A stretch of 64,000 bases of DNA from Kribbella sp. ALI-6-A (GTDB taxonomy: Bacteria > Actinomycetota > Actinomycetes > Propionibacteriales > Kribbellaceae): NCBI RefSeq assembly GCF_001984195.1, contig NZ_MTQN01000010.1, positions 868,001-932,000 of the forward strand. The letters run 5' to 3'. The stretch's first letter is position 1, and each line of letters opens with the position of its first letter. The translations under genes and the position numbers were made by a program. A model generated the notes under the pieces. That model was not told the origin of the DNA. It saw only the letters and a program-made list of their open reading frames with translations, and ran no database searches. Shown piece after piece: positions 1-64,000 of the stretch.

Positions 1-42
1 TTCCAGAACAGCCACGCGCCGTACCTCGCGGCCCTCCCGTGA
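1..42 (+). CDS. C-terminal end of an unidentified protein (cut by window start)
   Basis: The first 14 codons in frame 1 read FQNSHAPYLAALP and then TGA at 40-42. Every one of these codons ends in G or C, which fits real coding sequence in this genome. Only 13 residues are visible, so the product cannot be named. The gap to the next gene is about 68 bp, enough for a promoter, so it need not be in the same operon. Confidence 0.4.
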   Translation, partial: FQNSHAPYLAALP

Positions 43-110
43 TCGGGGCGCCCGGTCAGCCTGTGGAGGAATCGCTCCCGTAGTTGGCCGGGCGCTGGTA
101 TGAAAGAGCC

Positions 111-1772
111 ATGACAGCGTCGACTTCCCGCCCGGTGATCATCACCGTGGACGACGATCCGGGGGTGTCCCGGTCGATTGCCCGCGATCTTCGCCGCCGG
201 TACGGCGAGCAGCACCGGATCGTCCGGGCCGAGACCGGTCCGCAGGCGCTGGACGCGTTGCGCGAGCTCAAGCTGCGCGGTGAGCCGGTCGCGCTGCTGC
301 TGGCCGACTACCGGATGCCGCAGATGACCGGGATCGAGTTCCTGGAGCAGGCGATGGACCTGTTCCCGCTCGCCCGCCGGGTGCTGCTGACGGCGTACGC
401 CGACACCGACGCCGCGATCCAGGCGATCAACGTGGTCGACCTCGACCACTACCTGCTCAAGCCGTGGAACCCGCCGGAGGAGAAGCTCTACCCGGTCGTC
501 GACTCGATGCTGGAGCTGTGGCGGTCGACCCCGGAGCCGTCCACCGACGAGACCCGGGTGATCGGCCATCGCTGGTCCGCGCCGTCGTTCGCGGCGCGCG
601 ACTTCCTAGCCCGCAACGCCGTGCCCTACCGCTGGTACGGCGTGGACGACGACGAGAGCAAGCGGCTGCTCGAAGCCGCCGGTGTCGACGGCTCCACGCT
701 GCCGGTCGTGATCACCCCGGACGGCACGGTCATGGTCGCGCCGAGCGAGGCCGACCTGGCCGCGAAGGTCGGGCTGTCCACCGCGCCGGCGGAGAACTTC
801 TACGACCTGGTCGTGGTCGGCGGCGGGCCCGCGGGGCTCGGCGCGGCCGTGTACGGCGCGAGCGAGGGCCTGCGGACCGTGCTGGTCGAGCAGTTGGCCA
901 CCGGTGGTCAGGCCGGCCAGTCCAGCCGGATCGAGAACTACCTCGGCTTCCCCGACGGCGTGTCCGGGGCCCAGCTGACCGACCGGGCCCGGCGGCAGGC
1001 GCAGCGGTTCGGCGCCGAACTGCTGACCGCCCGCCAGGTGGTCGGGCTCGACACGCTCGGCTCCGCCCGGCGGCTGAAGTTCTCCGACGGCAGCGAGATC
1101 TCAGCCCACTCGGTGATCCTGGCGACCGGCGTCTCGTACCGGACTCTGCAGGCGCCGGGCGTCGACGAGCTGTGCGGCCGCGGCATCTACTACGGCTCGG
1201 CGACCACCGAGGGCCCGAGCTGTGCCGGCCAGGAGGTCTACATCATCGGCGGGGCGAACTCCGCCGGTCAGGCCGCGGTCTACTTCAGCAACCATGCCAA
1301 GCGCGTGCATATGCTGGTGAGAGGTCCGTCGCTCGAGGCGACCATGTCGTCGTACCTGATCAACCAGATCGACGCCATCGACAACATCGAGGTGCACACC
1401 TGTACGCAGGTGGTGTCCTGCAAGGGGTCGGAGCACCTGGAGCGGCTGACCCTGCAGAACAGCACGACCGGCGAGACGCGGGAGGTGGACACGGAGTGGA
1501 TGTTCGTGTTCATCGGCGCCGCACCCCGGACCGACTGGCTGCCGGGCGACCTGCTGCGCGACGACCGCGGCTTCGTGCTGACCGGTCCGGACCTGCGCGG
1601 CAAGCCACCGGGCTGGGCGCTGGAGCGGGAGCCGTACCACTTGGAGACGTCGATGCCGGGCGTCTTCGCGGCGGGCGACGTCCGGGCCGAGTCGGTCAAG
1701 CGGGTCGCCTCGGCGGTCGGCGACGGAGCCATGGCCGTGACCCTGGTGCACCGATACCTGGAGATGTTGTGA
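111..1772 (+). CDS. Response regulator fused to cysteine-less glutaredoxin-like and thioredoxin-reductase-like domains
   Basis: A 553-residue, three-part protein. Residues 8-125 form a REC domain with acidic residues D14-D16, phospho-acceptor D66 (LLLADYRMP), T94 and K117. Residues about 150-222 look like a glutaredoxin fold, but the CPYC position reads SAPSF. Residues 232-553 form an FAD/NAD(P) pyridine-nucleotide oxidoreductase of the thioredoxin reductase type, with FAD motif GGGPAG (237-242), ATG (339-341) and nucleotide motif IIGGANSAG (379-387). The usual redox CxxC is replaced by SATT (363-366), so it should not reduce thioredoxin. ATG at 111 is preferred over the TTG at 84 because GAAAGAG lies just upstream and the REC domain begins immediately. 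The CNB histidine kinase 16 bp downstream is the likely partner. Inferred role: two-component output acting through FAD/NADPH chemistry or redox sensing. Confidence 0.85.
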   Translation: MTASTSRPVIITVDDDPGVSRSIARDLRRRYGEQHRIVRAETGPQALDALRELKLRGEPVALLLADYRMPQMTGIEFLEQAMDLFPLARRVLLTAYADTDAAIQAINVVDLDHYLLKPWNPPEEKLYPVVDSMLELWRSTPEPSTDETRVIGHRWSAPSFAARDFLARNAVPYRWYGVDDDESKRLLEAAGVDGSTLPVVITPDGTVMVAPSEADLAAKVGLSTAPAENFYDLVVVGGGPAGLGAAVYGASEGLRTVLVEQLATGGQAGQSSRIENYLGFPDGVSGAQLTDRARRQAQRFGAELLTARQVVGLDTLGSARRLKFSDGSEISAHSVILATGVSYRTLQAPGVDELCGRGIYYGSATTEGPSCAGQEVYIIGGANSAGQAAVYFSNHAKRVHMLVRGPSLEATMSSYLINQIDAIDNIEVHTCTQVVSCKGSEHLERLTLQNSTTGETREVDTEWMFVFIGAAPRTDWLPGDLLRDDRGFVLTGPDLRGKPPGWALEREPYHLETSMPGVFAAGDVRAESVKRVASAVGDGAMAVTLVHRYLEML

Positions 1773-1788
1773 ACGAGGAGACCGGCCG

Positions 1789-3261
1789 ATGAGCGCCGCC
1801 GAGACCGTGACGAGCGAGCCGCGGCGGATCAGTATCGACGAACTGCGCACGCTGTTCCTGTTCGAGAGCCTGACCGACGAGCAGCTGGGCTGGCTGGCCC
1901 GTGAGGGCACCGTCGAGTCGTACGAGGACGGCGTCGTCTTCACCGAGGGCGACGAGGCGGCCTGCTGCTACATCCTGCTGACCGGTGGGCTGCGGATGTG
2001 CAAGCTGTCGCACGGCGAAGAGGTGGAGATCAACCGCAGCACTCAGCGTGGCGTGTACGCCGGTGCGGTGACCGCTTTCCTCGGCGCCGACGAGCGCAAG
2101 GCCTACAACGCGACCATGCGGGTGCTCGAGCCGTCGACGTTCTTCGTGATCACCGCGGAGACGATGGCCACGATGATGAACCAGTGGTTCCCGATGGCGG
2201 TGCACCTGATCGACGGGTTCGTCCAGGGCATGCGGCGGACCAACGAGACGATGGGCGAGCGCGAGCGGCTGCTGGCCCTCGGCTCGCTGTCGGCCGGGCT
2301 GACCCACGAACTCAACAACCCGGCCGCGGCCGCCGTCCGGGCGTCGGCGACGCTGCGGCAGCGGGTCGCCGGGATGCGTTCCAAGCTCGCGATGCTTGCC
2401 GACGGCACCCTTGACGCGACCAAGCTGCACCAGATCGTCGAGCTGCAGGAGTCCGCGGTCGAGCGGCTGGCCAAGACCGTCGGCAAGGAGGTCTCGCCGC
2501 TGGAACTGTCCGACGCCGAGGACACCTTGTCGGACTGGCTCGACGACCACGGCGTCCAGGCCAGTTGGGACGTCGCGCCGGTGCTGGCCGCGGCCGGCCT
2601 GGACGTGCCGTGGATGGAGGACGTGCTGACCGCCGTCGGACCGGCGTACCTGGAAGGCGCGGTGCGCTGGTTGATGTACACGATCGACACCGAGTCGCTG
2701 ATGAACGAGATCGACGACTCGGTGACCCGGATCTCGACGCTGGTCGGCGCCGCGAAGCAGTACTCGCAGATCGACCGGGCGCCGTTCCAGGTGGTCGACC
2801 TGCGCGAGCTGATCAAGTCGACGCTGGTGATGATGTCGGGCAAGCTGCAGGGCATCGAGGTGGTCAAGGACTTCGATCCCGACCTGCCCGCGATCCCGGC
2901 GTACGCCGCGGAGCTGAACCAGGTCTGGACCAACATCATCGACAACGCGGTCAGCGCGATGAACGGCTCCGGCACGCTGACCCTGCGCACCCGCCGCGAC
3001 GGCGCGTACGCCGTGGTCGAGATCGGCGACACCGGCCCCGGCATCCCGCCGGAGATCCGCCGCCGGATCTTCGAGCCGTTCTTCACCACCAAGCCGATCG
3101 GTGAAGGCACCGGCCTCGGCCTGGACATTTCCTGGCGCATCGTGGTCAAGAAGCACCACGGCGACCTGCGCGTCGAGTCCGAGCCGGGCAACACGGTCTT
3201 CAAGATCGTCCTGCCGCTCGACCCGCAGCAGGAGATCGAGGCGCAGGCCGCGCTGATCTGA
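1789..3261 (+). CDS. Sensor histidine kinase with N-terminal cyclic-nucleotide-binding-like domain
   Basis: 490 residues with no transmembrane segment, so cytosolic. Residues about 20-140 resemble a CNB (CRP/CAP_ED) beta-barrel, but the phosphate-binding cassette normally carrying FGE and R is not recognisable (the region reads YAGAVTAFLGADERKAYNAT), so cAMP binding is doubtful. The kinase part has the H-box LTHELNNP with H173, N-box ELNQVWTNIIDNAVSAM, G1 GDTGPGIP, F-box FEPFFTTK and G2 GEGTGLGL. Start ATG has GAGGAG 8 bp upstream. It is co-transcribed with the REC/oxidoreductase fusion, and a strong terminator hairpin follows the stop directly, so the two genes form a closed two-gene operon. 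Confidence 0.9.
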   Translation: MSAAETVTSEPRRISIDELRTLFLFESLTDEQLGWLAREGTVESYEDGVVFTEGDEAACCYILLTGGLRMCKLSHGEEVEINRSTQRGVYAGAVTAFLGADERKAYNATMRVLEPSTFFVITAETMATMMNQWFPMAVHLIDGFVQGMRRTNETMGERERLLALGSLSAGLTHELNNPAAAAVRASATLRQRVAGMRSKLAMLADGTLDATKLHQIVELQESAVERLAKTVGKEVSPLELSDAEDTLSDWLDDHGVQASWDVAPVLAAAGLDVPWMEDVLTAVGPAYLEGAVRWLMYTIDTESLMNEIDDSVTRISTLVGAAKQYSQIDRAPFQVVDLRELIKSTLVMMSGKLQGIEVVKDFDPDLPAIPAYAAELNQVWTNIIDNAVSAMNGSGTLTLRTRRDGAYAVVEIGDTGPGIPPEIRRRIFEPFFTTKPIGEGTGLGLDISWRIVVKKHHGDLRVESEPGNTVFKIVLPLDPQQEIEAQAALI

Positions 3262-3296
3262 CCGCGGGCGCCGGTACGCCGTACTGGCGCCCGCGG
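3262..3296 (+). terminator. Rho-independent-type hairpin after the histidine kinase
   Basis: CCGCGGGCGCC (3262-3272) pairs with GGCGCCCGCGG (3286-3296). A G-T position and a further GTAC/GTAC pairing extend it around a 3-nt loop (gcc). It begins directly after the TGA at 3259-3261. No clear T-tract follows, as is common in high-GC actinomycetes. Confidence 0.75.
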
Positions 3297-3297
3297 C

Positions 3298-3424
3298 TCA
3301 GCCGCCGAGGTCGGCGAGCACGCCGAAGTGGTCGCTGCCGTGCATGCCGTCGACCGGCTGGGCGAGCAGGCGGCGGCGGCCATGACAATCGTCCTCGCCG
3401 GACCACGCACCCGGCGGCGGTGAA
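3298..3424 (-). pseudogene. 3' remnant of an endonuclease/exonuclease/phosphatase-family gene
   Basis: On the minus strand a frame ending with TGA at 3298-3300 reads, towards its end, LLAQPVDGMHGSDHFGVLAD followed by LGG and stop. SDHFGV is the C-terminal catalytic signature of the EEP (DNase I-like) phosphohydrolase fold. Homologues run to hundreds of residues, but here only about 40 codons remain before the frame enters the neighbouring SDR gene, and no start or ribosome-binding site is present. I read it as the tail of a deleted gene, left when the SDR/TetR pair came next to it. The identification rests on one motif. Confidence 0.45.
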
Positions 3425-4171
3425 TCAGGCGACCTGGTCGGTGGGGCGGATGAGCAGTTCGTTGACGGCGACATGGTCGGGCTGCGTGACGGCGTACAGG
3501 ACGGCCTGCGCGATGTCTTCGGGGGCGAGGGTGCGGACCGAGGCGTAGAGCTGGGCGGCCATCGCCTGCATCGTCGGGTCGGTGACGTGAGTGGCGAGTT
3601 CGGTGTCGACCATTCCGGGTTCGATCAGCACAACGCGGACGCCTTGGGTGGTGACCTCCTGGCGCAGGGCCTCGGCGAAGGCGTTGATGCCGAACTTGGT
3701 GGCGGAATAGGCGGCGCCGCCGGCGGAAGACAAGCGGCCCGCGGTCGAGGACGTCTGGACGAGCGTGCCCTTGCTTTCCAGCAGGTACGGCAGCGTGGCG
3801 TGCGCGACGTACATGCTGCCGAGCAGATTGGTGTTCACCATGCGCGTCCACTCCGCGGTGTCAGCGGCCTGGACCGGGCCGACGAGCATCACGCCGGCGT
3901 TGCTGACCACCACGTCGAGGCGGCCGAAGTGCTCGACGGTGGTGGCGACGGCGTCCCGGACGGACTGCTCGTCCGCGACGTCGAGCTTCACCGGCAGGAT
4001 CTCGCCCGCGGCTGTCTCGGCGACGCGAGAAGCGAGTTCGGCGAGTCGATCGGTACGCCGTGCGCCCGCCGCGACGCGAGCTCCGGCGTTCGCCAGCGCG
4101 ACGGCGACCGCGGCGCCGATGCCGGACGAGGCTCCGGTGACGAGCGCGACCTTGCCTTCCAGTGACTGCAT
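3425..4171 (-). CDS. SDR family NAD(P)-dependent oxidoreductase
   Basis: 248 residues, the usual length for a classical short-chain dehydrogenase. Cofactor motif TGASSGIG lies near residues 11-18, NAG in VVSNAGVM, catalytic Ser in QTSS, and the active-site YSATK is intact. ATG at 4171 is chosen over the upstream in-frame start at 4231 because AGAGGAA lies 6 bp before it and the Rossmann strand follows at once. It is divergent from the TetR gene across two identical GACCGGGTGGTC sites, so TetR repression relieved by the SDR substrate or a toxic aldehyde/ketone is likely. The substrate cannot be read from sequence. Confidence 0.88.
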   Translation of the reverse strand: MQSLEGKVALVTGASSGIGAAVAVALANAGARVAAGARRTDRLAELASRVAETAAGEILPVKLDVADEQSVRDAVATTVEHFGRLDVVVSNAGVMLVGPVQAADTAEWTRMVNTNLLGSMYVAHATLPYLLESKGTLVQTSSTAGRLSSAGGAAYSATKFGINAFAEALRQEVTTQGVRVVLIEPGMVDTELATHVTDPTMQAMAAQLYASVRTLAPEDIAQAVLYAVTQPDHVAVNELLIRPTDQVA

Positions 4172-4197
4172 GGGAATTCCTCTCTGAGTACTAACCT

Positions 4198-4246
4198 GAC
4201 CGGGTGGTCCGTTTTCCACCGTAGCACTCAACCGGACCGGGTGGTC
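4198..4246. promoter_or_regulatory. Twin GACCGGGTGGTC operators between SDR and TetR genes
   Basis: The 12-mer GACCGGGTGGTC occurs exactly at 4198-4209 and again at 4235-4246, 37 bp apart. Each copy has GACC/GGTC dyad ends, typical of small TetR half-sites. They flank the divergent promoters. The second copy overlaps an in-frame GTG (4241), which is one reason to place the TetR start further in. TATGCT at 4255-4260 could serve as a -10 element for TetR. Confidence 0.6.
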
Positions 4247-4255
4247 AACTTAGGT

Positions 4256-4885
4256 ATGCTGGCGGCTGTGAACGCGACCGAAGGAACCGACCGGCCCCTG
4301 CGGGCGGACGCTGTCCGGAGCCGTGCGCTGCTGCTGTCGGCGGCGCGGGCGGTGTTCGCCGAGCGTGGGACCGAGGCCTCGGTGGCGGATGTCGCCCAGG
4401 CCGCGGGGCTCGGCAAGGGCACCGTGTTCCGGCACTTCGCGAGCAAGGACGACCTGGTCGCGGCGATCGTCGACGAGATGCTCGACGACCTGATCGTGAC
4501 CACGGAGAAGCTGCTGACCGCCAACGATCCCGCGGCGGCGCTGCGCGAGTTCATGACCGCGGGGATCGATCTGCAGGTCCACAACCAGGCGTTCTGCGAC
4601 GTCGCCGCGGGTGCGTCGGTACGGCGTCACCCGCTCGTGCGGGGCAAGATCGAGCGGCTCGAGTCAGCGGTCGAGGCGCTGGTCGATCGCGCGCGCCGCG
4701 CGGGCGTCGTACGGGACGACGTCACCGGGCAGGACCTGATGCTGCTGATGACCGGCGTCTACCAGACGGCAGCGCCGATGCTGCCGGAGTCCCCGGACCT
4801 TTGGCGGCGGTATCTGGCGCTGACCCTGGATGGCCTGCAGCCCCAAGCGGCGCGACCCCTGCCGACGCCGGCACCGCGCCCTTGA
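4256..4885 (+). CDS. TetR/AcrR family transcriptional regulator
   Basis: About 209 residues. The N-terminal helix-turn-helix is typical: RALLLSAARAVFAERG, then ASVADVAQAAGLGKGTVFRH and FASKDDLVAAI. The rest is an alpha-helical ligand domain. ATG 4256 is used; GTG 4268 is an alternative, possibly leaderless, and GTG 4241 is rejected because it lies inside an operator repeat. It probably represses itself and the divergent SDR gene. It converges with the sugar kinase gene, separated by a terminator hairpin. Confidence 0.85.
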   Translation: MLAAVNATEGTDRPLRADAVRSRALLLSAARAVFAERGTEASVADVAQAAGLGKGTVFRHFASKDDLVAAIVDEMLDDLIVTTEKLLTANDPAAALREFMTAGIDLQVHNQAFCDVAAGASVRRHPLVRGKIERLESAVEALVDRARRAGVVRDDVTGQDLMLLMTGVYQTAAPMLPESPDLWRRYLALTLDGLQPQAARPLPTPAPRP

Positions 4886-4897
4886 AGACCTCGTCGG

Positions 4898-4929
4898 GAC
4901 CTCGGACAACCTCTGACCTGTCCGAGGTC
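4898..4929. terminator. Hairpin between convergent TetR and sugar-kinase genes
   Basis: GACCTCGGACA (4898-4908) pairs perfectly with TGTCCGAGGTC (4919-4929) around a 10-nt loop. A further GTTGTCCGAGG at 4937-4947 could pair alternatively with CCTCGGACAAC at 4900-4910. The position, 12 bp after one stop and before the other convergent stop, suits a bidirectional terminator. Confidence 0.7.
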
Positions 4930-4961
4930 TCCAGGAGTTGTCCGAGGGTTTCGCCGGACGG

Positions 4962-5924
4962 TCAGCGCAACGCGGTGCCGTGGGCGTGGCTGATGAGCGT
5001 GAGGTCGTCGCGGGTCGGCAGGGACTCCCAGTCGCCGTACGCGCCGACGCAGAAGGCTCCTGACGTCGCGGCGCGGGTGAGGCGGGCTTCGGGGGAGAGG
5101 TCGTCGAGAGTGGCGGAGAGGTAGCCGGAGACGAAGGCGTCGCCGGCGCCGATGCTGTCGACGACGGTGACCTGGAGGGCCGGCTGGTGGAGGCTGCCGG
5201 CGCTGGAGTGCGACCAGGCGCCCTTGCCGCCGGCGGTGACGACGACTTCCTCGACGCCGCCGTCGAGCAGCGCGGCGACCGGATCGGTGGCGTCGGTGAG
5301 CAGGTCGAGCTCGTCCTCGGAGGCGAAGACCGTCCGCACCTGAGGGAGAAGTTGCCGCAGGCAATCAGCTGCGGCGGATCGGGACCAGAGGCGGCCGCGG
5401 TAGTTGACGTCCAGCGACACCCGTACGCCGATCCCGGCGGCGGCTTCGGCGGCCGCGATGGTCGCATCGCGGGCGGTATCGGACACGGCGGGCGTGATGC
5501 CGGTGAGATGCAGCAGCTTCGGGATCGCGGTCGTGATCGCGGCCGTGCACTCGGCAGGCGTCAGCGTGGACCCCGCCGAACCGCGCCGATGGTAGCTGAC
5601 CCGCGTGATGTCGTGCGCCGGCTGGTCGAACGCGATGAACCCGGTGAAGTCGGTGTCGGAGAATCGCATGTACGACGTGTCGACGCCTTCGGCGCGCAGG
5701 GTCCGCTGGATCAACCGGCCCGGCTCGTCGTTGCCGACAGCACCGATCCAGGCGGCCTGGTGACCCAGCCGGGCGAGCCCGATCGCGACGTTGCTCTCCG
5801 AGCCGGCGACGGACAGGTGTGCCTCACCGCCGAGGCGCAGCGCGGCCTTCGTCCGGATCGAGACCATCGCCTCGCCGAGCGTCAACACCTCCAGTCCGCC
5901 GGCCCCCGGCTGGTTCTCAGGCAT
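4962..5924 (-). CDS. kdgK: PfkB-family 2-keto-3-deoxy-sugar-acid kinase (KDG/KDGal kinase)
   Basis: 320 residues. Early motif TLGEAMVSIRT and substrate loop AGSESNVAIGLARLG match 2-keto-3-deoxygluconate kinases, and the C-terminal signature SIGAGDAFVSGY carries the catalytic Asp and anion hole of the ribokinase family. ATG 5924 is chosen because it overlaps the aldolase stop in an ATGCCTGA overlap (5917-5924), implying translational coupling. The enzyme should phosphorylate 2-keto-3-deoxygluconate or -galactonate at C6. With DgoD encoded nearby, the galactonate-derived substrate is plausible; sequence alone does not separate the two epimers. Confidence 0.85.
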   Translation of the reverse strand: MPENQPGAGGLEVLTLGEAMVSIRTKAALRLGGEAHLSVAGSESNVAIGLARLGHQAAWIGAVGNDEPGRLIQRTLRAEGVDTSYMRFSDTDFTGFIAFDQPAHDITRVSYHRRGSAGSTLTPAECTAAITTAIPKLLHLTGITPAVSDTARDATIAAAEAAAGIGVRVSLDVNYRGRLWSRSAAADCLRQLLPQVRTVFASEDELDLLTDATDPVAALLDGGVEEVVVTAGGKGAWSHSSAGSLHQPALQVTVVDSIGAGDAFVSGYLSATLDDLSPEARLTRAATSGAFCVGAYGDWESLPTRDDLTLISHAHGTALR

Positions 5925-6540
5925 CGGCGACCGCCTGGAGGAACTCCTTCGCGCGCCCGGCCAGGGCTTCCAACGAGCCGCCGGTGCCGGCGTCGCCGAG
6001 CAGCGGGGAGCCGACGCCCACGGCGAGCGCACCCGCGGCCAGGTACTCGGGAGTGACAGCCGCATCGACGCCGCCCACCGCGATCAGCGGGGCGTTCGGT
6101 AATGGCCCGCGGAGCTCGCGGAAGTAGCCCGGGCCATAGACCTTGGCCGGGAAGATCTTCACCGCCAGCGCCCCCAGGTCGAGGGCAGCGACGACCTCCG
6201 TCGGGGTCAGAGCGCCACACAGCAACGGCAGGCCGAGTTCCACGCTGCGGTGGGCGCCGGGGGTGATCCCGGGGGTGACGGTGAAGGCCGCACGGGCGGC
6301 GGCGACCTCGTCGGCCTGCTCGGGGGTGATGACAGTTCCGGCGCCGATCAGCACCGGCGGGTCGAATTCGGACCGCGCCTTGGCGATCGCCTCGGCGGCG
6401 CCGGGCGTGGTCAGCGAGACCTCGAGCGCGGTGATCCCGGCGCCGACCAGCGTCCGGATGCACGCGAGGGCACGGTCCGGTCCGTCCGCGCGAATGATCG
6501 CGAGCACCTTGCGACGGCTCAGTTCGGTCAGCAGGTCCAT
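5917..6540 (-). CDS. eda: Bifunctional KDPG/KDPGal aldolase family protein
   Basis: 207 residues, the normal size for a class I KDPG aldolase. Motifs are VLAIIRADG, catalytic Glu in ALEVSLTT, IGAGTVIT, TPGITPG, Schiff-base Lys in LAVKIFPAKVYGP and phosphate loop AVGGVDA. It should cleave 2-keto-3-deoxy-6-phosphogluconate or -galactonate to pyruvate and glyceraldehyde 3-phosphate. ATG 6540 is preferred: the GTG at 6552 is part of the GGAGGAA ribosome-binding site. First gene of a two-gene operon with the kinase, divergent from the sialidase. Confidence 0.88.
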   Translation of the reverse strand: MDLLTELSRRKVLAIIRADGPDRALACIRTLVGAGITALEVSLTTPGAAEAIAKARSEFDPPVLIGAGTVITPEQADEVAAARAAFTVTPGITPGAHRSVELGLPLLCGALTPTEVVAALDLGALAVKIFPAKVYGPGYFRELRGPLPNAPLIAVGGVDAAVTPEYLAAGALAVGVGSPLLGDAGTGGSLEALAGRAKEFLQAVADA

Positions 6541-6586
6541 GACTTCCTCCACGCTCGAACGCTAGTCGATCCGGTCCAGGGTCTTG

Positions 6587-6603
6587 CAGTTGTCAGATAA
6601 CTG
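6587..6603. promoter_or_regulatory. Palindromic operator candidate between aldolase and sialidase genes
   Basis: CAGTTGTCAGATAACTG is a dyad with CAGTT/AACTG arms and an AT-rich centre inside a 133-bp divergent intergenic region (6541-6673). The TTGTC...ATAAC core resembles sites bound by GntR/FadR-type regulators, one of which is encoded at 10514. The link is inference. Confidence 0.4.
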
Positions 6604-6673
6604 GAGAAAAGTTACCTGCGTTGGCACCCGCCCCGTTGTTCACTTTCCGTTTGCTTCCGGAAGGCAGGACCTC

Positions 6674-8566
6674 ATGCCCAGATCCCTCCGCCTGCTCACC
6701 ATCGTGCTGCTGCTTGCGGCGGCCGCGATCCTCCAGCCGCCAACCGCGCCACAGGCCTCGGCGAACCGGCAGTTCGTGCCCGACCCGACGGCCGCGACGG
6801 GTCAACAGGCCGCGACCAATCAACAGGCCGCGACCGATCAACCGGCCGCGATCACGCAGACCGTGCTCTTCGACAAAGGCGGAGCCGGCTACGGCTGCTA
6901 CCGGATCCCCGCCATCGTCCGGACCAAGGCCGGCACGCTGCTCGCCTTCGCCGAAGCCCGGCGTACCTGGTGCGGCGACTCCCAGGAGATCGACCTGGTG
7001 ATGCGCCGGTCCACCGACAACGGCCGGACCTGGTCGCCGCAGAGGATCGTCCTGTCCGGCACCGACACCGACCCGAACGCCGTCGCGACCCGCGGCAACC
7101 CGACACCGATCGTCGACCACGAGACCGGCCGGATCGTGCTGCTCACGACGATGGACCCGGGCACCGGGACCGATCGCCCGCGGACGCCGTACGTGCAGTT
7201 CAGCGACGACGACGGGCTGACGTTCAGCAAGGCGCGCAGCATCGGCGGGCAGATCGACGACCCGGCCTGGGGCTGGTACGCGACCGGACCGGTGCACGGG
7301 ATCCAGCTCACCCGCGGCGCGCACAAGGGACGATTGGTGGCCGGGACGAACTACGACGTCGGCGGCCGGCACGCCGGGCAGCTCGTCTACAGCGACGACC
7401 ACGGCGAGACCTGGCACAAGGGCGCGACCGATCTGCGGTCCGACGGGTTGATCCCGCAGGAGATCAGCGTGGTCGAGAGGGTTGACGGCAGCATCTATGC
7501 CGGTGCCCGCAACAACGGCGGCAGCGCGGGCAACAACCGGGCTTTTGCTGTCAGCAACGACGGCGGGCAGACCTACGTCGCGCCGTACGCGCGGATCCCC
7601 GAGCTGACCACCCCGACCGTCCAGGGGTCGCTCGTCCGGTTGCGGGCGACCGATCAGGGCGCCAAGTACAACCGCATCCTCTTCGCCGCCCCGGCCGACC
7701 CGGAACGGCGGCGCTACCTGACGATCCGGTCCACCTTCGACGAGGGGAAGACCTGGCAGACCGTTGCCCAGGGCACTCGAATCACCAGCGACTGGTCCGG
7801 GTACTCCGACCTGACCGTGCTCGGCACCGGAGAGATCGGCCTGCTGTACGAGGGTGGCGCGGTGGATGCCCGCGACCAGATCCGGTTCGCGCGGTTCACC
7901 GAGTCCGAAATCGGTCACCCGGACGGCGCGACCGGCCCGACGACGCCGGACGTGTCCGGGCTCGGCAATCACAGCTATCTGCGCGGCGGCACGACCGGCG
8001 TCGCGGGCAAGTTCGGTCAGGCCCGCGACCTCGACGGCATCGACGACGCGATCCAGCTCCCGTACGCCGAGTCGCTGGCGCTCGGCGCCGGCGACTTCAC
8101 CGTGATGAGCTGGATCAGGTACGGCGCGAGCACGGCACCGCAGGCGATCTTCTGGGGCTACGGGATGAACGAGTTCTCCCAGTTCTGGCTGCGCGCGGAG
8201 CCGGCCGATCAACGCATCCGCGGCCTGATCACCACCAACGGCAGCACCGCGGCGGTCGCCTCCACCAAGGCGTACAACGACAATGCCTGGCACCACGTCG
8301 CCCTGCAGCGCAAGGCCGGAACGCTGTCCCTGTGGGTCGACGGCACGCAGGTGGCCTCGACCGCCGCGCCGACCGGATCGATCAGCCCCGCTCGCCCGTT
8401 CAGGATGTACGTCGGCCAGCGGCTCGACGGACTGCACCACTTCGACGGCGCGCTCGACGAGGTCCGCGTCTACCGGCGTGCGCTCACGGCCGCCGAACTC
8501 ACCAGCATCCGCACGACCAACTCCACCGCCGTACCGAACGCCGTACTCGACCTGCCGCTCGGCTGA
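6674..8566 (+). CDS. Secreted exo-alpha-sialidase (GH33) with C-terminal LamG-like lectin domain
   Basis: 630 residues. A signal peptide (MPRSLRLLTIVLLLAAAAIL and onward) ends near residue 30. A Gln/Ala-rich linker follows, then a six-bladed propeller of the sialidase type: YRIP at 76-79 and repeated Asp-boxes STDNGRTW, SDDDGLTF, SDDHGETW, SNDGGQTY and TFDEGKTW. Catalytic candidates include Asp in GDSQEIDLV and Glu/Tyr near YSDLTVL and LLYEGG. Residues about 440-630 form a concanavalin-like LamG domain (DGIDDAIQLP, WHHVALQRKAG, DGALDEVRVYRR). ATG 6674 is chosen with AGGCAGGAC upstream. It removes terminal sialic acid from glycans outside the cell; the surrounding galactose genes suggest that galactose exposed after desialylation, or by partner enzymes, is consumed. 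Confidence 0.88.
   Translation: MPRSLRLLTIVLLLAAAAILQPPTAPQASANRQFVPDPTAATGQQAATNQQAATDQPAAITQTVLFDKGGAGYGCYRIPAIVRTKAGTLLAFAEARRTWCGDSQEIDLVMRRSTDNGRTWSPQRIVLSGTDTDPNAVATRGNPTPIVDHETGRIVLLTTMDPGTGTDRPRTPYVQFSDDDGLTFSKARSIGGQIDDPAWGWYATGPVHGIQLTRGAHKGRLVAGTNYDVGGRHAGQLVYSDDHGETWHKGATDLRSDGLIPQEISVVERVDGSIYAGARNNGGSAGNNRAFAVSNDGGQTYVAPYARIPELTTPTVQGSLVRLRATDQGAKYNRILFAAPADPERRRYLTIRSTFDEGKTWQTVAQGTRITSDWSGYSDLTVLGTGEIGLLYEGGAVDARDQIRFARFTESEIGHPDGATGPTTPDVSGLGNHSYLRGGTTGVAGKFGQARDLDGIDDAIQLPYAESLALGAGDFTVMSWIRYGASTAPQAIFWGYGMNEFSQFWLRAEPADQRIRGLITTNGSTAAVASTKAYNDNAWHHVALQRKAGTLSLWVDGTQVASTAAPTGSISPARPFRMYVGQRLDGLHHFDGALDEVRVYRRALTAAELTSIRTTNSTAVPNAVLDLPLG
6800..6853 (+). repeat. Three 18-bp tandem repeats in the sialidase linker
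   Basis: The unit GGTCAACAGGCCGCGACC is repeated three times with small changes at 6800-6817, 6818-6835 and 6836-6853. It encodes the linker GQQAATNQQAATDQPAAI. Repeats of this kind change copy number easily, so linker length may vary among strains. Confidence 0.75.
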
Positions 8567-8568
8567 CA

Positions 8569-9378
8569 TCAGGCCGGCCTGGCGGACACGACCAGCCGCC
8601 AGGTCAGCCGTCCGCCGTCCGGCACGACCGCCGCGTCACCCGGTCCGGCCTCGGCCAGATCGAACACCCGGCCGAGCATCGGTTCCACGCCCAGACTCCG
8701 GTACGGCGCTCCCGCGGGGAAGCCCTCCAGGTTCCGCCAGACGGCCGTCGACACTGGTTGCCCAGGGCAACTCAGCTCGAAGGTCAGCGCCATCCCACGA
8801 TCGCGCACCGTCGCCGACGGGCAGTCCACGAGCACGGCACCGACCGCGGTCCCGTCCGAAGGGCCGTAGGTGCTGAGCGTCGAGGACCAGTCGCCCTCGA
8901 CCCAAGGACCCTCGTCCGGGTAGAGACGGCAAGCGGTCTTGTCCGGAACGTCGACGGAAGCACCGACCGCGCAGTCGAGCAGCGCATGCGCCGCCCACAC
9001 GAACTGGTAGCCCGGGGGAGCGGTCAGCTCGTAGTCGGCCCAGACCGCACCGGTGTCGGCGCGCGGGACAGCCAATGGTGCGGCGTCCGGGCGAGTGCCG
9101 CCGTTCATCCGTCGTCGCAGCACTACGTCGTCCCAGCGCACCGCGTCCCACTCGCCGTCGTCCGTCCACACCTGATTCCACAGACCGCCGTGATCAGGAG
9201 TCCCTCGGACCGTCGGAAAGCACTCGTCGAGTCCGCCGGCGTCGGTGAACACCGCGCGCCCGGTCCGCGGCCCCGAGACGAGCCCGGGCCCGGCCCACAG
9301 CCACTCGGCCCCGCCCAGGTGCAAGGACGTCCACCGCCCACCGTCGCGGAGGTCGACGCCGACCGTCGCGCTCACCAT
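8569..9378 (-). CDS. Aldose 1-epimerase (galactose mutarotase)-like protein
   Basis: 269 residues, probably cytosolic. The frame shows features of the galactose-mutarotase fold: DAGGLDECFPTV early, then GHAL-type substrate loop WAAHALLD and the late GVEPMLGRV carrying the probable catalytic Glu region. Its ATG overlaps the dgoD stop (ATGGTGA, 9372-9378), so it is translationally coupled to galactonate dehydratase. The likely role is interconversion of sugar anomers before oxidation. The family is loosely conserved, and the exact substrate is not visible. Confidence 0.7.
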   Translation of the reverse strand: MVSATVGVDLRDGGRWTSLHLGGAEWLWAGPGLVSGPRTGRAVFTDAGGLDECFPTVRGTPDHGGLWNQVWTDDGEWDAVRWDDVVLRRRMNGGTRPDAAPLAVPRADTGAVWADYELTAPPGYQFVWAAHALLDCAVGASVDVPDKTACRLYPDEGPWVEGDWSSTLSTYGPSDGTAVGAVLVDCPSATVRDRGMALTFELSCPGQPVSTAVWRNLEGFPAGAPYRSLGVEPMLGRVFDLAEAGPGDAAVVPDGGRLTWRLVVSARPA

Positions 9379-10517
9379 TCCGCGAACGAACCGTCGTCAT
9401 GTGTCCAGGACGGGTTGCGCCACGCATGCCCCTTCTGATCAGCAGCCCGTACGGCGGCCTCGTCGACCGTGATGCCGAGCCCGGGCAGGGGATTCCACTC
9501 CGCGTGCCCGTCGACCCACGTGAACGGCGCCGGATCCACGACGTACGCCGTGAGGTCGCTCGCGACGTTGTAGTGGATCCCGCGGCTCTGCTCCTGGATC
9601 AGGAAGTTCGGCGTCGCGAACGAGACCTGCAACGAAGCGGCGAGGGAGATCGGTCCGAGCGGGCAGTGCGGCGCGAACAGCGCGCCGTGCGTCTCGGCCA
9701 GTGACGCGATCCGCCGCAGCTCGGAGATGCCGCCCGCGTGCGACACGTCCGGCTGGACCACGGCGACCCCGGCGTCCAGGGGCGGCAGGAACTCCGCGCG
9801 GCTGTAGAGCCGTTCTCCCAAAGCGATCGGCACGGTCGTGCCGTCCACGATCGACGGCAGGTGACGAAGGTGCTCCGGCAGCACCGGCTCCTCGACGAAG
9901 AGCGGATGCTGGTCCTCGACCGCCCGCAGAATCCGGCGCGCGCCCGCGACTCCGACGCGGCCGTGCAGGTCGATCGCGACGTCCCGCTCGTCTCCGAGCG
10001 CCGATCGCGCCGCGGCCAGCCGGTCGACGATCGCGGCGATCTCCGCCCGGGACGGCGACGGCTGGATCCGCCCGCTGGCGTTCATCTTCACGGCCGTCAT
10101 CCCGGCCGCGACCTGCTCGGCCACCTGGTCCGCGATCTCGGCCGGCTCGTCGCCGCCGACCCACGCGTACACCCGTGCCCGGTCGCGGACCCGGCCGCCG
10201 AGCAGCGACGACACCGGAGCGTCGTACACCTTGCCGGCGATGTCCCACAACGCGTGGTCGAGTCCGGCGACGGCGCTGCTCAGCACCGGGCCGCCGCGGT
10301 AGAACCCGCCCTTGCTGAGGATCTGCCAGTGCCGCTCGATCTGCAGCGGGTCCTGGCCGATCAGGTACTCCGACAGGACCTCGATCGCCGTCCGCACCAC
10401 CTCGGCGCGGCCCTCGACCACCGGCTCACCCCAGCCGACGACCCCGTCGCTGGTCTCGACCCGGCAGAACAGCCACCGGGGTGGGACCAGGAACGTCTCG
10501 ATCCGCTCGATCTTCAC
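9372..10517 (-). CDS. dgoD: D-galactonate dehydratase
   Basis: 381 residues of the enolase superfamily (mandelate racemase subgroup). It matches the E. coli DgoD pattern from end to end as I recall it: FRVETSDGVVGWGEP-like start, GQDP, GGFYRGGP, DLHGRV (metal Asp and catalytic His), FVEEPV (metal Glu), GERLYS (metal Glu), QPDVSHAGGI, APHCPLGPI (second catalytic His) and the ending WRNPSWTHDDGSFAEW. It converts D-galactonate to 2-keto-3-deoxygalactonate. GTG 10517 overlaps the regulator stop by GTGA. Order on the minus strand is SDR, GntR, dgoD, epimerase, a compact galactonate operon. Confidence 0.94.
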   Translation of the reverse strand: MKIERIETFLVPPRWLFCRVETSDGVVGWGEPVVEGRAEVVRTAIEVLSEYLIGQDPLQIERHWQILSKGGFYRGGPVLSSAVAGLDHALWDIAGKVYDAPVSSLLGGRVRDRARVYAWVGGDEPAEIADQVAEQVAAGMTAVKMNASGRIQPSPSRAEIAAIVDRLAAARSALGDERDVAIDLHGRVGVAGARRILRAVEDQHPLFVEEPVLPEHLRHLPSIVDGTTVPIALGERLYSRAEFLPPLDAGVAVVQPDVSHAGGISELRRIASLAETHGALFAPHCPLGPISLAASLQVSFATPNFLIQEQSRGIHYNVASDLTAYVVDPAPFTWVDGHAEWNPLPGLGITVDEAAVRAADQKGHAWRNPSWTHDDGSFAEW

Positions 10518-11251
10518 CGGCGGCTCCGCGTCTTCGACGTCCGTACGCCGGTACTGCGCACGTCCGACAGGTCCTCGGCCGCCTTGGCCAGCAGCTCCCG
10601 CATCGCCAGCTCGGCGCCCTCGGGATCACCGGCCCGCACCGCCTCGACCACCCGCTGGTGACTGGGCACCGGATCGTCGGACGGTTTCGCCTTGTGCACC
10701 AGCCGATCGCGGCCGGCCAGACCGGTCTCCATGATGACCTCCATCTTGGTCAGCAGCTCGTTGCCGGTCGCGGCCAGCAAGGCCTTGTGGAACGCGAGGT
10801 CGGCCTGGACCGCGGCCAGGTCGTCGGTCGCCGAGGCCATCGCGGCCAGCGCCGTGTCGAGCGCGGCCAGGTCTGACTCCTCGGCCCGGATCGCGGCCAG
10901 CCGGGCAGCGGCCGGTTCGACGATGCCGCGTACCTCGTGCAGCTCCTCGAGCAGCTCGGGCCGGACGTCGTCGTCGAAGTGCCAGCGGATCATGTCCGCG
11001 TCCAGCAGGTTCCAGTCCGAGCGCGGGCGGACGAACGTGCCGCGCTTCTGCCGCGCGTCGACCAGTCCCTTGGCGGTCAGCACCTTCAGCGCCTCCCGGA
11101 CGGCGGTCAGGCTGACGCCGAGATCGGCCTGCAGGTCGGGCACGTTGATCGTCGCGCCTTCGGGGATCTGTCCCGACAGGATGCGCTGTGCCATCACCTC
11201 GACGATCTGCCCGTGCAGACCTCGCGACGTCCCTCGTCGAATCCCCGTCAC
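10514..11251 (-). CDS. GntR-family (FadR/FCD subfamily) regulator, DgoR-like
   Basis: 245 residues: an N-terminal winged helix (RILSGQIPEGATINVPDLQ, then LGVSLTAVREALKVL and GLVDARQKRGTFVRP) and a C-terminal FCD ligand domain with RGIVEPAAARLAA and conserved His residues for metal or ligand (FHKALL, SHQRVVEA). WNLLDADMIRWHF matches the linker region of E. coli DgoR. The GTG start has GGGGAGAG upstream. Being directly coupled to dgoD, it very likely responds to galactonate and controls this operon and perhaps the divergent ABC operon through the palindrome at 12139-12151. Confidence 0.85.
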   Translation of the reverse strand: MTGIRRGTSRGLHGQIVEVMAQRILSGQIPEGATINVPDLQADLGVSLTAVREALKVLTAKGLVDARQKRGTFVRPRSDWNLLDADMIRWHFDDDVRPELLEELHEVRGIVEPAAARLAAIRAEESDLAALDTALAAMASATDDLAAVQADLAFHKALLAATGNELLTKMEVIMETGLAGRDRLVHKAKPSDDPVPSHQRVVEAVRAGDPEGAELAMRELLAKAAEDLSDVRSTGVRTSKTRSRR

Positions 11252-11357
11252 GTCGCTCTCCCCATCACTGTGCTGCTCGTCGCCGTCCGGTCCGCCATCC
11301 AGCGTGCCGCGGTCCTGTCCCGTGTTCTTGTACCCGCGCAGATCCCGCTCACCGCTG

Positions 11358-12068
11358 TCACGCCGAGTCCTTGACCGCGGACCAGCCGCCGTCGACCGCC
11401 AGCGTCGCCGCGGTCACGAACGATGCCTGCTCCGACAGCAGGAAGGCGACCACGGCCGCGACCTCGTCGGGCCGGCCGAGCCGTCCGACGGCGGTCGCCC
11501 GCGCGCTCTGTTCCTTGCCCTCGGCACTGACCCGGTCCCAGGCCGCGGTGTCGACCGGGCCCGGAAGCACGGTGTTCACCCGGATCGAGCCGCCGTACTC
11601 GACCGCCAGCTGGCGGCCGAGCGAGACCAGGGCGCCTTTGGTCGCGGCGTACGCCGGGTGGCCGGGGATGCCGGCGACCGCGTGCACCGACGACACCAGC
11701 ACCACCGATCCGCGGGCGGCCGCGAGGTCGTCGTACAGGGTCCTGAAGGCGAGGAACGCGGCGGTGAGGTTGACGTCGAGCTGTCGCTGCCAGGAGGCCG
11801 GGGTGAGTTGGTGGGCCGGCTGAACGTCGACGGTGTACGCGTTGCTGACCAGGCCGCCGATCGGGCCGAGCTCGTCGCGTCCGCGGGACAGCACCTCGGC
11901 CCAGGTGTCGGGGGAGGAGACGTCGCCCAGGACGGCGATGGCGCGACCCGGGATCTCCTTGCAGGGCTGGATGTCCACCTGGACGACGGCGTCGCCGTCG
12001 GCGAGCAGCCGCTCGGTGCACGCCGCACCGATCCCGGTGGCGGCACCGGTCACCACGATCACGCGCAC
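11358..12068 (-). CDS. SDR sugar dehydrogenase, probable galactose dehydrogenase
   Basis: 236 residues. Cofactor site VTGAATGIG, catalytic Ser in VSSVHA, and YAATK active site are all intact, and the C-terminal GGW is typical of classical SDRs. GTG 12068 is preferred over GTG 12086 because GGAAGGG precedes it and the Rossmann strand starts at once. As first gene of the galactonate operon it is well placed to oxidise galactose to galactonolactone, the first step of the De Ley-Doudoroff pathway. That role comes from context; a lactonase gene is not visible here. Confidence 0.8.
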   Translation of the reverse strand: MRVIVVTGAATGIGAACTERLLADGDAVVQVDIQPCKEIPGRAIAVLGDVSSPDTWAEVLSRGRDELGPIGGLVSNAYTVDVQPAHQLTPASWQRQLDVNLTAAFLAFRTLYDDLAAARGSVVLVSSVHAVAGIPGHPAYAATKGALVSLGRQLAVEYGGSIRVNTVLPGPVDTAAWDRVSAEGKEQSARATAVGRLGRPDEVAAVVAFLLSEQASFVTAATLAVDGGWSAVKDSA

Positions 12069-12138
12069 GCAGCTGTCCCTTCCCACGATGACGAGTCCTC
12101 AGTTGATCGTGAGCACCGGGTCACGTCAAGCGATTTGC

Positions 12139-12151
12139 TCGTAATTTACGA
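12139..12151. promoter_or_regulatory. Perfect 13-bp palindrome between SDR/dgo and sugar-ABC operons
   Basis: TCGTAATTTACGA is a perfect 6-1-6 inverted repeat in an AT-rich island. It lies between a plus-strand TTGACA (12159-12164) and a minus-strand TTGACG (complement of 12124-12129), so one bound regulator could block both divergent promoters. The GT...AC spacing suits the GntR family. The nearest candidate regulator is the one at 10514. Confidence 0.6.
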
Positions 12152-12158
12152 ATTAATA

Positions 12159-12188
12159 TTGACACTCCGAAGCTCTCGGCCGCAAGAT
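12159..12188 (+). promoter_or_regulatory. Promoter of the alpha-galactoside ABC operon
   Basis: A consensus -35 TTGACA (12159-12164) is followed after 18 bp by CAAGAT (12183-12188), a fair -10. This puts the transcript start about 35 bp before the binding-protein ATG. The palindrome at 12139-12151 lies just upstream of the -35. Confidence 0.5.
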
Positions 12189-12230
12189 CGTCCGCAACAC
12201 CAACGGACCACTCATGGCACTGGAGCAGTG

Positions 12231-13508
12231 ATGGCACCTGATCGGCGCACGTTCCTCAAAGGCCTCGGAGCACTCGGGGCCGCGGCCCTGGTTCCCGGGT
12301 GCGCCACCTCGACCACGAGCAGCGGTGGCGGTGGCGGCTCGGCCACCGGCGAGATCGCGCTGCAGTCGAACCTGTCGGCGGAGCAGGCCAAGGCCGCGAT
12401 GGAGAAGCTGGTCGAGGCCTACAACAAGACCGGCGGCGGCACGGTGAAGCTGAACACGGTCGCCTCGGAGATCTTCCGCACCCAGCTGCCGACGTACCTG
12501 ACCTCGGCCAACCCACCGGACGTCTACACCTGGTACGCCGGCTCGGTGGCGAACTCCTACGCCGAGAAGGACCTGCTGCTCGACGTCACCAGTGTCTGGG
12601 ACTCGATGGGCAACTACCCCAAGTCGATGCAGACGCTGTCGACCAGCGCGGCCGGGGCGAAGATCTTCGTCCCGACCAGCTACTACTGGTGGGGCATGTT
12701 CTACCGCAAGTCGAACTTCGCCAAGTGGGGCGTCACCCCGCCGAAGACCTGGGCCGAGTTCGTCCAGGTGTGCGAGAAGATCCAGGCCCAGGGCATCCCG
12801 CCGATCGGCATCGGTCTGGGCGACACCCCGTGGGTCGCGTCGGCCTGGTTCGACTACCTGAACATCCGGATCAACGGCGCGCCGTTCCACCGCGACCTGC
12901 TGGCCGGCAAGGGCGACTTCACCGACCCGAAGGTGAAGGCGGTCTTCACCAAGTGGCGCGAGGTGCTGCCGTACTTCGACCCGAAGGGCAAGTCGTTCCC
13001 GTTCCAGGAGGCGACCTCGGCGCTGCTCGGCGGCAAGACCGGGATGTTCCTGATCGGCACGTTCTTCGCCGACAGCGCCCCGAAGGACGCGCTCGACGAC
13101 ATCGACTTCTTCCAGTTCCCGATCATCGATCCGAAGGTGCCGGTCGCCGAGGAGGCGCCGACCGACGGCTACTTCGCCAGCAAGAAGGCGAAGGATCCCG
13201 AAGCGGTCAAGAAGTTCCTCACCTACCTGGCCACGCCCGAGGCGCAGGAGCTGTACGTGCAGAACTCCTCCGGTACGGCGATCCCGGCCAACCCCGACGG
13301 CAAGGCCGCGGACACCCCGCTGGTCGCCAAGGGCAAGGCGATGGTGAACAGCGCGGCTGAGCTGACCCAGTTCTTCAACCGTGACTCCAGCGACGCGCTG
13401 CAGCCCACCGCCGACGCGGCGCTGACCAAGTTCCTGGACAAGCCGGACCAGATCGACCAGATCCTCGAGGACTGGCAGGCCGCAGCGAGCAAGGTCTTCC
13501 AGGCGTGA
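12231..13508 (+). CDS. Sugar ABC transporter substrate-binding lipoprotein (CUT1)
   Basis: 425 residues. The start combines a twin-arginine-like DRRTFLKGLG with a lipobox LVPGC, so it is probably exported and lipid-anchored. The body is a type 1 extracellular solute-binding fold with VYTWYAGSVANSY, WWGMFYRKSNFAKWGV and the C-terminal helices typical of CUT1 proteins. ATG 12231 has GGAG upstream; the long in-frame extension before it is not coding. It is first in an operon with two permeases and GH36, so the cargo is probably an alpha-galactoside such as melibiose or raffinose-type sugars (inferred). No ATPase gene is nearby; a shared MsiK-type ATPase elsewhere is expected. Confidence 0.9.
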   Translation: MAPDRRTFLKGLGALGAAALVPGCATSTTSSGGGGGSATGEIALQSNLSAEQAKAAMEKLVEAYNKTGGGTVKLNTVASEIFRTQLPTYLTSANPPDVYTWYAGSVANSYAEKDLLLDVTSVWDSMGNYPKSMQTLSTSAAGAKIFVPTSYYWWGMFYRKSNFAKWGVTPPKTWAEFVQVCEKIQAQGIPPIGIGLGDTPWVASAWFDYLNIRINGAPFHRDLLAGKGDFTDPKVKAVFTKWREVLPYFDPKGKSFPFQEATSALLGGKTGMFLIGTFFADSAPKDALDDIDFFQFPIIDPKVPVAEEAPTDGYFASKKAKDPEAVKKFLTYLATPEAQELYVQNSSGTAIPANPDGKAADTPLVAKGKAMVNSAAELTQFFNRDSSDALQPTADAALTKFLDKPDQIDQILEDWQAAASKVFQA

Positions 13509-14422
13509 CTGCTTCAGCCATCGAGGTGAAGACGCGCGCGGGATCGGCCAAGCGCCGGTCCCCGCGGGTCTCGCCGCTGATCCTCGCCTTCGTCTTCGTG
13601 CCGTTCGCGGTCGAGGCGGTCTGGGTGTTCTGGCCCGCCCTGCAGGGCTTCTGGCTGTCACTGACGAACTGGGACGGCCTGTCCGCCCCGACGTTCGTCG
13701 GCTTCGGCAACTTCGGGGACATGGTGTCGGACCCGATCTTCCGGACCGCGCTGAAGAACACCGCGATCTGGCTGGTGCTCTTCGGCGGGCTGAGTGTGGC
13801 CGGCGGCTTCGGCATGGCGCTGCTGCTGCAGAAGGAACGCCGCGGCGTCGGCATCTACCGCGCCGCCCTGTTCACGCCGGTCGTCTTCTCGCTGGTTGTC
13901 ACCGCGCTGATCTGGCGCGTGTTCTACCAGCCCGACGGCCTGGTCGACTCGGTCCTGCGCGGCGTCGGTCTGGGCGACCTCGTGCGCCCGTGGCTGGCCG
14001 ACCCCGACACGGCCCTGTACGCCGTGATCGTGCCCGCGCTGTGGCGGCAGATCGGCTACGTGATGGTGCTCTACCTGGCCGGCCTCAAGGCCGTCGACCC
14101 GGCGCTGTACGAAGCCGCCCGGATGGACGGCGCGTCGGCCTTGCAGCGCACCCGGTACGTGACGATTCCGCAGCTCAAGGGCGTGAACTCGGTCGTGCTG
14201 TCGGTGATCGTGATCGACTCGCTGCGGTCGTTCGACATCGTCTGGTCGATGACCAAGGGCGGCCCGTACCACTCCTCGGAGCTGCTCAGCACCTACATGT
14301 ACTCGACCGCGTTCCAGTCCACCCAGCTCGGCTACGCCTCCGCGATCGCCGTGGTGATCTTCCTGCTCGCGCTCGCCGTCATTCTCGGCTACCTGATCCG
14401 TGCCTTCCGGGAGGAGACATGA
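13505..14422 (+). CDS. Sugar ABC transporter permease (MalF-like)
   Basis: 305 residues with six predicted membrane helices. The cytoplasmic EAA loop reads EAARMDGASALQRTRYVTIP, the contact point for the ATPase. It overlaps the binding-protein stop by GTGA (13505-13508) and the next permease by ATGA. The N-terminal 20 residues are basic and cytosolic. It forms a heterodimeric channel with the following gene. Confidence 0.93.
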   Translation: MTASAIEVKTRAGSAKRRSPRVSPLILAFVFVPFAVEAVWVFWPALQGFWLSLTNWDGLSAPTFVGFGNFGDMVSDPIFRTALKNTAIWLVLFGGLSVAGGFGMALLLQKERRGVGIYRAALFTPVVFSLVVTALIWRVFYQPDGLVDSVLRGVGLGDLVRPWLADPDTALYAVIVPALWRQIGYVMVLYLAGLKAVDPALYEAARMDGASALQRTRYVTIPQLKGVNSVVLSVIVIDSLRSFDIVWSMTKGGPYHSSELLSTYMYSTAFQSTQLGYASAIAVVIFLLALAVILGYLIRAFREET

Positions 14423-15243
14423 GCAATCGCCTGAAGACCGGCGGCTACCACCTGGCGATGGGACTGGTCTCGTTCCTGTGGGTCGCGCCGATCCTGTGGG
14501 TGGTGGTGATCTCGTTCCGCAGCTTCGACGACGTCGCGGCCAACGGGCTGGGTTCGCTGCCGCACTCGTTCACGTTCTCGACCTACGTGCAGGCCTGGCA
14601 GGACGCCGACGAGTTCCGGGCCCTGGTCAACAGTCTGCTGGTGACGATCCCGGCCGTGCTGCTGAGTCTCGGGCTGGCCTCGATCGCGGCGTACGGGCTG
14701 GCGCGGTACAACATCCCGTTCCGGCGGACGGTGCTGTTGCTGATGCTGATGGGCAACCTGCTGCCGCCGCAGATCCTGCTGATCCCGATCTCGCGGTTCG
14801 TCGAGCTGATCGGCTACTACGACACGTTGATCGCGCTGATCGCCGTGCACGTCGGATTCGGGTTGGGCTTCTACACCTTCGTGCTGCACGGGTTCATGCG
14901 TGATCTGCCGAAGGAGATCCAGGAGGCCGCGACGATCGACGGCGCGGGCCCGGGCAAGATCTTCGCGAGCGTGATCCTGCCGCTGACCCGGCCGGCGCTG
15001 GCCGCGCTCGGCGCGCTGTCGTTCACCTGGATCTTCAACGACCTGCTCTGGTCGATCACGGTGATCCGCTCCGGCGACAAGATGCCGGTGACGCCCGCGC
15101 TGCTCGGGTTGCAGGGCCTGTTCGTGTCCTCGTGGAACGTGATCGCGGCCGGCACGGTGATCGCGGCGGTGCCGACGGTCGCGGTGTTCCTCAAGTTCCA
15201 GAAGCACTTCGTCGGTGGGCTGGCGATCGGAGCGGTCAAGTGA
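14419..15243 (+). CDS. Sugar ABC transporter permease (MalG-like)
   Basis: 274 residues and six membrane helices. The EAA loop is EAATIDGAGPGKIFASVILP. ATG 14419 overlaps the previous stop (ATGA) and is preceded by GGGAGGAG within the upstream gene. It ends with the charged-free tail typical of MalG-type subunits (FVGGLAIGAVK). The stop overlaps the GH36 start by GTGA, so transport and hydrolysis genes are translationally linked. Confidence 0.93.
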   Translation: MSNRLKTGGYHLAMGLVSFLWVAPILWVVVISFRSFDDVAANGLGSLPHSFTFSTYVQAWQDADEFRALVNSLLVTIPAVLLSLGLASIAAYGLARYNIPFRRTVLLLMLMGNLLPPQILLIPISRFVELIGYYDTLIALIAVHVGFGLGFYTFVLHGFMRDLPKEIQEAATIDGAGPGKIFASVILPLTRPALAALGALSFTWIFNDLLWSITVIRSGDKMPVTPALLGLQGLFVSSWNVIAAGTVIAAVPTVAVFLKFQKHFVGGLAIGAVK

Positions 15244-17258
15244 AGCGCTGGACGCTACGTGGCGCCAGTACGGCGTACGTGGTCGGCGTGCCGGAGCACG
15301 GTCAGTGGGCCTCGCTCGTTGCCTGGGGCCCGCAGGCCGTTGCCGACGGCCCGTCGCTGACCGAACCGGTCGGCACCGAGCACTTCCTGCCGCGGGCCGA
15401 CGTGGAGCCGCTCGAGTACGCCGTACGGGGTGTTCGGTACACGAGTCCGACCGAGCTGGTCGTGAGCGGGCCGGACGGAAGCGACGAGTGCCGACCGGTT
15501 TTCGTCGGTGCGGTCCAGGACGAGGACCGGCTCGAGCTCACGTTCGCGGACGCCCTGCGGTCGGTACGCGTGGTGCTGCACTATCGGATGCCGGCTGATC
15601 TTGATGTGGTCGAGCGGTGGGTTGCCGTGCACAACGACGGCCTTGACGAGTTGACGCTGCACGAGCACGACTCGGCAGGATTCGTCATCCCGACGTCCCA
15701 CGGTGCGGTGATCCGGTCGCTGTGGGGTGAATGGAACAGCGAGTTCCAGCAGGAGTCGATCACTCTGCGGCGCGGGCGGTTCACCGTCGACAGCCGGCAG
15801 GGCATCACCGGCCACTCGTACTCACCCTTCCTGTCCGCAGCCGACGCCGCAGCTCCGGACGGCACCACGTACGGCGTCCAGCTGGCGTGGTCCGGAGACT
15901 GGCGCCTGAGCGCGGACGTCGACACCACCGGGCAGACCCGGATCCAAGCAGGCCGGGCTCCGTCCAGCTTCGGCCTCTCCCTCCGTCCAGGGGCGTCCTG
16001 GGTCTCCCCGGTGGCCGTCGGCGGCTGCAGCACCGCCGGGCCGGACGGGCTCGCGCGGGTCTTCCACGCCTATCAACGCTCGTTCGCGCGGGAGCTGCCG
16101 CGGCGGGTGCTCTACAACTCGTGGTTCGCGACGGAGTTCGACATTCGGGCCGAGCACCAGCTGGAGCTGGCGCAGCGAGCCGCGTCGGTCGGGGCCGAGC
16201 TGTTCGTGGTCGACGACGGTTGGTTCACCGGCCGGGTCGACGACAAGTCCGGGCTGGGGGACTGGGAAGTCGATCCGGCCGCCTTCCCCGCCGGGCTCGA
16301 CGCGTTCATCGCCGACCTGGGTGAGCTCGGCCTGGACTTCGGGCTGTGGGTCGAGCCCGAGGCGATCAGTCCGTCGTCCGAGCTGGCGGCCGAGCATCCC
16401 GAGTGGGTACTGCGGACGCCGGGACGCGAGCCGGTGCAGATCCGGAACCAGTGGCTGCTCGATCTCAGCCGCGACGACGTCGCCGAGTGGATCTGGTCGT
16501 CGTTGGACCGGCTGCTCACGGCGTACGACATCACCTATCTGAAGTGGGACGCGAACCGGGCTCGGCTCGACGCGGGCGACCGGCGGCGTGACCTCGACGG
16601 CCTGGCGGTCGGCAATCTCTACACGATTCTCGACCGGCTGCGCGAGCAGCATCCGCGGGTGTTCGTCGAGGGCTGCGCGGGCGGTGGCGCGCGCGTCGAC
16701 CTCGGCATGGCGGCGCGGGTCGACACGCTCTGGCCGAGCGACAACACCGCGCCGCTGGACCGGCTGAAGATCCAGCGCGGCTTCCTGACCGGCTACTCGC
16801 CGCACCTGATGAGTTCGTGGGTGACCGATGCCGAAGGCACCCACGACGGCCGGGAGCGATCACTCGACTTCCGCTTCCACGTCGCGATGGCCGGTGGGCT
16901 CGGAATCGGGGCGGACCTGTCGCGGTGGACCGACGAGCAGTTGGCCGTTGCCCGGCGCCACGTTCTGCAGTATCGCGAGATCCGTGAGGTGATTGCTCAC
17001 GGCACCGTGCACTGGCTTGACGGGGGAGTCCAGTACGTCGGTGCGGATCGCTCGGTCGTGTTCCTGTGGAACACCGGCGACGGCAACGTCCGCGGCACCC
17101 TGCCGACCCGGCCACGCCGGGTTCCGCTCGTGGGTCTCGACCCACACCAGAACTACCGGGTGGGCGAAGAAGTCCTCCCGGGGAGCTACCTGCTGGAAGT
17201 CGGCGTCAGCCCCGGCGACGCCGGCTCGCACTGCCTGGTCGTCGACCCCGTCGGCTGA
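15240..17258 (+). CDS. Cytosolic alpha-galactosidase, GH36
   Basis: 672 residues without a signal peptide. An N-terminal beta-supersandwich domain is followed by a TIM barrel: VVDDGWF, LGDWEVD, FGLWVEPEAI, nucleophile Asp in YLKWDANR, EGCAGGGAR and acid/base Asp in WPSDNTAPLDR, all in the positions expected of GH36. It should release galactose from imported raffinose-family oligosaccharides or melibiose. The GTG start shares GTGA with the permease stop. The galactose formed feeds the SDR/DgoD/KDGal route encoded just upstream. Confidence 0.93.
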   Translation: MKRWTLRGASTAYVVGVPEHGQWASLVAWGPQAVADGPSLTEPVGTEHFLPRADVEPLEYAVRGVRYTSPTELVVSGPDGSDECRPVFVGAVQDEDRLELTFADALRSVRVVLHYRMPADLDVVERWVAVHNDGLDELTLHEHDSAGFVIPTSHGAVIRSLWGEWNSEFQQESITLRRGRFTVDSRQGITGHSYSPFLSAADAAAPDGTTYGVQLAWSGDWRLSADVDTTGQTRIQAGRAPSSFGLSLRPGASWVSPVAVGGCSTAGPDGLARVFHAYQRSFARELPRRVLYNSWFATEFDIRAEHQLELAQRAASVGAELFVVDDGWFTGRVDDKSGLGDWEVDPAAFPAGLDAFIADLGELGLDFGLWVEPEAISPSSELAAEHPEWVLRTPGREPVQIRNQWLLDLSRDDVAEWIWSSLDRLLTAYDITYLKWDANRARLDAGDRRRDLDGLAVGNLYTILDRLREQHPRVFVEGCAGGGARVDLGMAARVDTLWPSDNTAPLDRLKIQRGFLTGYSPHLMSSWVTDAEGTHDGRERSLDFRFHVAMAGGLGIGADLSRWTDEQLAVARRHVLQYREIREVIAHGTVHWLDGGVQYVGADRSVVFLWNTGDGNVRGTLPTRPRRVPLVGLDPHQNYRVGEEVLPGSYLLEVGVSPGDAGSHCLVVDPVG

Positions 17259-17294
17259 CCCGCCCGTCACATCCACGGCAGCAAAGGAAACAGC

Positions 17295-19364
17295 GTGAAA
17301 CGACTTTCCGCCTTGCTCGGCGGTCTCCTGACGGCGGCCCTGGTGTCCGCGTCACTGGTGACCGCAACCGTTCCGGCCGCGGCAGCGCCCGCGGCCCCGG
17401 TGCTCAGCCCGACGCCGTACCAGGGCTGGAACACCTACTTCGGTCTCGGTGGCGACTTCACCGAGGACACCATCAAATCCGTCGCCGACACTCTCGTCAG
17501 CCGAGGCCTGGCCAAGGCCGGCTACGACATCGTCTGGCTCGACGGCGGCTGGCAGGCCGACCAGTCCCGCAGTCCCGAGGGCGACCTGGTGGCCAACCCG
17601 GCCAAGTTCCCCAGCGGCCTCAGGTCGCTGGTCGACTACATCCACGGCAAGGGCCTGAAGGCCGGCATCTACACCGACGCCGGTCCGTTCATCCCGGGCA
17701 AGTGCGGCCTCGGCAGCGGCGGCGGGTACTACCAGCGCGACGCCGACCAGTTCGCGGCCTGGGGCTTCGACGCGGTCAAGGTCGACTTCCTGTGCGGGAT
17801 CGCCGCCGATCTCGACCCGAAGACGGCGTTCACCGAGTTCGCCAAGGCGCTGCGCAACAACGCGAGCAAGCGCCCGATCATCTTCAACCTCTGCAACCCG
17901 GTCACCTCGCCGGACTGGGGCGACTACCCCGAGTCGCAGCAGTCGATCAACTCCTGGACCTACGCGCCGGAGATCGCGCAGTCGTGGCGGACCTACACCG
18001 ATGTCGGCTTCGTGTTCGACATCAAGTACAAGGACGTCCTGCGCAACTACGACGCGAACGCGCGGCATCCCGAGGTCGTCCGGCCGGGGGCGTTCAACGA
18101 TCCCGACTACCTCGCGCCGGAGCTGGGCATGTCCGACGAGGAGTTCCGCACCCAGATGACGCTGTGGGCCGTGGCCGCCGCGCCGCTGGTCATCGGCAGC
18201 GACGTCCGCAAGCTGAGCAACACCTCGATCGCGACCCTGACCGACCCCGACGTCCTCGCGATCAACCAGGACCCCGCAGTCGTGCAAGCCGTCCGGGTCG
18301 GCCCTGCCGGGACGACAGAGACGTGGGTCAAGCGTCTCGCCGACGGCAGCCGCGCGGTGGTCCTGCTGAACCGCGGCGACAGCGCGAAGACGCTCACCAC
18401 CACAGCGCGTGAGGTCGGGCTGAGCGGCGGCCGCTTCACGCTGAAGAACGCCTGGAGCAACAAGGTCACCGAGAGCGCCGGCACGATCAGCGCCGCCGTG
18501 CCCGCGCACGGGACGGCGCTGTTCCGGGTCTCGCCGGCCACTGGTCTGCCGGGTGTCCCGCACGTCACCGCGGGGATTCCGGCGGTGACGAGGGTCGGTA
18601 GGGCTGCCCAGCCCGAGGGTGTTGCGCCGGTTGTTGCCGGTGGAGACGAGCTTCGGGTCGAGGTTGCTGTTCGCAACGACGGGTTGCTGCCGGTGCTGAA
18701 GCCGGCCGTGACACTTGCCGGTGGCACCGGCTGGACGGTCAAGCCGTTGACGAAGGCCCCGACCTTGCTCGCGCCGGGTCAGCAGACGACCTTCGCCTTC
18801 ACGGTGAAGCTGCCGGCCGGCGCCCCGACGGGCAACGCGACGCTGACCGGGCGTACGTCGTACGAGGCGATCGGGTACGGCGTGCAGCAGCAGACCACCG
18901 TGTCGCCGGTCGTGGTCGCGCCGGAGCCGCCGACCGGCAGCGCGGCGCTGTCGCACCACCCGTGGATCACCGCGACCAGCGGCTGGATGTCGCCGACCGT
19001 CGACGAGGCCGTCGGTGGCGGATCGCCGATCAGCCTGACCGGCCAGACGTACCCGACGGGCATCGGCGTCGCGTCGCCGTCGCTGGTCCGGTACTACGTC
19101 GGGCAGCAGTGCAGCCGCCTGACCGCGACCGTCGGGATCGACGACGCGGTCCGGAACGTCGGTCCTGACGGCGGCACCTCGACCTTCCAGGTCGTTGGCG
19201 ACGGCAAGGTTCTGTACGACAGCGGAGTCGTCGACCGGGACAACCCGAAGCAGGTCGACGTCGACCTGACCGGCGTCCGGGTGCTCGACCTGGTGGTCGG
19301 TGACGCCGGCGACGGCGGCTACAACGACCGCGCCGACTGGGCGGCTCCGACCGCCACCTGCTGA
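17295..19364 (+). CDS. Secreted alpha-galactosidase GH27 with NEW3 and NPCBM-like domains
   Basis: 689 residues with a signal peptide ending near AAAA at about residue 34. The catalytic barrel has GWNTY, WLDGGW, nucleophile Asp in AVKVDFLCG, NLCNP, and acid/base Asp in PGAFNDPDYL. After a small beta-domain come a NEW3 alpha-galactosidase-associated domain (about 455-540: VRNDGLLPV, GWTVKP) and a C-terminal NPCBM-like sugar-binding domain (about 550-689: GMSP-type start, YPTGIGVAS, GIDDAVRN). GTG 17295 has AAAGGAA upstream. It works outside the cell on galactomannan or raffinose-type side chains and supplies substrate to the transporter. It is last in the operon before a strong terminator. Confidence 0.92.
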   Translation: MKRLSALLGGLLTAALVSASLVTATVPAAAAPAAPVLSPTPYQGWNTYFGLGGDFTEDTIKSVADTLVSRGLAKAGYDIVWLDGGWQADQSRSPEGDLVANPAKFPSGLRSLVDYIHGKGLKAGIYTDAGPFIPGKCGLGSGGGYYQRDADQFAAWGFDAVKVDFLCGIAADLDPKTAFTEFAKALRNNASKRPIIFNLCNPVTSPDWGDYPESQQSINSWTYAPEIAQSWRTYTDVGFVFDIKYKDVLRNYDANARHPEVVRPGAFNDPDYLAPELGMSDEEFRTQMTLWAVAAAPLVIGSDVRKLSNTSIATLTDPDVLAINQDPAVVQAVRVGPAGTTETWVKRLADGSRAVVLLNRGDSAKTLTTTAREVGLSGGRFTLKNAWSNKVTESAGTISAAVPAHGTALFRVSPATGLPGVPHVTAGIPAVTRVGRAAQPEGVAPVVAGGDELRVEVAVRNDGLLPVLKPAVTLAGGTGWTVKPLTKAPTLLAPGQQTTFAFTVKLPAGAPTGNATLTGRTSYEAIGYGVQQQTTVSPVVVAPEPPTGSAALSHHPWITATSGWMSPTVDEAVGGGSPISLTGQTYPTGIGVASPSLVRYYVGQQCSRLTATVGIDDAVRNVGPDGGTSTFQVVGDGKVLYDSGVVDRDNPKQVDVDLTGVRVLDLVVGDAGDGGYNDRADWAAPTATC

Positions 19365-19373
19365 TCCGTCCGC

Positions 19374-19405
19374 GAAGGGGCAGACCGAGGCTGGTCTGCC
19401 CCTTC
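19374..19405 (+). terminator. Terminator after GH27 gene
   Basis: GAAGGGGCAGACC (19374-19386) and GGTCTGCCCCTTC (19393-19405) form a perfect 13-bp stem with a 6-nt loop, followed by GTTGTGTTTGTG. It closes the alpha-galactoside operon. Confidence 0.85.
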
Positions 19406-19628
19406 GTTGTGTTTGTGAGGGTGGTGGCCGGTGACTTCGCGGGAACACCGGCCACCACTGGGTCCATTTGATCAGAGTTTCAACTCATGGTGAATGGTGG
19501 GGAGGGTTATTCCCCACGCCGCCCCTCCGCTCGCCGGCGCTCGCTCCGGTGGCTGGGTTTTGCCGGCGAATGAGCTGTATATGCTTCTCAGCCCCGAGCG
19601 TTGTGAAGGGGCAAGGGGGGCAACCAGG
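19406..19628. other. Intergenic stretch with no clear gene
   Basis: Between the terminator and the small membrane-protein gene. An in-frame extension of that gene reaches back to 19494 but has no ribosome-binding site and reads as a proline/glycine-rich string unlike a membrane protein N-terminus. The stretch presumably holds the promoter for the next genes; I cannot place -10/-35 boxes with confidence. Confidence 0.4.
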
Positions 19629-19883
19629 GTGACCGCGCAAGACAGCCGTCGCAGGCGCGTTGATGCGTGGGTGGACGAACACAAGCCGCAGATTCTGTGG
19701 GTGATCAGGACGCCCGGAATAGCGATGGGAGTCTGGTTTCTCGTCAGCTCCGACGGCCGGATCGTTCCTTGGCGAGCAGCCATCGTGCTCCTCATCATCG
19801 CGTGGCTGGTGGCTGCGGAACTGAAGAACTACCTCCGCCGCCGGGCGCGCCGCCGAAGGGAGCAGGAGACCAGTGGCAGCTGA
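19629..19883 (+). CDS. Small two-helix membrane protein of unknown function
   Basis: 84 residues from GTG 19629, which has an AAGGGGGG tract about 10 bp upstream. There is an Arg-rich N-terminus (SRRRR), two hydrophobic segments near 22-40 and 47-66 joined by SSDGRIVPW, and a very basic C-terminal tail (YLRRRARRRREQ). Positive charges at both ends imply both termini in the cytosol. It overlaps the following gene by 11 bp, so the two are co-translated. I do not recognise the family. Confidence 0.6.
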   Translation: MTAQDSRRRRVDAWVDEHKPQILWVIRTPGIAMGVWFLVSSDGRIVPWRAAIVLLIIAWLVAAELKNYLRRRARRRREQETSGS

Positions 19884-20253
19884 GCTGGTGAACTTTCTGT
19901 CGAGCCGCACGATCGACTCGATCCGGTACAGATTCCTGACGAACAAGCTGCACGGTGACGAGATCCTCGCCTCCGACGGGACGGTGTTCACCGAGCAGAG
20001 CGACGAGTGGCTGGACCCGGCAGACGTCGAGCGGCTGCTGCAAGAGCACCCGTACCTTCCGATGCTGCTGGCAGCCGACGGCTTGCGCGAGTTCACCAGC
20101 TCGCCGCTCAAGTCCTGGCGCACCACCGTGGAGCCCCACTACATCACCCCCGAAGGACTGCCGCCGGGCGAAGACGGTCTCTGTTTGATGGGCTTCCGGT
20201 GGGCGGACTCGAAGGGCGAGCCCTTGCTGCTCTTTCTCCTGGAGTGCTACTGA
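19873..20253 (+). CDS. Conserved-looking hypothetical protein
   Basis: 126 residues from GTG 19873, soluble and slightly acidic. Readable parts are LVNFLSSRTIDSIRYRFLTN, a WLDPADVERLLQEHPYLPML helix and an ending LLLFLLECY. No catalytic motif or known domain is recognised. Its start lies inside the preceding membrane-protein gene, so the pair probably act together, for example as a membrane-tethered complex. That is inference. Confidence 0.6.
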   Translation: MAAELVNFLSSRTIDSIRYRFLTNKLHGDEILASDGTVFTEQSDEWLDPADVERLLQEHPYLPMLLAADGLREFTSSPLKSWRTTVEPHYITPEGLPPGEDGLCLMGFRWADSKGEPLLLFLLECY

Positions 20254-20326
20254 TCCCGCCTCGGCAGATTCCTGCGGAGTTTGCTGACGCGCCGTCAGGT
20301 AGTGACATTGTGTTCGATCTCAGGCA

Positions 20327-20370
20327 GTCTCCTGTTGCTGGTAAGTGCTTGCCCCCGCCCAACAGGAGAC
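20327..20370 (+). promoter_or_regulatory. Hairpin hiding the Shine-Dalgarno of the 5'-nucleotidase gene
   Basis: GTCTCCTGTTG (20327-20337) is the exact complement of CAACAGGAGAC (20360-20370), which contains the AGGAG ribosome-binding site 5 bp before the ATG at 20375. The 22-nt loop is GC-rich. When folded, the 11-bp helix would close the site, so translation of the gene may be controlled by a ligand, protein, trans-RNA or temperature. I know of no named riboswitch with this short form. Confidence 0.6.
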
Positions 20371-20374
20371 ACTT

Positions 20375-22132
20375 ATGCGCATCTTTCGCCCGTTGGCGAC
20401 TCTGCTGACCGCCGCCCTGGCCGGTACGGCGCTCACTCCGCCCGCGGACGCGGTGACCACCTCCGTGCCCGTCCAGCTGGTCTCGATCACCGACTTCCAC
20501 GGCTACCTGCGACCGCCCTCCCCGGCGGACGGCGGCACGATCGCCGGCCCGGACGGGAAGGCGATCACCGTCGGCGGAGCGGCGTACCTCGCGACGCATC
20601 TGCGGCGAATCCGTTCCGGGCACGCGAACTCGATCTTCTTCACCGACGGGGACAACTTCTCCGGCTGGCCGTTCGAGGTCGACGCGCATGCGGACGAGCC
20701 GACCGTCGAGGTGCTCAACGCGCTCGGGGTGGAGTTCTCGTCGGTGGGCAACCACGAGCTCGATGTGTCGAAAAGCTTCCTGGTGGATCACATGCAGAAG
20801 GGCAAGTGCTTCGGCACGGTCGGGGTCGACAGCTGCTTCACGGACTCGACCGGGCGGCGGTTCCGCGGCGCCGACTTCGAGTTCCAGTCCGCGAACATCG
20901 TCGACGCGAAGGGCCGGACGATCGTCGCGCCGTACACGATTCGGTGGGTGCGCGACCACGGGCGCGCGTACCCGGTCGGGTTCATCGGCATGACGGTGCC
21001 GGACACCCCGGTGGGCTCCACGTCGTACCAGCCGGAACTGCGGGCGCTGGACCCGGTCGCGGCAACCGACGCCGCTGCGGCCGAGCTGAGCCGGCGCGGG
21101 GTGAAGGCGATCGTGCTGAACCTGCACGACGGCGGGACCGACGCCTCCGCGACGTACGACAACTGCGTGAACCCGAGCGGTCCCGCGATCGACCTCGCCC
21201 GCCGGGTGAGTCCGTCGATCGACGCGATCGTGACCGGTCACTGGCACGCCGCGTTCAACTGCATGCTGCCGGACCCGGCCGGGAATCCGCGGCCGGTTGT
21301 CGAGGCCGCGAACCACGGGCGGCTGATCAACGAGATCAACCTGCGCCTGGACCGGCGGACCGGTGAGGTGCTGCGGTCCGCGACGACCTCGGTGAACCAC
21401 GCGGTCACGCGGGACGTCGCGCCCGACCCGAAGATCCAGAGGATCGTCGACTACTGGACTGCCGCAGGGGAACGCAAGTATGCCGAACCGCTCGCACAGG
21501 TGACAGGCGACTTCACGCGCGCCGCCAACTCCGCCGGTGAAAGCACCTTCGCCGATCTGATTGCCGACGTGCACCTGTGGACCGCGCGGCAGGACGGTCA
21601 CGCCGACCTCGGGCTCGTCGCGGCCAAGCCGGCCGTCGGAAGCACGGCCCTTCGCGGCGACCTACTGGTTGCTGCTAGCAACAAGCCGGGGGACGCTCCC
21701 GGCCGGGTCATGCTCGGCGAGTCCTGGGACGCGTACGGCTATGGCAACCCGGTGCTCACAGTCAGCCTGACGGGTGCGCAACTGGACGCCGTACTGGAAC
21801 AGCAGTGGCAGACGCAGGCGGACGGCTCGGTGAAGTTCGCACCGCTCGCGGTCTCGGGGAACGTCCGCTACACCTACGACGCCCGCCGCCCGGTCGGCGA
21901 TCGAGTCGCCCCGGCGGACGTCACCATCAACGGTGCGGCGCTCGACCCCAGCCGGACGTACCGGGTCGCCGCCCTCGCGTACACCGTCATCGGCGCGGAC
22001 GGCTATCCCGCCTTCAGGTCCGCAACCGATGCCGTCCGCAACAACACCGACCACGAAACCTTCGTCGACTACCTGCGGGCCCACCAGACCCTGACCCCTG
22101 CACCGCTGACCCGCGGCACGTCCCGAGGATAG
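20375..22132 (+). CDS. Secreted 5'-nucleotidase / 2',3'-cyclic phosphodiesterase family
   Basis: 585 residues with a signal peptide (RIFRPLATLLTAALAGTAL, cleavage after ADA near residue 28). N-terminal calcineurin-like metallophosphatase motifs are ITDFHGY, FTDGDNFSG, SVGNHELD, VLNLHDGG and VTGHWHAAFN. The C-terminal 5_nucleotid_C domain has GESTFADLIAD, GDLLV and PVLTVSLTGAQL, and ends with TYRVAALAYT...GADGYPAF. ATG 20375 is chosen for the AGGAG. No wall anchor is visible, so it is probably released. It scavenges nucleosides and phosphate from extracellular nucleotides. Confidence 0.9.
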   Translation: MRIFRPLATLLTAALAGTALTPPADAVTTSVPVQLVSITDFHGYLRPPSPADGGTIAGPDGKAITVGGAAYLATHLRRIRSGHANSIFFTDGDNFSGWPFEVDAHADEPTVEVLNALGVEFSSVGNHELDVSKSFLVDHMQKGKCFGTVGVDSCFTDSTGRRFRGADFEFQSANIVDAKGRTIVAPYTIRWVRDHGRAYPVGFIGMTVPDTPVGSTSYQPELRALDPVAATDAAAAELSRRGVKAIVLNLHDGGTDASATYDNCVNPSGPAIDLARRVSPSIDAIVTGHWHAAFNCMLPDPAGNPRPVVEAANHGRLINEINLRLDRRTGEVLRSATTSVNHAVTRDVAPDPKIQRIVDYWTAAGERKYAEPLAQVTGDFTRAANSAGESTFADLIADVHLWTARQDGHADLGLVAAKPAVGSTALRGDLLVAASNKPGDAPGRVMLGESWDAYGYGNPVLTVSLTGAQLDAVLEQQWQTQADGSVKFAPLAVSGNVRYTYDARRPVGDRVAPADVTINGAALDPSRTYRVAALAYTVIGADGYPAFRSATDAVRNNTDHETFVDYLRAHQTLTPAPLTRGTSRG

Positions 22133-22174
22133 CCCGCTCGCGTACCGGCGGACAAGGACGACCAGAATGGGGCG

Positions 22175-22468
22175 GTGACCAACCGACCGCGCCACCAACG
22201 GCGCCCTCCGACGTGGATGCGGATGGGCGCCGGCCTGGCCTTCGTCCTCTTCGCGTGGGACTCGTTGAACCTGCGGGATCCGGTCGACCTGATCGTCAAC
22301 ACGGTGATGGCAGCTCTTCTGTTGACGGCGGTGGTGGCCCCGCGAAGTCTGTACGACGGACGAGCCGACCGCTGGCTACGAGCTCATCGCGTCCTCCGCG
22401 CCGGACTGATCGTGCTTGGGGGCGCGGCCTGGGTGCTCGTCTTGCTCTCAGCACTCGAGATCATCTGA
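22175..22468 (+). CDS. Small membrane protein of unknown function
   Basis: 97 residues from GTG 22175. The N-terminus is basic (TNRPRHQRRPP), followed by hydrophobic segments at about 17-30, 42-58 and 75-94. The spacer LYDGRADRWLRAHRVLRA is Arg-rich and likely cytosolic. The ribosome-binding site is weak (AAGGACG further upstream). No family recognised. Codon use is normal for the window. Confidence 0.6.
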   Translation: MTNRPRHQRRPPTWMRMGAGLAFVLFAWDSLNLRDPVDLIVNTVMAALLLTAVVAPRSLYDGRADRWLRAHRVLRAGLIVLGGAAWVLVLLSALEII

Positions 22469-22693
22469 AGTCCACGCTGCGTCACGAGTGCCGTCGATAG
22501 TCGAAGCAGTGACCTACTCGGCGGGATGAACCGGAGCGAACACTTCCGGAGGCTGCGGGGCGCCGGCTCCAGGCGGGAGCTGTCGGCGGACTCGGTGCTT
22601 GATCGGTGGTGGAGATCGGCCGGCGCTGCGAGACCTCAGCGGACGGTCAGCTCTGGGCGGCCCGCAAGGCCCTTCCCGCAGCTGAGGGCGCCA
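22469..22693. other. Intergenic region without a recognisable gene
   Basis: About 225 bp between a plus-strand gene and the terminator of the minus-strand GH1 gene. Short open frames here are Arg/Pro-rich and lack ribosome-binding sites. I see no promoter need, because the flanking genes converge, and no repeat. Confidence 0.5.
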
Positions 22694-22728
22694 GGAGCCC
22701 GCGTCCACCGCCAGAGGACGCGGGCTCC
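22694..22728 (-). terminator. Terminator after GH1 beta-glucosidase (minus strand)
   Basis: GGAGCCCGCGTCC (22694-22706) and GGACGCGGGCTCC (22716-22728) form a perfect 13-bp stem with a 9-nt loop, 9 bp beyond the stop of the minus-strand gene. Confidence 0.82.
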
Positions 22729-22737
22729 GCCACAAAC

Positions 22738-24144
<1,407 letters not shown>

Positions 24145-24219
24145 GGTGGACGTGCGGCGTCCCGCGCCCAGCCGGTGGGCGGGCGCGGTAGGCCGTACTG
24201 ACTCCCTTCGGGGAAGAAG

Positions 24220-25220
<1,001 letters not shown>

Positions 25221-25224
<4 letters not shown>

Positions 25225-26264
25225 GAGACCGTTCCCTTCGCCTCGTCGACGTGGACCACCGGCGTGACCGGGGCACTCTTGCCAGTGGTGTTCAGCACCG
25301 GGGTGAACCCGACCTTCATCCGGACCGTGCGGCCGTCCTTGGTCTTCACCCGGGTGTGGCCGCTGTTGCGCAGCCGGGGGCTGACGAACTCGTCGATGCC
25401 GAAGTTGATCAGCGACAACGCGGTGCCCAAAACGGCGATCGCCAGGCCGGCCGGCACAAACCACCACCACGCGCCCTGCGCGAGCGCCTGCTGGCTCTGC
25501 GCCCAGAACAGGATCGTGCCCCAGTTCCACTCCGAGATCGTCGAGATGCCGATGAAGGCCAGGGTGATCTCCGACATCACCGCGAAGATCACCGTGCCGA
25601 CGAAACCGGACGCGATGATCGCGGTCAGGTTCGGCAGGATCTCCACGGTGATGATGCGCCAGGTGCTCTCACCGGTCGCCCGGGCGGCCTCGACGTAGTC
25701 GCGCCGGCGCAACGAGAGCGTCTGCGCCCGGAGTACTCGAGCTCCCCAGGCCCACGAGGTCAGACCGATGACCAAGGCAACCATCAGGTCACCCGCGCCG
25801 GGAATCGTGGAGGCGACGATGATGATCAGCGGCAGCGCCGGGATCACCAGGAAGACGTTGGACAGCGCGGACAGACCCTCGTCGGCCGCGCCGCCGAGAA
25901 AGCCCGAGCTGACGCCGATCAGCACCGACAGCGCGGTCGCGACGATGCCGGCCAGCAGGCCGACGAACATCACGCCGCGGGTGCCGACCAGGATCTGGGA
26001 AAAGATGTCCTGACCCAGATGGGTGGTGCCGAACCAGTGCTGGCCCGACGGCGGCTGCAGCAGGTCGGCGCTGCGCGCGGACGGGTCGTACGGCGCGATC
26101 CACGGCCCGATGATCGCGATCAGGCAGAAGAACGCGAGCACGACCAGGCCGGTGGCCGCCTTCCCGTTCGCGACGAACCGGAGCCGCTGACGCTTGGCCG
26201 GCACGGCCTCGACTTCGGGTCCCTCCGGGGTGACCGCGGTGATGGTGCTGGCAGGTGCGGACAT
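25221..26264 (-). CDS. ABC transporter permease (DppC-like)
   Basis: 347 residues, longer than usual because of a hydrophilic C-terminal tail of about 50 residues. An N-terminal OppC-type segment precedes helix 1 and the periplasmic [20 protein letters not shown] with [14 protein letters not shown], a hallmark of DppC. The EAA-type loop is [24 protein letters not shown] overlap with the ATPase downstream; 3-bp gap from the other permease. Confidence 0.92.
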
Positions 26265-26267
26265 CGG

Positions 26268-27248
26268 TCAGCCCTCCTTGCGGGTGCGCGGGTCGAGCAG
26301 CAGGTACGCGATGTCGGCGATCAGGTTGGCGACCAGCACCGAGATCGTGATCACCAGGAAGACGCCCTGCATCAGCGGGTAGTCCTTCGCGCCGACGGCC
26401 TGGAACAGGTTGTAACCGATGCCGGGGTAGGAGAACACGATCTCCACCAGCAGCGTGCCGCCGACGATGAAGCCGAGCGACAGCGCGAAGCCGGACACGT
26501 TCGGCAGCAGCGCGTTACGGGCGGCGTAGCTGAGCATCACCCGGCGCTCGGACAGGCCCTTGGCGTGCGCGACCGTGATGTAGTCCTCCGACGCGACGGT
26601 GACCATCATGTTGCGCATGCTGAGGATCCAGCCGCTGACCGAGGAGATCAGGATGGTGATGGCCGGCAGCAGGCTGTGCTGGATCGCGCTGCCGATGAAC
26701 TCGCCGTTCCACGACGGCACCAGACCCGGCTCGTAACCACCGGACGACGGGAAGAAGCTGCCCGAGCCGGCCAGCAGCGTGATCGCGATCAGGCCGAGCC
26801 AGAAGTACGGGATCGAGGACAGGAACGTGGTCACCGGGAGCAGGCCGTCCAGCCAGGACCCGCGCCGCCAGCCGGCCAGTACGCCGAGGCCGGTGCCGAT
26901 CACGAAGCTGACGAACGTGGTGATGCCGACCAGCGCGATCGTCCACGGCAGGCTCTGGCCGAGGATGTCGGAGACCGGGGTCGGGAAGAACGTGAACGAC
27001 AGCCCGAGGTCGCCGCGGAACACCTGACCCCAGTAGTCGACGTACTGGCTCCACAGGCTCGCGTTCTTGTCCAGGCCGAACAGCACGTACAGCGAGTTGA
27101 TCGCCTCGGTGCTCATCTGGCCCTGGAACTTGTTGATCAGCGAGGTGACCGGGTCGCCGGGGATCATCCGCGGGATGAAGAAGTTGATCGTGATCGCCGC
27201 CCAGGCGGTGAACAGGTAGAAGGCGATCCGTTGCAGCAGGAACTTCAC
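26268..27248 (-). CDS. ABC transporter permease (DppB-like)
   Basis: 326 residues with six helices. DppB hallmarks are [21 protein letters not shown], the loop [20 protein letters not shown] and [14 protein letters not shown] 27248 shares GTGA with the upstream ATPase stop and is chosen over longer frames, whose first 46 residues are not membrane-like. Confidence 0.92.
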
Positions 27249-28309
27249 TTCGCCGCTCCTTCCTCGTAGAGCCAGCAGGCCGCCCAGTGCGCCTGGCCGC
27301 TGTCGACCACCGGCAGCTCGAACCGGGGCGGCAGGTCGGTGGAGCACTTCGGCATCGCGTACACGCAGCGCGGGTGGAACCGGCACCCGGTCGGCGGCGC
27401 GATCAGGCTCGGCGGCTCACCTCCGGCTTCGTCCTCGGGCGCGTCCTTGGCGTCACCGACCCGGTCCAGCCGGTCGGGGTCCGGAGCGCTCTCGATCAGC
27501 AGCCGGGTGTAGGGGTGGGCCGGGTGCTGGGTGACGGTCTCGGAGTCGCCGCCCTCCACCATCCGGCCGGCGTACATCACCAGGGTCTCGTCGGCGAAGT
27601 ACCGGGCCGACGCGATGTCGTGGGTGATGTAGAGGATGGCCAGGTTGAGGCGAACCTTGAGGTCCCGCAGCAGGTTCAGTACGCCGAGCCGGATGGACAC
27701 GTCGAGCATCGAGACCGGTTCGTCGGCCAGCAGCACCTCGGGATTGGCGCCGAGCGCGCGGGCGATCGACACCCGCTGGCGCTGGCCGCCGGACAGCTCG
27801 TGCGGGAACTTGTCCAGGTAGCGCTCCGGCGGGGTCAGCTGGACCCGGAGCAGCAGGTCCTTCAGGTTCTGCTCGAGTTCGGCGCTGCCGTTGCCCGCGC
27901 GGCCGTGGATCTTCAGCGCGCGGGTCAGGTGGTAGCGCACGGTGTGCACCGGGTTCAGCGAGGCGAACGGGTCCTGGAAGATCATCTGCACGCGGCGGCA
28001 GTAGGCGCGGAACGCGCGGCCGCCGTTCACGGTGATCGACTCGCCGTGCAGCCGGATGTCGCCGTCGGTGCGCTTGTACAGCTGCGCCATCAACCGGGCG
28101 ACGGTGGACTTGCCGGAGCCGGACTCGCCGACCAGGGCGGTGACCCGCCCGCGGCGCAGTGTCAGGTGGACGTCGTCCACCGCGTGCACGGCGTACCGGC
28201 CGCGGGTGAACACGTCGCGCAGGCCCCGGCGTACGGGGAAGTGTTTGGTGAGGTTCTCTGCCTCGAGGACCACGTCGTCGGTGGTCGGTGCTGCTTCGGT
28301 CGCCGTCAT
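27245..28309 (-). CDS. ABC transporter ATPase (DppF-like)
   Basis: 354 residues. Walker [11 protein letters not shown]-loop [16 protein letters not shown], signature LSGGQRQRV, Walker [18 protein letters not shown], and the C-terminal [16 protein letters not shown] cysteine cluster. ATG 28309 is preferred to GTG 28312 because GAGGAG is at proper distance. One oddity: this ATPase comes directly after the binding protein, before the permeases. Confidence 0.92.
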
Positions 28310-28340
28310 CACTGACTCCTCGCTGGATCGGCACGCCGGA

Positions 28341-28380
28341 CCGCGGCCGGGAGCTCCAGGTGGAGAGCTCCCGGCCGCGG
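28341..28380 (-). terminator. 16-bp intercistronic hairpin after the binding-protein gene
   Basis: CCGCGGCCGGGAGCTC (28341-28356) pairs perfectly with GAGCTCCCGGCCGCGG (28365-28380) around an 8-nt loop. It stands between the binding-protein stop (28388) and the ATPase start (28309). In ABC operons such stems act as leaky terminators or 3' stabilisers that leave more binding-protein mRNA than transporter mRNA. Confidence 0.75.
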
Positions 28381-28387
28381 TGGGTTG

Positions 28388-30064
28388 TCAGGCCCCTGCG
28401 GGCTTCAGGGCCAGGACGATCTGCAGCGCGGTCTGCTGCGTCGGCTGCGACGGCCCGTACGGGTTGGACTCGTCGGGCCAGCCGACCCAGTTCTTCGTGC
28501 TGTACAGGGCGCCGATGTTCGAGGCGCCGGTCGGGATGATCGGCATCTGGTCGACCATGATCTTCTGCAGCGTGTTCAGCGCCGCCGTGCGGGCCGCGTC
28601 GTCGGCCGCGTTGGCGTAGGCGTCCAGCGCCTTGGTCGCCTCCGGGTTGTTGTAACGGCCGTAGTTGCCGCTGACGCCACCCTTGCCGATCGGCTTGAGG
28701 ATCTTGCCGTCCATGATGTTCTGGTAGATGTCGTACGGCGTGGCGCCACCGTTGGTCCAGTGCATGCCGGCCTCGAAGTTGCCCTCGTCGAACGCCTTGA
28801 ACCAGGCGTCCTGGTTGGCCTTGTCGACGGTCGCCTTGATCCCGATCTGGGACAGGTTGTCCTTGATGATCTCCAGGCTGGTGATGTAGTCGGACCAGCC
28901 GGCCGGGTCGGTCAGCGTGATCGTGACCGGCTTGCCGGTCGGGTCCTTCAGCGTGTCGCCCTCGAGCTTGAAGCCGGCCGCGGCCAGCTCGGCCTTGGCG
29001 CCCTCGACGTCCACGACGTGCTTCTTGTCCTTGAACTCCGGCGCGATGAACGACTCACCCGCGGGCGTCGGGATGCCGGTGACGGACTCGATCTTGGGGT
29101 AGAAGTAGCCGGCCTCGGCCTGGGTGAAGATGTCGTCGCGGTTGATCACCTTGTCCATCGCGCGACGCAGCGCCGGGTTGTCGAACGGCTTCTTGGTGGT
29201 GTTGATCCACAGACCGTGGATGCCCAGCGTGCCCGGCGCCCAGACCTTGTGGTTCTTCTCGTCCTTGGCCTGGAAGACCGTCTTCACGTTCGGGACGAAG
29301 ACGAAGCTCCACTCCGAGGCGCCGTTGGCCAGCGCGGTGGTCTGCGCGTTGTTGTCGTTGTACGACGTGTAGCGCAGTTCCTTGACCTTCGGCAGCTCCT
29401 GCCAGTACTCGCTGCGGACCTCCAGCGTGGTGGTCTGCGGCGTGAACGACTTCAGCTTGTACGGGCCGGTGCCGATCGGCTCCTTGACGGTGTCCTGGCT
29501 CGGGTCCTTGAACGTGGACCACTGGTGCTTGGGCACCACGAAGACGCCGAGGATCTTGTTCTGGTTGACGAACTGCGACCGGGTGAAGGTCAGGTCGACC
29601 TTGTTGCCGGACTGGGTGATCGTGCCGTACGGGATCGCGTCCTGGTTCAGGCCCTCGTTGCCCTTGCGGAGCTCGAAGGAGTAGGCCACGTCCTCGGCGG
29701 TCATCGGCTTGCCGTCGGACCACTTGACCCCGTCGCGGATGGTGAACGACAGCTTCTTGAAGTTGTCGGACCAGGTGTGCGCGGTGGCCAGCCACGGCTT
29801 GCCCGGCTCCTGCGGCTTGAGCGGGTTCACCATCACCAGCGGCTCGTAGATCATCCACCGGTAGCCGAGCGAGGCGCCCGAGGACGAACCGAGGAACGGG
29901 TTGTGGTTCTCGGTCTGCGGGCCGTTCGGCATGCCCACGTTGAGCACCGTGGAGGTGCCGGCGGTACTCGCGTTCGAGTTGCTGGTGTCCCCGTTACTGC
30001 AGGCAGCCAGTGCTGCCGCGAGCAGGCCCGCGAGGGCCAGCGCGACTGAGCGTCGTGCTCGCAT
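28388..30064 (-). CDS. ABC transporter substrate-binding lipoprotein (SBP_bac_5, DppA/OppA class)
   Basis: 558 residues. The lipobox LAACS closes a 22-residue signal sequence. Family features are [57 protein letters not shown] and [15 protein letters not shown] precedes the ATG. The fold is shared by peptide, nickel and oligosaccharide binders. The GH1 genes and beta-glucanases around it favour beta-gluco-oligosaccharides, as known for some Opp-type binders in other bacteria. Expression is probably set by the LacI-type operator at 30148. Confidence 0.9.
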
Positions 30065-30147
30065 CGTTCCTCCTGTGTTCGTCCAACTGCTGGCGGATGA
30101 CGGTCGAATGACTGTCGGGGTGGTGCGTTTGGGGTCGCATCGTGCCG

Positions 30148-30161
30148 TGAAAGCGCTCTCA
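30148..30161. promoter_or_regulatory. LacI-family operator upstream of the Dpp-type operon
   Basis: TGAAAGCGCTCTCA matches the general LacI/CcpA-type pattern TGWNANCGNTNWCA at all fixed positions, with the central CG expected for this family. It lies 84 bp upstream of the binding-protein ATG and just downstream of the lacI gene. A closely similar box sits between the GH16 and GH30 genes. Confidence 0.7.
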
Positions 30162-30247
30162 TGGAAAGAGCGGACGGCCTAACGGATCGGTATCGGCGCT
30201 GGGGTGACCGGTGGCGAGGCAGGGGCAGCTACCTCGCCACCGGACGG

Positions 30248-31258
<1,011 letters not shown>

Positions 31259-31557
31259 TCACAGCTCCCCTCGGGCGGTCGGGGTGGTGCGGGGCGGATG
31301 TTGCCGCTTCGTGAACGCCGTGTTCGGAACCGGTTTCGGAAGCGGTTCCGTAGAGTGAAGCGGAGTGGGCCAGGTCACGTCAATCACGACGCGATAACGA
31401 AACAGGGCTAAGTTCACGATTAGTAAGAAGTCCGCCGCGCGGTTTTGCTCAAGCCTTCCGGCCCGGCGCTGCGGCATGATGGACTTCTGGGGAGATCGAT
31501 GTCAGGGGCCGCCGTGGTGGCCCGGCAGCGCGTTGCAGAGGGCGGGTCGAGAACACC
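31259..31557. other. Divergent regulatory region between lacI and ROK genes
   Basis: About 300 bp without coding sequence. It holds the double operator at 31326-31349 and a locally AT-richer segment at 31380-31432 (GATAACGAAACAGG, ATTAGTAAG) that could be the ROK promoter. No RNA gene is visible. Confidence 0.5.
31326..31349. promoter_or_regulatory. Tandem LacI-type operator pair
   Basis: Two consecutive 12-mers, GGAACCGGTTTC and GGAAGCGGTTCC, follow the rule GGAANCGGTTNC and together make a larger imperfect dyad. The 12-bp repeat places both on nearly the same face of the helix. The site is 68 bp upstream of the lacI start and differs from the TGA...TCA boxes, so it may serve autoregulation or a different LacI protein. 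Confidence 0.6.
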
Positions 31558-32769
31558 ATGGACGGACGCCGGACGACTGTGCGCGACATGCGGCGGTCCA
31601 ACCGGTCGGTGATCCTGACCAGCATCTATCGGCAGGGTCCACTGAGTCGCTACGAGCTCGGCCGCGAGACGTCGCTGAGCGCGGCCAGCGTGAGCAACCT
31701 GGTCGGCGAACTGCTGGACGAAGGCATCGTCGAGGAGGCCGGCTCGGTCGAGTCCGACGGCGGCCGGCCGCGGGTGCTGCTGCGGGTCGCGCCGGCCTTC
31801 GGATACGTCGTCGGCGCCGAAGTCGGGGAGACCCGGGTGCGGGTCGAGTTGTTCGACCTGGCGATGTCGGTGTTGGCCACCGTTGTCTACCCGATCGAGA
31901 CGCCGAAACCGGCGCCCGAACTGGTCGTCAAGTACGTGCTGGAAGGGCTCGACACGGTGATCGCGCAGGCCGGCGTACCGGCTGATCGGGTGCTTGGACT
32001 GGGTGTGGCCGTCGCTGGTGTGGTCGAAGGTCCGGCGGACGCGGTCGTCCATGCGCAGACGCTCGGCTGGGACGGCGTACCGCTCGGCGCGATGCTCGCG
32101 GCCGGCACGGACATCCCGATCCAGGTCGACAACGGTGCGAACACGCTTGGTCAGGCGGAGATGTGGTTCGGCGCCGGGCGGGGTGCGACGGATGCTGTCG
32201 TCGCATTGGTCGGCTCTGGAGTCGGTGCCGCGTTGGTCACCGGCGGGACGAGCTACCGCGGAACCCGCAGCAGCGCGGGAGAGTGGGGCCACACCACGAT
32301 CGTGTACGGCGGCCGGCAGTGCCGGTGTGGGGCCGAAGGATGCCTCGAGGCGTACGTCGGCGCTGAGGGTGTGCTGGATCGGTATCGCCTGGCGGGTGGG
32401 CCCGCCGCTCGGTCCGACGACGAGGAGGCCGAGTTCGTCGGGTTGCTCGCGGCGGTGGATTCGTCGGAGGTCGCGGCCAAGGTCGTCGAGGACACGATCG
32501 GGTATCTGGGCGCGGGCTTTGCCAACCTGGTGAACCTCTTCAACCCTGAGCGCATCGTTCTTGGTGGTTGGTCGGGGCTTCTGCTGGGCGAGCGCTATCT
32601 TCCGCAGTTGCGCGAGGCGGTCGGCAAGCATGCGCTGCACCGGCCGTACGCCCAGGTGACCATCGAGCTGTGCGAACTCGGCCGGGACGCAGTTGCCCTG
32701 GGAGCCGCCACGCTTCCGGTGCTGCGCATTCTCCGCGAGGGCGGAACGCCCCGCAGACTCGCGGGCTAG
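31558..32769 (+). CDS. ROK-family repressor / sugar kinase-like protein
   Basis: 403 residues. The N-terminal winged helix (RRSNRSVILTSIYRQGPLSR, ETSLSAASVSNLVGELL) is followed by an ASKHA fold with DNGANTLGQAE, the ROK signature around GEWGHTTIV and the zinc motif CRCGAEGCLEAY. Such proteins are usually sugar-responsive repressors; the HTH makes it a regulator rather than a plain glucokinase. ATG 31558 is used; ATG 31588 is possible. It may act with the LacI regulator on the beta-glucan genes. Confidence 0.9.
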   Translation: MDGRRTTVRDMRRSNRSVILTSIYRQGPLSRYELGRETSLSAASVSNLVGELLDEGIVEEAGSVESDGGRPRVLLRVAPAFGYVVGAEVGETRVRVELFDLAMSVLATVVYPIETPKPAPELVVKYVLEGLDTVIAQAGVPADRVLGLGVAVAGVVEGPADAVVHAQTLGWDGVPLGAMLAAGTDIPIQVDNGANTLGQAEMWFGAGRGATDAVVALVGSGVGAALVTGGTSYRGTRSSAGEWGHTTIVYGGRQCRCGAEGCLEAYVGAEGVLDRYRLAGGPAARSDDEEAEFVGLLAAVDSSEVAAKVVEDTIGYLGAGFANLVNLFNPERIVLGGWSGLLLGERYLPQLREAVGKHALHRPYAQVTIELCELGRDAVALGAATLPVLRILREGGTPRRLAG

Positions 32770-32867
32770 CTGCGCTCCGGCGCCCTCGCGCGTTCGCTCG
32801 CGCCTTCCCCGCGCTCCCCGCGCTTCCGTGCTTCCGCGCCTCCCGCGCTCCGCTCTCCCGCTCCCCG
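32770..32867. other. Pyrimidine-rich low-complexity stretch
   Basis: About 100 bp, almost only C, T and G on the plus strand, made of CGCGC/TTCCCCGCGCTCC-like words. It lies between the ROK stop and its terminator stem. It does not encode a plausible protein and may be a C-rich rut-like region for Rho or simply slippage-derived sequence. Confidence 0.45.
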
Positions 32868-32898
32868 CCCGCCGCGCCCGCGCAGCGGGCGCGGCGGG
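32868..32898 (+). terminator. Terminator after ROK gene
   Basis: CCCGCCGCGCCCGC (32868-32881) and GCGGGCGCGGCGGG (32885-32898) form a perfect 14-bp all-GC stem with a 3-nt loop, followed by TTGAAC. Confidence 0.8.
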
Positions 32899-32983
32899 TT
32901 GAACACGAGACACTCCTATCTCGGGTTCAGGACTTCAACTATGCTTTGAAAAAACCACCTTCCACCACCCTCTGGGGGCACCG

Positions 32984-34324
<1,341 letters not shown>

Positions 34325-34534
34325 GTTGCTTCCTGCACGCCCGATGGGCCGCCCTCTCCTCCGCTGTGGCGGTCGAGGTGGGCGGCTCGTTGTGCGGGTG
34401 TGGAGTTGGTGCCGATCAAGATGGGACACCTGATCTCGTCCGGGGATCATGCGGTGGGCGGGCGCCGCGGGTGCCTCGGTGTGAACGTCGGCGGTCAACG
34501 CAGGCGTGAGTCCCGGCTCTCCACCCGCCAGAAC
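34325..34534. other. Intergenic region without a recognisable gene
   Basis: About 210 bp between the GH1 stop and the shared terminator. Possible frames on either strand lack start signals and look random. No repeat or promoter was found; the flanking genes converge. Confidence 0.4.
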
Positions 34535-34572
34535 GACGAAGGGCCAGGCCGCGACCGGCCTGGCCCTTCGTC
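34535..34572. terminator. Bidirectional terminator between GH1 and GH16 genes
   Basis: GACGAAGGGCCAGGCC (34535-34550) and GGCCTGGCCCTTCGTC (34557-34572) form a perfect 16-bp stem with a 6-nt loop between convergent genes. Confidence 0.85.
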
Positions 34573-34591
34573 CGTCACGTCCTCAGGGGCG

Positions 34592-35884
34592 TCAGACGTT
34601 CCACTTCTGGTTGGCGCCGCCGGTGCAGGTCCAGATCTGCGTCGGGGTGGCGTTGGCGGAATTGTTGCCGGTGACATCGAGGCACTTGTTGGCCCGCGGA
34701 TTCACCAGATCCCTGGCTCCGGTGTACGTCCACTGTTGGGCCGCGTTGCCGTTGCAGGTGGCGATTTGGACCCGGGTGCCGTCGGCGGTTCCGGCGTTCG
34801 CGACGTCCAGGCACTTGCCCAGGGCACGGATCGTGCCGTCGCCCGGCCGCGTCCACTTCTGCGCGTCGGTGCCGTTGCAGTCGTAGAGCTGGACGGTGGT
34901 GCCGTCGGCGGGGTTGGCGCCGGCGACGTCCAGGCACTTGCCGGCCAGGCCGGTGATCTGGCTGCCGGTGCCGCCGCCGCTGGTCAGGCTGGAGACCCGG
35001 ACCCAGTCGACGGTCATCGTCTGCGGCATCACCGTGCTGGCGTCGGGGTAGCCCGGCCAGTAGCCGCCGACCGCGACGTTCATGATCATGAAGAACGGGT
35101 GGTCGAACACCCACGGGTCGCCACCGAGGTCGGCCGGGGTCTTGCGGGCGAACTGGATGCCGTCGACGTACCAGGTGACGACGTTCGGCTCCCAGTCGAC
35201 GGTGAAGGTGTGGAAGCCGTCGGCGAACTGCTGCCCGTTCGGCAGCGTGTAGCGCGAGCTGATCGCCTCGCCGGCCGAGTAGCCCGGGCCGTGCAGCGTG
35301 CCGTAGGAGTTGCTCGGCTCCTTGCCGATGTTCTCCATGATGTCGATCTCGCCGTTGCCCGGCCAGCCGTTGTTGCCGGTGCCAAGCATCCAGAACGCCG
35401 GCCACAGGCCCTGCGTCCGGGGCAGCTTCATTCGCGCCTCGAACCGGCCGTAGGTGCGGGTGAAGGTCGATGCGGTGAGCAACCGTGCCGACGTGTACTC
35501 GCAGGGGCCGTAGTGGCACTGGAATCCGCCGCTCTCACGGCGGGCGGTGATCACCAGGTTGCCGTTGCCGTCGTGGGCGGAGTTGCGGGTGCTGTTGGTG
35601 TAGTACTGCCGCTCGTTGTTGCCCCAGCCGGAGCCGCCGATGTCGTAGCGCCACTTGCTCTGGTCCGGCGGGGTGCCGGCAGCGGCGTTGAACTCGTCGG
35701 ACCAGACCACGGGCCCGACGGCGGCCGCGGCGTACGCCGAGGTGGCGGCGGACGCGGCCCGCGGCGCGGTGGCCTCGGACGGCGTGATCGCGGTGGCGGG
35801 GGCCTGGAGCAGGGCGGTGCCGAGCAGCGCGGCGCCTGCGGAGAGCAGGGCGGCGGCCCGGAACCGGGAACGCGGGAACCTCAT
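34592..35884 (-). CDS. Secreted GH16 endo-beta-1,3-glucanase-type enzyme with ricin (CBM13) domain
   Basis: 430 residues with a signal peptide (RFPRSRFRAAALLSAGAALL, cleavage near residue 30-45). The jelly-roll catalytic domain carries WSDEFN, NNERQYYT, GRFEARMKLP, WPAFWML and the active site GEIDIMENIG with both catalytic Glu residues, typical of laminarinases. A GGG linker leads to a C-terminal ricin-type beta-trefoil of 122 residues with three QxW-type repeats (DAQKW, AAQQW, NQKW). ATG 35884 is the only Met before the signal sequence. It cleaves beta-1,3-glucan such as laminarin or fungal wall glucan outside the cell. It is divergent from GH30 across a LacI-type operator. Confidence 0.9.
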   Translation of the reverse strand: MRFPRSRFRAAALLSAGAALLGTALLQAPATAITPSEATAPRAASAATSAYAAAAVGPVVWSDEFNAAAGTPPDQSKWRYDIGGSGWGNNERQYYTNSTRNSAHDGNGNLVITARRESGGFQCHYGPCEYTSARLLTASTFTRTYGRFEARMKLPRTQGLWPAFWMLGTGNNGWPGNGEIDIMENIGKEPSNSYGTLHGPGYSAGEAISSRYTLPNGQQFADGFHTFTVDWEPNVVTWYVDGIQFARKTPADLGGDPWVFDHPFFMIMNVAVGGYWPGYPDASTVMPQTMTVDWVRVSSLTSGGGTGSQITGLAGKCLDVAGANPADGTTVQLYDCNGTDAQKWTRPGDGTIRALGKCLDVANAGTADGTRVQIATCNGNAAQQWTYTGARDLVNPRANKCLDVTGNNSANATPTQIWTCTGGANQKWNV

Positions 35885-35984
35885 GCGTGCCTCATTTCTC
35901 GCTCGGCCGGAGGGGCGTCCGGCCGCTGGGGGCGGGGGGCGGGACGTGAACGAGACAGGGAGTCGCTTTGGGGAGGAAGCGTGC

Positions 35985-36002
35985 CGTGAGAACGCTTTCA
36001 CG
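35985..36002. promoter_or_regulatory. LacI-family operator shared by GH16 and GH30 genes
   Basis: CGTGAGAACGCTTTCACG is an 18-bp dyad; its core TGAGAACGCTTTCA fits TGWNANCGNTNWCA exactly. It lies in the 285-bp divergent region (35885-36169), 100 bp from the GH16 start and 170 bp from the GH30 start, and pairs with the box at 30148 as a likely regulon. Confidence 0.7.
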
Positions 36003-36169
36003 TCAAGACCAGGCATAAATCTAAGTCGTGAAAAAAGTCGCCGCGTGGCATTGACTGAACCGCACACCGATGGTTACCTCGTGATGACCACCAGTTGCGG
36101 CGCGGGCAGACGCCGGACCCGGGGTTCGTCCACCCTGTGAAAGCCCTTGAGCAAAAGGGAGATTCCGCC

Positions 36170-38068
36170 ATGCCCAGGACCCTTCGTCGTGACCGCCCCG
36201 GACGACGACGCCTGCTTCCCGCCCTGGCGGGGTTCGCGGCCCTCTCGGTGGTCGCCACCGGTCTGAGTCTCGGTAACCCGCAGCCCGCCCACGCCGCCGG
36301 TGAGCAGGTCAACGTCTGGCTGACCACCACGAACGACGCCGGCGGCCGGAACGTGACCCGCGGCCTGCAGCAGCAGACGCCGGTCAACTTCGGCCCGGCC
36401 GGCGGCACCGCCAACCAGACCATCACGGTCAACGAGAACACGACGTACCAGACCTTCGAGGGTGGTGGCGCGTCGTTCACCGACAGCGCCGCGTGGCTGC
36501 TGAACAGCAGCAACACGATCTCGGCCACCACCCGCAACCAGGTGATGAAGGACCTGTTCGACCCGGTCAACGGGATCGGCCTGGCCTTCACGCGCAACCC
36601 GATGGGCGCCTCGGACCTGGCCCGGTTCAACTACTCCTACGACGACACCTGCTGCGACCTGAACGACTTCAGCATCAACCACGACCTGGCCGACGTCGTC
36701 CCGCTGACCAAGCAGGCCAAGCAGCTCAACCCGGCGCTGAAGGTCAAGGGTGCGCCGTGGAGCGCGCCGGCCTGGATGAAGGACAACAACAAGTTCACCA
36801 ACCGCGGCTGGCTGAAGTGGGAGTACTACCCGATGTACGCCCAGTACTTCGTCAAGTACGTCCAGCAGAACGAGGCCGCCGGCAACCACATCGACTACGT
36901 GTCGGTGCAGAACGAGCCGACCTGCTGCGGCACCGACGACACCGGCTACGCGTCGATGAACTGGAACGGCGCGGGCCTGCTGGAGTTCACCAAGAACCAC
37001 CTGCTGCCGGCGTTCCGGGCGGCCGGGATCACCACGAAGGTGATGATCCTGGACTACAACTGGGGCAACTACAACGACCTCGGCTCGGTCCCGCTGGCCG
37101 ACGCCGCGCTGCGCAACGACCCGCTGTTCGGTGGCATCGCCTGGCACGGCTATGGCGGTGACGTGAACCTGCAGACCACCGTGCACAACCAGTACCCGGC
37201 CGTGAACCACTACATGACCGAGCACTCCGGCGGCACCTGGATCCCGAACCAGCAGGTCGAGGACATGAACAACCTGATCGACTACACCCGTAACTGGAGC
37301 AAGTCCTGGGTGAAGTGGAGCCTCGCGCTGGACCAGAACATGCTTCCGTACGTCGGTGCCGGGTGCAACGTGTGCACGGGCCTGGTGACCGTGCAGCGCG
37401 GCGGTCCGCGCGCCGGACAGGTGGACAAGACGGTCGAGTACTACACGATGGGCCACCTGACGAAGTTCGTGAAGCCGGGCGCCGCGCGGATCGAGTCGAA
37501 CGCCAACAGCTCGGTCAAGAACGTGGCATGGAAGAACCCGGACGGCTCGAAAGCGCTGATCGCGTTCAACACCACCGGCAGCTCGCAGTCGGTACGGGTC
37601 AACTGGGGCTCGCAGTCCTTCGTCTACACCTTGCCGACGAAGACCTCGGCGACCTTCACGTGGTCGGGGACGCAGAGCGGTGGTGGTGGAACCGGTGGTC
37701 AGATCACCGGGCTCGGCGGCAAGTGCGTCGACGTCGCCGGGGCGAACTCGGCCGACGGAACGACCGTTCAGCTCTACGACTGCAACGGCAGCTCGGCTCA
37801 GCAGTGGACCCGCCCCGGAGACGGTACGGTGCGCGCGCTCGGCAAGTGCCTGGATGTCGCCAGCGCTGGTACGGCGGATGGGACGCGGGTGCAGCTCTAT
37901 ACCTGCAATGGATCCGCCGCCCAGCAATGGACGTACACCGCGGCCAGGGATCTGGTGAATCCGCAGGCCAACAAGTGCCTCGACGTCACCGGCAACACGT
38001 CCGCGAACGCCACGCCGTTGCAGATCTGGTCCTGCACCGGCGCCGCCAACCAGAAGTGGAACGCCTGA
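36170..38068 (+). CDS. Secreted GH30 beta-1,6-glucanase / glucosylceramidase-type enzyme with ricin (CBM13) domain
   Basis: 632 residues with a long twin-arginine-rich signal peptide (RRDRPGRRRLLPALAGF, cleavage near AHAA at about residue 43). GH30 features are FEGGGASFTDSAAW, NPMGASDL, GAPWSAPAWMK, acid/base Glu in SVQNEPT, WHGYGG and nucleophile Glu in MTEHSGG, followed by the side beta-domain. A GGGGTGG linker joins a C-terminal ricin beta-trefoil (37700-38065). It probably cleaves beta-1,6-linked glucan, complementing the divergent GH16; glucosylceramidase activity is the alternative. AGGGAGA precedes the ATG. Confidence 0.9.
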   Translation: MPRTLRRDRPGRRRLLPALAGFAALSVVATGLSLGNPQPAHAAGEQVNVWLTTTNDAGGRNVTRGLQQQTPVNFGPAGGTANQTITVNENTTYQTFEGGGASFTDSAAWLLNSSNTISATTRNQVMKDLFDPVNGIGLAFTRNPMGASDLARFNYSYDDTCCDLNDFSINHDLADVVPLTKQAKQLNPALKVKGAPWSAPAWMKDNNKFTNRGWLKWEYYPMYAQYFVKYVQQNEAAGNHIDYVSVQNEPTCCGTDDTGYASMNWNGAGLLEFTKNHLLPAFRAAGITTKVMILDYNWGNYNDLGSVPLADAALRNDPLFGGIAWHGYGGDVNLQTTVHNQYPAVNHYMTEHSGGTWIPNQQVEDMNNLIDYTRNWSKSWVKWSLALDQNMLPYVGAGCNVCTGLVTVQRGGPRAGQVDKTVEYYTMGHLTKFVKPGAARIESNANSSVKNVAWKNPDGSKALIAFNTTGSSQSVRVNWGSQSFVYTLPTKTSATFTWSGTQSGGGGTGGQITGLGGKCVDVAGANSADGTTVQLYDCNGSSAQQWTRPGDGTVRALGKCLDVASAGTADGTRVQLYTCNGSAAQQWTYTAARDLVNPQANKCLDVTGNTSANATPLQIWSCTGAANQKWNA

Positions 38069-38104
38069 CCCCCTGAACGCCCGGGGCTGCACGGAGCCCC
38101 GGCC

Positions 38105-38143
38105 AGAACGACCGCGCCCGCGCCCCCGGGTCGCGGTCGTTCT
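38105..38143 (+). terminator. Terminator after GH30 gene
   Basis: AGAACGACCGCG (38105-38116) and CGCGGTCGTTCT (38132-38143) form a perfect 12-bp stem with a 15-nt C-rich loop. Confidence 0.75.
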
Positions 38144-38152
38144 GCGTCGGGT

Positions 38153-38183
38153 TTGACCCTCCGGTCACCGGAGGGTGCAGAGT
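38153..38183 (+). promoter_or_regulatory. MerR-type promoter with palindrome in a 19-bp spacer
   Basis: -35 TTGACC (38153-38158) and -10 CAGAGT (38178-38183) are separated by exactly 19 bp, the stretched spacing that MerR proteins correct. The spacer and -35 edge carry the perfect 9-3-9 dyad ACCCTCCGG-TCA-CCGGAGGGT (38156-38176). The transcript would begin at or next to the ATG at 38191, so the mRNA is likely leaderless. Confidence 0.75.
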
Positions 38184-38190
38184 TCTGACC

Positions 38191-39009
38191 ATGACGGCTT
38201 CGGTGACCATCGGCGAGTTCTCCCGGCTCACTCATCTGAGCGTGAAGACGCTGCACCACTACCACGACATCAACCTGCTGGCGCCCGCGCTCGTCGACCC
38301 CAGCTCGGGCTACCGCCGGTACGAGATCACGCAGGTGCCGACCGCCCAGCTGATCCGCCGGCTGCGCGAACTCCGGATGCCGTTGGCGCAGGTCCGCGAG
38401 GTGATCGAAGCCCCCGACGTCTCGTCGCGCGACCAGGCTCTGCGCCTTCATCTCGACCAGATGGAACGCGAGCTGATCCACACCCAGCAGGTCGTCACGT
38501 CCCTGCGCTCGATGCTCACGCTCGCGCCCACCGAACTCCCGGTCGAGTACCGCTTCGTCCCCGCGTTCCGCGCGTACGCCGTCCGCGATCGGGTCAGTCG
38601 TGACGACATCAACGCCTGGTGCGGGACCGCCTTCGCCCGACTCGGCGGCCTGGCCGGCCGATACGGGATCACAGCCGTGGCCGGCGCGACGTACAGCGAC
38701 GAGTTCTTCGCCGACGACGCCGGCGAGGTGACCGCCTTCCTGCCCGTCGATCTCGGCCAGCCGGCCGACGACACCGTCGAGCTGCTCGACTTCCCGGCCG
38801 GCTTCTTCGCCGTCGCGTTGCACCACGGGCCGTTCGAGGATCTCGACCGCACCTACGGCGCCCTCGGCAGCCATGTCGCCGAGTTCTGCGAGATCGCCTC
38901 CGGGCCGGTCCGCGAGCTGTACGTCGTCGGCCCGGGCGACACCACCGATCCGAACACTCTCCAGACCGAGATCTGCTGGCCGATCCAGCAGATCCCCACG
39001 AAAGGCTGA
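38191..39009 (+). CDS. MerR-family regulator with GyrI-like effector-binding domain
   Basis: 272 residues. The N-terminal winged helix TIGEFSRLTHLSVKTLHHYH and dimerisation coiled coil (about 75-115) are followed by a C-terminal GyrI/BltR-type drug-binding domain of about 150 residues (VEYRFVPAFRAYAV, FPAGFFAVALHHGPFEDL, ELYVVGPGDT, TEICWPIQ). It probably senses a lipophilic or cationic compound and activates its own promoter and the VOC gene 3 bp downstream. Confidence 0.9.
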   Translation: MTASVTIGEFSRLTHLSVKTLHHYHDINLLAPALVDPSSGYRRYEITQVPTAQLIRRLRELRMPLAQVREVIEAPDVSSRDQALRLHLDQMERELIHTQQVVTSLRSMLTLAPTELPVEYRFVPAFRAYAVRDRVSRDDINAWCGTAFARLGGLAGRYGITAVAGATYSDEFFADDAGEVTAFLPVDLGQPADDTVELLDFPAGFFAVALHHGPFEDLDRTYGALGSHVAEFCEIASGPVRELYVVGPGDTTDPNTLQTEICWPIQQIPTKG

Positions 39010-39012
39010 ACG

Positions 39013-39366
39013 ATGTCCGTCACCCTCGAGCAGATCGCCGTCGACTGCGCCGACGCCCTGGCCCTGGCCACCTTCTGGGCGCAGGTGCTGGAGACCGAAG
39101 TCGATGCCGGAGGCAACCAGTACGCCGCGACCGTCAACAAGGCCGGCGGTGGGCCGGCGATGATGTTCCTCAAGGTCCCCGAGCAGCCGTCGGAGGTCAA
39201 GAACAGCTTTCACCTCGACCTGTCCAGCTCCAACTGGGCCGCCGAGGTCGACCGGCTGGTCGCGCTCGGCGCCAAGCGGCAGGGCGAGTTCTCCGAGTAC
39301 GGCGTGCACTGGATCACGCTGACCGACCCCGAGGGCAACGTCTTCGACCTCGCCGAGGCGCACTGA
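39013..39366 (+). CDS. VOC-superfamily (glyoxalase/bleomycin-resistance-like) protein
   Basis: 117 residues, two beta-alpha-beta-beta-beta modules: QIAVDCADALALATFWAQVL at the start and ITLTDPEGNVFDLAEAH at the end with a metal-ligand Glu. It is co-transcribed with the MerR gene (3-bp gap). It may bind or modify the compound sensed by that regulator. The reaction is not known. Confidence 0.82.
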   Translation: MSVTLEQIAVDCADALALATFWAQVLETEVDAGGNQYAATVNKAGGGPAMMFLKVPEQPSEVKNSFHLDLSSSNWAAEVDRLVALGAKRQGEFSEYGVHWITLTDPEGNVFDLAEAH

Positions 39367-39399
39367 TCCCGCCCCCGGATCGGGGAGGCGGCGACCGGC

Positions 39400-39705
39400 T
39401 CAGTCCATCCGGTCGAGATGCGCCTCGAGCGCGTCCAGCCGGCCGCGCCAGAGGTCGCGATACGGCTCCAGCCAGGCGTCGATCTCGGCCAGCGGCGCCG
39501 GCCGGAGGCGGTACCACCGGCGCTGCGCGTCCTGCCGGACCTCCACCAGCCCGGCGTCCCGCAGGACCTTCAGGTGCTTCGACACCGCGGGCTGACTCAG
39601 GTCGAGCGCGTCCACCAGCTCGCCCACCGGCCGTTCGCCGTCCCGCAACAGGTCGAGGATCTCCCGCCGCCGCGGTTCCGCGAGCACCTCGAACGTAGTT
39701 GCCAT
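39400..39705 (-). CDS. ArsR-family HTH regulator
   Basis: 101 residues. The winged helix is clear: FEVLAEPRRREILDLLRDGE, VGELVDALDLSQPAVSKHLK, LRDAGLVEVRQDAQRRWYRL. No metal-binding CxC motif, so it belongs to the general repressor branch often paired with SRPBCC/AHSA1 proteins, although no such partner is adjacent. ATG 39705 has no Shine-Dalgarno but TTATAT lies a few bases upstream, so a leaderless transcript is likely. Confidence 0.85.
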   Translation of the reverse strand: MATTFEVLAEPRRREILDLLRDGERPVGELVDALDLSQPAVSKHLKVLRDAGLVEVRQDAQRRWYRLRPAPLAEIDAWLEPYRDLWRGRLDALEAHLDRMD

Positions 39706-39771
39706 ATGAGGAATATAACCCGGCCGCGCTGGTCGCGCTCGCGAACCGGACGCCTGAACCGCCGACCAGGT

Positions 39772-39871
39772 CGACCTGCACCACCGACCAACCGGCCCGC
39801 GGAGCGCCCACTCACGCGGGGACGCATCGGCCCAGAGGGCTGCCGATGAGGTTGGTCGGTGGTGCAGGTCG
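39772..39871. repeat. 22-bp perfect inverted repeat enclosing two hairpins (three-way junction)
   Basis: The 22 bases at 39772-39793 (CGACCTGCACC...) are the exact complement of 39850-39871. Inside, CCCGCG (39796-39801) pairs with CGCGGG (39815-39820), and CATCGGC (39825-39831) pairs with GCCGATG (39842-39848). Only 1-4 bases stay unpaired at each junction, so nearly the whole 100 bp folds. It could act as a structured RNA, a cruciform or protein-recognition element, or the relic of a small palindromic mobile element. Confidence 0.7.
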
Positions 39872-39891
39872 GCTCTGCCGTCGGGTCGCGT

Positions 39892-39986
39892 ACGTGCAGC
39901 ACTCATCAACTACGTGCGGAGCGCGGGATCGGATCGGCCGCACGCCTGGGCGAGCGGGCGGTGACGGCTTGGTGAGTGCTGCACGT
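39892..39986. repeat. 14-bp perfect inverted repeat with inner hairpin
   Basis: ACGTGCAGCACTCA (39892-39905) is the exact complement of TGAGTGCTGCACGT (39973-39986). Within it CGTGCGG (39913-39919) pairs with CCGCACG (39938-39944). It begins 20 bp after the first element and repeats its design with different sequence. Confidence 0.65.
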
Positions 39987-40019
39987 CCGCCATGGTGTTC
40001 AAGGCCCGCACCGCTCAAC

Positions 40020-40952
40020 TTAAGTGAGCAGGGCGACGTATCGACGGTCGTTCAACAGGTTGGCGGTGAGCGGTACGCCGGAGTCGCGGCCGAACGGGTC
40101 GGCGTCGTGGGCGTTGCCGATCAGTAGGGCGTGGACGGCGCGGTAGACGAGGAGCTCGTCTGTCGAATATCCCAAGCGGGCAGCGAGGGCGGCGTCGAAG
40201 TCGGCCTCGATGCTGCGGGTGTCCGGTGACCAGAGCGCGTAGAGTGCCGCCGCGCTCGCGCCGTCGAAGGCCGGATCGCCGGCCATGCTCAGCAGGCCGA
40301 AGTCGAGCACGCTGACCGGCCGGAGCTGCTCGTCGACGAGGATGTTGCCGGCGGTGACGTCGCCGTGCACGAGCCGGTGACCGTTCTCGGGCTCGATCTG
40401 CCGAAGAAGCTGCTGCAGGCAATCGAACTTGGTCTCGAACTTGTCGACGACCTGGTCCAGCTGGTCGCCGTACGTCGCGACCCGGCGCGCGAGCAGGCCG
40501 GAGAGTGCGTCCGTCCAGGACTGCTCGGCGCGGCGGAACGGCTCGGTTTCGTCGAGCACGGTCATAGCAAAGAGCGCGGGTGACGCCTGAACGGTCGCGA
40601 GCTCGGCGAGTACATCGATCACGCAGTCGCGGGCGGCGGGCCAGGTGGGGGTGTCGAAGGCGGGAGCCACTTCGTGCAGTGGCCGGCCCGGCAATTCTGC
40701 CTCGATGGTGACCAGCCAGCGCGAGCCTTCGTGGATCTCGAGGATCTCCGGGGTGTGGAAGGGAAGCCGTAGGCCGGCGTACAGGGTCTGGAGGCGTTCG
40801 AGTTCGGTGCGGGGTGAGTGGAACCAGACCTTTGCGACCCGGTGATCGCTGAGGCGGAAGACGGCGCCCTGCATGCCGATCGCGAGTAGTTCGGGGTCCT
40901 CGTGGCCGAGGGTGCGGACGTGCTCGGGAATGGCGTCGTTGGTGTACTGCAC
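40020..40952 (-). CDS. Aminoglycoside phosphotransferase (APH)-like kinase
   Basis: 310 residues with a protein-kinase-like fold. ATP lysine lies in HRVAKVWF, catalytic loop is LVHGDVTAGNILVD (HGDxxxxN) and the metal-binding motif is VSVLDFGLLS. The start is GTG 40952. APH relatives phosphorylate aminoglycosides, macrolides, choline, homoserine or fructosamines, and no neighbour here specifies the substrate. It is a single-gene unit 45 bp downstream of the TetR gene on the same strand, so it may be read through from that promoter. Confidence 0.82.
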   Translation of the reverse strand: MQYTNDAIPEHVRTLGHEDPELLAIGMQGAVFRLSDHRVAKVWFHSPRTELERLQTLYAGLRLPFHTPEILEIHEGSRWLVTIEAELPGRPLHEVAPAFDTPTWPAARDCVIDVLAELATVQASPALFAMTVLDETEPFRRAEQSWTDALSGLLARRVATYGDQLDQVVDKFETKFDCLQQLLRQIEPENGHRLVHGDVTAGNILVDEQLRPVSVLDFGLLSMAGDPAFDGASAAALYALWSPDTRSIEADFDAALAARLGYSTDELLVYRAVHALLIGNAHDADPFGRDSGVPLTANLLNDRRYVALLT

Positions 40953-40997
40953 GCGCCTGACCCTAAGTGGACACGGCTCGTCGTGCGCAGTGGGTTT

Positions 40998-41582
40998 TCA
41001 GGTGAAGTCGGCCGGGAAGGTCGCGGCCAGGGCTTCTCGGATGAGAGTGGGGAGATCCTGCCGGCCGTCGGAGCGGGCCCAGTGGACCAGGGCGATGTGG
41101 GTGGCGCCGAGGCAGGCGCCGGAGATGGCGCGGGTGTGGAACTCCTGGTCGGGGTCCGGGTCGTCGCCGCAGAGAGCGGTGACGATCGCGTCCTGGGTGG
41201 CGTACTGGTTGTCGAGGTGCCGGGCGCGGAGTGCTGGGACGTCGACCATGAGTTGGAGGCGCGCGAGCAGCAGGGCTCGGTGGTCGGGGGCGGTGGCAGC
41301 GGTTGCGGTTTCGATCAGCGCCTGGCCGATCCGGCGTGCGAGGGGATCGTCGGCAGGGCTGTTCATGAGGGCGTCGAGACTGACCGGCGCGTACTCGTCC
41401 CAGATGACCAGGTCCTCCTTGGTGGGGAAGTGCCGGTACACGGTCATCGCGGAGACGCCGGCCGCTTCGGCGATCGCGTTCATCGTGGTCGCGTCGTAGC
41501 CGTTGCGCTGGAACAACCGGATCGCTTGGCGCTGCAGCGTCTGCCGGGTCTCGATCTTGCGGCGTTCGCGAAGGCTTGACAT
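40998..41582 (-). CDS. TetR-family regulator
   Basis: 194 residues. N-terminal HTH: TLQRQAIRLFQRNGYDATTM, AIAEAAGVSAMTVYRHFPTK, EDLVIWDEY. The remainder is a helical ligand domain. It is divergent from the SDR gene at 41631. GATACT (complement of 41593-41598) can serve as -10, giving a very short leader. It probably represses both genes via the GTGGTAG/CTACCAC dyad. Confidence 0.87.
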   Translation of the reverse strand: MSSLRERRKIETRQTLQRQAIRLFQRNGYDATTMNAIAEAAGVSAMTVYRHFPTKEDLVIWDEYAPVSLDALMNSPADDPLARRIGQALIETATAATAPDHRALLLARLQLMVDVPALRARHLDNQYATQDAIVTALCGDDPDPDQEFHTRAISGACLGATHIALVHWARSDGRQDLPTLIREALAATFPADFT

Positions 41583-41617
41583 GTGGTAGACAGTATCAAA
41601 GTGTTAGTAACTACCAC
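41583..41617. promoter_or_regulatory. Operator candidate between TetR and SDR genes
   Basis: GTGGTAG (41583-41589) and CTACCAC (41611-41617) are perfect inverted arms around an AT-rich 21-bp centre that holds the -10-like boxes of both divergent genes (GATACT on minus, TAGTAA on plus). Occupation would block both. Confidence 0.55.
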
Positions 41618-41630
41618 CTAAGGGGTTGTG

Positions 41631-42404
41631 ATGAACAAGAAGATCGCGCTGGTGACCGGGGCGTCGCGGGGAATCGGGCGAGCGGTGGCGGAGCGACTGG
41701 CGGCCGACGGGCTGCAGGTCGTCGTGCACTACAACGGCCACGAGGCGGACGCGAAGGAGACGGTGGCTCGGATCGAGCGAAGCGGCGGTACGGCGGTCGC
41801 CGTGCAGGCCGAGCTCGGTGATGAGCAGGGAGTGCGGAAGCTGGTCGATGCTGTGCGGGAGTACGCCGGGCGGCTCGACGTGCTGGTGAACAACGCGGCG
41901 GCACTACCGGCGGGGCCGATGGCGACGGATACGCCGGAGCAGTTCGACCGGTTGTTCGCGGTGAACGTGAGGGCGCCGTACTTCCTCGTCCAGCAGTTGT
42001 TGCCGTTGATGGGGGAGGGCGGGCGAATCGTGAACGTGACGTCGGTGGCGACCCGGATGGCCAATCCCACGCAGACCTCGTTCGCGATGGCGAAAGGTGC
42101 GCTCGAGGTGATGACGCGGACGCTCGCACAGGAGCTCGGTGGTCGGGGCATCACCGTCAACGCCGTCGCGCCCGGCGCCACTCGGACCGAGGTGAACGCT
42201 GAGGCCTTCACCGGTCTGGAGCAATTCATCACCGGCCTTACTGCGCTCGGCCGGCTCGGCACCGCGGAGGATGTCGCCGAGGTGATCGCCTGGCTCGCCT
42301 CCGATCAGGCGCGGTGGGTCACCGGTCAGGTCGTCGACGCGAGTGGTGGGCTGCACCTGGGGCCCGCGGTCAGCGCGGAGGCGACGCCGGCCACCGTCAA
42401 CTAG
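41631..42404 (+). CDS. SDR-family protein with Phe in place of the catalytic Tyr
   Basis: 257 residues. Cofactor motif TGASRGIG (10-16 region), NNAA (87-90), catalytic-type Ser138 in NVTSVA and Lys155 are present. The position 13 residues after the Ser, normally Tyr, is Phe151 (TSFAMAKG; codon TTC). This should abolish or greatly weaken the usual proton transfer, so the protein may use another acid, or act as a binding or regulatory SDR. ATG 41631 with AAGGGG upstream is chosen over GTG 41628. The stop shares CTAG with the convergent response regulator. Confidence 0.85.
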   Translation: MNKKIALVTGASRGIGRAVAERLAADGLQVVVHYNGHEADAKETVARIERSGGTAVAVQAELGDEQGVRKLVDAVREYAGRLDVLVNNAAALPAGPMATDTPEQFDRLFAVNVRAPYFLVQQLLPLMGEGGRIVNVTSVATRMANPTQTSFAMAKGALEVMTRTLAQELGGRGITVNAVAPGATRTEVNAEAFTGLEQFITGLTALGRLGTAEDVAEVIAWLASDQARWVTGQVVDASGGLHLGPAVSAEATPATVN

Positions 42405-43060
42405 TTGGTCAGGTAGGTCGCGATGGCGAGGCTGCGGCGGTTGTAGCCGGGGTCATCGGGCAGGCTGAGTTTGTCGAAGATCGACCAGACGTGCTTCTCG
42501 ACGGCGCTCTGGGAGATGTACAGCTTCTCGGCGATGCCGCGGTTGTTGTGGCCCTCGGCCATCTTGGCGAGCACGTCGTGCTCGCGCGGGGTGAGTTTGC
42601 TGAGCGGGTCGGTGTGGGTGGTGCGGGCGAGTAGTTGGCGTACCACGTCGGGGTCGAAGGCGACACCACCGGCGCCGACTCGCTCGAGCGCTTCGAGGAA
42701 CTCCTCGACGCGCATCACCCGGTCCTTGAGCAGGTAGCCGAAACCTTCCTGACCGGAGGTGATCAGCTGGGTGGCGTACGACTTCTCGACGTACTGCGAC
42801 AGCACCAGGACGCCGACCGTCGGCCACTCGGTGCGGATGGTCAGCGCGGCGCGCAGGCCTTCGTCGGTGTGCGTCGGCGGCATCCGGACGTCGACCACGA
42901 CGACGTCCGGCGCGGAACCGGCGTCGGCGGCGGCGCGCACGGCGGCCACCAGTGCGTCGCCGTCGCCGACCGCGGCCGGGACCTCGTGGCCCTCCTCCTC
43001 GAGCAGCAGGACCAGGCCCGTGCGGAGCAGGGTGGCGTCTTCGGCGAGCATCACTCGCAT
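42401..43060 (-). CDS. NarL/LuxR-family response regulator
   Basis: 219 residues. REC domain has acidic D8, phospho-acceptor D57 in VVVVDVRMPP and Lys in YLLKDRV. A GerE-type HTH follows: LTPREHDVLAKMAEGHNNRG, IAEKLYISQSAVEKHV. It overlaps the kinase gene by 10 bp and is certainly its partner. Its stop TAG and that of the convergent SDR share the palindrome CTAG (42401-42404). Confidence 0.93.
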   Translation of the reverse strand: MRVMLAEDATLLRTGLVLLLEEEGHEVPAAVGDGDALVAAVRAAADAGSAPDVVVVDVRMPPTHTDEGLRAALTIRTEWPTVGVLVLSQYVEKSYATQLITSGQEGFGYLLKDRVMRVEEFLEALERVGAGGVAFDPDVVRQLLARTTHTDPLSKLTPREHDVLAKMAEGHNNRGIAEKLYISQSAVEKHVWSIFDKLSLPDDPGYNRRSLAIATYLTN

Positions 43061-44280
43061 GGCAGCTCCGCTCGGATCGTGGTGGGCCCGCCGGGCGGGC
43101 TGTCGATGGTGAACGTCCCGTCGTAGGCGGCGACCCGGCCGGCCAGGCCGGTCAGGCCTCGACCGGACGGATCGGCGCCGCCGCGCCCGTCGTCGGTCAC
43201 GGTGACGACGACCGAGGCCGGTTCGCTCGCCGGCGTGACACCCACGGCCACAGCGGGGACTGCCGCCTGGACGCTGATCCTGATCCGCTGCGCGCGCGAG
43301 TGTTTGGTGGCGTTGGTGAGGGCTTCGGAAATGACGAAGTAGACGGCGGTTTCTACCGCGGCCGGTGGACGCGTGGGCAGGTCGTAGGTCAACGTGACCG
43401 GGATGCTCGAGCGCTCGGCCAGCACGGCGACGACGTCGCGCAGCCCGAGTTGGTCGAGCACGGTGGGATAGACGCGCCAGGCGACGTCGCGCAGGTCGGC
43501 CAAGGCCTGCTCGGACTCCTCGTGGGCCTGACGGACCAGATCGGCGGCGCGGCCGGGGTCGCGCGAACGGCGGGCCCGGCTGAGCAGCAGGCCCAGCGCG
43601 ACCAGGCGTTGCTGGACGCCGTCGTGCAGGTCACGCTCGATCCGGCGGCGTTCGTCGTTCACCACCTGGACCACCTCGGCGCGGCTCAGGGTCAGCTCGG
43701 AGACCCGGCGGGCCAGCACGTCCTCGGCCGACGGGGTCAGATGGCGCCGGGCGAGCGCGACGTCGAGCTGGCTGACGCCGGCGATGCCCATCACGTTCAG
43801 GTAGAGCAGGACCAGGCCGGGCAGCGCGGCGACGGCGATCGTCTCGGTGCTGACCGCGCCGCCGTCCTCCTCGATGAAGCCCCAGGTGCCGCCGAAGATC
43901 CAGGCCGACAGCATCGAGCCGGCGACCACCAGCCCGAAGACGAGCAGCAGCAGGACCAGGCCGCCCAGAAAGCCGACCGGCCAGCGGCGGGCGAGGTAGC
44001 TGAACGCTTGGCGGTCGCCGTACGGGCCGAGGTCGTGCACGGCGTGGAAGCGGGCCAGCCGGCGCTGCTCCAGGGTCGCGAGTTGCCGCGCGCAACGATG
44101 CGTCCAGCCGATCACCGCCCGGCGTGAGCGCGGCACGGCCACCATCGGGATCAGGCCGAGCGCGACCACCAGCAGGAATCCGACCTCGACCAGCACCAGC
44201 ACGGCGCCGAGCGTGACGCCGGCCAGAGTGAGCAGGCTGCGCCCGATCAGCGTGCTGGAGCGTGCGTCGATGACCTGCAT
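43051..44280 (-). CDS. Membrane sensor histidine kinase (HisKA_3/NarX type)
   Basis: 409 residues. Hydrophobic segments at about 11-30, 31-50, 103-128 and 147-168 suggest four membrane helices with little extracellular part, the form typical of actinobacterial envelope-stress-like kinases. The dimerisation/phospho-acceptor helix reads NDERRRIERDLHDGVQQRL with H219. The ATPase domain has ALTNATKHS and VTDDGRGGAD, and GLTGLAGRVAAYDG. ATG 44280. It is divergent from dedA across a dyad at 44315-44347. Confidence 0.92.
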   Translation of the reverse strand: MQVIDARSSTLIGRSLLTLAGVTLGAVLVLVEVGFLLVVALGLIPMVAVPRSRRAVIGWTHRCARQLATLEQRRLARFHAVHDLGPYGDRQAFSYLARRWPVGFLGGLVLLLLVFGLVVAGSMLSAWIFGGTWGFIEEDGGAVSTETIAVAALPGLVLLYLNVMGIAGVSQLDVALARRHLTPSAEDVLARRVSELTLSRAEVVQVVNDERRRIERDLHDGVQQRLVALGLLLSRARRSRDPGRAADLVRQAHEESEQALADLRDVAWRVYPTVLDQLGLRDVVAVLAERSSIPVTLTYDLPTRPPAAVETAVYFVISEALTNATKHSRAQRIRISVQAAVPAVAVGVTPASEPASVVVTVTDDGRGGADPSGRGLTGLAGRVAAYDGTFTIDSPPGGPTTIRAELPCE

Positions 44281-44314
44281 GCAGCCAAGGCTAGTGGGCA
44301 CAGGAGCAGGGGAG

Positions 44315-44347
44315 ACTGTGGATTTCCACAGTTCTGTACTGTGGAAA
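44315..44347. promoter_or_regulatory. CTGTGGA operator dyad and direct repeat between kinase and DedA genes
   Basis: CTGTGGA-TT-TCCACAG (44316-44331) is a perfect 7-2-7 palindrome. The half ACTGTGGA recurs at 44338-44345, 23 bp downstream of the first. This suits binding by the adjacent NarL-type regulator upstream of its own operon or dedA. Confidence 0.6.
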
Positions 44348-44412
44348 CGCCGAGCAATTACGACGGTCGACCACAGGGCGCGAAGGGTGTTCGCGGACCT
44401 AGCGTCGACGCC

Positions 44413-45090
44413 ATGAACTCGACGAGCCAGGTGATGATGACCGCGCTGCAAGCACTGCAGGAGCCGACCGGTGGGGTGGCCGGGTGGGCCATCGACATGA
44501 TGGAGAAGCTGGGTGCCCCGGGCGCCGGCCTCGCGGTCGCGCTGGAGAATCTGTTCCCCCCGCTGCCCAGTGAGGTGATCCTGCCGCTGGCGGGGTTCGC
44601 CGCCAACCGCGGTGACCTCGGACTGGTCAGCGCGATCCTGTTCACGACGCTCGGCTCGGTCGTCGGCGCCCTCGCGCTGTACGGCGTCGGCGCCGTGCTC
44701 GGCCGCGACCGGACCAGGGCGCTGGCCGGCGCGCTCCCGCTGATGAAGGTCGAGGACGTCGACAAGGCCGAGCAGTGGTTCGCCAAGCACGGGCCGAAGG
44801 CGGTGCTGATCGGGCGGATGGTGCCGCTGGTGCGCAGCCTGATCTCGGTGCCGGCCGGGGTGGAGCGGATGTCGGTGCCGTTGTTCCTCGCACTGACCGC
44901 GGTCGGCAGCCTGGTGTGGAACTCCGCGCTGATCATCGCGGGCTACCTGCTCGGCGAGCAGTGGCACGTGGTCGAGTCGTCGGTCGGCGTCTTCCAGTAC
45001 GTCGTGATCGCCGCCGCGCTGGCCGCGGTGACCTGGTTCGTGGTTGTCAAGGTGAAGGCGAAACGTTCGAACTCTGAGAAAGTCAACTAG
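44413..45090 (+). CDS. DedA-family membrane protein
   Basis: 225 residues with four to five hydrophobic segments and the two re-entrant DedA signatures: ENLFPPLPSEVILPLAGFAA and GRMVPLVRSLISVPAGVERM. DedA proteins are linked to polyprenyl-phosphate or phospholipid flipping and envelope homeostasis. ATG 44413 is chosen over an upstream start at 44341, which lies inside the operator repeat. Divergence from an envelope-type two-component system may reflect control by it. Confidence 0.9.
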   Translation: MNSTSQVMMTALQALQEPTGGVAGWAIDMMEKLGAPGAGLAVALENLFPPLPSEVILPLAGFAANRGDLGLVSAILFTTLGSVVGALALYGVGAVLGRDRTRALAGALPLMKVEDVDKAEQWFAKHGPKAVLIGRMVPLVRSLISVPAGVERMSVPLFLALTAVGSLVWNSALIIAGYLLGEQWHVVESSVGVFQYVVIAAALAAVTWFVVVKVKAKRSNSEKVN

Positions 45091-45148
45091 TCAGCTCGAC
45101 TTTGGGTACGCTCGAGACCTCACTGCCGAACCGCTGGAGAGGTCCCCG

Positions 45149-45763
45149 ATGCCCTCAGTTGCTGTCGAACCACGCGTCGTTCCCGATCCGCCGGTCTGGC
45201 CGCAGTCGGTGGTCACGGTGGTCGGCAACCCGCGCGCCGGGTCCCGGACAGCGGCCGCGGCCGCGTCGGTCGCCGAGCTGCTCAGTTCCGAGCTCGGTAC
45301 GCCGTACCGGTTGGACGAGCTGGTCGACCTGGTGACCTTCGCGCCGGCGATCTTCCAGGGGGACGCGGCCGTCGGGGCCGAGCGGGCAGCGCTGGAGAGT
45401 GCGATCGATCTGGTGTCGTCGGCGTCGCTGGTGGTGATCGCGACGCCGGTCTACAAGGGCAGCTACACGGGGTTGCTGAAGAGCTTTCTCGACGTGCTGC
45501 GGCCGGGGGCTCTGGCGGGGGCCGTGGTCGTGCCGGTGACGGTGTCGGCGGCGCCTTCGCACAAGTTGCTCGCCGATCAGCATCTGCGGCCGGTGCTCGC
45601 GGAATTGGGGGCGAGCGTGCCGGTGCCCGGGGTGATCCTCGAGGAGCGTGATCTCGAGGATCTTCAAGTGGTGCTGTCGCCGTGGCTGCGGCAGAACGCG
45701 GGCATCGTCCAGGCGACCACCATCGCCTTGCAACCGGTCGCGGAACCGACGCCGGCGCAGTAG
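45149..45763 (+). CDS. NAD(P)H-dependent FMN reductase (SsuE/MsuE-like)
   Basis: 204 residues of flavodoxin-like fold. FMN phosphate loop is VVGNPRAGSRT, then LVVIATPVYKGSYTGLLKSF for dimer and flavin contacts. It probably supplies reduced FMN to a two-component monooxygenase, for example for sulfonate use, but no monooxygenase gene is in the window. ATG has GGAGAGG upstream. Confidence 0.85.
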   Translation: MPSVAVEPRVVPDPPVWPQSVVTVVGNPRAGSRTAAAAASVAELLSSELGTPYRLDELVDLVTFAPAIFQGDAAVGAERAALESAIDLVSSASLVVIATPVYKGSYTGLLKSFLDVLRPGALAGAVVVPVTVSAAPSHKLLADQHLRPVLAELGASVPVPGVILEERDLEDLQVVLSPWLRQNAGIVQATTIALQPVAEPTPAQ

Positions 45764-45790
45764 TCGCCCCGGGCTCAGCCGCCGGCGGCC

Positions 45791-46330
45791 CTACAACCAG
45801 TCGACGCGCGATGACAAAACCGGCCGGGACGAGCGTCCGGTCTCCCGGCCCGTCAGTTCCGCGTCCAGGGTCTCCTGCGCGACCCGCATCGCCTCGGCGT
45901 ACTGCGGGTCGGCCATACGGACGCCGACCTCCTCGGCGGGCACGTCCTCGATGTGGGTGAGCACCCACCAGATGTTGCCCCACGGATCGCGCAGACGTCC
46001 GCCGCGGTCGCCCCACGCGGCGGTGGACAGTTCGGTGACCACCCGGGCGCCGGACTCGATGGCCCGGGCAAAAGCCTTGTCGACGTCCGCGACGAAGATC
46101 CGCAGTAGTGACGGCATCACCGGCCAGTCCGGCCGCCGGTCGAAGGCCAGCAGGACGGTGTCGCCGACGCGGATCTCCGCGTGGCCGATCAGGCCGTCCT
46201 CGGTCGCGACCCGGCCGAGTTCCTCGCCGTCGAAGACCGCGGTGACGAAGTCGAGCAGGGCGCCGGTGTCGTCGGTGACGACCCAGGGAGCGAGGGTGGT
46301 GTAGCCGGCGGGAGTGATGCTGTCGGTCAT
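45791..46330 (-). CDS. VOC-superfamily protein, PhnB-like
   Basis: 179 residues. It contains LAPWVVTDDTGALLDFVTAV, the antiparallel strands of a PhnB/YkcA-type fold and WGDRGGRLRDPWGNIWWV carrying the typical DPWGN turn. The C-terminal helix of about 50 residues is longer than usual. Function unknown; members bind small metabolites or antibiotics. Confidence 0.85.
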   Translation of the reverse strand: MTDSITPAGYTTLAPWVVTDDTGALLDFVTAVFDGEELGRVATEDGLIGHAEIRVGDTVLLAFDRRPDWPVMPSLLRIFVADVDKAFARAIESGARVVTELSTAAWGDRGGRLRDPWGNIWWVLTHIEDVPAEEVGVRMADPQYAEAMRVAQETLDAELTGRETGRSSRPVLSSRVDWL

Positions 46331-46348
46331 CGTGGGTCCTGACGCGCG

Positions 46349-46383
46349 AGGAGGAGAGCCTTGTCGAGCCAGACTCTCCTCCT
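46349..46383 (-). terminator. Hairpin after the MacB-like permease gene
   Basis: AGGAGGAGAG (46349-46358) pairs with CTCTCCTCCT (46374-46383) around a 15-nt loop. A smaller stem GGCCAG/CTGGCC (46390-46404) stands just before it in the direction of minus-strand transcription. The pair separates the exporter operon from the VOC gene. Confidence 0.65.
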
Positions 46384-46409
46384 GGAAGCGGCCAGGTTCT
46401 GGCCTTTAC

Positions 46410-48920
46410 TCAGTCCGGTCGCGACGTCGTCTCGGCCGGGTTCGTGCGCAGTACGCCGGTGGCCGGGACGAGGGTGGACAGGTAGGTGAGTGCCGAGGCC
46501 GCGCCGATGATCACCAGGTAGACGTACCAAGGACCGTGCGGCACCGCCGAGCCCGAGACCTTGGCGCTGAAGGGGATCAACGTGGCCGCGGCGACTGCCG
46601 AGCCGAGCAGGATTCCGCTGGTGGCGACCAAGGTGCTCTCGGTCGTCAGCATGCGCAGCACCTGCCCACGGGTCGAGCCGGTCAGCCTCTGCAACGCGAA
46701 TTCGCGCCGCCGGCGGATCGTCGCCGAGGCCAGCGTGTTGACGACCGAGACCGCGGTGTAGCCGATCAGCAGACCGACCAGCAGATAGTTCACCCACGCC
46801 TGCGTCTGCGCGTCGGCGCGGTTGCCCTCGATCAGCGCCTCCCGCCCCGTCACCTGTACGCCGGGGTGCGTGGCGGCCAGCTCGGCCAGCGCCGGGGCCG
46901 GATTCGCGCCGGGGGAGTAACGGACGAGGATCTGCGGTGCCAGCCGCGCGGTGGTGTGCTGGGCGAGCAGCTCAGCCGGCAGGACGAGGCTTTCGTACCC
47001 GCGCTCCGCCGCGAAGGTCGCGACCACCCGCAGCTCGACGGGCGTGCCGTCGCCGAGCGTCAGCTTGACCGTCGAGCCGAGGCCCTGGCCGGTCTTCTCG
47101 ACCATCCGGTCCGGCACGGCGATCGTCGTACCGGTGAGACCTTCGAGCGAACCCGAGGTCACCCGCACCGGAGCCGGACCGTCGGTGCCTTGGGCGCTGA
47201 CTCCGAGCAGGGGTGCGCCGTCCTCGGAGAAGGGTGCCTTCCGTGGTTCGTCGACCGAGCCGAGACTGGTCACGTACGACGAGGCGCCGGCCACGCCGGG
47301 GACCTTGCGGACCTCGTCGACGAGTGGAGCCGGAAGACCGGCGTTCGCGCGGGAGACGAGCACCGCGTCGGCCCTGAGGTCCTTGGTGAAGGCCTGGTCG
47401 GAGGCGTGCACCGAGGTGGTCTGCATGTAGAGGTTGGCGGTGGAGATCCCGACCGCGAGCATCACCGGCATCACTGCGGCGGACATCGCCACCGAGCGCG
47501 CCGACACATTGACGATCGCGAGGCGGCCGTTGACCTTGCTGACGGCGTACAGGGGCCAGCGGATCAGGGCGAGGGTGAGCTTGGTCCAGAACGGGCCGAG
47601 CAGTGCGATGCCGATCGCCCAGCACAGGATCGACGGGCCCGCGGTGGCGGCGGCCAGCGGGCCGGTCATCACGGCGGCGGTGACGATCATCAGGGCAATC
47701 GCGCCGCCCAGGAAGAGCACGCCGAGCACCAGACGGGTCCAGGTGAACCACTTGCGCTGCAAGCCGGACTCGGTGAGCGCCTCGACCGGCTTGATCCGGG
47801 CCGACTTGCGAGCCGCGATCAGGCCGGCGCCGACAGCGGCCAGTACGGCGGCACCCGCGCCGGCGGCGAACGGGATCCAGCCCTGGCGGTACTCGACGTA
47901 CGGCGAGGCGACGCCGTGCTCGGCGAGCTGCTCGAACAGGAACCGCCCGAGCAGGAGACCGGGGACCAATCCGGCCAGCACGGCCGGGATGGAGACGAGC
48001 AGCGATTCGCCGAGGATCATCCGGCGGACCTGGCCGGGAGTGGTGCCGATGCTGCGGAGCAGGGCGAACTCACGTTCGCGGTGCTGAGCGGACAGAGCAA
48101 GGGTCGAGGCGACGACGAACATCATCGTCATCGTCGCGATCCCGCCGAACGACCCCGCGACGGCGATCAGCGCCTCCCGGAACTGCGCGGCGTCGGGGTG
48201 TTCGGCCAGACCGCGGTCGGAGCCGGTGTGCACGGTGAGGTCGCCGAGATCCTTCACCGAGTCCTTCACCGCGCCCAGATCGGTGCCGGGGGCAACAAGT
48301 ACGGCCAGAGCGGTGAACGAGCCCTCGGCACCGGCGAGCCGGGTGGCTTCGGGCGCCGAGAAGAAGGTGTGGCCGGCCGGACCGTCCGCGATCCCGCGGA
48401 CGGTGTAGGTACTGGGCTCGCCGTTGGTGAGCAGGCTGACCTGCGAGCCGACGCCGAGGTTGCCGGCTCGAGCGGTGGAGCTGTCGAGCACCACATCAGT
48501 GGGAGCTCGCGGCGCAGCGCCGGACACCAGCTTGTACGGCGCAAGCCGCGCCGAGCTCCACCCGTGCCCCTTGGCCTGAAGGAAGTCGCCGTCGAGGCTG
48601 AGCGGGGTGGGGAAGGTGAGATCCCCGACGACCTCGGTGACGCCGTCGACGGCCCGGATCTTCGCGGCGGTTTCGGCGGGGACGTGGGTCTGCTCGGTGA
48701 GCGGAGTGGCTTCGTCGCGACCGGCGCGCAGGTGTGAGTCGGGGCCGGTGACGATCAGGTCGGCGGCAGCCATGCGGGTGGCTTCGACGTTGGAGCGGAT
48801 GCCGGTTTCCATCAGGCCACCGCAGGCGAGCACGATCGCGGTGCCGAACACGACGGCGACGAACGTGGCGACGAACCCGCCCTTGCGGAAGCGCAGGGTG
48901 CGGAGGGCGAGCTTCATCAT
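46410..48920 (-). CDS. FtsX/MacB-like ABC exporter permease with two FtsX domains
   Basis: 836 residues. N-terminal RTLRFRKGGFVATFVAVVFG membrane helix, a large extracellular MacB_PCD-type domain (about 40-240), three helices (about 255-370) with EFALLRSIGTTPGQVRRMI, a central membrane block (395-470), a second extracellular domain, and a second FtsX block with EFALQRLTGSTRGQVLRM. This duplicated form is common in actinobacterial exporters of antimicrobials or lipids. ATG 48920 overlaps the ATPase stop by ATGA. It lies directly downstream of the biosynthetic cluster on the same strand, so product export or self-protection is possible. Confidence 0.9.
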   Translation of the reverse strand: MMKLALRTLRFRKGGFVATFVAVVFGTAIVLACGGLMETGIRSNVEATRMAAADLIVTGPDSHLRAGRDEATPLTEQTHVPAETAAKIRAVDGVTEVVGDLTFPTPLSLDGDFLQAKGHGWSSARLAPYKLVSGAAPRAPTDVVLDSSTARAGNLGVGSQVSLLTNGEPSTYTVRGIADGPAGHTFFSAPEATRLAGAEGSFTALAVLVAPGTDLGAVKDSVKDLGDLTVHTGSDRGLAEHPDAAQFREALIAVAGSFGGIATMTMMFVVASTLALSAQHREREFALLRSIGTTPGQVRRMILGESLLVSIPAVLAGLVPGLLLGRFLFEQLAEHGVASPYVEYRQGWIPFAAGAGAAVLAAVGAGLIAARKSARIKPVEALTESGLQRKWFTWTRLVLGVLFLGGAIALMIVTAAVMTGPLAAATAGPSILCWAIGIALLGPFWTKLTLALIRWPLYAVSKVNGRLAIVNVSARSVAMSAAVMPVMLAVGISTANLYMQTTSVHASDQAFTKDLRADAVLVSRANAGLPAPLVDEVRKVPGVAGASSYVTSLGSVDEPRKAPFSEDGAPLLGVSAQGTDGPAPVRVTSGSLEGLTGTTIAVPDRMVEKTGQGLGSTVKLTLGDGTPVELRVVATFAAERGYESLVLPAELLAQHTTARLAPQILVRYSPGANPAPALAELAATHPGVQVTGREALIEGNRADAQTQAWVNYLLVGLLIGYTAVSVVNTLASATIRRRREFALQRLTGSTRGQVLRMLTTESTLVATSGILLGSAVAAATLIPFSAKVSGSAVPHGPWYVYLVIIGAASALTYLSTLVPATGVLRTNPAETTSRPD

Positions 48921-49705
48921 CGCGCGACCGCCAGATCCGGCGTACGGCCGCGGGCTCCGAGGTGGGTCAGCCGCTCGGCGACCTGCTCGGCGGTGGGGGC
49001 AGCCAGGCTGCCGGCCAGCTTGCCGTCGGCCAGGAAGACCACCTGGTCGGCCCACGAGGCGGCGACCGGATCGTGGGTGACCATGACCACCGTCTGCCCT
49101 TGGCTGCGGACCGGTTCGCGCAGCAGGTCGAGCACGTCGGCCGCGGTCTGCGTGTCCAGCGCACCGGTCGGCTCGTCGGCGAAGATCACCGCGGGCCGGG
49201 CGACCAGGGCACGGGCAATGGCGACTCGCTGCTGCTGGCCGCCGGACAGTTCGCCCGGACGGTGCTTGTGCCGGTCAGCCAGGCCCACCCGCTCTAGCAC
49301 CTCGGCGACCGCCGCTCGGTTGGCCCGGCGTCCGTCGAGCTCCTGCGGCAGCGTGACGTTCTGCCAGACGGTCAGCGCCGGCAGCAGGTTGAAGGACTGG
49401 AAGACGAAGCCGATCCGCTCCCGGCGCAGCTCGGTCAGCTGCCGCTCCTTGAGGCCGGCCAGCGGCTGGTCGTCGATGAACACCGAGCCGGACGTCGGCC
49501 GGTCGAGCCCGGCGGCGCAGTGCAGGAACGTGCTCTTGCCGGACCCGGACGGCCCCATCACCGCGGTGAACGTGCCGCGGGCGAAGCCGATGCTGATCCC
49601 GTCGAGCGCGACCACGGCACCGCCGCCCTTGCCGTAGACCCGGCGGACGTCGTTCAGCATGACGGAGTTCGAGGTTTTTCGGATGGCTGCCTGCTTGCGC
49701 TTCAT
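48917..49705 (-). CDS. ABC exporter ATPase (MacB/LolD type)
   Basis: 262 residues. Walker A GPSGSGKST, Q-loop FVFQSFNLLPAL, signature LSGGQQQRV, Walker B VIFADEPTGALD and H-loop VTHDP all match the LolD/MacB class. ATG 49705 (MKRKQ) is chosen; ATG 49660 is the alternative. No Shine-Dalgarno is seen, but TAGCGT about 10 bp upstream could be a -10 of a leaderless transcript. Confidence 0.9.
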   Translation of the reverse strand: MKRKQAAIRKTSNSVMLNDVRRVYGKGGGAVVALDGISIGFARGTFTAVMGPSGSGKSTFLHCAAGLDRPTSGSVFIDDQPLAGLKERQLTELRRERIGFVFQSFNLLPALTVWQNVTLPQELDGRRANRAAVAEVLERVGLADRHKHRPGELSGGQQQRVAIARALVARPAVIFADEPTGALDTQTAADVLDLLREPVRSQGQTVVMVTHDPVAASWADQVVFLADGKLAGSLAAPTAEQVAERLTHLGARGRTPDLAVAR

Positions 49706-49761
49706 GCTGAGAACGCTACGAAGATCCAGCCGCCCGCCCCAGGGAGCTGGGCAGCCGGTCT

Positions 49762-49781
49762 GGGTGGTGCTAGCCCTACCC
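49762..49781. promoter_or_regulatory. Imperfect palindrome overlapping the end of the condensation-domain gene
   Basis: GGGTGGTGCTAGCCCTACCC pairs with itself at 8 of 10 positions. It covers the stop of the gene at 49776 and lies about 57-76 bp upstream of the exporter ATPase start, where an operator controlling the exporter alone would sit. Confidence 0.4.
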
Positions 49782-50870
49782 CAGCAGGTAGGCCCGGACG
49801 CCACTCGCCACGGCCGTCACCAGCGGCTCGCTCCAGTCCGAGCCGTCCCCACTGAAGTGCCCGGCCAGTACGCCGTCCGCCGTCGGCCGCACCCGGATCG
49901 CCAGCGCGTCCGCGAGCCCGGTGTCCTTCGGCCCGGCCGCCCCGACCACTTCGCCCCGGATCGGCCCGAAGTCGTAGCCTCCCGGCCACTGCTGCGGCAC
50001 GTACTCGAAGAACGGCGTCCGTGGCGGCACCTCGAGTTCCAGGACCGGGTAGCGCGCGTAGCGGCTGCAGCCGACGACGGCGTCCCGCATGGCCGGTACG
50101 TCGGCCGCCAGCGAGCCGGTCGAGCATGGGACGGCCAGCACCGACGGCACGATGCAGGGGCCGAGCACCCGCTGCCAATCCGGCCGGTCGCGCTTGCTGA
50201 AGAGCGTGTTGAACACGAGCGTGTCTCCTGCCGTCGGCTCCATCGCCGAAGCCAGTGCGGCCAGCAACGTCACCAGGGCAGTGCTGCGGTGCGAGCGGGT
50301 CAGTTGCTCGACCTGCGCGGCCTCTGCGGCTGAGAGCAGCTCGCTCCGGTAGGCGAACGGAGAGCCCTGAGTGCGGGAGGGCTGCGGGCAGATCTTCGCG
50401 TCGGTGACTCGGCTCCGCCACCAGGTGCTGGCCGCATCGGCGTTCCGGCTCATTTGCTCGGCTTCGTCGAGGAGGTAGTCGGCGTACTGGGGAGCGGGTG
50501 GGAGGTCCTCGCCGGAGTACAGGGCGGCCAGCTCGGTCAGCGCGAGCCACAGGCTGACCGGGTCGGAGACCATGTGGTGGAGGTGCAGGGTCAGTCGGTC
50601 GCCGGAGAGCTGCAGCCGAATGGGAGCAGCCAGCGGCACCGGGACGTGCAGGGCGGCTTCCCGTACGAGCTCGAGTTCAGCAACACCAGAGTCTGTACGG
50701 AGTATGTCGTGTCGTCGCTGCAGGGTGTCGAAGGCTGCAGCCAGTCGCCCAGCGTCCAGCTCGCCGTCCAGCGCGAGCATCGCGTTCATGGTGAACCAGG
50801 GCCCGAGAGCGAAGCCAGGTCGCCGCGCGTCGAGCTCCAACGCGAAGGTTTGCCAGAGCGAGGTCGTCAC
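49776..50870 (-). CDS. Stand-alone condensation-domain (NRPS C-like) acyltransferase
   Basis: 364 residues, shorter than the usual 430-450. The catalytic HHxxxD motif is HHMVSD (98-103), preceded by RHDILRT and followed by PQYADYL-type sequence as in NRPS C domains and PapA acyltransferases. The last gene of the eight-gene operon; GTG 50870 overlaps the preceding stop by GTGA. It probably moves an acyl or aminoacyl group from the carrier protein at 54936 onto an amine or hydroxyl, perhaps of the sugar-like partner made by the other enzymes (inference). Confidence 0.85.
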   Translation of the reverse strand: MTTSLWQTFALELDARRPGFALGPWFTMNAMLALDGELDAGRLAAAFDTLQRRHDILRTDSGVAELELVREAALHVPVPLAAPIRLQLSGDRLTLHLHHMVSDPVSLWLALTELAALYSGEDLPPAPQYADYLLDEAEQMSRNADAASTWWRSRVTDAKICPQPSRTQGSPFAYRSELLSAAEAAQVEQLTRSHRSTALVTLLAALASAMEPTAGDTLVFNTLFSKRDRPDWQRVLGPCIVPSVLAVPCSTGSLAADVPAMRDAVVGCSRYARYPVLELEVPPRTPFFEYVPQQWPGGYDFGPIRGEVVGAAGPKDTGLADALAIRVRPTADGVLAGHFSGDGSDWSEPLVTAVASGVRAYLLG

Positions 50871-51904
50871 AGCAGCTCCTTCGAGTAGTCCGGCACGTCC
50901 GCGGCGAGCAGAGCGGTGTGCAGTTCCTCCAGCACCTCCACGGCGAAGTCCTTGCGCTGCCAGTCCTCGAACGAGATGCCGTAGCCCAGCGAGATCCACA
51001 GGTCCGCGTTGCGTCGCTCGTGGGCGCCGAACGGCTCCAACAGAACGAGCGGCGTTGCCGACCACAACGAATCCAGAAGGGTCCCGCCGCCAGGTTTGCT
51101 GACCGACGCCAGCGCCTGGCGACACAGGTCGAACGACCCGTGGTGACCGGTCCGCTGCACGAACCCCTGGCCCGCCGGGCCGAACGGCGGGTAGCCGTCG
51201 TCGAGCCATGGATGCCAGTCGGGGTCGATCATGAAGTAGCGCACGCCACTGGTCGACAGGTCACCTTGCTCGTAGGCGATGACGTCCAGCTCGAAGCCGA
51301 CGGACAGCAGCTCACCGGCGCGCTCCCGGTACGTGCCCATGCCCCAGCCACCGCCGTGCACCAGCAGCCGCCGGTCGCGCTCGGCCCACGGCACCGGGGC
51401 GTCGCGGGTGACCGGGATGCTGCAGGGCACGCCGCCGCCATCGGCATCGGCGAGCCACACATGCCGTAGAGGCAGTGAGGTCGCACCGGCCTTGTCGAAC
51501 GACGGTGAGCGCACCGAGTCCACATGGCATACGTCCACCGCCACCGGGCCGTGCTTTGCGACGTACTGCTCCAGCAGAGTGAGCCAGAAGCCGCTGAGGA
51601 CGACGAAGCGGGTGATGCCGCGCCGCTGCCAGTCCGCGAAGAGCTGGTCGACCGCGGCGGGGTCCACCGAGACTGCTGCGTTGCGGGCCAGCTTCTGGCC
51701 GGCGAGCGCGACGCGGAAGTCGCGGTGGAAGGCCTGCTTCGACCGGGCGGTCGTCTCCAGGGTCTGCGGTGGCATCAGCCGCTCCAGCACCGACACGTAC
51801 GCCGTACCGCCCTGCTCGCGGATCCGGTCGGCCAGCAGCAGCCCCGGCACGTGGACGCCGAGCGCAACGCCGGACGTCAGGATCTCCACGACAGCGCCTG
51901 TCAC
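50867..51904 (-). CDS. GT-B-fold glycosyltransferase-like protein
   Basis: 345 residues. The first strand VEILTSGVALGVHVPGLLLA looks like the acceptor half of a MurG/UGT-type enzyme. The C-terminal half has SVSKPGGGTLLDSLWSATPL and EPFGAHERRNADLWISLGYG, the donor-binding signature region of GT1/GT28 enzymes. GTG 51904 shares GTGA with the kinase stop. It likely transfers a nucleotide-activated sugar to the cluster product. The family assignment is moderate because catalytic residues are not strictly conserved. Confidence 0.7.
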   Translation of the reverse strand: MTGAVVEILTSGVALGVHVPGLLLADRIREQGGTAYVSVLERLMPPQTLETTARSKQAFHRDFRVALAGQKLARNAAVSVDPAAVDQLFADWQRRGITRFVVLSGFWLTLLEQYVAKHGPVAVDVCHVDSVRSPSFDKAGATSLPLRHVWLADADGGGVPCSIPVTRDAPVPWAERDRRLLVHGGGWGMGTYRERAGELLSVGFELDVIAYEQGDLSTSGVRYFMIDPDWHPWLDDGYPPFGPAGQGFVQRTGHHGSFDLCRQALASVSKPGGGTLLDSLWSATPLVLLEPFGAHERRNADLWISLGYGISFEDWQRKDFAVEVLEELHTALLAADVPDYSKELL

Positions 51905-52806
51905 TGCGCCGCTCCCAGCGCAGCCAGCTCCTTGGCCAAGTGGCGCTGGACCAGCTTTACCGTAGCCTCGTGCTCCGGGCCTGCGTAGCCGCGCGGCGTG
52001 CCCTCGACCAGCATGATCAGGTACAGGTAGACCCGGTAGAGCGACAGCCGCTCGCGGTCGATGTCGGCGCCGTACCCGGCCAGCAACTCGTCGTCCACCG
52101 TGCTGAACAGTGTCAGCGAGACGAACTCCGCGACCGGATCGCCCCAGAACGCGCGCTCCCCGTCGATCAGCCCGCTGATCCGCCCGCCGTCGACCAGGAT
52201 GTTGCCGTCCCACAGGTCGAAGTGGATCAGCCGCGGCGTCCGCACCGTGTTCAGCAGCTCGAACCGGTCGAGCACCAGGTGCCGCGAGACCCCCTCCGGC
52301 AGCTCCACCCCGAAGCGCTCGGCGTCGGCCAGCACGTCGTCCAGCATGCGCAGGAAGGCGGTCGCCCACGTGGACAGCAAGCCACGCTGCGGATACCCGA
52401 ACCCGTCCGCGCCGACCACCTCGTGCAGACTGCGCACGATCGCGCCCAGCTCCCGCCGGTACGACCAACGCTCGGCCGGAACGCTCTGCAGCAACGTCGT
52501 CCCCGGCAGCGCGGTCATCAGCAGCAGCTCGGCATCGGCGTACACGACCTCCGGCACCGGCGCCTTGCCGCGCGCGGCCTGGTAGAACTCGGTCTCGGTC
52601 CGGATCAGCGCCTGCTCGTAGGCCAGCCCGGGGGAGGACGGGTCCGGCGCGAGCTTGAGCACCAACTGCCGTTCACCGACCGCCAAGCGGTAAACGGTGT
52701 TGTAGGTGCCCTCGGTCAGCTCCTCGTGGTCGAGCAACTCCCGCCGCGCGATCCCGGCGCGCTCCAGCAGGGCCTCGATCGCCGCGCGGTCCAGCTGTCG
52801 TTTCAC
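51901..52806 (-). CDS. APH/choline-kinase-like small-molecule kinase
   Basis: 301 residues. ATP lysine K51 (LVLKL), Brenner-type catalytic loop LIHFDLWDGNILVD (H195, D197, N202) and metal Asp D215 in LIDGERAFWGDP. Histidine-Phe-Asp in place of HGD is tolerated in this family. GTG 52806 overlaps the oxidoreductase stop by GTGA. Within a biosynthetic operon it may phosphorylate a sugar or amino-sugar intermediate, or inactivate the product as self-resistance. Confidence 0.85.
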   Translation of the reverse strand: MKRQLDRAAIEALLERAGIARRELLDHEELTEGTYNTVYRLAVGERQLVLKLAPDPSSPGLAYEQALIRTETEFYQAARGKAPVPEVVYADAELLLMTALPGTTLLQSVPAERWSYRRELGAIVRSLHEVVGADGFGYPQRGLLSTWATAFLRMLDDVLADAERFGVELPEGVSRHLVLDRFELLNTVRTPRLIHFDLWDGNILVDGGRISGLIDGERAFWGDPVAEFVSLTLFSTVDDELLAGYGADIDRERLSLYRVYLYLIMLVEGTPRGYAGPEHEATVKLVQRHLAKELAALGAAQ

Positions 52807-53765
52807 CGGTTCTCCCTTTGGGACAAGGCGTCCCGATAGATCGCTTCCATCAGCTCGATTCGCGGCACGGCGTGCGCCAGGTCCTCGCCGGCGTCGTCGA
52901 CGATCCGGGCGAGCTGATGCTCGTAGTACGCGGTGGCTGGGAAGCCGATCCCCTCACGCTCGCCGTCGGCCGTGGTGACGACGAGGTTCAACGGTACGGC
53001 GCCGAGCACCGGGCGGAGGAAGTTGCGCAGCTTCACAGTCGCCCGGTCGAAGGTGAACACGTGCTCGGCGACATGGTCCGGACCGACCGCGCAGGTCAGC
53101 GTCGCCTTCGAACCCGAGGCCCAGTGCAACGACGCCTCGAAGTCGCGGTCCACGCCGTTCGGGCCGTCGAAGGCCGAGAATCCCTGGTACGCCGTGGGAT
53201 CGAGCCCGATCGTTGCCTGCAGCGCCTGGAGCCAGTAGCTCGCGCAGTCGTGGAAGATGCCGCCACCCAGCTCGGGACGGTCGCGGTATCCGCCCGGCGC
53301 GGGAACGGCGAAGGTCATCCGCGTTTGCACGGACCGCAGTACGCCGTACCGGCTGTCGGCGACGAAGGAGCGGACGGTTTCCTGCCACGGGTGGCCGGCG
53401 GTGGCGACCGCCTCGAAGACGCGGGTGTGTTCGGCGGCGAAGCAGAGCTCCTCGGCCTCGGCCGCGGTCAGGCAGAGCGGCTTCTCGACGATCACGTCCT
53501 TGCCGGCGACCGCGGCGCGGACCGCCCAGCGGTGGTGCGCGGAGTTGTGCAGGGAGATGTAGACGGCGTCGATCGCCGGGTCGGCGAGCAGGGCCGCGTA
53601 GCTGTCGTAGACCAGCGGAATGTCGTGACGGCTCGCGAACTCCTTGGCGCGCACCGGGTCGCTCGCCGCGACCGCCCGCACCTCCACTCCGGTCTTGGCG
53701 GCCGGGCCGAGCATCGTCCGGACGGCGATCCCGGTGGCCCCGATCAGGCCGATCTCAAGCGGCAT
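52803..53765 (-). CDS. Gfo/Idh/MocA-family sugar oxidoreductase
   Basis: 320 residues. Rossmann motif GLIGATGIA (6-14), VYISLHNSAHHRWA, the family hallmark EKPLC (94-98) and the C-terminal substrate domain with GGGIFHDCASYW. Members oxidise or reduce sugar hydroxyls or keto groups with NAD(P). It overlaps the ATP-grasp gene by 11 bp. In this cluster it may create the keto-sugar or imine step needed for an unusual cyclitol or aminosugar. Confidence 0.88.
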   Translation of the reverse strand: MPLEIGLIGATGIAVRTMLGPAAKTGVEVRAVAASDPVRAKEFASRHDIPLVYDSYAALLADPAIDAVYISLHNSAHHRWAVRAAVAGKDVIVEKPLCLTAAEAEELCFAAEHTRVFEAVATAGHPWQETVRSFVADSRYGVLRSVQTRMTFAVPAPGGYRDRPELGGGIFHDCASYWLQALQATIGLDPTAYQGFSAFDGPNGVDRDFEASLHWASGSKATLTCAVGPDHVAEHVFTFDRATVKLRNFLRPVLGAVPLNLVVTTADGEREGIGFPATAYYEHQLARIVDDAGEDLAHAVPRIELMEAIYRDALSQRENR

Positions 53766-54939
53766 CGGATCTCCCTCGCGGTGTCAGGCCGGCCGCGGTG
53801 ACCGCAGCCAGCAGGCGGTGCTGCCACTGGGCGAGCTCACCGGCGCGGCAGAAGATCGCGACGTACACCCGGCCGCCGGGCGCGGTCAGGTGACTGCCGT
53901 TGAGCACGAGCGCTCCGGGGCGATCCCCGCTGGACAAGCAGCCGTTCAGAGCGTGCAGGACGTCGCGAATGCCCTTGCCCGGCGAGAGATTCAGTTCGAG
54001 CTGCCACAGGTGAGCGGTGAGGTCGTCGGCCCGCCGGTCGAGTTGCAGGGCGAGCAGGCCGAGCGACTGACGAGCGTTGATCTCCAGCACCGGTACGACT
54101 GAGCCGTCGTCGAGCAGCATCGCGTCGATCCCGACCGGACCCCAGTAGCCGGCGGTGCTGATCGCGGCCACCACCTCGGCCAGCGACTCGGCGTACCAGC
54201 CCTGGTCGATCAGCGCGGCGGGCGCGGGGCTGGAGCCGAAGTGCCGGAAGCCCTTGTTGGTCAGCTGCTGCAGGCCGAGGAACTCCCACGAGCCGTCCCG
54301 CCGCACGTGCAGGTGACCGGAGAAGTCGTGCGCCTTCGGATACTTCTGCTGCACCAGCAGCTCGATCCGTTGCCCGGTTTGCTTGCGCAGCACCCGCTCG
54401 ATCGCTCGCAGTACGCCGGGAGTGGTGACCTCGAGCAGTGCCCGGCCGGAGACGCCGTACGGGTCCTTGATCAGGGTACGGAAATCGAGATCGGTGACCG
54501 CGGCAACCAGTTCGTCGACCGAGCGGACCACTCGGCCCGCGCCCGGAAGCCCGAGCTGCGTGACGAGCTCGTTGGACCAGGTTTTCGAGTTGACTTTGGC
54601 AACGACCTCGGGTGAAGGCAGGCCGGCGAGTGGGGCGAGAACCGCGTAGGGCTCCAGCGGACCGTCGGCCAGCAAGGGGTCGTCGAGCAAGTGGCGCTCG
54701 ATCGGGCCCGAGCCGGCGTCGTCGATCGACTTGTGGTCGAAGGAGACCCCGTAGCCGGCGAGGATCTCCGGATCCATCGGGCGCCGGGTGATCAGGACGT
54801 CGCCCGGCGCGCAGAACCCGGCCAGCAGCTCGTCCATCGTGTCGACGGCGGGATCACCGCCGCCGACCGACGGCAGCACGGCCAGGTCGTCCGGTCGCCA
54901 CCACGACTCCGCGTCGAACGTACCGAACCGGACGGTCAT
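53755..54939 (-). CDS. ATP-grasp carboxylate-amine/thiol ligase
   Basis: 394 residues. The ATP-grasp core has the lysine and glycine loop LIKDPYGVSG (156-165), central ELLVQQKY, substrate region HDFSGHLHV and metal-binding end GIDAMLLDDG plus VLEINAR (285-290). The N-terminal 115 residues are not recognised. It overlaps the carrier-protein stop by ATGA. In butirosin biosynthesis BtrJ, an ATP-grasp enzyme, loads glutamate on the free ACP BtrI; the same pairing here and the lack of any adenylation domain suggest this enzyme charges the carrier protein. This is inference from gene pairing. Confidence 0.82.
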   Translation of the reverse strand: MTVRFGTFDAESWWRPDDLAVLPSVGGGDPAVDTMDELLAGFCAPGDVLITRRPMDPEILAGYGVSFDHKSIDDAGSGPIERHLLDDPLLADGPLEPYAVLAPLAGLPSPEVVAKVNSKTWSNELVTQLGLPGAGRVVRSVDELVAAVTDLDFRTLIKDPYGVSGRALLEVTTPGVLRAIERVLRKQTGQRIELLVQQKYPKAHDFSGHLHVRRDGSWEFLGLQQLTNKGFRHFGSSPAPAALIDQGWYAESLAEVVAAISTAGYWGPVGIDAMLLDDGSVVPVLEINARQSLGLLALQLDRRADDLTAHLWQLELNLSPGKGIRDVLHALNGCLSSGDRPGALVLNGSHLTAPGGRVYVAIFCRAGELAQWQHRLLAAVTAAGLTPRGRSDAA

Positions 54940-55199
54940 CCGGCCTGGCCGGCCAGTCGGGCGACGAAGGTGCTGAACTGACGGACCGAGCGCAGGTCGT
55001 CGAGCTGCAGTTGCGGGTAGTCCAGCTCGAGGTCGAACTCGTCCTCGATCGCGAGCAGGAACGTGATCGTCTGCAGGGAGTCCAGTCCGTACTGCTCGAC
55101 CAGATCGGCCTCGGAGCCGATCTCGTCCGCGGTGGTTCCGTTGTCCAGAACCTTGGCCAGCACGACCTTGACGCGGTCCTCGATCACAGTGGTGGACAT
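54936..55199 (-). CDS. Free-standing acyl/peptidyl carrier protein
   Basis: 87 residues, acidic. The 4'-phosphopantetheine attachment Ser41 lies in EQYGLDSLQTITFLLAIEDE, and a D-D-x-S-like helix start and LQLDDLRSVRQ helix complete the four-helix fold. GGAG precedes the ATG at 55199, 2 bp after the radical SAM stop, and the end overlaps the ATP-grasp gene by 4 bp. It is the likely carrier of the substrate shared by the ligase and the condensation-domain enzyme. No phosphopantetheinyl transferase is encoded nearby. Confidence 0.92.
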   Translation of the reverse strand: MSTTVIEDRVKVVLAKVLDNGTTADEIGSEADLVEQYGLDSLQTITFLLAIEDEFDLELDYPQLQLDDLRSVRQFSTFVARLAGQAG

Positions 55200-55201
55200 G
55201 C

Positions 55202-56377
55202 TCAGACTCCGTTCAGGTAAAGGAGGATGCACTTCGAGCAGACCGGCATCATGCCGTTCTCGGACATGATCCGGCGGACCTCACGAAACGACTGGCTCTG
55301 CCAGAGCTCGCCGACCGGCTGGTCGTACAGGTTGCCGACCACGAACTCGGGGAAGAACTTGCACGAGCTGACCGCGCCGTCGGCGTGCACCTCCATCCGG
55401 TTCGACACCGCGAGACACTTGCTGCGGTGCTGGGCCGGCCGGGAGGTGCCGAGGATGAAGTCGGTGACCTCGTCGTCCTCCAGTTGCGGCTGGTAGCGCA
55501 GCCGGACGTTCCAGGGCCGGGAGGCGAGCCGGGCCATCGAGTCGCGCAGCGTCGGCAGCTCCTCCTCGGGCAGCTGGTAGGTGTAGCTGTGCCAGGTCGG
55601 CTTCTTGGTGTCCGTGCTGGGGTTCAGCCAGGAGAACGTCTTCTCGTACAGGCGGTCCATCGACTCGGCGACCTCGGGGCTGATGTACCAGGGGAACTGG
55701 AAGTAGACCGTGTTCACGCCGAGTTCCTCGGCCCACTCCATGAACTCGTACATCTTGTGCACGGTGACATGGCTGACCATGCACGACAGCGACAGCTCGC
55801 CGTCCCACGTGCCCGCGCGTTTGAGGTCCAGCATCAGCTGGATGTTGTCCATCGTGCGCTTGAAGGTGCCGCGGCCGCGCAGTGCCTCGTGGTCCTCACC
55901 CAGACCGTCCAGACTGACCAGCAGGTTGAGGTTCTCGCCGATCCGCAGCAGGTCGTCCAGTTTGCGCTTGAACAGCAGGCCGTTGGTGCACATGTTCACC
56001 GTCCGCGGGTACTTCTCCAGCAGCGCGGCGACCTGGTCGAACCTGGTGTGCATCAGCGGCTCGCCGCCCCACAGGAACAGCTTCGAGCGCACCGGCGCCG
56101 TCGTCCGCAGGACGTCCTCGACCACCGAGAGGTCGAGCTCGGTCTTCTGCTTGACGGCGCTGAAGTCGCGGAAGAAGCCCTGTTCGTTCCACTGGTAGCA
56201 GTGCGTGCAGCGCAGGTTGCAGCGGTAGGTGAGCTGCAGGCTGACCTCCTGCGGCAGCGGAGCGGCGTACGTCGGGTCGGCGAGCAGGTTGCGCCGGGCC
56301 TTGGAGCGGATCGACACGGTGTGCTTGATGTCCGCGAATTCCTTGGTGTTCAGCGTGCGGGTGGTGGTGGGACGCAT
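55202..56377 (-). CDS. Radical SAM/SPASM-domain enzyme
   Basis: 391 residues. The SAM-binding cluster motif is CNLRCTHC (C53, C57, C60). GGEP follows in LFLWGGEPLMH, and MCTNGLLF and LLVSLDGLGEDH mark the barrel. The C-terminal SPASM region has separated cysteines (SKCLAVSNRMEVHADG, SSCKFF, VCSKC) for one or more auxiliary 4Fe-4S clusters. AGGAGG precedes the ATG, which shares one base with the MFS stop (TGATG). No precursor peptide gene is nearby, so the substrate is more likely carrier-bound or a small molecule than a RiPP. Confidence 0.9.
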   Translation of the reverse strand: MRPTTTRTLNTKEFADIKHTVSIRSKARRNLLADPTYAAPLPQEVSLQLTYRCNLRCTHCYQWNEQGFFRDFSAVKQKTELDLSVVEDVLRTTAPVRSKLFLWGGEPLMHTRFDQVAALLEKYPRTVNMCTNGLLFKRKLDDLLRIGENLNLLVSLDGLGEDHEALRGRGTFKRTMDNIQLMLDLKRAGTWDGELSLSCMVSHVTVHKMYEFMEWAEELGVNTVYFQFPWYISPEVAESMDRLYEKTFSWLNPSTDTKKPTWHSYTYQLPEEELPTLRDSMARLASRPWNVRLRYQPQLEDDEVTDFILGTSRPAQHRSKCLAVSNRMEVHADGAVSSCKFFPEFVVGNLYDQPVGELWQSQSFREVRRIMSENGMMPVCSKCILLYLNGV

Positions 56378-57612
56378 CAGACCTCCTGGTGGGTGGCTGT
56401 GGCGACGAGCAGTGCACTGGCTCCGGCGATCACCCCTCCCGTCGCGAGGACGAGGACCAGACCGGTCGCGGCACCGAGCTGTGCGCTCAGTACGCCGCCG
56501 GTCAGGCCTCCGGTGATCGCGCCGAGCGGCACGGTGGACGAGGTGAGCGTGCGGGCGGTCGCGTGCACGGTGCTCTGCAGACCGGCCGGGGTGATCTGCT
56601 GGCGGACGCTGGTGGTGACGACGTTCCACACCGGCAGCCAGACCGAGGCGCAGATCCGGATCACCACCAGTGCGAGCGCGGGAGCGCTCAGCAGGCAGAG
56701 CGGAACGGCCAACCAGCACACGGCTTCCAGTCCGGTGAGGACCAGCGTCCGCCGTACGCCGATGGTCGCGGCCAGCTTGTTGGCGACAACAGCGCCGAGC
56801 AGACCGCCGACCGAGCCGGCCGCGATCAGCAGGCCACCGGCGAGGCTCGACAGGCCGAGCACGCGGTACGCGAACAGCAGCAGGACGGCGTCGACCATGC
56901 CCGAGCCGAAGCTGCGGATCGCGGCCGCGCAGACCAGGCGGCGCAGCAGGTGATGCTGCCAGACGAAGGCGAAGCCGGTGCGGATCCGGTGGGGGAGTGG
57001 TTCGCGCATCGGCTCGGGGCGCGGCTCGACGGTGGTGATGCGGGTGCGGCCGAAAGCCGAAGCCAGGAAGGGGATCGCGCAGAGCAGCAGACCGGCGTAC
57101 GGGGTGATGGTGCGGAGGAGGAGGCCACCGAGTGCGGGGCCGACGAGCTTGGACAGACTGTCGGAGCTCTGGAGCTTGGCGTTCGCACCGACCAGGTCGC
57201 GTGGTTCGACGAGTGCGGGCAGGTACGACTGGCCGGCGATGTCGACGAAGACCATCGCGGCGCCCGCGACGGCGACCACGAGACACAGTTGAGGGACGCT
57301 GACCCAGCCGGCCAGTGCGGCGAGCGGGACGCTGGCGAACGCGGCGAAGCGCAGCAGTTCGCCGCCGATCATCACCCGCCGGCGAGGAACGTGGGCCAGC
57401 GCGGCCCCGGCGACCAGACCGAGCGTGGGATAGGCGAACCAGCCGAGCGCGGACAGCACGCCGACCTGGGCCTCGCTCGCATCGAGCGTGAGGATCGCGA
57501 TCGTGGGAACGGTGAACCCGGTCAGCCGGTCCCCGACGAAGCTCGCGGTCTGGCTGCCCCAGTACCAGGACACGTCGGTCCGCGATCGCACCGCCCGAGT
57601 AGTTGCACCCAC
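56377..57612 (-). CDS. MFS exporter, first gene of the biosynthetic operon
   Basis: 411 residues with about twelve membrane helices of the MFS_3/EntS-type exporter class (GDRLTGFTVPTIAILTL near the start, GLVAGAALAHVPRRRVMIGG as the A-type loop). GTG 57612 has GAGTCGAGG upstream. It heads the eight-gene run 57612 to 49776 and probably exports the product. Confidence 0.88.
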   Translation of the reverse strand: MGATTRAVRSRTDVSWYWGSQTASFVGDRLTGFTVPTIAILTLDASEAQVGVLSALGWFAYPTLGLVAGAALAHVPRRRVMIGGELLRFAAFASVPLAALAGWVSVPQLCLVVAVAGAAMVFVDIAGQSYLPALVEPRDLVGANAKLQSSDSLSKLVGPALGGLLLRTITPYAGLLLCAIPFLASAFGRTRITTVEPRPEPMREPLPHRIRTGFAFVWQHHLLRRLVCAAAIRSFGSGMVDAVLLLFAYRVLGLSSLAGGLLIAAGSVGGLLGAVVANKLAATIGVRRTLVLTGLEAVCWLAVPLCLLSAPALALVVIRICASVWLPVWNVVTTSVRQQITPAGLQSTVHATARTLTSSTVPLGAITGGLTGGVLSAQLGAATGLVLVLATGGVIAGASALLVATATHQEV

Positions 57613-57666
57613 CCTCGACTCCCCAGTGTCGTCGGTGACCCTCTGCTCTTGCCGCGACCCCCTAAG

Positions 57667-57679
57667 TTCAAGGCTTGAA
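57667..57679. promoter_or_regulatory. Palindrome TTCAAGGCTTGAA in the biosynthetic operon promoter region
   Basis: A perfect 6-1-6 inverted repeat 55-67 bp upstream of the MFS GTG, in the only AT-rich part of the 171-bp leader (57613-57783). TTGTCC (complement of 57692-57697) could be the -35. It is the single control site I can see for the cluster. No cluster-specific regulator gene is included. Confidence 0.5.
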
Positions 57680-57783
57680 ATAAGACCTCGGACAACTTAA
57701 CCGGGTCGGTCGCCGGACTCAAGGCCCTGAGTCACCAAATCGTCGCTGAGGGTGGCGAAGTGGAGTTTGGGGTCCTCTGAGGA

Positions 57784-58398
57784 CTACGGGCGCCGGGGAG
57801 CGGCCGAGCCGAGCAGTGCGTTCAGGCCGGCGGTGTAGGACTCGGGTGTGACGTCGCCGAGCAGCAGGCGCTGGAGGATGAAACCGGGCAGCATCCCGAA
57901 CAGCACCTGGGCGACGTGCTCGGGATCGACGTCGCTCGGCAGGGTGCCGTCGAGCTGGGCGCGGCGGGCGACGGCGGTGTAGTGCGTGCGCAGGATCGTG
58001 TACTTCTCCCTCGCGACGGCGGCGATGGTCGGGTTGTGCACCGACTCGGCCCAGGCTTGCAGGCCGACCCGCGTGACGTCGCCGCCGGAGCGCTCGGCGG
58101 TCTTCACCACGTGGTCGAGCACCACCCGCATCGCCTCGGCGGGGGACAGTGGGTCCTCGGTGGACAGGATGCCCTCGAAGAGCTCGTCGACCGCGCTCAG
58201 CGCCTGGTCGGCGATCGCCGCGATGATCTCGTCCTTGCTCCGGAAGTAGCCGTAGACCGCGCCCGCCGACAGCCCGGACTCCCGGATCACGTCGGCCATC
58301 GTCGTCTTGTGGAAGCCGTTCTCCGCGACGCAGTGCAGGGCCGCCTGGACGATCTGCTCGCGGCGGGCGAGCCGGTGCTCGGCAGTGACCTTGGGCAT
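57784..58398 (-). CDS. TetR-family regulator
   Basis: 204 residues. HTH: REQIVQAALHCVAENGFHKT, MADVIRESGLSAGAVYGYF, RSKDEII. A TetR_C domain follows. It is divergent from the membrane protein at 58500 and flanked by a mirrored operator pair, the usual layout of an efflux-type repressor and target. Confidence 0.9.
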   Translation of the reverse strand: MPKVTAEHRLARREQIVQAALHCVAENGFHKTTMADVIRESGLSAGAVYGYFRSKDEIIAAIADQALSAVDELFEGILSTEDPLSPAEAMRVVLDHVVKTAERSGGDVTRVGLQAWAESVHNPTIAAVAREKYTILRTHYTAVARRAQLDGTLPSDVDPEHVAQVLFGMLPGFILQRLLLGDVTPESYTAGLNALLGSAAPRRP

Positions 58399-58409
58399 AC
58401 CGCGAACCT

Positions 58410-58486
58410 AAAACGAATGTCCGTTCTTGACAACTCGACCAATCTGCGAGCACGCTCGGAGCTAATAAAGAACGGTCATTCGTTTT
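58410..58486. promoter_or_regulatory. Mirror-image operator pair between TetR and membrane-protein genes
   Basis: AAAACGAATGTCCGTTCTT (58410-58428) and AAGAACGGTCATTCGTTTT (58468-58486) are reverse complements with one mismatch. Each copy also has internal AACG/CGTT dyad ends. One copy sits at each divergent start, so both genes should be equally repressed. Confidence 0.8.
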
Positions 58487-58499
58487 GAGGAGTGTGCCC

Positions 58500-59507
58500 A
58501 TGTCCGCCACATCTGCCACCGTCGGCCCTCGGCGTCCTCCGGTGGTCGCCGTCGTCACCCTGCTCACCGCCGTGCTCACGGTGCTGCTGATCGCGTTCGC
58601 CTGGCCGGCCGCACGGTCGGAACCTCGTGACGTCCCGCTGGCGGTCGCCGGTCCGCAGGCCGCGGTCGGTCAGGTCAGCGCCGCGCTGGAGCAGGCGATG
58701 CCCGGCGGGTTCGCGATCGAGCCCGTCGCGGACCGGGCGGCCGCCGTCCAGGCGATCGAGGACCGGGATGTGTACGGCGCGATCGTGCTCGACCAGGCCG
58801 CGCCCGAGGTACTCACCGCGTCGGCCGCGGGTCCGGTCGTCTCGCAGCTGCTGACGCAGGTGGCCGGCCGGCTGGCTGCGCAGAACCCTGCCGCTGCGCC
58901 GAAGGTGACCGACGTCGTTCCGTTGCCCGCCGAGGATCCGCGCGGCGCGGGCCTGGCGGCCGGTGCGTTGCCGCTGGTTCTGGGCGGGATTCTCGCGGCC
59001 GCGGCGCTGACGAACTTCGCGAAGGCGGGCGCGACCCGGGTCTTCGGCGCGATCGGGTTCGCCGTGGCGGGCTCGCTCGCACTGGCCGCGGTGCTGCAGT
59101 TCTGGCTGGGCTCCTTGGAAGGCAGTTACTGGGCCAACGCCGCGGTGATCGCGACGTCGATCGCGGCGATCAGTGTGACCCTGCTGGGACTGGAGTGGCT
59201 GATCGGTACGGCGGGGCTCGGGCTGGGCGCCGCGGTGATGATGCTGCTCGGCAACCCCCTGTCGGGGCTGACCAGCGCGCCGGAGATGCTGCCGAGCGGC
59301 TGGGGAGCACTCGGGCAGTTCCTCCCGCCGGGCGCAGCCGGTACGGCGTTGCGCTCGGTCAGCTTCTTCGACGGAGCCGGCGCGGGGCAGCCGTTGCTGG
59401 TCCTCGGAGGCTGGCTGGTCCTCGGCCTGGTGCTGTGCGGACTCGGCGCGGCGCGCGGCCGGCGCGTCGTACAGGCTCGTCAGCCGGGGTCGCCCGTTAC
59501 CGTCTGA
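58500..59507 (+). CDS. Membrane protein resembling YhgE/Pip- or ABC-2-type permeases
   Basis: 335 residues. One N-terminal helix (VVAVVTLLTAVLTVLLIAF), a soluble outer domain of about 110 residues (VPLAVAGPQAAVGQVSAALE, YGAIVLD) and five further helices (about 160-330) with SGWGALGQFLPPGAAGTALR in the last loop. The layout matches the outer-domain-containing ABC-2/YhgE group, but no ATPase gene is adjacent. ATG 58500 has GAGGAG upstream. It is probably an efflux or cell-envelope factor induced through the TetR. Confidence 0.8.
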   Translation: MSATSATVGPRRPPVVAVVTLLTAVLTVLLIAFAWPAARSEPRDVPLAVAGPQAAVGQVSAALEQAMPGGFAIEPVADRAAAVQAIEDRDVYGAIVLDQAAPEVLTASAAGPVVSQLLTQVAGRLAAQNPAAAPKVTDVVPLPAEDPRGAGLAAGALPLVLGGILAAAALTNFAKAGATRVFGAIGFAVAGSLALAAVLQFWLGSLEGSYWANAAVIATSIAAISVTLLGLEWLIGTAGLGLGAAVMMLLGNPLSGLTSAPEMLPSGWGALGQFLPPGAAGTALRSVSFFDGAGAGQPLLVLGGWLVLGLVLCGLGAARGRRVVQARQPGSPVTV

Positions 59508-59517
59508 TCGACGGCGA

Positions 59518-59552
59518 AGCGGTGACCGGATCGTTACGACCCGGTCACCGCT
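59518..59552 (+). terminator. Terminator after the membrane-protein gene
   Basis: AGCGGTGACCGG (59518-59529) and CCGGTCACCGCT (59541-59552) form a perfect 12-bp stem with an 11-nt loop. Confidence 0.72.
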
Positions 59553-59570
59553 GACGTCGCTCCAGACGCG

Positions 59571-59582
59571 GACAACGTTGTC
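59571..59582. promoter_or_regulatory. LacI-type operator O1 of the second sugar ABC operon
   Basis: GACAACGTTGTC is a perfect 12-bp palindrome with the central CG of LacI-family sites. It ends 10 bp before the -35 TTGACT. Confidence 0.65.
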
Positions 59583-59591
59583 TGTCAACCA

Positions 59592-59621
59592 TTGACTTCA
59601 CCGGTCTCAGCCTCCTACGGT
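59592..59621 (+). promoter_or_regulatory. Promoter of the second sugar ABC operon
   Basis: TTGACT (59592-59597) and TACGGT (59616-59621), 18 bp apart, make a plausible -35/-10 pair. The TTG here is therefore not a translation start. The leader would be about 60 nt and contains operator O2. Confidence 0.5.
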
Positions 59622-59660
59622 CGCGGAAAGCCCACGGGGTTTGAGCGGTGGTACCGGGAT

Positions 59661-59672
59661 GACAACGATTGC
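59661..59672. promoter_or_regulatory. LacI-type operator O2 in the leader
   Basis: GACAACGATTGC repeats the left half of O1 exactly (GACAACG) with a weaker right half. It is 90 bp downstream of O1, so DNA looping between the two is possible. Confidence 0.45.
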
Positions 59673-59687
59673 CCGAAGGTGGACGTG

Positions 59688-61088
59688 ATGGTCATGAGGA
59701 AACGTTTCAAGTCGGCGGGTGTTCTCGCCGTGGGCGCACTCTTGCTGGGGGTCTCGGCCTGCAGTCAGGGATCGACCACCAAGACGCCGGAAGCGGGCGC
59801 TGCCAGCTCCGGCCCGGCGAACATCAAGATCGCCTACCAGCAGTGGGGCCCGGGCACGGTGATGAAGAACTTCCTCGCCGGCGCGAAGGCCGAGTACGAG
59901 GCGGCCAACCCGGGCTCGAAGGTCGAGATCGTGCCGATCGTGGCCAGCGAGAACGACTACTACACCAAGCTGCAGCTGATGATGCGCTCGCCGAACACGG
60001 CGCCGGACATCGTCTACGAGGACACCTTCCTGATCAACTCCGACATCACCGCGGGCTACCTGCGGCCGCTGGACGACTACATCAAGGACTGGCCGGACTG
60101 GAACCAGTTCGAGGAGACCGCCAAGGGCGCGGCCAAGGCGCAGGACGGCAAGACGTACGGCATCCCGGACGGCACCGACACCCGGGCGCTGTGGTTCAAC
60201 AAGGAGATCTTCGCCAAGGCCGGCCTGCCCGCCGACTGGCAGCCGAAGAACTGGGACGACGTGCTGACCGCCGCCCGCACCATCAAGCAGAAGGTGCCCG
60301 GCGTCATCCCGCTGAACGTGTACTCCGGCAAGCCGATGGGTGAGGCCTCGGCCATGCAGGGCCTGGAGATGCTGCTCTACGGCACCAAGGACACCCTCTA
60401 CAACTTCGACCAGCAGAAGTGGGTCGTCGGCAGCCAGGGCTTCAAGGACTCGCTGAACTTCATCAAGACGATCTTCGACGAGGGCATCGCGCCCCAGCCG
60501 AAGCAGTCGCTGGACCCGAACTGGGGCAACAAGGTCGGTAGCGACCTGCTGCCCAACGGCAAGCTGGCGATCGCGCTGGACGGCTCGTGGCTCTACAACA
60601 ACTGGCAGAAGACCGGCGCCAAGCCGTGGCCGCAGTGGACCGAGGTGCTCGGCCAGGCCGCGATGCCGACCCAGGACGGCAGCGGCAAGGGCAAGGTCAG
60701 CCTGTCCGGCGGCTGGACCTGGGCGATCCCGGCCAAGTCGAAGAACCCCGACGCCGCGTGGAACTTCATCAAGACCCTGCAGACGCAGAAGAACGCGACC
60801 AAGTACGCCACCGACGGCGCGCAGATCGCGGTCCGCAAGGACGTCGCGGCCGACGAGGGCTACAAGACCTCGGCCAAGTCCACGCAGTTCTTCACCGACC
60901 TGGTGGCGGTGACCGTATACCGGCCGGCGCTGCCGGAGTACCCGAAGGTCTCCAACGAGATCATCACCGCGATGGAAGCGGTGATGACCAAGCAGTCGTC
61001 GCCGGAGGAAGCCGCGAAGAACTACGACGAGGCGGTCGAGTCCATCGTCGGCAAGGACAAGACGACCAACCAGAGTCAAGGCCAGTAA
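59688..61088 (+). CDS. Sugar ABC transporter substrate-binding lipoprotein (CUT1)
   Basis: 466 residues. Lipobox LGVSAC ends a 25-residue signal. MalE-type features are IKIAYQQWGPG, PDIVYEDTFLINSDI, ADWQPKNWDDVLTAARTIK, KLAIALDGSWLYNNW and SGGWTWAIPA. ATG 59688 with AAGGTGG upstream is used; ATG 59694 is possible. The aromatic residues suggest an oligosaccharide ligand, which cannot be named from sequence. Confidence 0.9.
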   Translation: MVMRKRFKSAGVLAVGALLLGVSACSQGSTTKTPEAGAASSGPANIKIAYQQWGPGTVMKNFLAGAKAEYEAANPGSKVEIVPIVASENDYYTKLQLMMRSPNTAPDIVYEDTFLINSDITAGYLRPLDDYIKDWPDWNQFEETAKGAAKAQDGKTYGIPDGTDTRALWFNKEIFAKAGLPADWQPKNWDDVLTAARTIKQKVPGVIPLNVYSGKPMGEASAMQGLEMLLYGTKDTLYNFDQQKWVVGSQGFKDSLNFIKTIFDEGIAPQPKQSLDPNWGNKVGSDLLPNGKLAIALDGSWLYNNWQKTGAKPWPQWTEVLGQAAMPTQDGSGKGKVSLSGGWTWAIPAKSKNPDAAWNFIKTLQTQKNATKYATDGAQIAVRKDVAADEGYKTSAKSTQFFTDLVAVTVYRPALPEYPKVSNEIITAMEAVMTKQSSPEEAAKNYDEAVESIVGKDKTTNQSQGQ

Positions 61089-61093
61089 GCGGA

Positions 61094-61109
61094 TCCCGTC
61101 CCCTGACGG
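61094..61109 (+). other. Small hairpin between binding-protein and permease genes
   Basis: CCCGTC (61094-61099) and GACGGG (61104-61109) form a 6-bp stem with a 4-nt loop in the 43-bp gap. It may protect the binding-protein mRNA 3' end, as the larger stem at 28341 does for the Dpp-type operon. Confidence 0.45.
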
Positions 61110-61131
61110 GCTTTGACGAAGGGACTGCTCT

Positions 61132-62073
61132 GTGACGACGACTGTCGCACCCGCCGCGTCCGCGCCTGCTCCGTCCGGTCACCAGACCGGGCGGGGCGGG
61201 CCCCCGCGCGGCGCCAAGCTGCTCAAGATGATGCCGCTGGCACCGGCCATCGGGCTGATGCTGGTCTTCCTGGCCGGCCCGATCATCTACTGCATCTACG
61301 CCGCGTTCACGAACATGGCGCTGACCGGGACCGGGGCCAGCGAGGTCCAGTTCGTCGGCCTGGACAACTTCCGCAAGGCCTTCGGCAGCAGCGCGTTCAC
61401 CAACTCGATCTGGCTGACGCTGGTGTTCACGCTGATCTCCGCGATCATCGGGCAGAACACCCTCGGCCTCGGCCTCGCGCTGCTGATGAAGCGGTCCACC
61501 AAGCTGGTCCGCAACTTCGTCGGCACCGCGGTGATCGGCGCGTGGGTGCTGCCGGAGGTGGTCGCGGCGTACCTGCTCAGCGCGTTCTTCAACGACGAGG
61601 GCACGCTGAACGTGATCCTGCACAAGGTCGGGCTGCCCGGCCAGGACTGGTTGTACGCGGCCCCGATCATCGCGGTCTCGATCGCGAACATCTGGCGCGG
61701 TACGGCGTTCTCGATGCTGGTCTACTCGGCGGCGCTCAGTGAGGTGCCCAAGGAGATCGAGGAGTCGGCCGAGATGGACGGCGCGGCCGGTCTGCGCCGG
61801 CTGATCTTCGTCACGCTGCCGATGATCAGCCGCGCGATCATGACCAACCTGATGCTGATCACGCTGCAGACGCTGAGCGTGTTCGGCCTGATCTACGCGA
61901 TGACCCGCGGCGGGCCCGGCACCAAGAGCCAGACGCTGCCGCTGTACATGTACGAGCAGGCGTTCAGCTTCTCCCAGATCGGCTACGGCACAGCGATCGC
62001 GCTGGTGATGCTGGCGATCGGGGCGGTCTTCTCGCTGATCTACCTGCGTGGTTTGAATACGGAGGCCGCATGA
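61132..62073 (+). CDS. Sugar ABC transporter permease (MalF-like)
   Basis: 313 residues with six helices after a hydrophilic N-terminus. The EAA-type loop is EIEESAEMDGAAGLRRLIFV. GTG 61132 has AAGGGAC upstream. ATGA overlap with the next permease. No ATPase gene follows, so a shared ATPase is needed. Confidence 0.92.
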   Translation: MTTTVAPAASAPAPSGHQTGRGGPPRGAKLLKMMPLAPAIGLMLVFLAGPIIYCIYAAFTNMALTGTGASEVQFVGLDNFRKAFGSSAFTNSIWLTLVFTLISAIIGQNTLGLGLALLMKRSTKLVRNFVGTAVIGAWVLPEVVAAYLLSAFFNDEGTLNVILHKVGLPGQDWLYAAPIIAVSIANIWRGTAFSMLVYSAALSEVPKEIEESAEMDGAAGLRRLIFVTLPMISRAIMTNLMLITLQTLSVFGLIYAMTRGGPGTKSQTLPLYMYEQAFSFSQIGYGTAIALVMLAIGAVFSLIYLRGLNTEAA

Positions 62074-62897
62074 TCGCCAGAGACCGCGTCAGCAAGCTCA
62101 CCTCGAACCTGGTGCTGCTGGCGATCGGTGTGCTGTTCGTGCTGCCGCTGCTGTGGGTGTTGTTCGCCTCGATCAACCGGACCGCCGGGCTGACGGTCGA
62201 GTTCCCGACCAATCCGACGCTCGGCAACTTCAAGGCGGTGCTGAACACCGACACGACGTACCGGCCGGTGCTGAACGGCATCGTGCTGTGCGGCGGCGCG
62301 GCGCTGCTCACGATGATCTGCGCGGTGCTCGCGGCCTATCCGCTGTCGCGGTTCAAGTCGCGTTTCAACCGGCCGTTCCTGCTGACCGTGCTGTTCTGCA
62401 CCGGGCTGCCGATCACCGCGGTGATGGTCCCGGTCTACGGGCTGTTCGTGCAGCTCAACCTGGTCGACACCCTCGGCGGCACGATCATGTTCATGGCCAC
62501 CAGCTCGCTGCCCTTCGCGATCTGGCTGACCAAGACGTTCATGGACGGCGTACCGATCTCGCTGGAAGAGGCGGCCTGGGTCGACGGCGCCGGCAACATG
62601 CAGGCCCTGCGCCGCATCGTCCTGCCGCTGATGTGGCCGGGCATCGCGGTCGTGCTGATCTTCACCTTCATCGGCATGTGGGGAAACTTCTTTGTCCCCT
62701 TCATGCTGCTGCTCTCCCCGGAACGCCTGCCGGCCTCGGTGAGCATCTTCACCTTCTTCGGCCAGTACGGCGAACCGAACTACGGCCAGCTGGCGGCGTA
62801 CTCGCTGATCTACACGTTCCCCGTGTTGCTGCTCTACCTGCTGCTCAGCCGCAAGCTCGGCGGCGCGTTCGCCCTGGGCGGCGCGATCAAGGGCTGA
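62070..62897 (+). CDS. Sugar ABC transporter permease (MalG-like)
   Basis: 275 residues and six helices. EAA loop is LEEAAWVDGAGNMQALRRIV. The end (RKLGGAFALGGAIKG) is typical of MalG-type proteins. Its last 11 bp overlap the convergent regulator gene. No glycoside hydrolase follows, so substrate breakdown must occur elsewhere. Confidence 0.92.
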   Translation: MIARDRVSKLTSNLVLLAIGVLFVLPLLWVLFASINRTAGLTVEFPTNPTLGNFKAVLNTDTTYRPVLNGIVLCGGAALLTMICAVLAAYPLSRFKSRFNRPFLLTVLFCTGLPITAVMVPVYGLFVQLNLVDTLGGTIMFMATSSLPFAIWLTKTFMDGVPISLEEAAWVDGAGNMQALRRIVLPLMWPGIAVVLIFTFIGMWGNFFVPFMLLLSPERLPASVSIFTFFGQYGEPNYGQLAAYSLIYTFPVLLLYLLLSRKLGGAFALGGAIKG

Positions 62898-63858
62898 CCC
62901 CGCGACGATTGGTGTGCAGCAGCGACCGGCCCAGCGGAGTCAGCGTATGACGGACCGCCGGGCCGGTCCGGTGAGTGGTGATCAGCCCTGCCGACCGCAG
63001 GACCGCGGTGTGCTGGCTGGCCGAGGCCGGTGAGATGCCGACCTGGTCAGCCAGTCCCGTGGTGTTCGGCGTACTGGCGACCGCGTGCAGTACGGCGGCG
63101 CGGGTGCGGCCGAGGAGGTCGGCGAGCGGTTTGATGCTGCTCAGGTCGTGTGACGGTTTGCCGATCGGGTAGACGATCACTACCGGTTCGTCGCCGACGT
63201 CGACGAACGTCGGCACCGGCTGCAAGTACGACGGGACCAGCGTGACCCCACGGCCGTTCGGGGTCAGGTCGATGTCGCTGCCTCCCGGGCACTCGTACGA
63301 CAACGTCGACGACCTCCAGTGCAGGAGCGGGCTGAGCGTCGACAGCACCCGGTCGATGCCCTGGTCGACGATCAGGGATCCGCGGGCGACCCGATCGGCG
63401 TACACGGCCGCGGTGATCTCCGACCAGTACGGCGCCACAGCCAGCTCGTGAAACGCGAGCGCGGCGGCGCGCAGCCGGCGCCGGGCCTGATCGGATCCCG
63501 TGGCCAACTCGGCCGTCCGCCCCGGCAGCTGACCCGCCTCGATGCGGGGCACCAGCTCAGCGCGCAGTGTCTCCGTGGGTGTCTCGATCACCCGGTCGAG
63601 AGCGCTCGCGAAGTCGCTGCTGTTGACGATCGGGGTCAGGAAGTCCGGAGCCCAGCGCGGCACCCCGCACAGGTCCAGGTAGGGCAGCATCACCGGCCGG
63701 AGCCCAGCCCGGGTCTGCGCGTTCCAGGAGGCCAGGTACGCCGGTTGGTGCGGTTGGTTCAACCGCCGACCGGCGGAGCACAGCTCCTGCATCGCGGACG
63801 GCATCCGGACCACGACCGTACGACTGAGGTCGCGGGCGGTCAGATGCAGGGTCAGCAC
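62887..63858 (-). CDS. ArsR-like winged-helix regulator with long N-terminal domain
   Basis: 323 residues. Unlike ordinary ArsR proteins the HTH is at the C-terminus (LADLLGRTRAAVLHAVA, TTGLADQVGISPASASQHTA, VLRSAGLITTHRTG). The N-terminal 230 residues form an actinobacterial sensor-type domain starting LTLHLTARDLSRTVVV. GTG 63858 is preferred over TTG 63888 because family members begin with this strand. It converges with, and slightly overlaps, the sugar permease gene. Confidence 0.8.
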   Translation of the reverse strand: MLTLHLTARDLSRTVVVRMPSAMQELCSAGRRLNQPHQPAYLASWNAQTRAGLRPVMLPYLDLCGVPRWAPDFLTPIVNSSDFASALDRVIETPTETLRAELVPRIEAGQLPGRTAELATGSDQARRRLRAAALAFHELAVAPYWSEITAAVYADRVARGSLIVDQGIDRVLSTLSPLLHWRSSTLSYECPGGSDIDLTPNGRGVTLVPSYLQPVPTFVDVGDEPVVIVYPIGKPSHDLSSIKPLADLLGRTRAAVLHAVASTPNTTGLADQVGISPASASQHTAVLRSAGLITTHRTGPAVRHTLTPLGRSLLHTNRRGVSP

Positions 63859-63929
63859 CCCACGACTGTGCCATTCAGGCTGGGTCAAAAGGTGTCGACG
63901 GACGCCGCGGACCGGCCGAACCTCGCGTC

Positions 63930-64000
63930 ATGATCAAACTTCTCGCGGCCGTGACCGCCCTCCTGACCGTGGCGCAACCCGCGGTCGCCACGCACCACAG
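63930..64000 (+). CDS. Start of a secreted protein (cut by window end)
   Basis: From ATG 63930 the frame reads MIKLLAAVTALLTVAQPAVA and continues with THH: a short positive start, hydrophobic core and A-x-A cleavage site, i.e. a signal peptide. Only 23 residues are visible. No Shine-Dalgarno precedes it; it is divergent from the ArsR-like gene, whose product may control it. Confidence 0.6.
   Translation, partial: MIKLLAAVTALLTVAQPAVATHH

Follow-up and report, generated by a model that had tools for sequence, protein, structure and literature searches.

A compact orphan carrier-protein gene cluster family of Kribbella, Pseudonocardiaceae and Streptomyces with a candidate self-resistance kinase

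In butirosin biosynthesis the ATP-grasp enzyme BtrJ charges the free carrier protein BtrI, and to our knowledge such charging of carriers is known from few pathways, of which butirosin is one. BtrI and BtrJ are named for butirosin (PMC11405602), and BtrN from the same cluster is a radical SAM enzyme of the twitch kind, which is defined by one auxiliary cluster (PMC9012708). Two further systems share parts of the gene set described here. The capuramycin cluster, according to the excerpted text of its description (PMC6384614), also has an immunity phosphotransferase, a glycosyltransferase, a carrier domain and a glucose-1-phosphate thymidylyltransferase gene, but its product is a nucleoside antibiotic, the carrier domain is loaded by adenylation (CapU), the amide comes from a transacylase, the radical SAM protein is a putative methyltransferase and the excerpt mentions no ATP-grasp enzyme. 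The Pseudomonas Pbo cluster (PMC8473136) likewise brings together radical SAM, ATP-grasp, carrier, condensation and MFS genes, but includes AMP-binding and ketosynthase genes and a radical SAM protein modelled on lysine 2,3-aminomutase, with no glycosyltransferase named.

The window, meaning the whole stretch of DNA that was analysed, comprises 64,000 nt of Kribbella sp. ALI-6-A (NZ_MTQN01000010.1, 868,001-932,000; GCF_001984195.1). Start and stop codon positions place eight minus-strand genes at 49776-57612, each overlapping its neighbour or at most 2 bp away from it. Domains were identified with Pfam and NCBIfam-type models, except for the ATP-grasp enzyme and the glycosyltransferase, which had no significant Pfam match and were assigned by fold search. 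Beginning with the exporter, which leads the unit in Kribbella and in U. tangerina, the genes are:

56377-57612, minus strand: MFS exporter (Pfam MFS_1 1.2e-23; TIGR00900 6.4e-44)
55202-56377, minus strand: radical SAM enzyme with four-Cys twitch domain, 391 aa (Pfam Radical_SAM and SPASM)
54936-55199, minus strand: free-standing carrier protein, 87 aa, phosphopantetheine Ser41 (Pfam PP-binding 3.7e-9)
53755-54939, minus strand: ATP-grasp ligase, candidate carrier-charging enzyme (fold matches 8ynd/8ynq, BesA, PGM1)
52803-53765, minus strand: Gfo/Idh/MocA oxidoreductase, KijD10-like, candidate NDP-sugar ketoreductase (Pfam GFO_IDH_MocA 5.2e-21; 3rbv 1.3e-26)
51901-52806, minus strand: APH-family kinase, candidate self-resistance gene (Pfam APH 1.9e-25)
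50867-51904, minus strand: GT-B-like glycosyltransferase, no Pfam family (MurG/GT1-like fold matches, low-confidence model)
49776-50870, minus strand: stand-alone condensation enzyme (Pfam Condensation 3.5e-22)

In this order the spacings are -1, +2, -4, -11, -4, -4 and -4 bp. Because the same gene order with near-identical overlaps recurs in nine further Kribbella as well as in Umezawaea, where one locus is without the MFS and kinase genes, the packing goes beyond chance, and the tight eight-gene linkage proposed in the initial annotation holds. All motifs it listed were found as well: CNLRCTHC in the radical SAM enzyme, Ser41 of the carrier in GLDSLQ, EINAR in the ATP-grasp enzyme, EKP in the oxidoreductase, HFDLWDGN in the kinase and HHMVSD in the condensation enzyme. 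As in butirosin, where they stand in one antibiotic cluster with sugar chemistry, a free carrier, an ATP-grasp enzyme and a four-Cys twitch radical SAM enzyme occur together, here beside candidate sugar enzymes; the Kribbella cluster differs in having no visible aminoglycoside core genes, in its predicted release by a condensation enzyme and in a radical SAM protein that is related to BtrN in the twitch region only.

Among Kribbella the gene set is present in 10 of 38, among Pseudonocardiaceae in about 24 of 392, and a few Streptomyces have it too. In the 39 loci compared, active-site motifs are kept wherever the gene is present, and mean pairwise identity ranges from 76% for the radical SAM enzyme (the highest) to 36% for the condensation enzyme (the lowest). 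The seven core proteins diverge in step, with correlations of r = 0.80-0.94 between their pairwise identities. The single unit suggested at the outset is supported as a linked, co-evolving one, and cluster divergence tracks that of the flanking genes. One locus (L091) has neither kinase nor condensation enzyme, and carries a D-Ala-D-Ala-ligase-like gene in their stead. Gene set, linkage, intact motifs and correlated divergence are all read directly from the sequences. Viral contigs yielded no relatives, and the only match to the glycosyltransferase in a phylum-wide sample was the window itself. TetR, ABC exporter and sugar-ABC genes were rejected as cluster parts, being directly adjacent to each other in genomes without the cassette, and the DHPS-, LOG- and DapE-like genes common to L065-L070, recognized from their translations, were judged to be housekeeping flanks of related genomes. 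No described match to the gene set was found in the open-access literature, in line with the earlier failure to assign a product class, and the cluster is an orphan biosynthetic family among carrier-protein pathways. Sandramycin was considered as the product, as K. sandramycini has the cluster (L011/L022), and was set aside: it is a depsipeptide that presumably needs a multimodular synthetase, which the cluster lacks.

Adenylation-domain searches gave no match within the 64-kb window or at 33 of 38 relative loci, and the matches at the other five all lie outside the core; to that extent the pathway does lack an adenylation domain, as first proposed. The phosphopantetheine serine of the carrier and the ExNxR motif of the ATP-grasp enzyme are kept in 39/39 loci, and the two genes adjoin in every one. 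Together with the xHxxxD motif of the condensation enzyme (containing the catalytic second His of HHxxxD), kept in all 38 loci having the gene, this bears out that the serine of the carrier and the active site of the condensation enzyme are intact. The carrier has some similarity to the free-standing carrier AmcB of cispentacin, far under the family cut-off (NF058660, 6.7e-8, 32.6 bits against a cut-off of 80 bits). Loading the carrier is a candidate function of the ATP-grasp enzyme, and unproven. The enzyme may not act on the carrier, because its affinities are with ligases of amino acids and peptides and its distant relatives stand apart from the other core genes: the nearest solved folds (the 8ynd/8ynq peptide ligase, BesA and PGM1, at about 20% identity) are all of that kind, two relatives weakly match a PreAtp-grasp domain, and homologues in Eremiobacterota and Planctomycetota, rejected as cluster kin, have neither a carrier nor any other core gene beside them in the flanking stretch examined. 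(Three of four distant relatives, L016-L018, adjoin DUF455; TAL-effector matches to residues 15-44 were taken as low-complexity noise.) It could instead be a free ligase making a dipeptide-like or amide intermediate. A host enzyme would then charge the carrier, for example with a fatty acyl or another acyl group, and the intermediate would be acylated by the condensation enzyme; fatty acid amides are known to be made by condensation enzymes that stand alone (abstract of PMC13142362). We regard this as a possibility to be taken seriously, though not the expected outcome: the ATP-grasp enzymes of this family, which share their fold with the three ligases, always stand beside a carrier, and most loci have no other charging enzyme.

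The radical SAM enzyme carries its auxiliary cysteines as C321-x17-C339-x40-C380-x2-C383, a four-Cys twitch, and CxxxCxxC plus the four-Cys C-terminal site are present in 39/39 loci. The "SPASM cysteines" of the initial annotation can be refined: a Pfam SPASM match is there, but the pattern is that of a twitch rather than a two-cluster SPASM domain. The twitch family model NF033640 matches at 4.4e-29, under its cut-off. Likeness to BtrN is confined to residues 317-383 (E about 0.001), and a profile search with the enzyme returned no BtrN chain at E<=1e-6. A role as a defence protein was rejected, since the viperin model matches the core only (6.7e-17), more weakly than several NCBIfam radical SAM models.

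The oxidoreductase has Gfo/Idh/MocA domains with EKP and is homologous to the sugar 3-ketoreductase KijD10 (3rbv, 1.3e-26); it is absent from four loci. In Streptomyces, rfbA and rfbB adjoin L081, L092 and L095, and rfbA adjoins L093 and L094. Given these neighbours and the KijD10-like oxidoreductase, the glycosyltransferase probably uses a dTDP-deoxysugar. The best fold match of this enzyme is MurG (E=4e-4, on a model of pLDDT 56), its GxHxP and GGGT motifs are kept in 39/39 loci, and the His of its N-terminal GVHVP loop aligns by eye with the catalytic His of MurG/GT1. On this modelling it looks like a whole GT-B enzyme, not only the C-terminal half first described.

Of the 10 Kribbella that carry the cassette, 9 have it at the same fixed site, and non-carrier Kribbella have a clean empty site at that position. 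Four non-carrier genomes retain the kinase alone, at the exact insertion site; these solitary kinases are intact, have dN/dS of 0.22-0.38 and reflect at least three origins. The initial annotation had the oxidoreductase, kinase and glycosyltransferase shaping a sugar, which the rfbA/rfbB neighbours and the KijD10 likeness favour for the first and last of these; the kinase, with the HxDxxxxN of an APH domain, does not appear to belong there. Because four Kribbella kept only this gene at the exact site, we read it as self-resistance, which from sequence comparison fits its retention better than sugar-shaping. CapP of capuramycin producers is a precedent for a self-resistance phosphotransferase (PMC6384614). 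Phosphorylation of the sugar or product as a biosynthetic step, with solitary copies recruited to another use after cluster loss, would agree with the position of the kinase between oxidoreductase and glycosyltransferase in the Kribbella operon and its presence in 37/39 loci. We consider this unlikely: the kinase is retained alone at the original site with at least three origins, at L043, L078 and L079 it is transcribed away from the operon, and it is absent from L091 while other genes remain. L013 has no kinase in cis, with related kinases elsewhere in that genome.

The favoured reading, which we hold to be about as likely as not, is of a complete small cluster whose bioactive product is a glycosylated acyl or aminoacyl compound, with a carrier route and kinase self-resistance; for such a pathway we infer all substrates, the sequence of reactions and the charging of the carrier. 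The ATP-grasp enzyme would load the free carrier with a carboxylate that it has activated, probably an amino acid, and the twitch radical SAM enzyme would catalyse a single, invariant radical step, either on the unit bound to the carrier or on its precursor. The Gfo/Idh/MocA enzyme would complete a dTDP-deoxysugar for transfer by the GT-B-like enzyme, and the condensation enzyme, the most variable part between clusters, would pass the acyl unit from the carrier to an amine or a hydroxyl group. The MFS protein would export the product, and the APH-family kinase would inactivate it within the producer. Counting against this reading are the ligase-like fold of the ATP-grasp enzyme and its distant homologues without core partners, the genes missing at L091, at L013 and at the four loci that lack an oxidoreductase, and the low confidence of the glycosyltransferase model. 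That the product is instead a signal, metallophore or envelope component tuned by the kinase is consistent with the lack of known bioactivity and with cluster divergence tracking the flanking genes, as in a long-resident trait, but patchy presence, a dedicated exporter and repeated loss with one kinase retained make it quite improbable. More speculative still, and a long shot, is an adenylation-free thiotemplated antibiotic family in which the ATP-grasp enzyme charges the carrier, the radical SAM enzyme acts on the bound acyl group, the condensation enzyme joins a deoxysugar-bearing acceptor, non-producers keep the immunity kinase, and the D-Ala-D-Ala-ligase-like gene of L091 is a resistant target copy, which would make cell-wall dipeptide synthesis the target.

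These comparisons define a compact orphan cluster family whose radical SAM enzyme is nearly invariant and whose members lie in Kribbella, Pseudonocardiaceae and Streptomyces; if the ATP-grasp enzyme charges the carrier, a butirosin-like charging route would extend to the whole family. The fixed site, empty sites and solitary kinases, likewise observed in the genome sequences, are new in this analysis; the solitary kinases predict a bioactive product, point to a candidate immunity gene and would offer ready susceptible and immune Kribbella for bioassay.

The eight linked minus-strand genes that the initial annotation placed at 49776-57612 were confirmed by coordinates, spacings, Pfam and NCBIfam matches and fold models, with intergenic distances, from the MFS gene to the condensation gene, of -1, +2, -4, -11, -4, -4 and -4 bp. 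The cassette is an orphan biosynthetic family, new as a combination. Six genes were named directly by Pfam and NCBIfam, leaving the ATP-grasp and GT genes, neither of which has a significant Pfam match. The ATP-grasp structure model (pLDDT 73) gives predicted fold matches to 8ynd/8ynq, BesA and PGM1, and the low-confidence GT model (pLDDT 56) resembles MurG best, then GT1-like enzymes.

Genes of the cassette in the window
56377-57612, minus strand, MFS (Pfam/NCBIfam)
55202-56377, minus strand, radical SAM (Pfam/NCBIfam)
54936-55199, minus strand, carrier protein (Pfam/NCBIfam)
53755-54939, minus strand, ATP-grasp (predicted-structure fold matches)
52803-53765, minus strand, Gfo/Idh/MocA oxidoreductase (Pfam/NCBIfam)
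51901-52806, minus strand, APH kinase (Pfam/NCBIfam)
50867-51904, minus strand, GT (low-confidence fold model)
49776-50870, minus strand, condensation enzyme (Pfam/NCBIfam)

We compared 39 loci: the window and, from relatives, L013, L014, L019-L027, L043, L061-L081 and L091-L095. All 39 keep the radical SAM CxxxCxxC and twitch (four-Cys auxiliary site) spacing, ATP-grasp ExNxR, GT GxHxP and GGGT, and the carrier Ser, which lies in LDSL or VDSL in 35, LNSI or INSI in L043, L078 and L079, and IDSL in L091. Also kept are the oxidoreductase EKP (35/35; gene missing from L073, L075, L076 and L077), kinase HxDxxxxN (37/37; gene missing from L091 and, in cis, from L013) and condensation xHxxxD (38/38; gene missing from L091). 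Mean pairwise identity is 76% for radical SAM, 59% for GT, 55% for the carrier, 54% for the oxidoreductase, 50% for ATP-grasp, 49% for the kinase and 36% for the condensation enzyme. These identities correlate between genes (r = 0.80-0.94, to which the genomes' shared ancestry contributes), as expected of a unit travelling together. The near-invariant radical SAM step and variable condensation step suggest that the clusters may share one common core with differing decoration.

The condensation gene sits between oxidoreductase and kinase in L065-L070, and in L043, L078 and L079 is transcribed, with the kinase, away from the remaining genes. An LLM-type monooxygenase gene is common to L043, L078 and L080, and a terpene-synthase-like gene to L043 and L078, where it follows the divergent condensation gene (L043:16207-18676; L078:14529-18534) and in L078 precedes a gene with squalene-hopene-cyclase-type domains. 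L091 (genome G1020) carries a D-Ala-D-Ala-ligase-like gene at 10406-11482, whose first 10 bp overlap the end of the GT gene; that genome's best match to the family is located elsewhere. In this single case the gene might act as a substitute ligase or be a resistant copy of the target. At L023:6058-7692 and L024:11917-13338 the match to the MFS gene is split in two, with a gap between the parts, as if by insertion or frame change.

The initial interpretation, in which ATP-grasp loads the carrier and the oxidoreductase, kinase and GT shape a sugar or cyclitol, is supported in part. Searched with a profile made from AMP-binding proteins of the host itself, the window showed no adenylation enzyme and 33 of 38 relative loci no match; the profile matched flanking proteins in L073 and L076 and a PaaK-like gene in L062-L064. 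The carrier adjoins ATP-grasp in every locus, mostly without an adenylation enzyme, which, together with the butirosin precedent for ATP-grasp charging of a carrier, favours carrier charging as a candidate function. Against it, the predicted structure comes closest to ligases of amino acids and peptides, and no carrier lies near the distant homologues known from other phyla; both points fit a free ligase. We consider the prospects of carrier charging roughly even, and a free ligase possible but on the doubtful side. ATP-grasp homologues directly adjoin a DUF455 gene, a recurrent pair, in MAGs of Eremiobacterota (L016:8893-10870), an unplaced bacterium (L017:1384-3385) and Planctomycetota (L018:8756-10840).

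For the GT, a dTDP-deoxysugar donor is favoured by rfbA and rfbB together in three Streptomyces loci (L081, L092 and L095) and rfbA in two more (L093 and L094), taken with an oxidoreductase profile matching the sugar 3-ketoreductase KijD10 (3rbv, E=1.3e-26). In Kribbella such a donor would have to derive from genes elsewhere. At L093:236-3577 and L094:16278-19691, rfbA lies directly upstream of the cluster together with a beta-lactamase-fold protein and a clavaminate-synthase-like oxygenase that scores above the NF043003 cut-off.

The window comes from a Kribbella host, and the ATP-grasp gene was found in 10 of 38 genomes of that genus, among them K. sandramycini (G020), all with the complete eight-gene order; nine of these cassettes share one site, and that of L025 (G031) lies elsewhere. 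The eight genes are all present in Umezawaea tangerina (L014) too; U. endophytica (L013) lacks the MFS gene in cis as well as the kinase, and its genome holds a second, divergent cluster (L043) with an adjoining kinase. Strong GT profile matches (E<1e-100) occur in 24 of 392 Pseudonocardiaceae genomes, the family to which Umezawaea belongs, and in 4 of 345 Streptomyces genomes. The profile also matched two Streptomyces plasmid records (one, NZ_CP108509, possibly the matching G1200 contig already among the four) and G1020 (1 of 249 in its genus); in a 397-genome phylum sample, the window alone matched. A Pseudonocardiaceae GT fragment with an in-frame stop (G657:C14:249316-249450) is likely a decaying copy. 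L012 (NZ_JAAGLV010000009.1), titled Streptomyces sp. SID13031, matches the Kribbella genome G027, and its name looks wrong.

Where a Kribbella genome lacks the cassette, TetR directly adjoins an ABC ATPase and permease; the cassette thus lies between genes resident at the site. Ten of the 38 genomes carry the full cassette, 24 neither cassette nor kinase, and four the kinase only, the other seven genes not being recognisable there even as remnants.

Solitary kinases between TetR and ABC ATPase
L121:11719-12606, genome G009
L128:4173-5069, genome G037
L143:4998-5897, genome G014
L144:5468-6346, genome G015

All four are intact, with HFDLWDGN and DGE motifs, and their pairwise dN/dS of 0.22-0.38 indicates that the protein is still constrained. 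They fall in three places in the kinase tree, where well-supported branches force at least three state changes; two of the placements are nested within groups of cluster kinases and so look like leftovers after loss. Cassette-gene divergence tracks that of flanking genes (r = 0.65-0.91), pointing to long residence and repeated loss at the Kribbella site. Umezawaea has cluster-type kinases at L044:9211-10044 (50% identity) and L045:9390-10286 (35%); the stretches covered around them contain no core gene, and they are possible further solitary resistance genes. Keeping only the kinase is what would be predicted for an immunity gene, and CapP of capuramycin producers offers a precedent for phosphotransferase self-resistance (PMC6384614). 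This indirect evidence makes the kinase a candidate immunity gene against the cluster product, a new functional assignment open to cheap testing.
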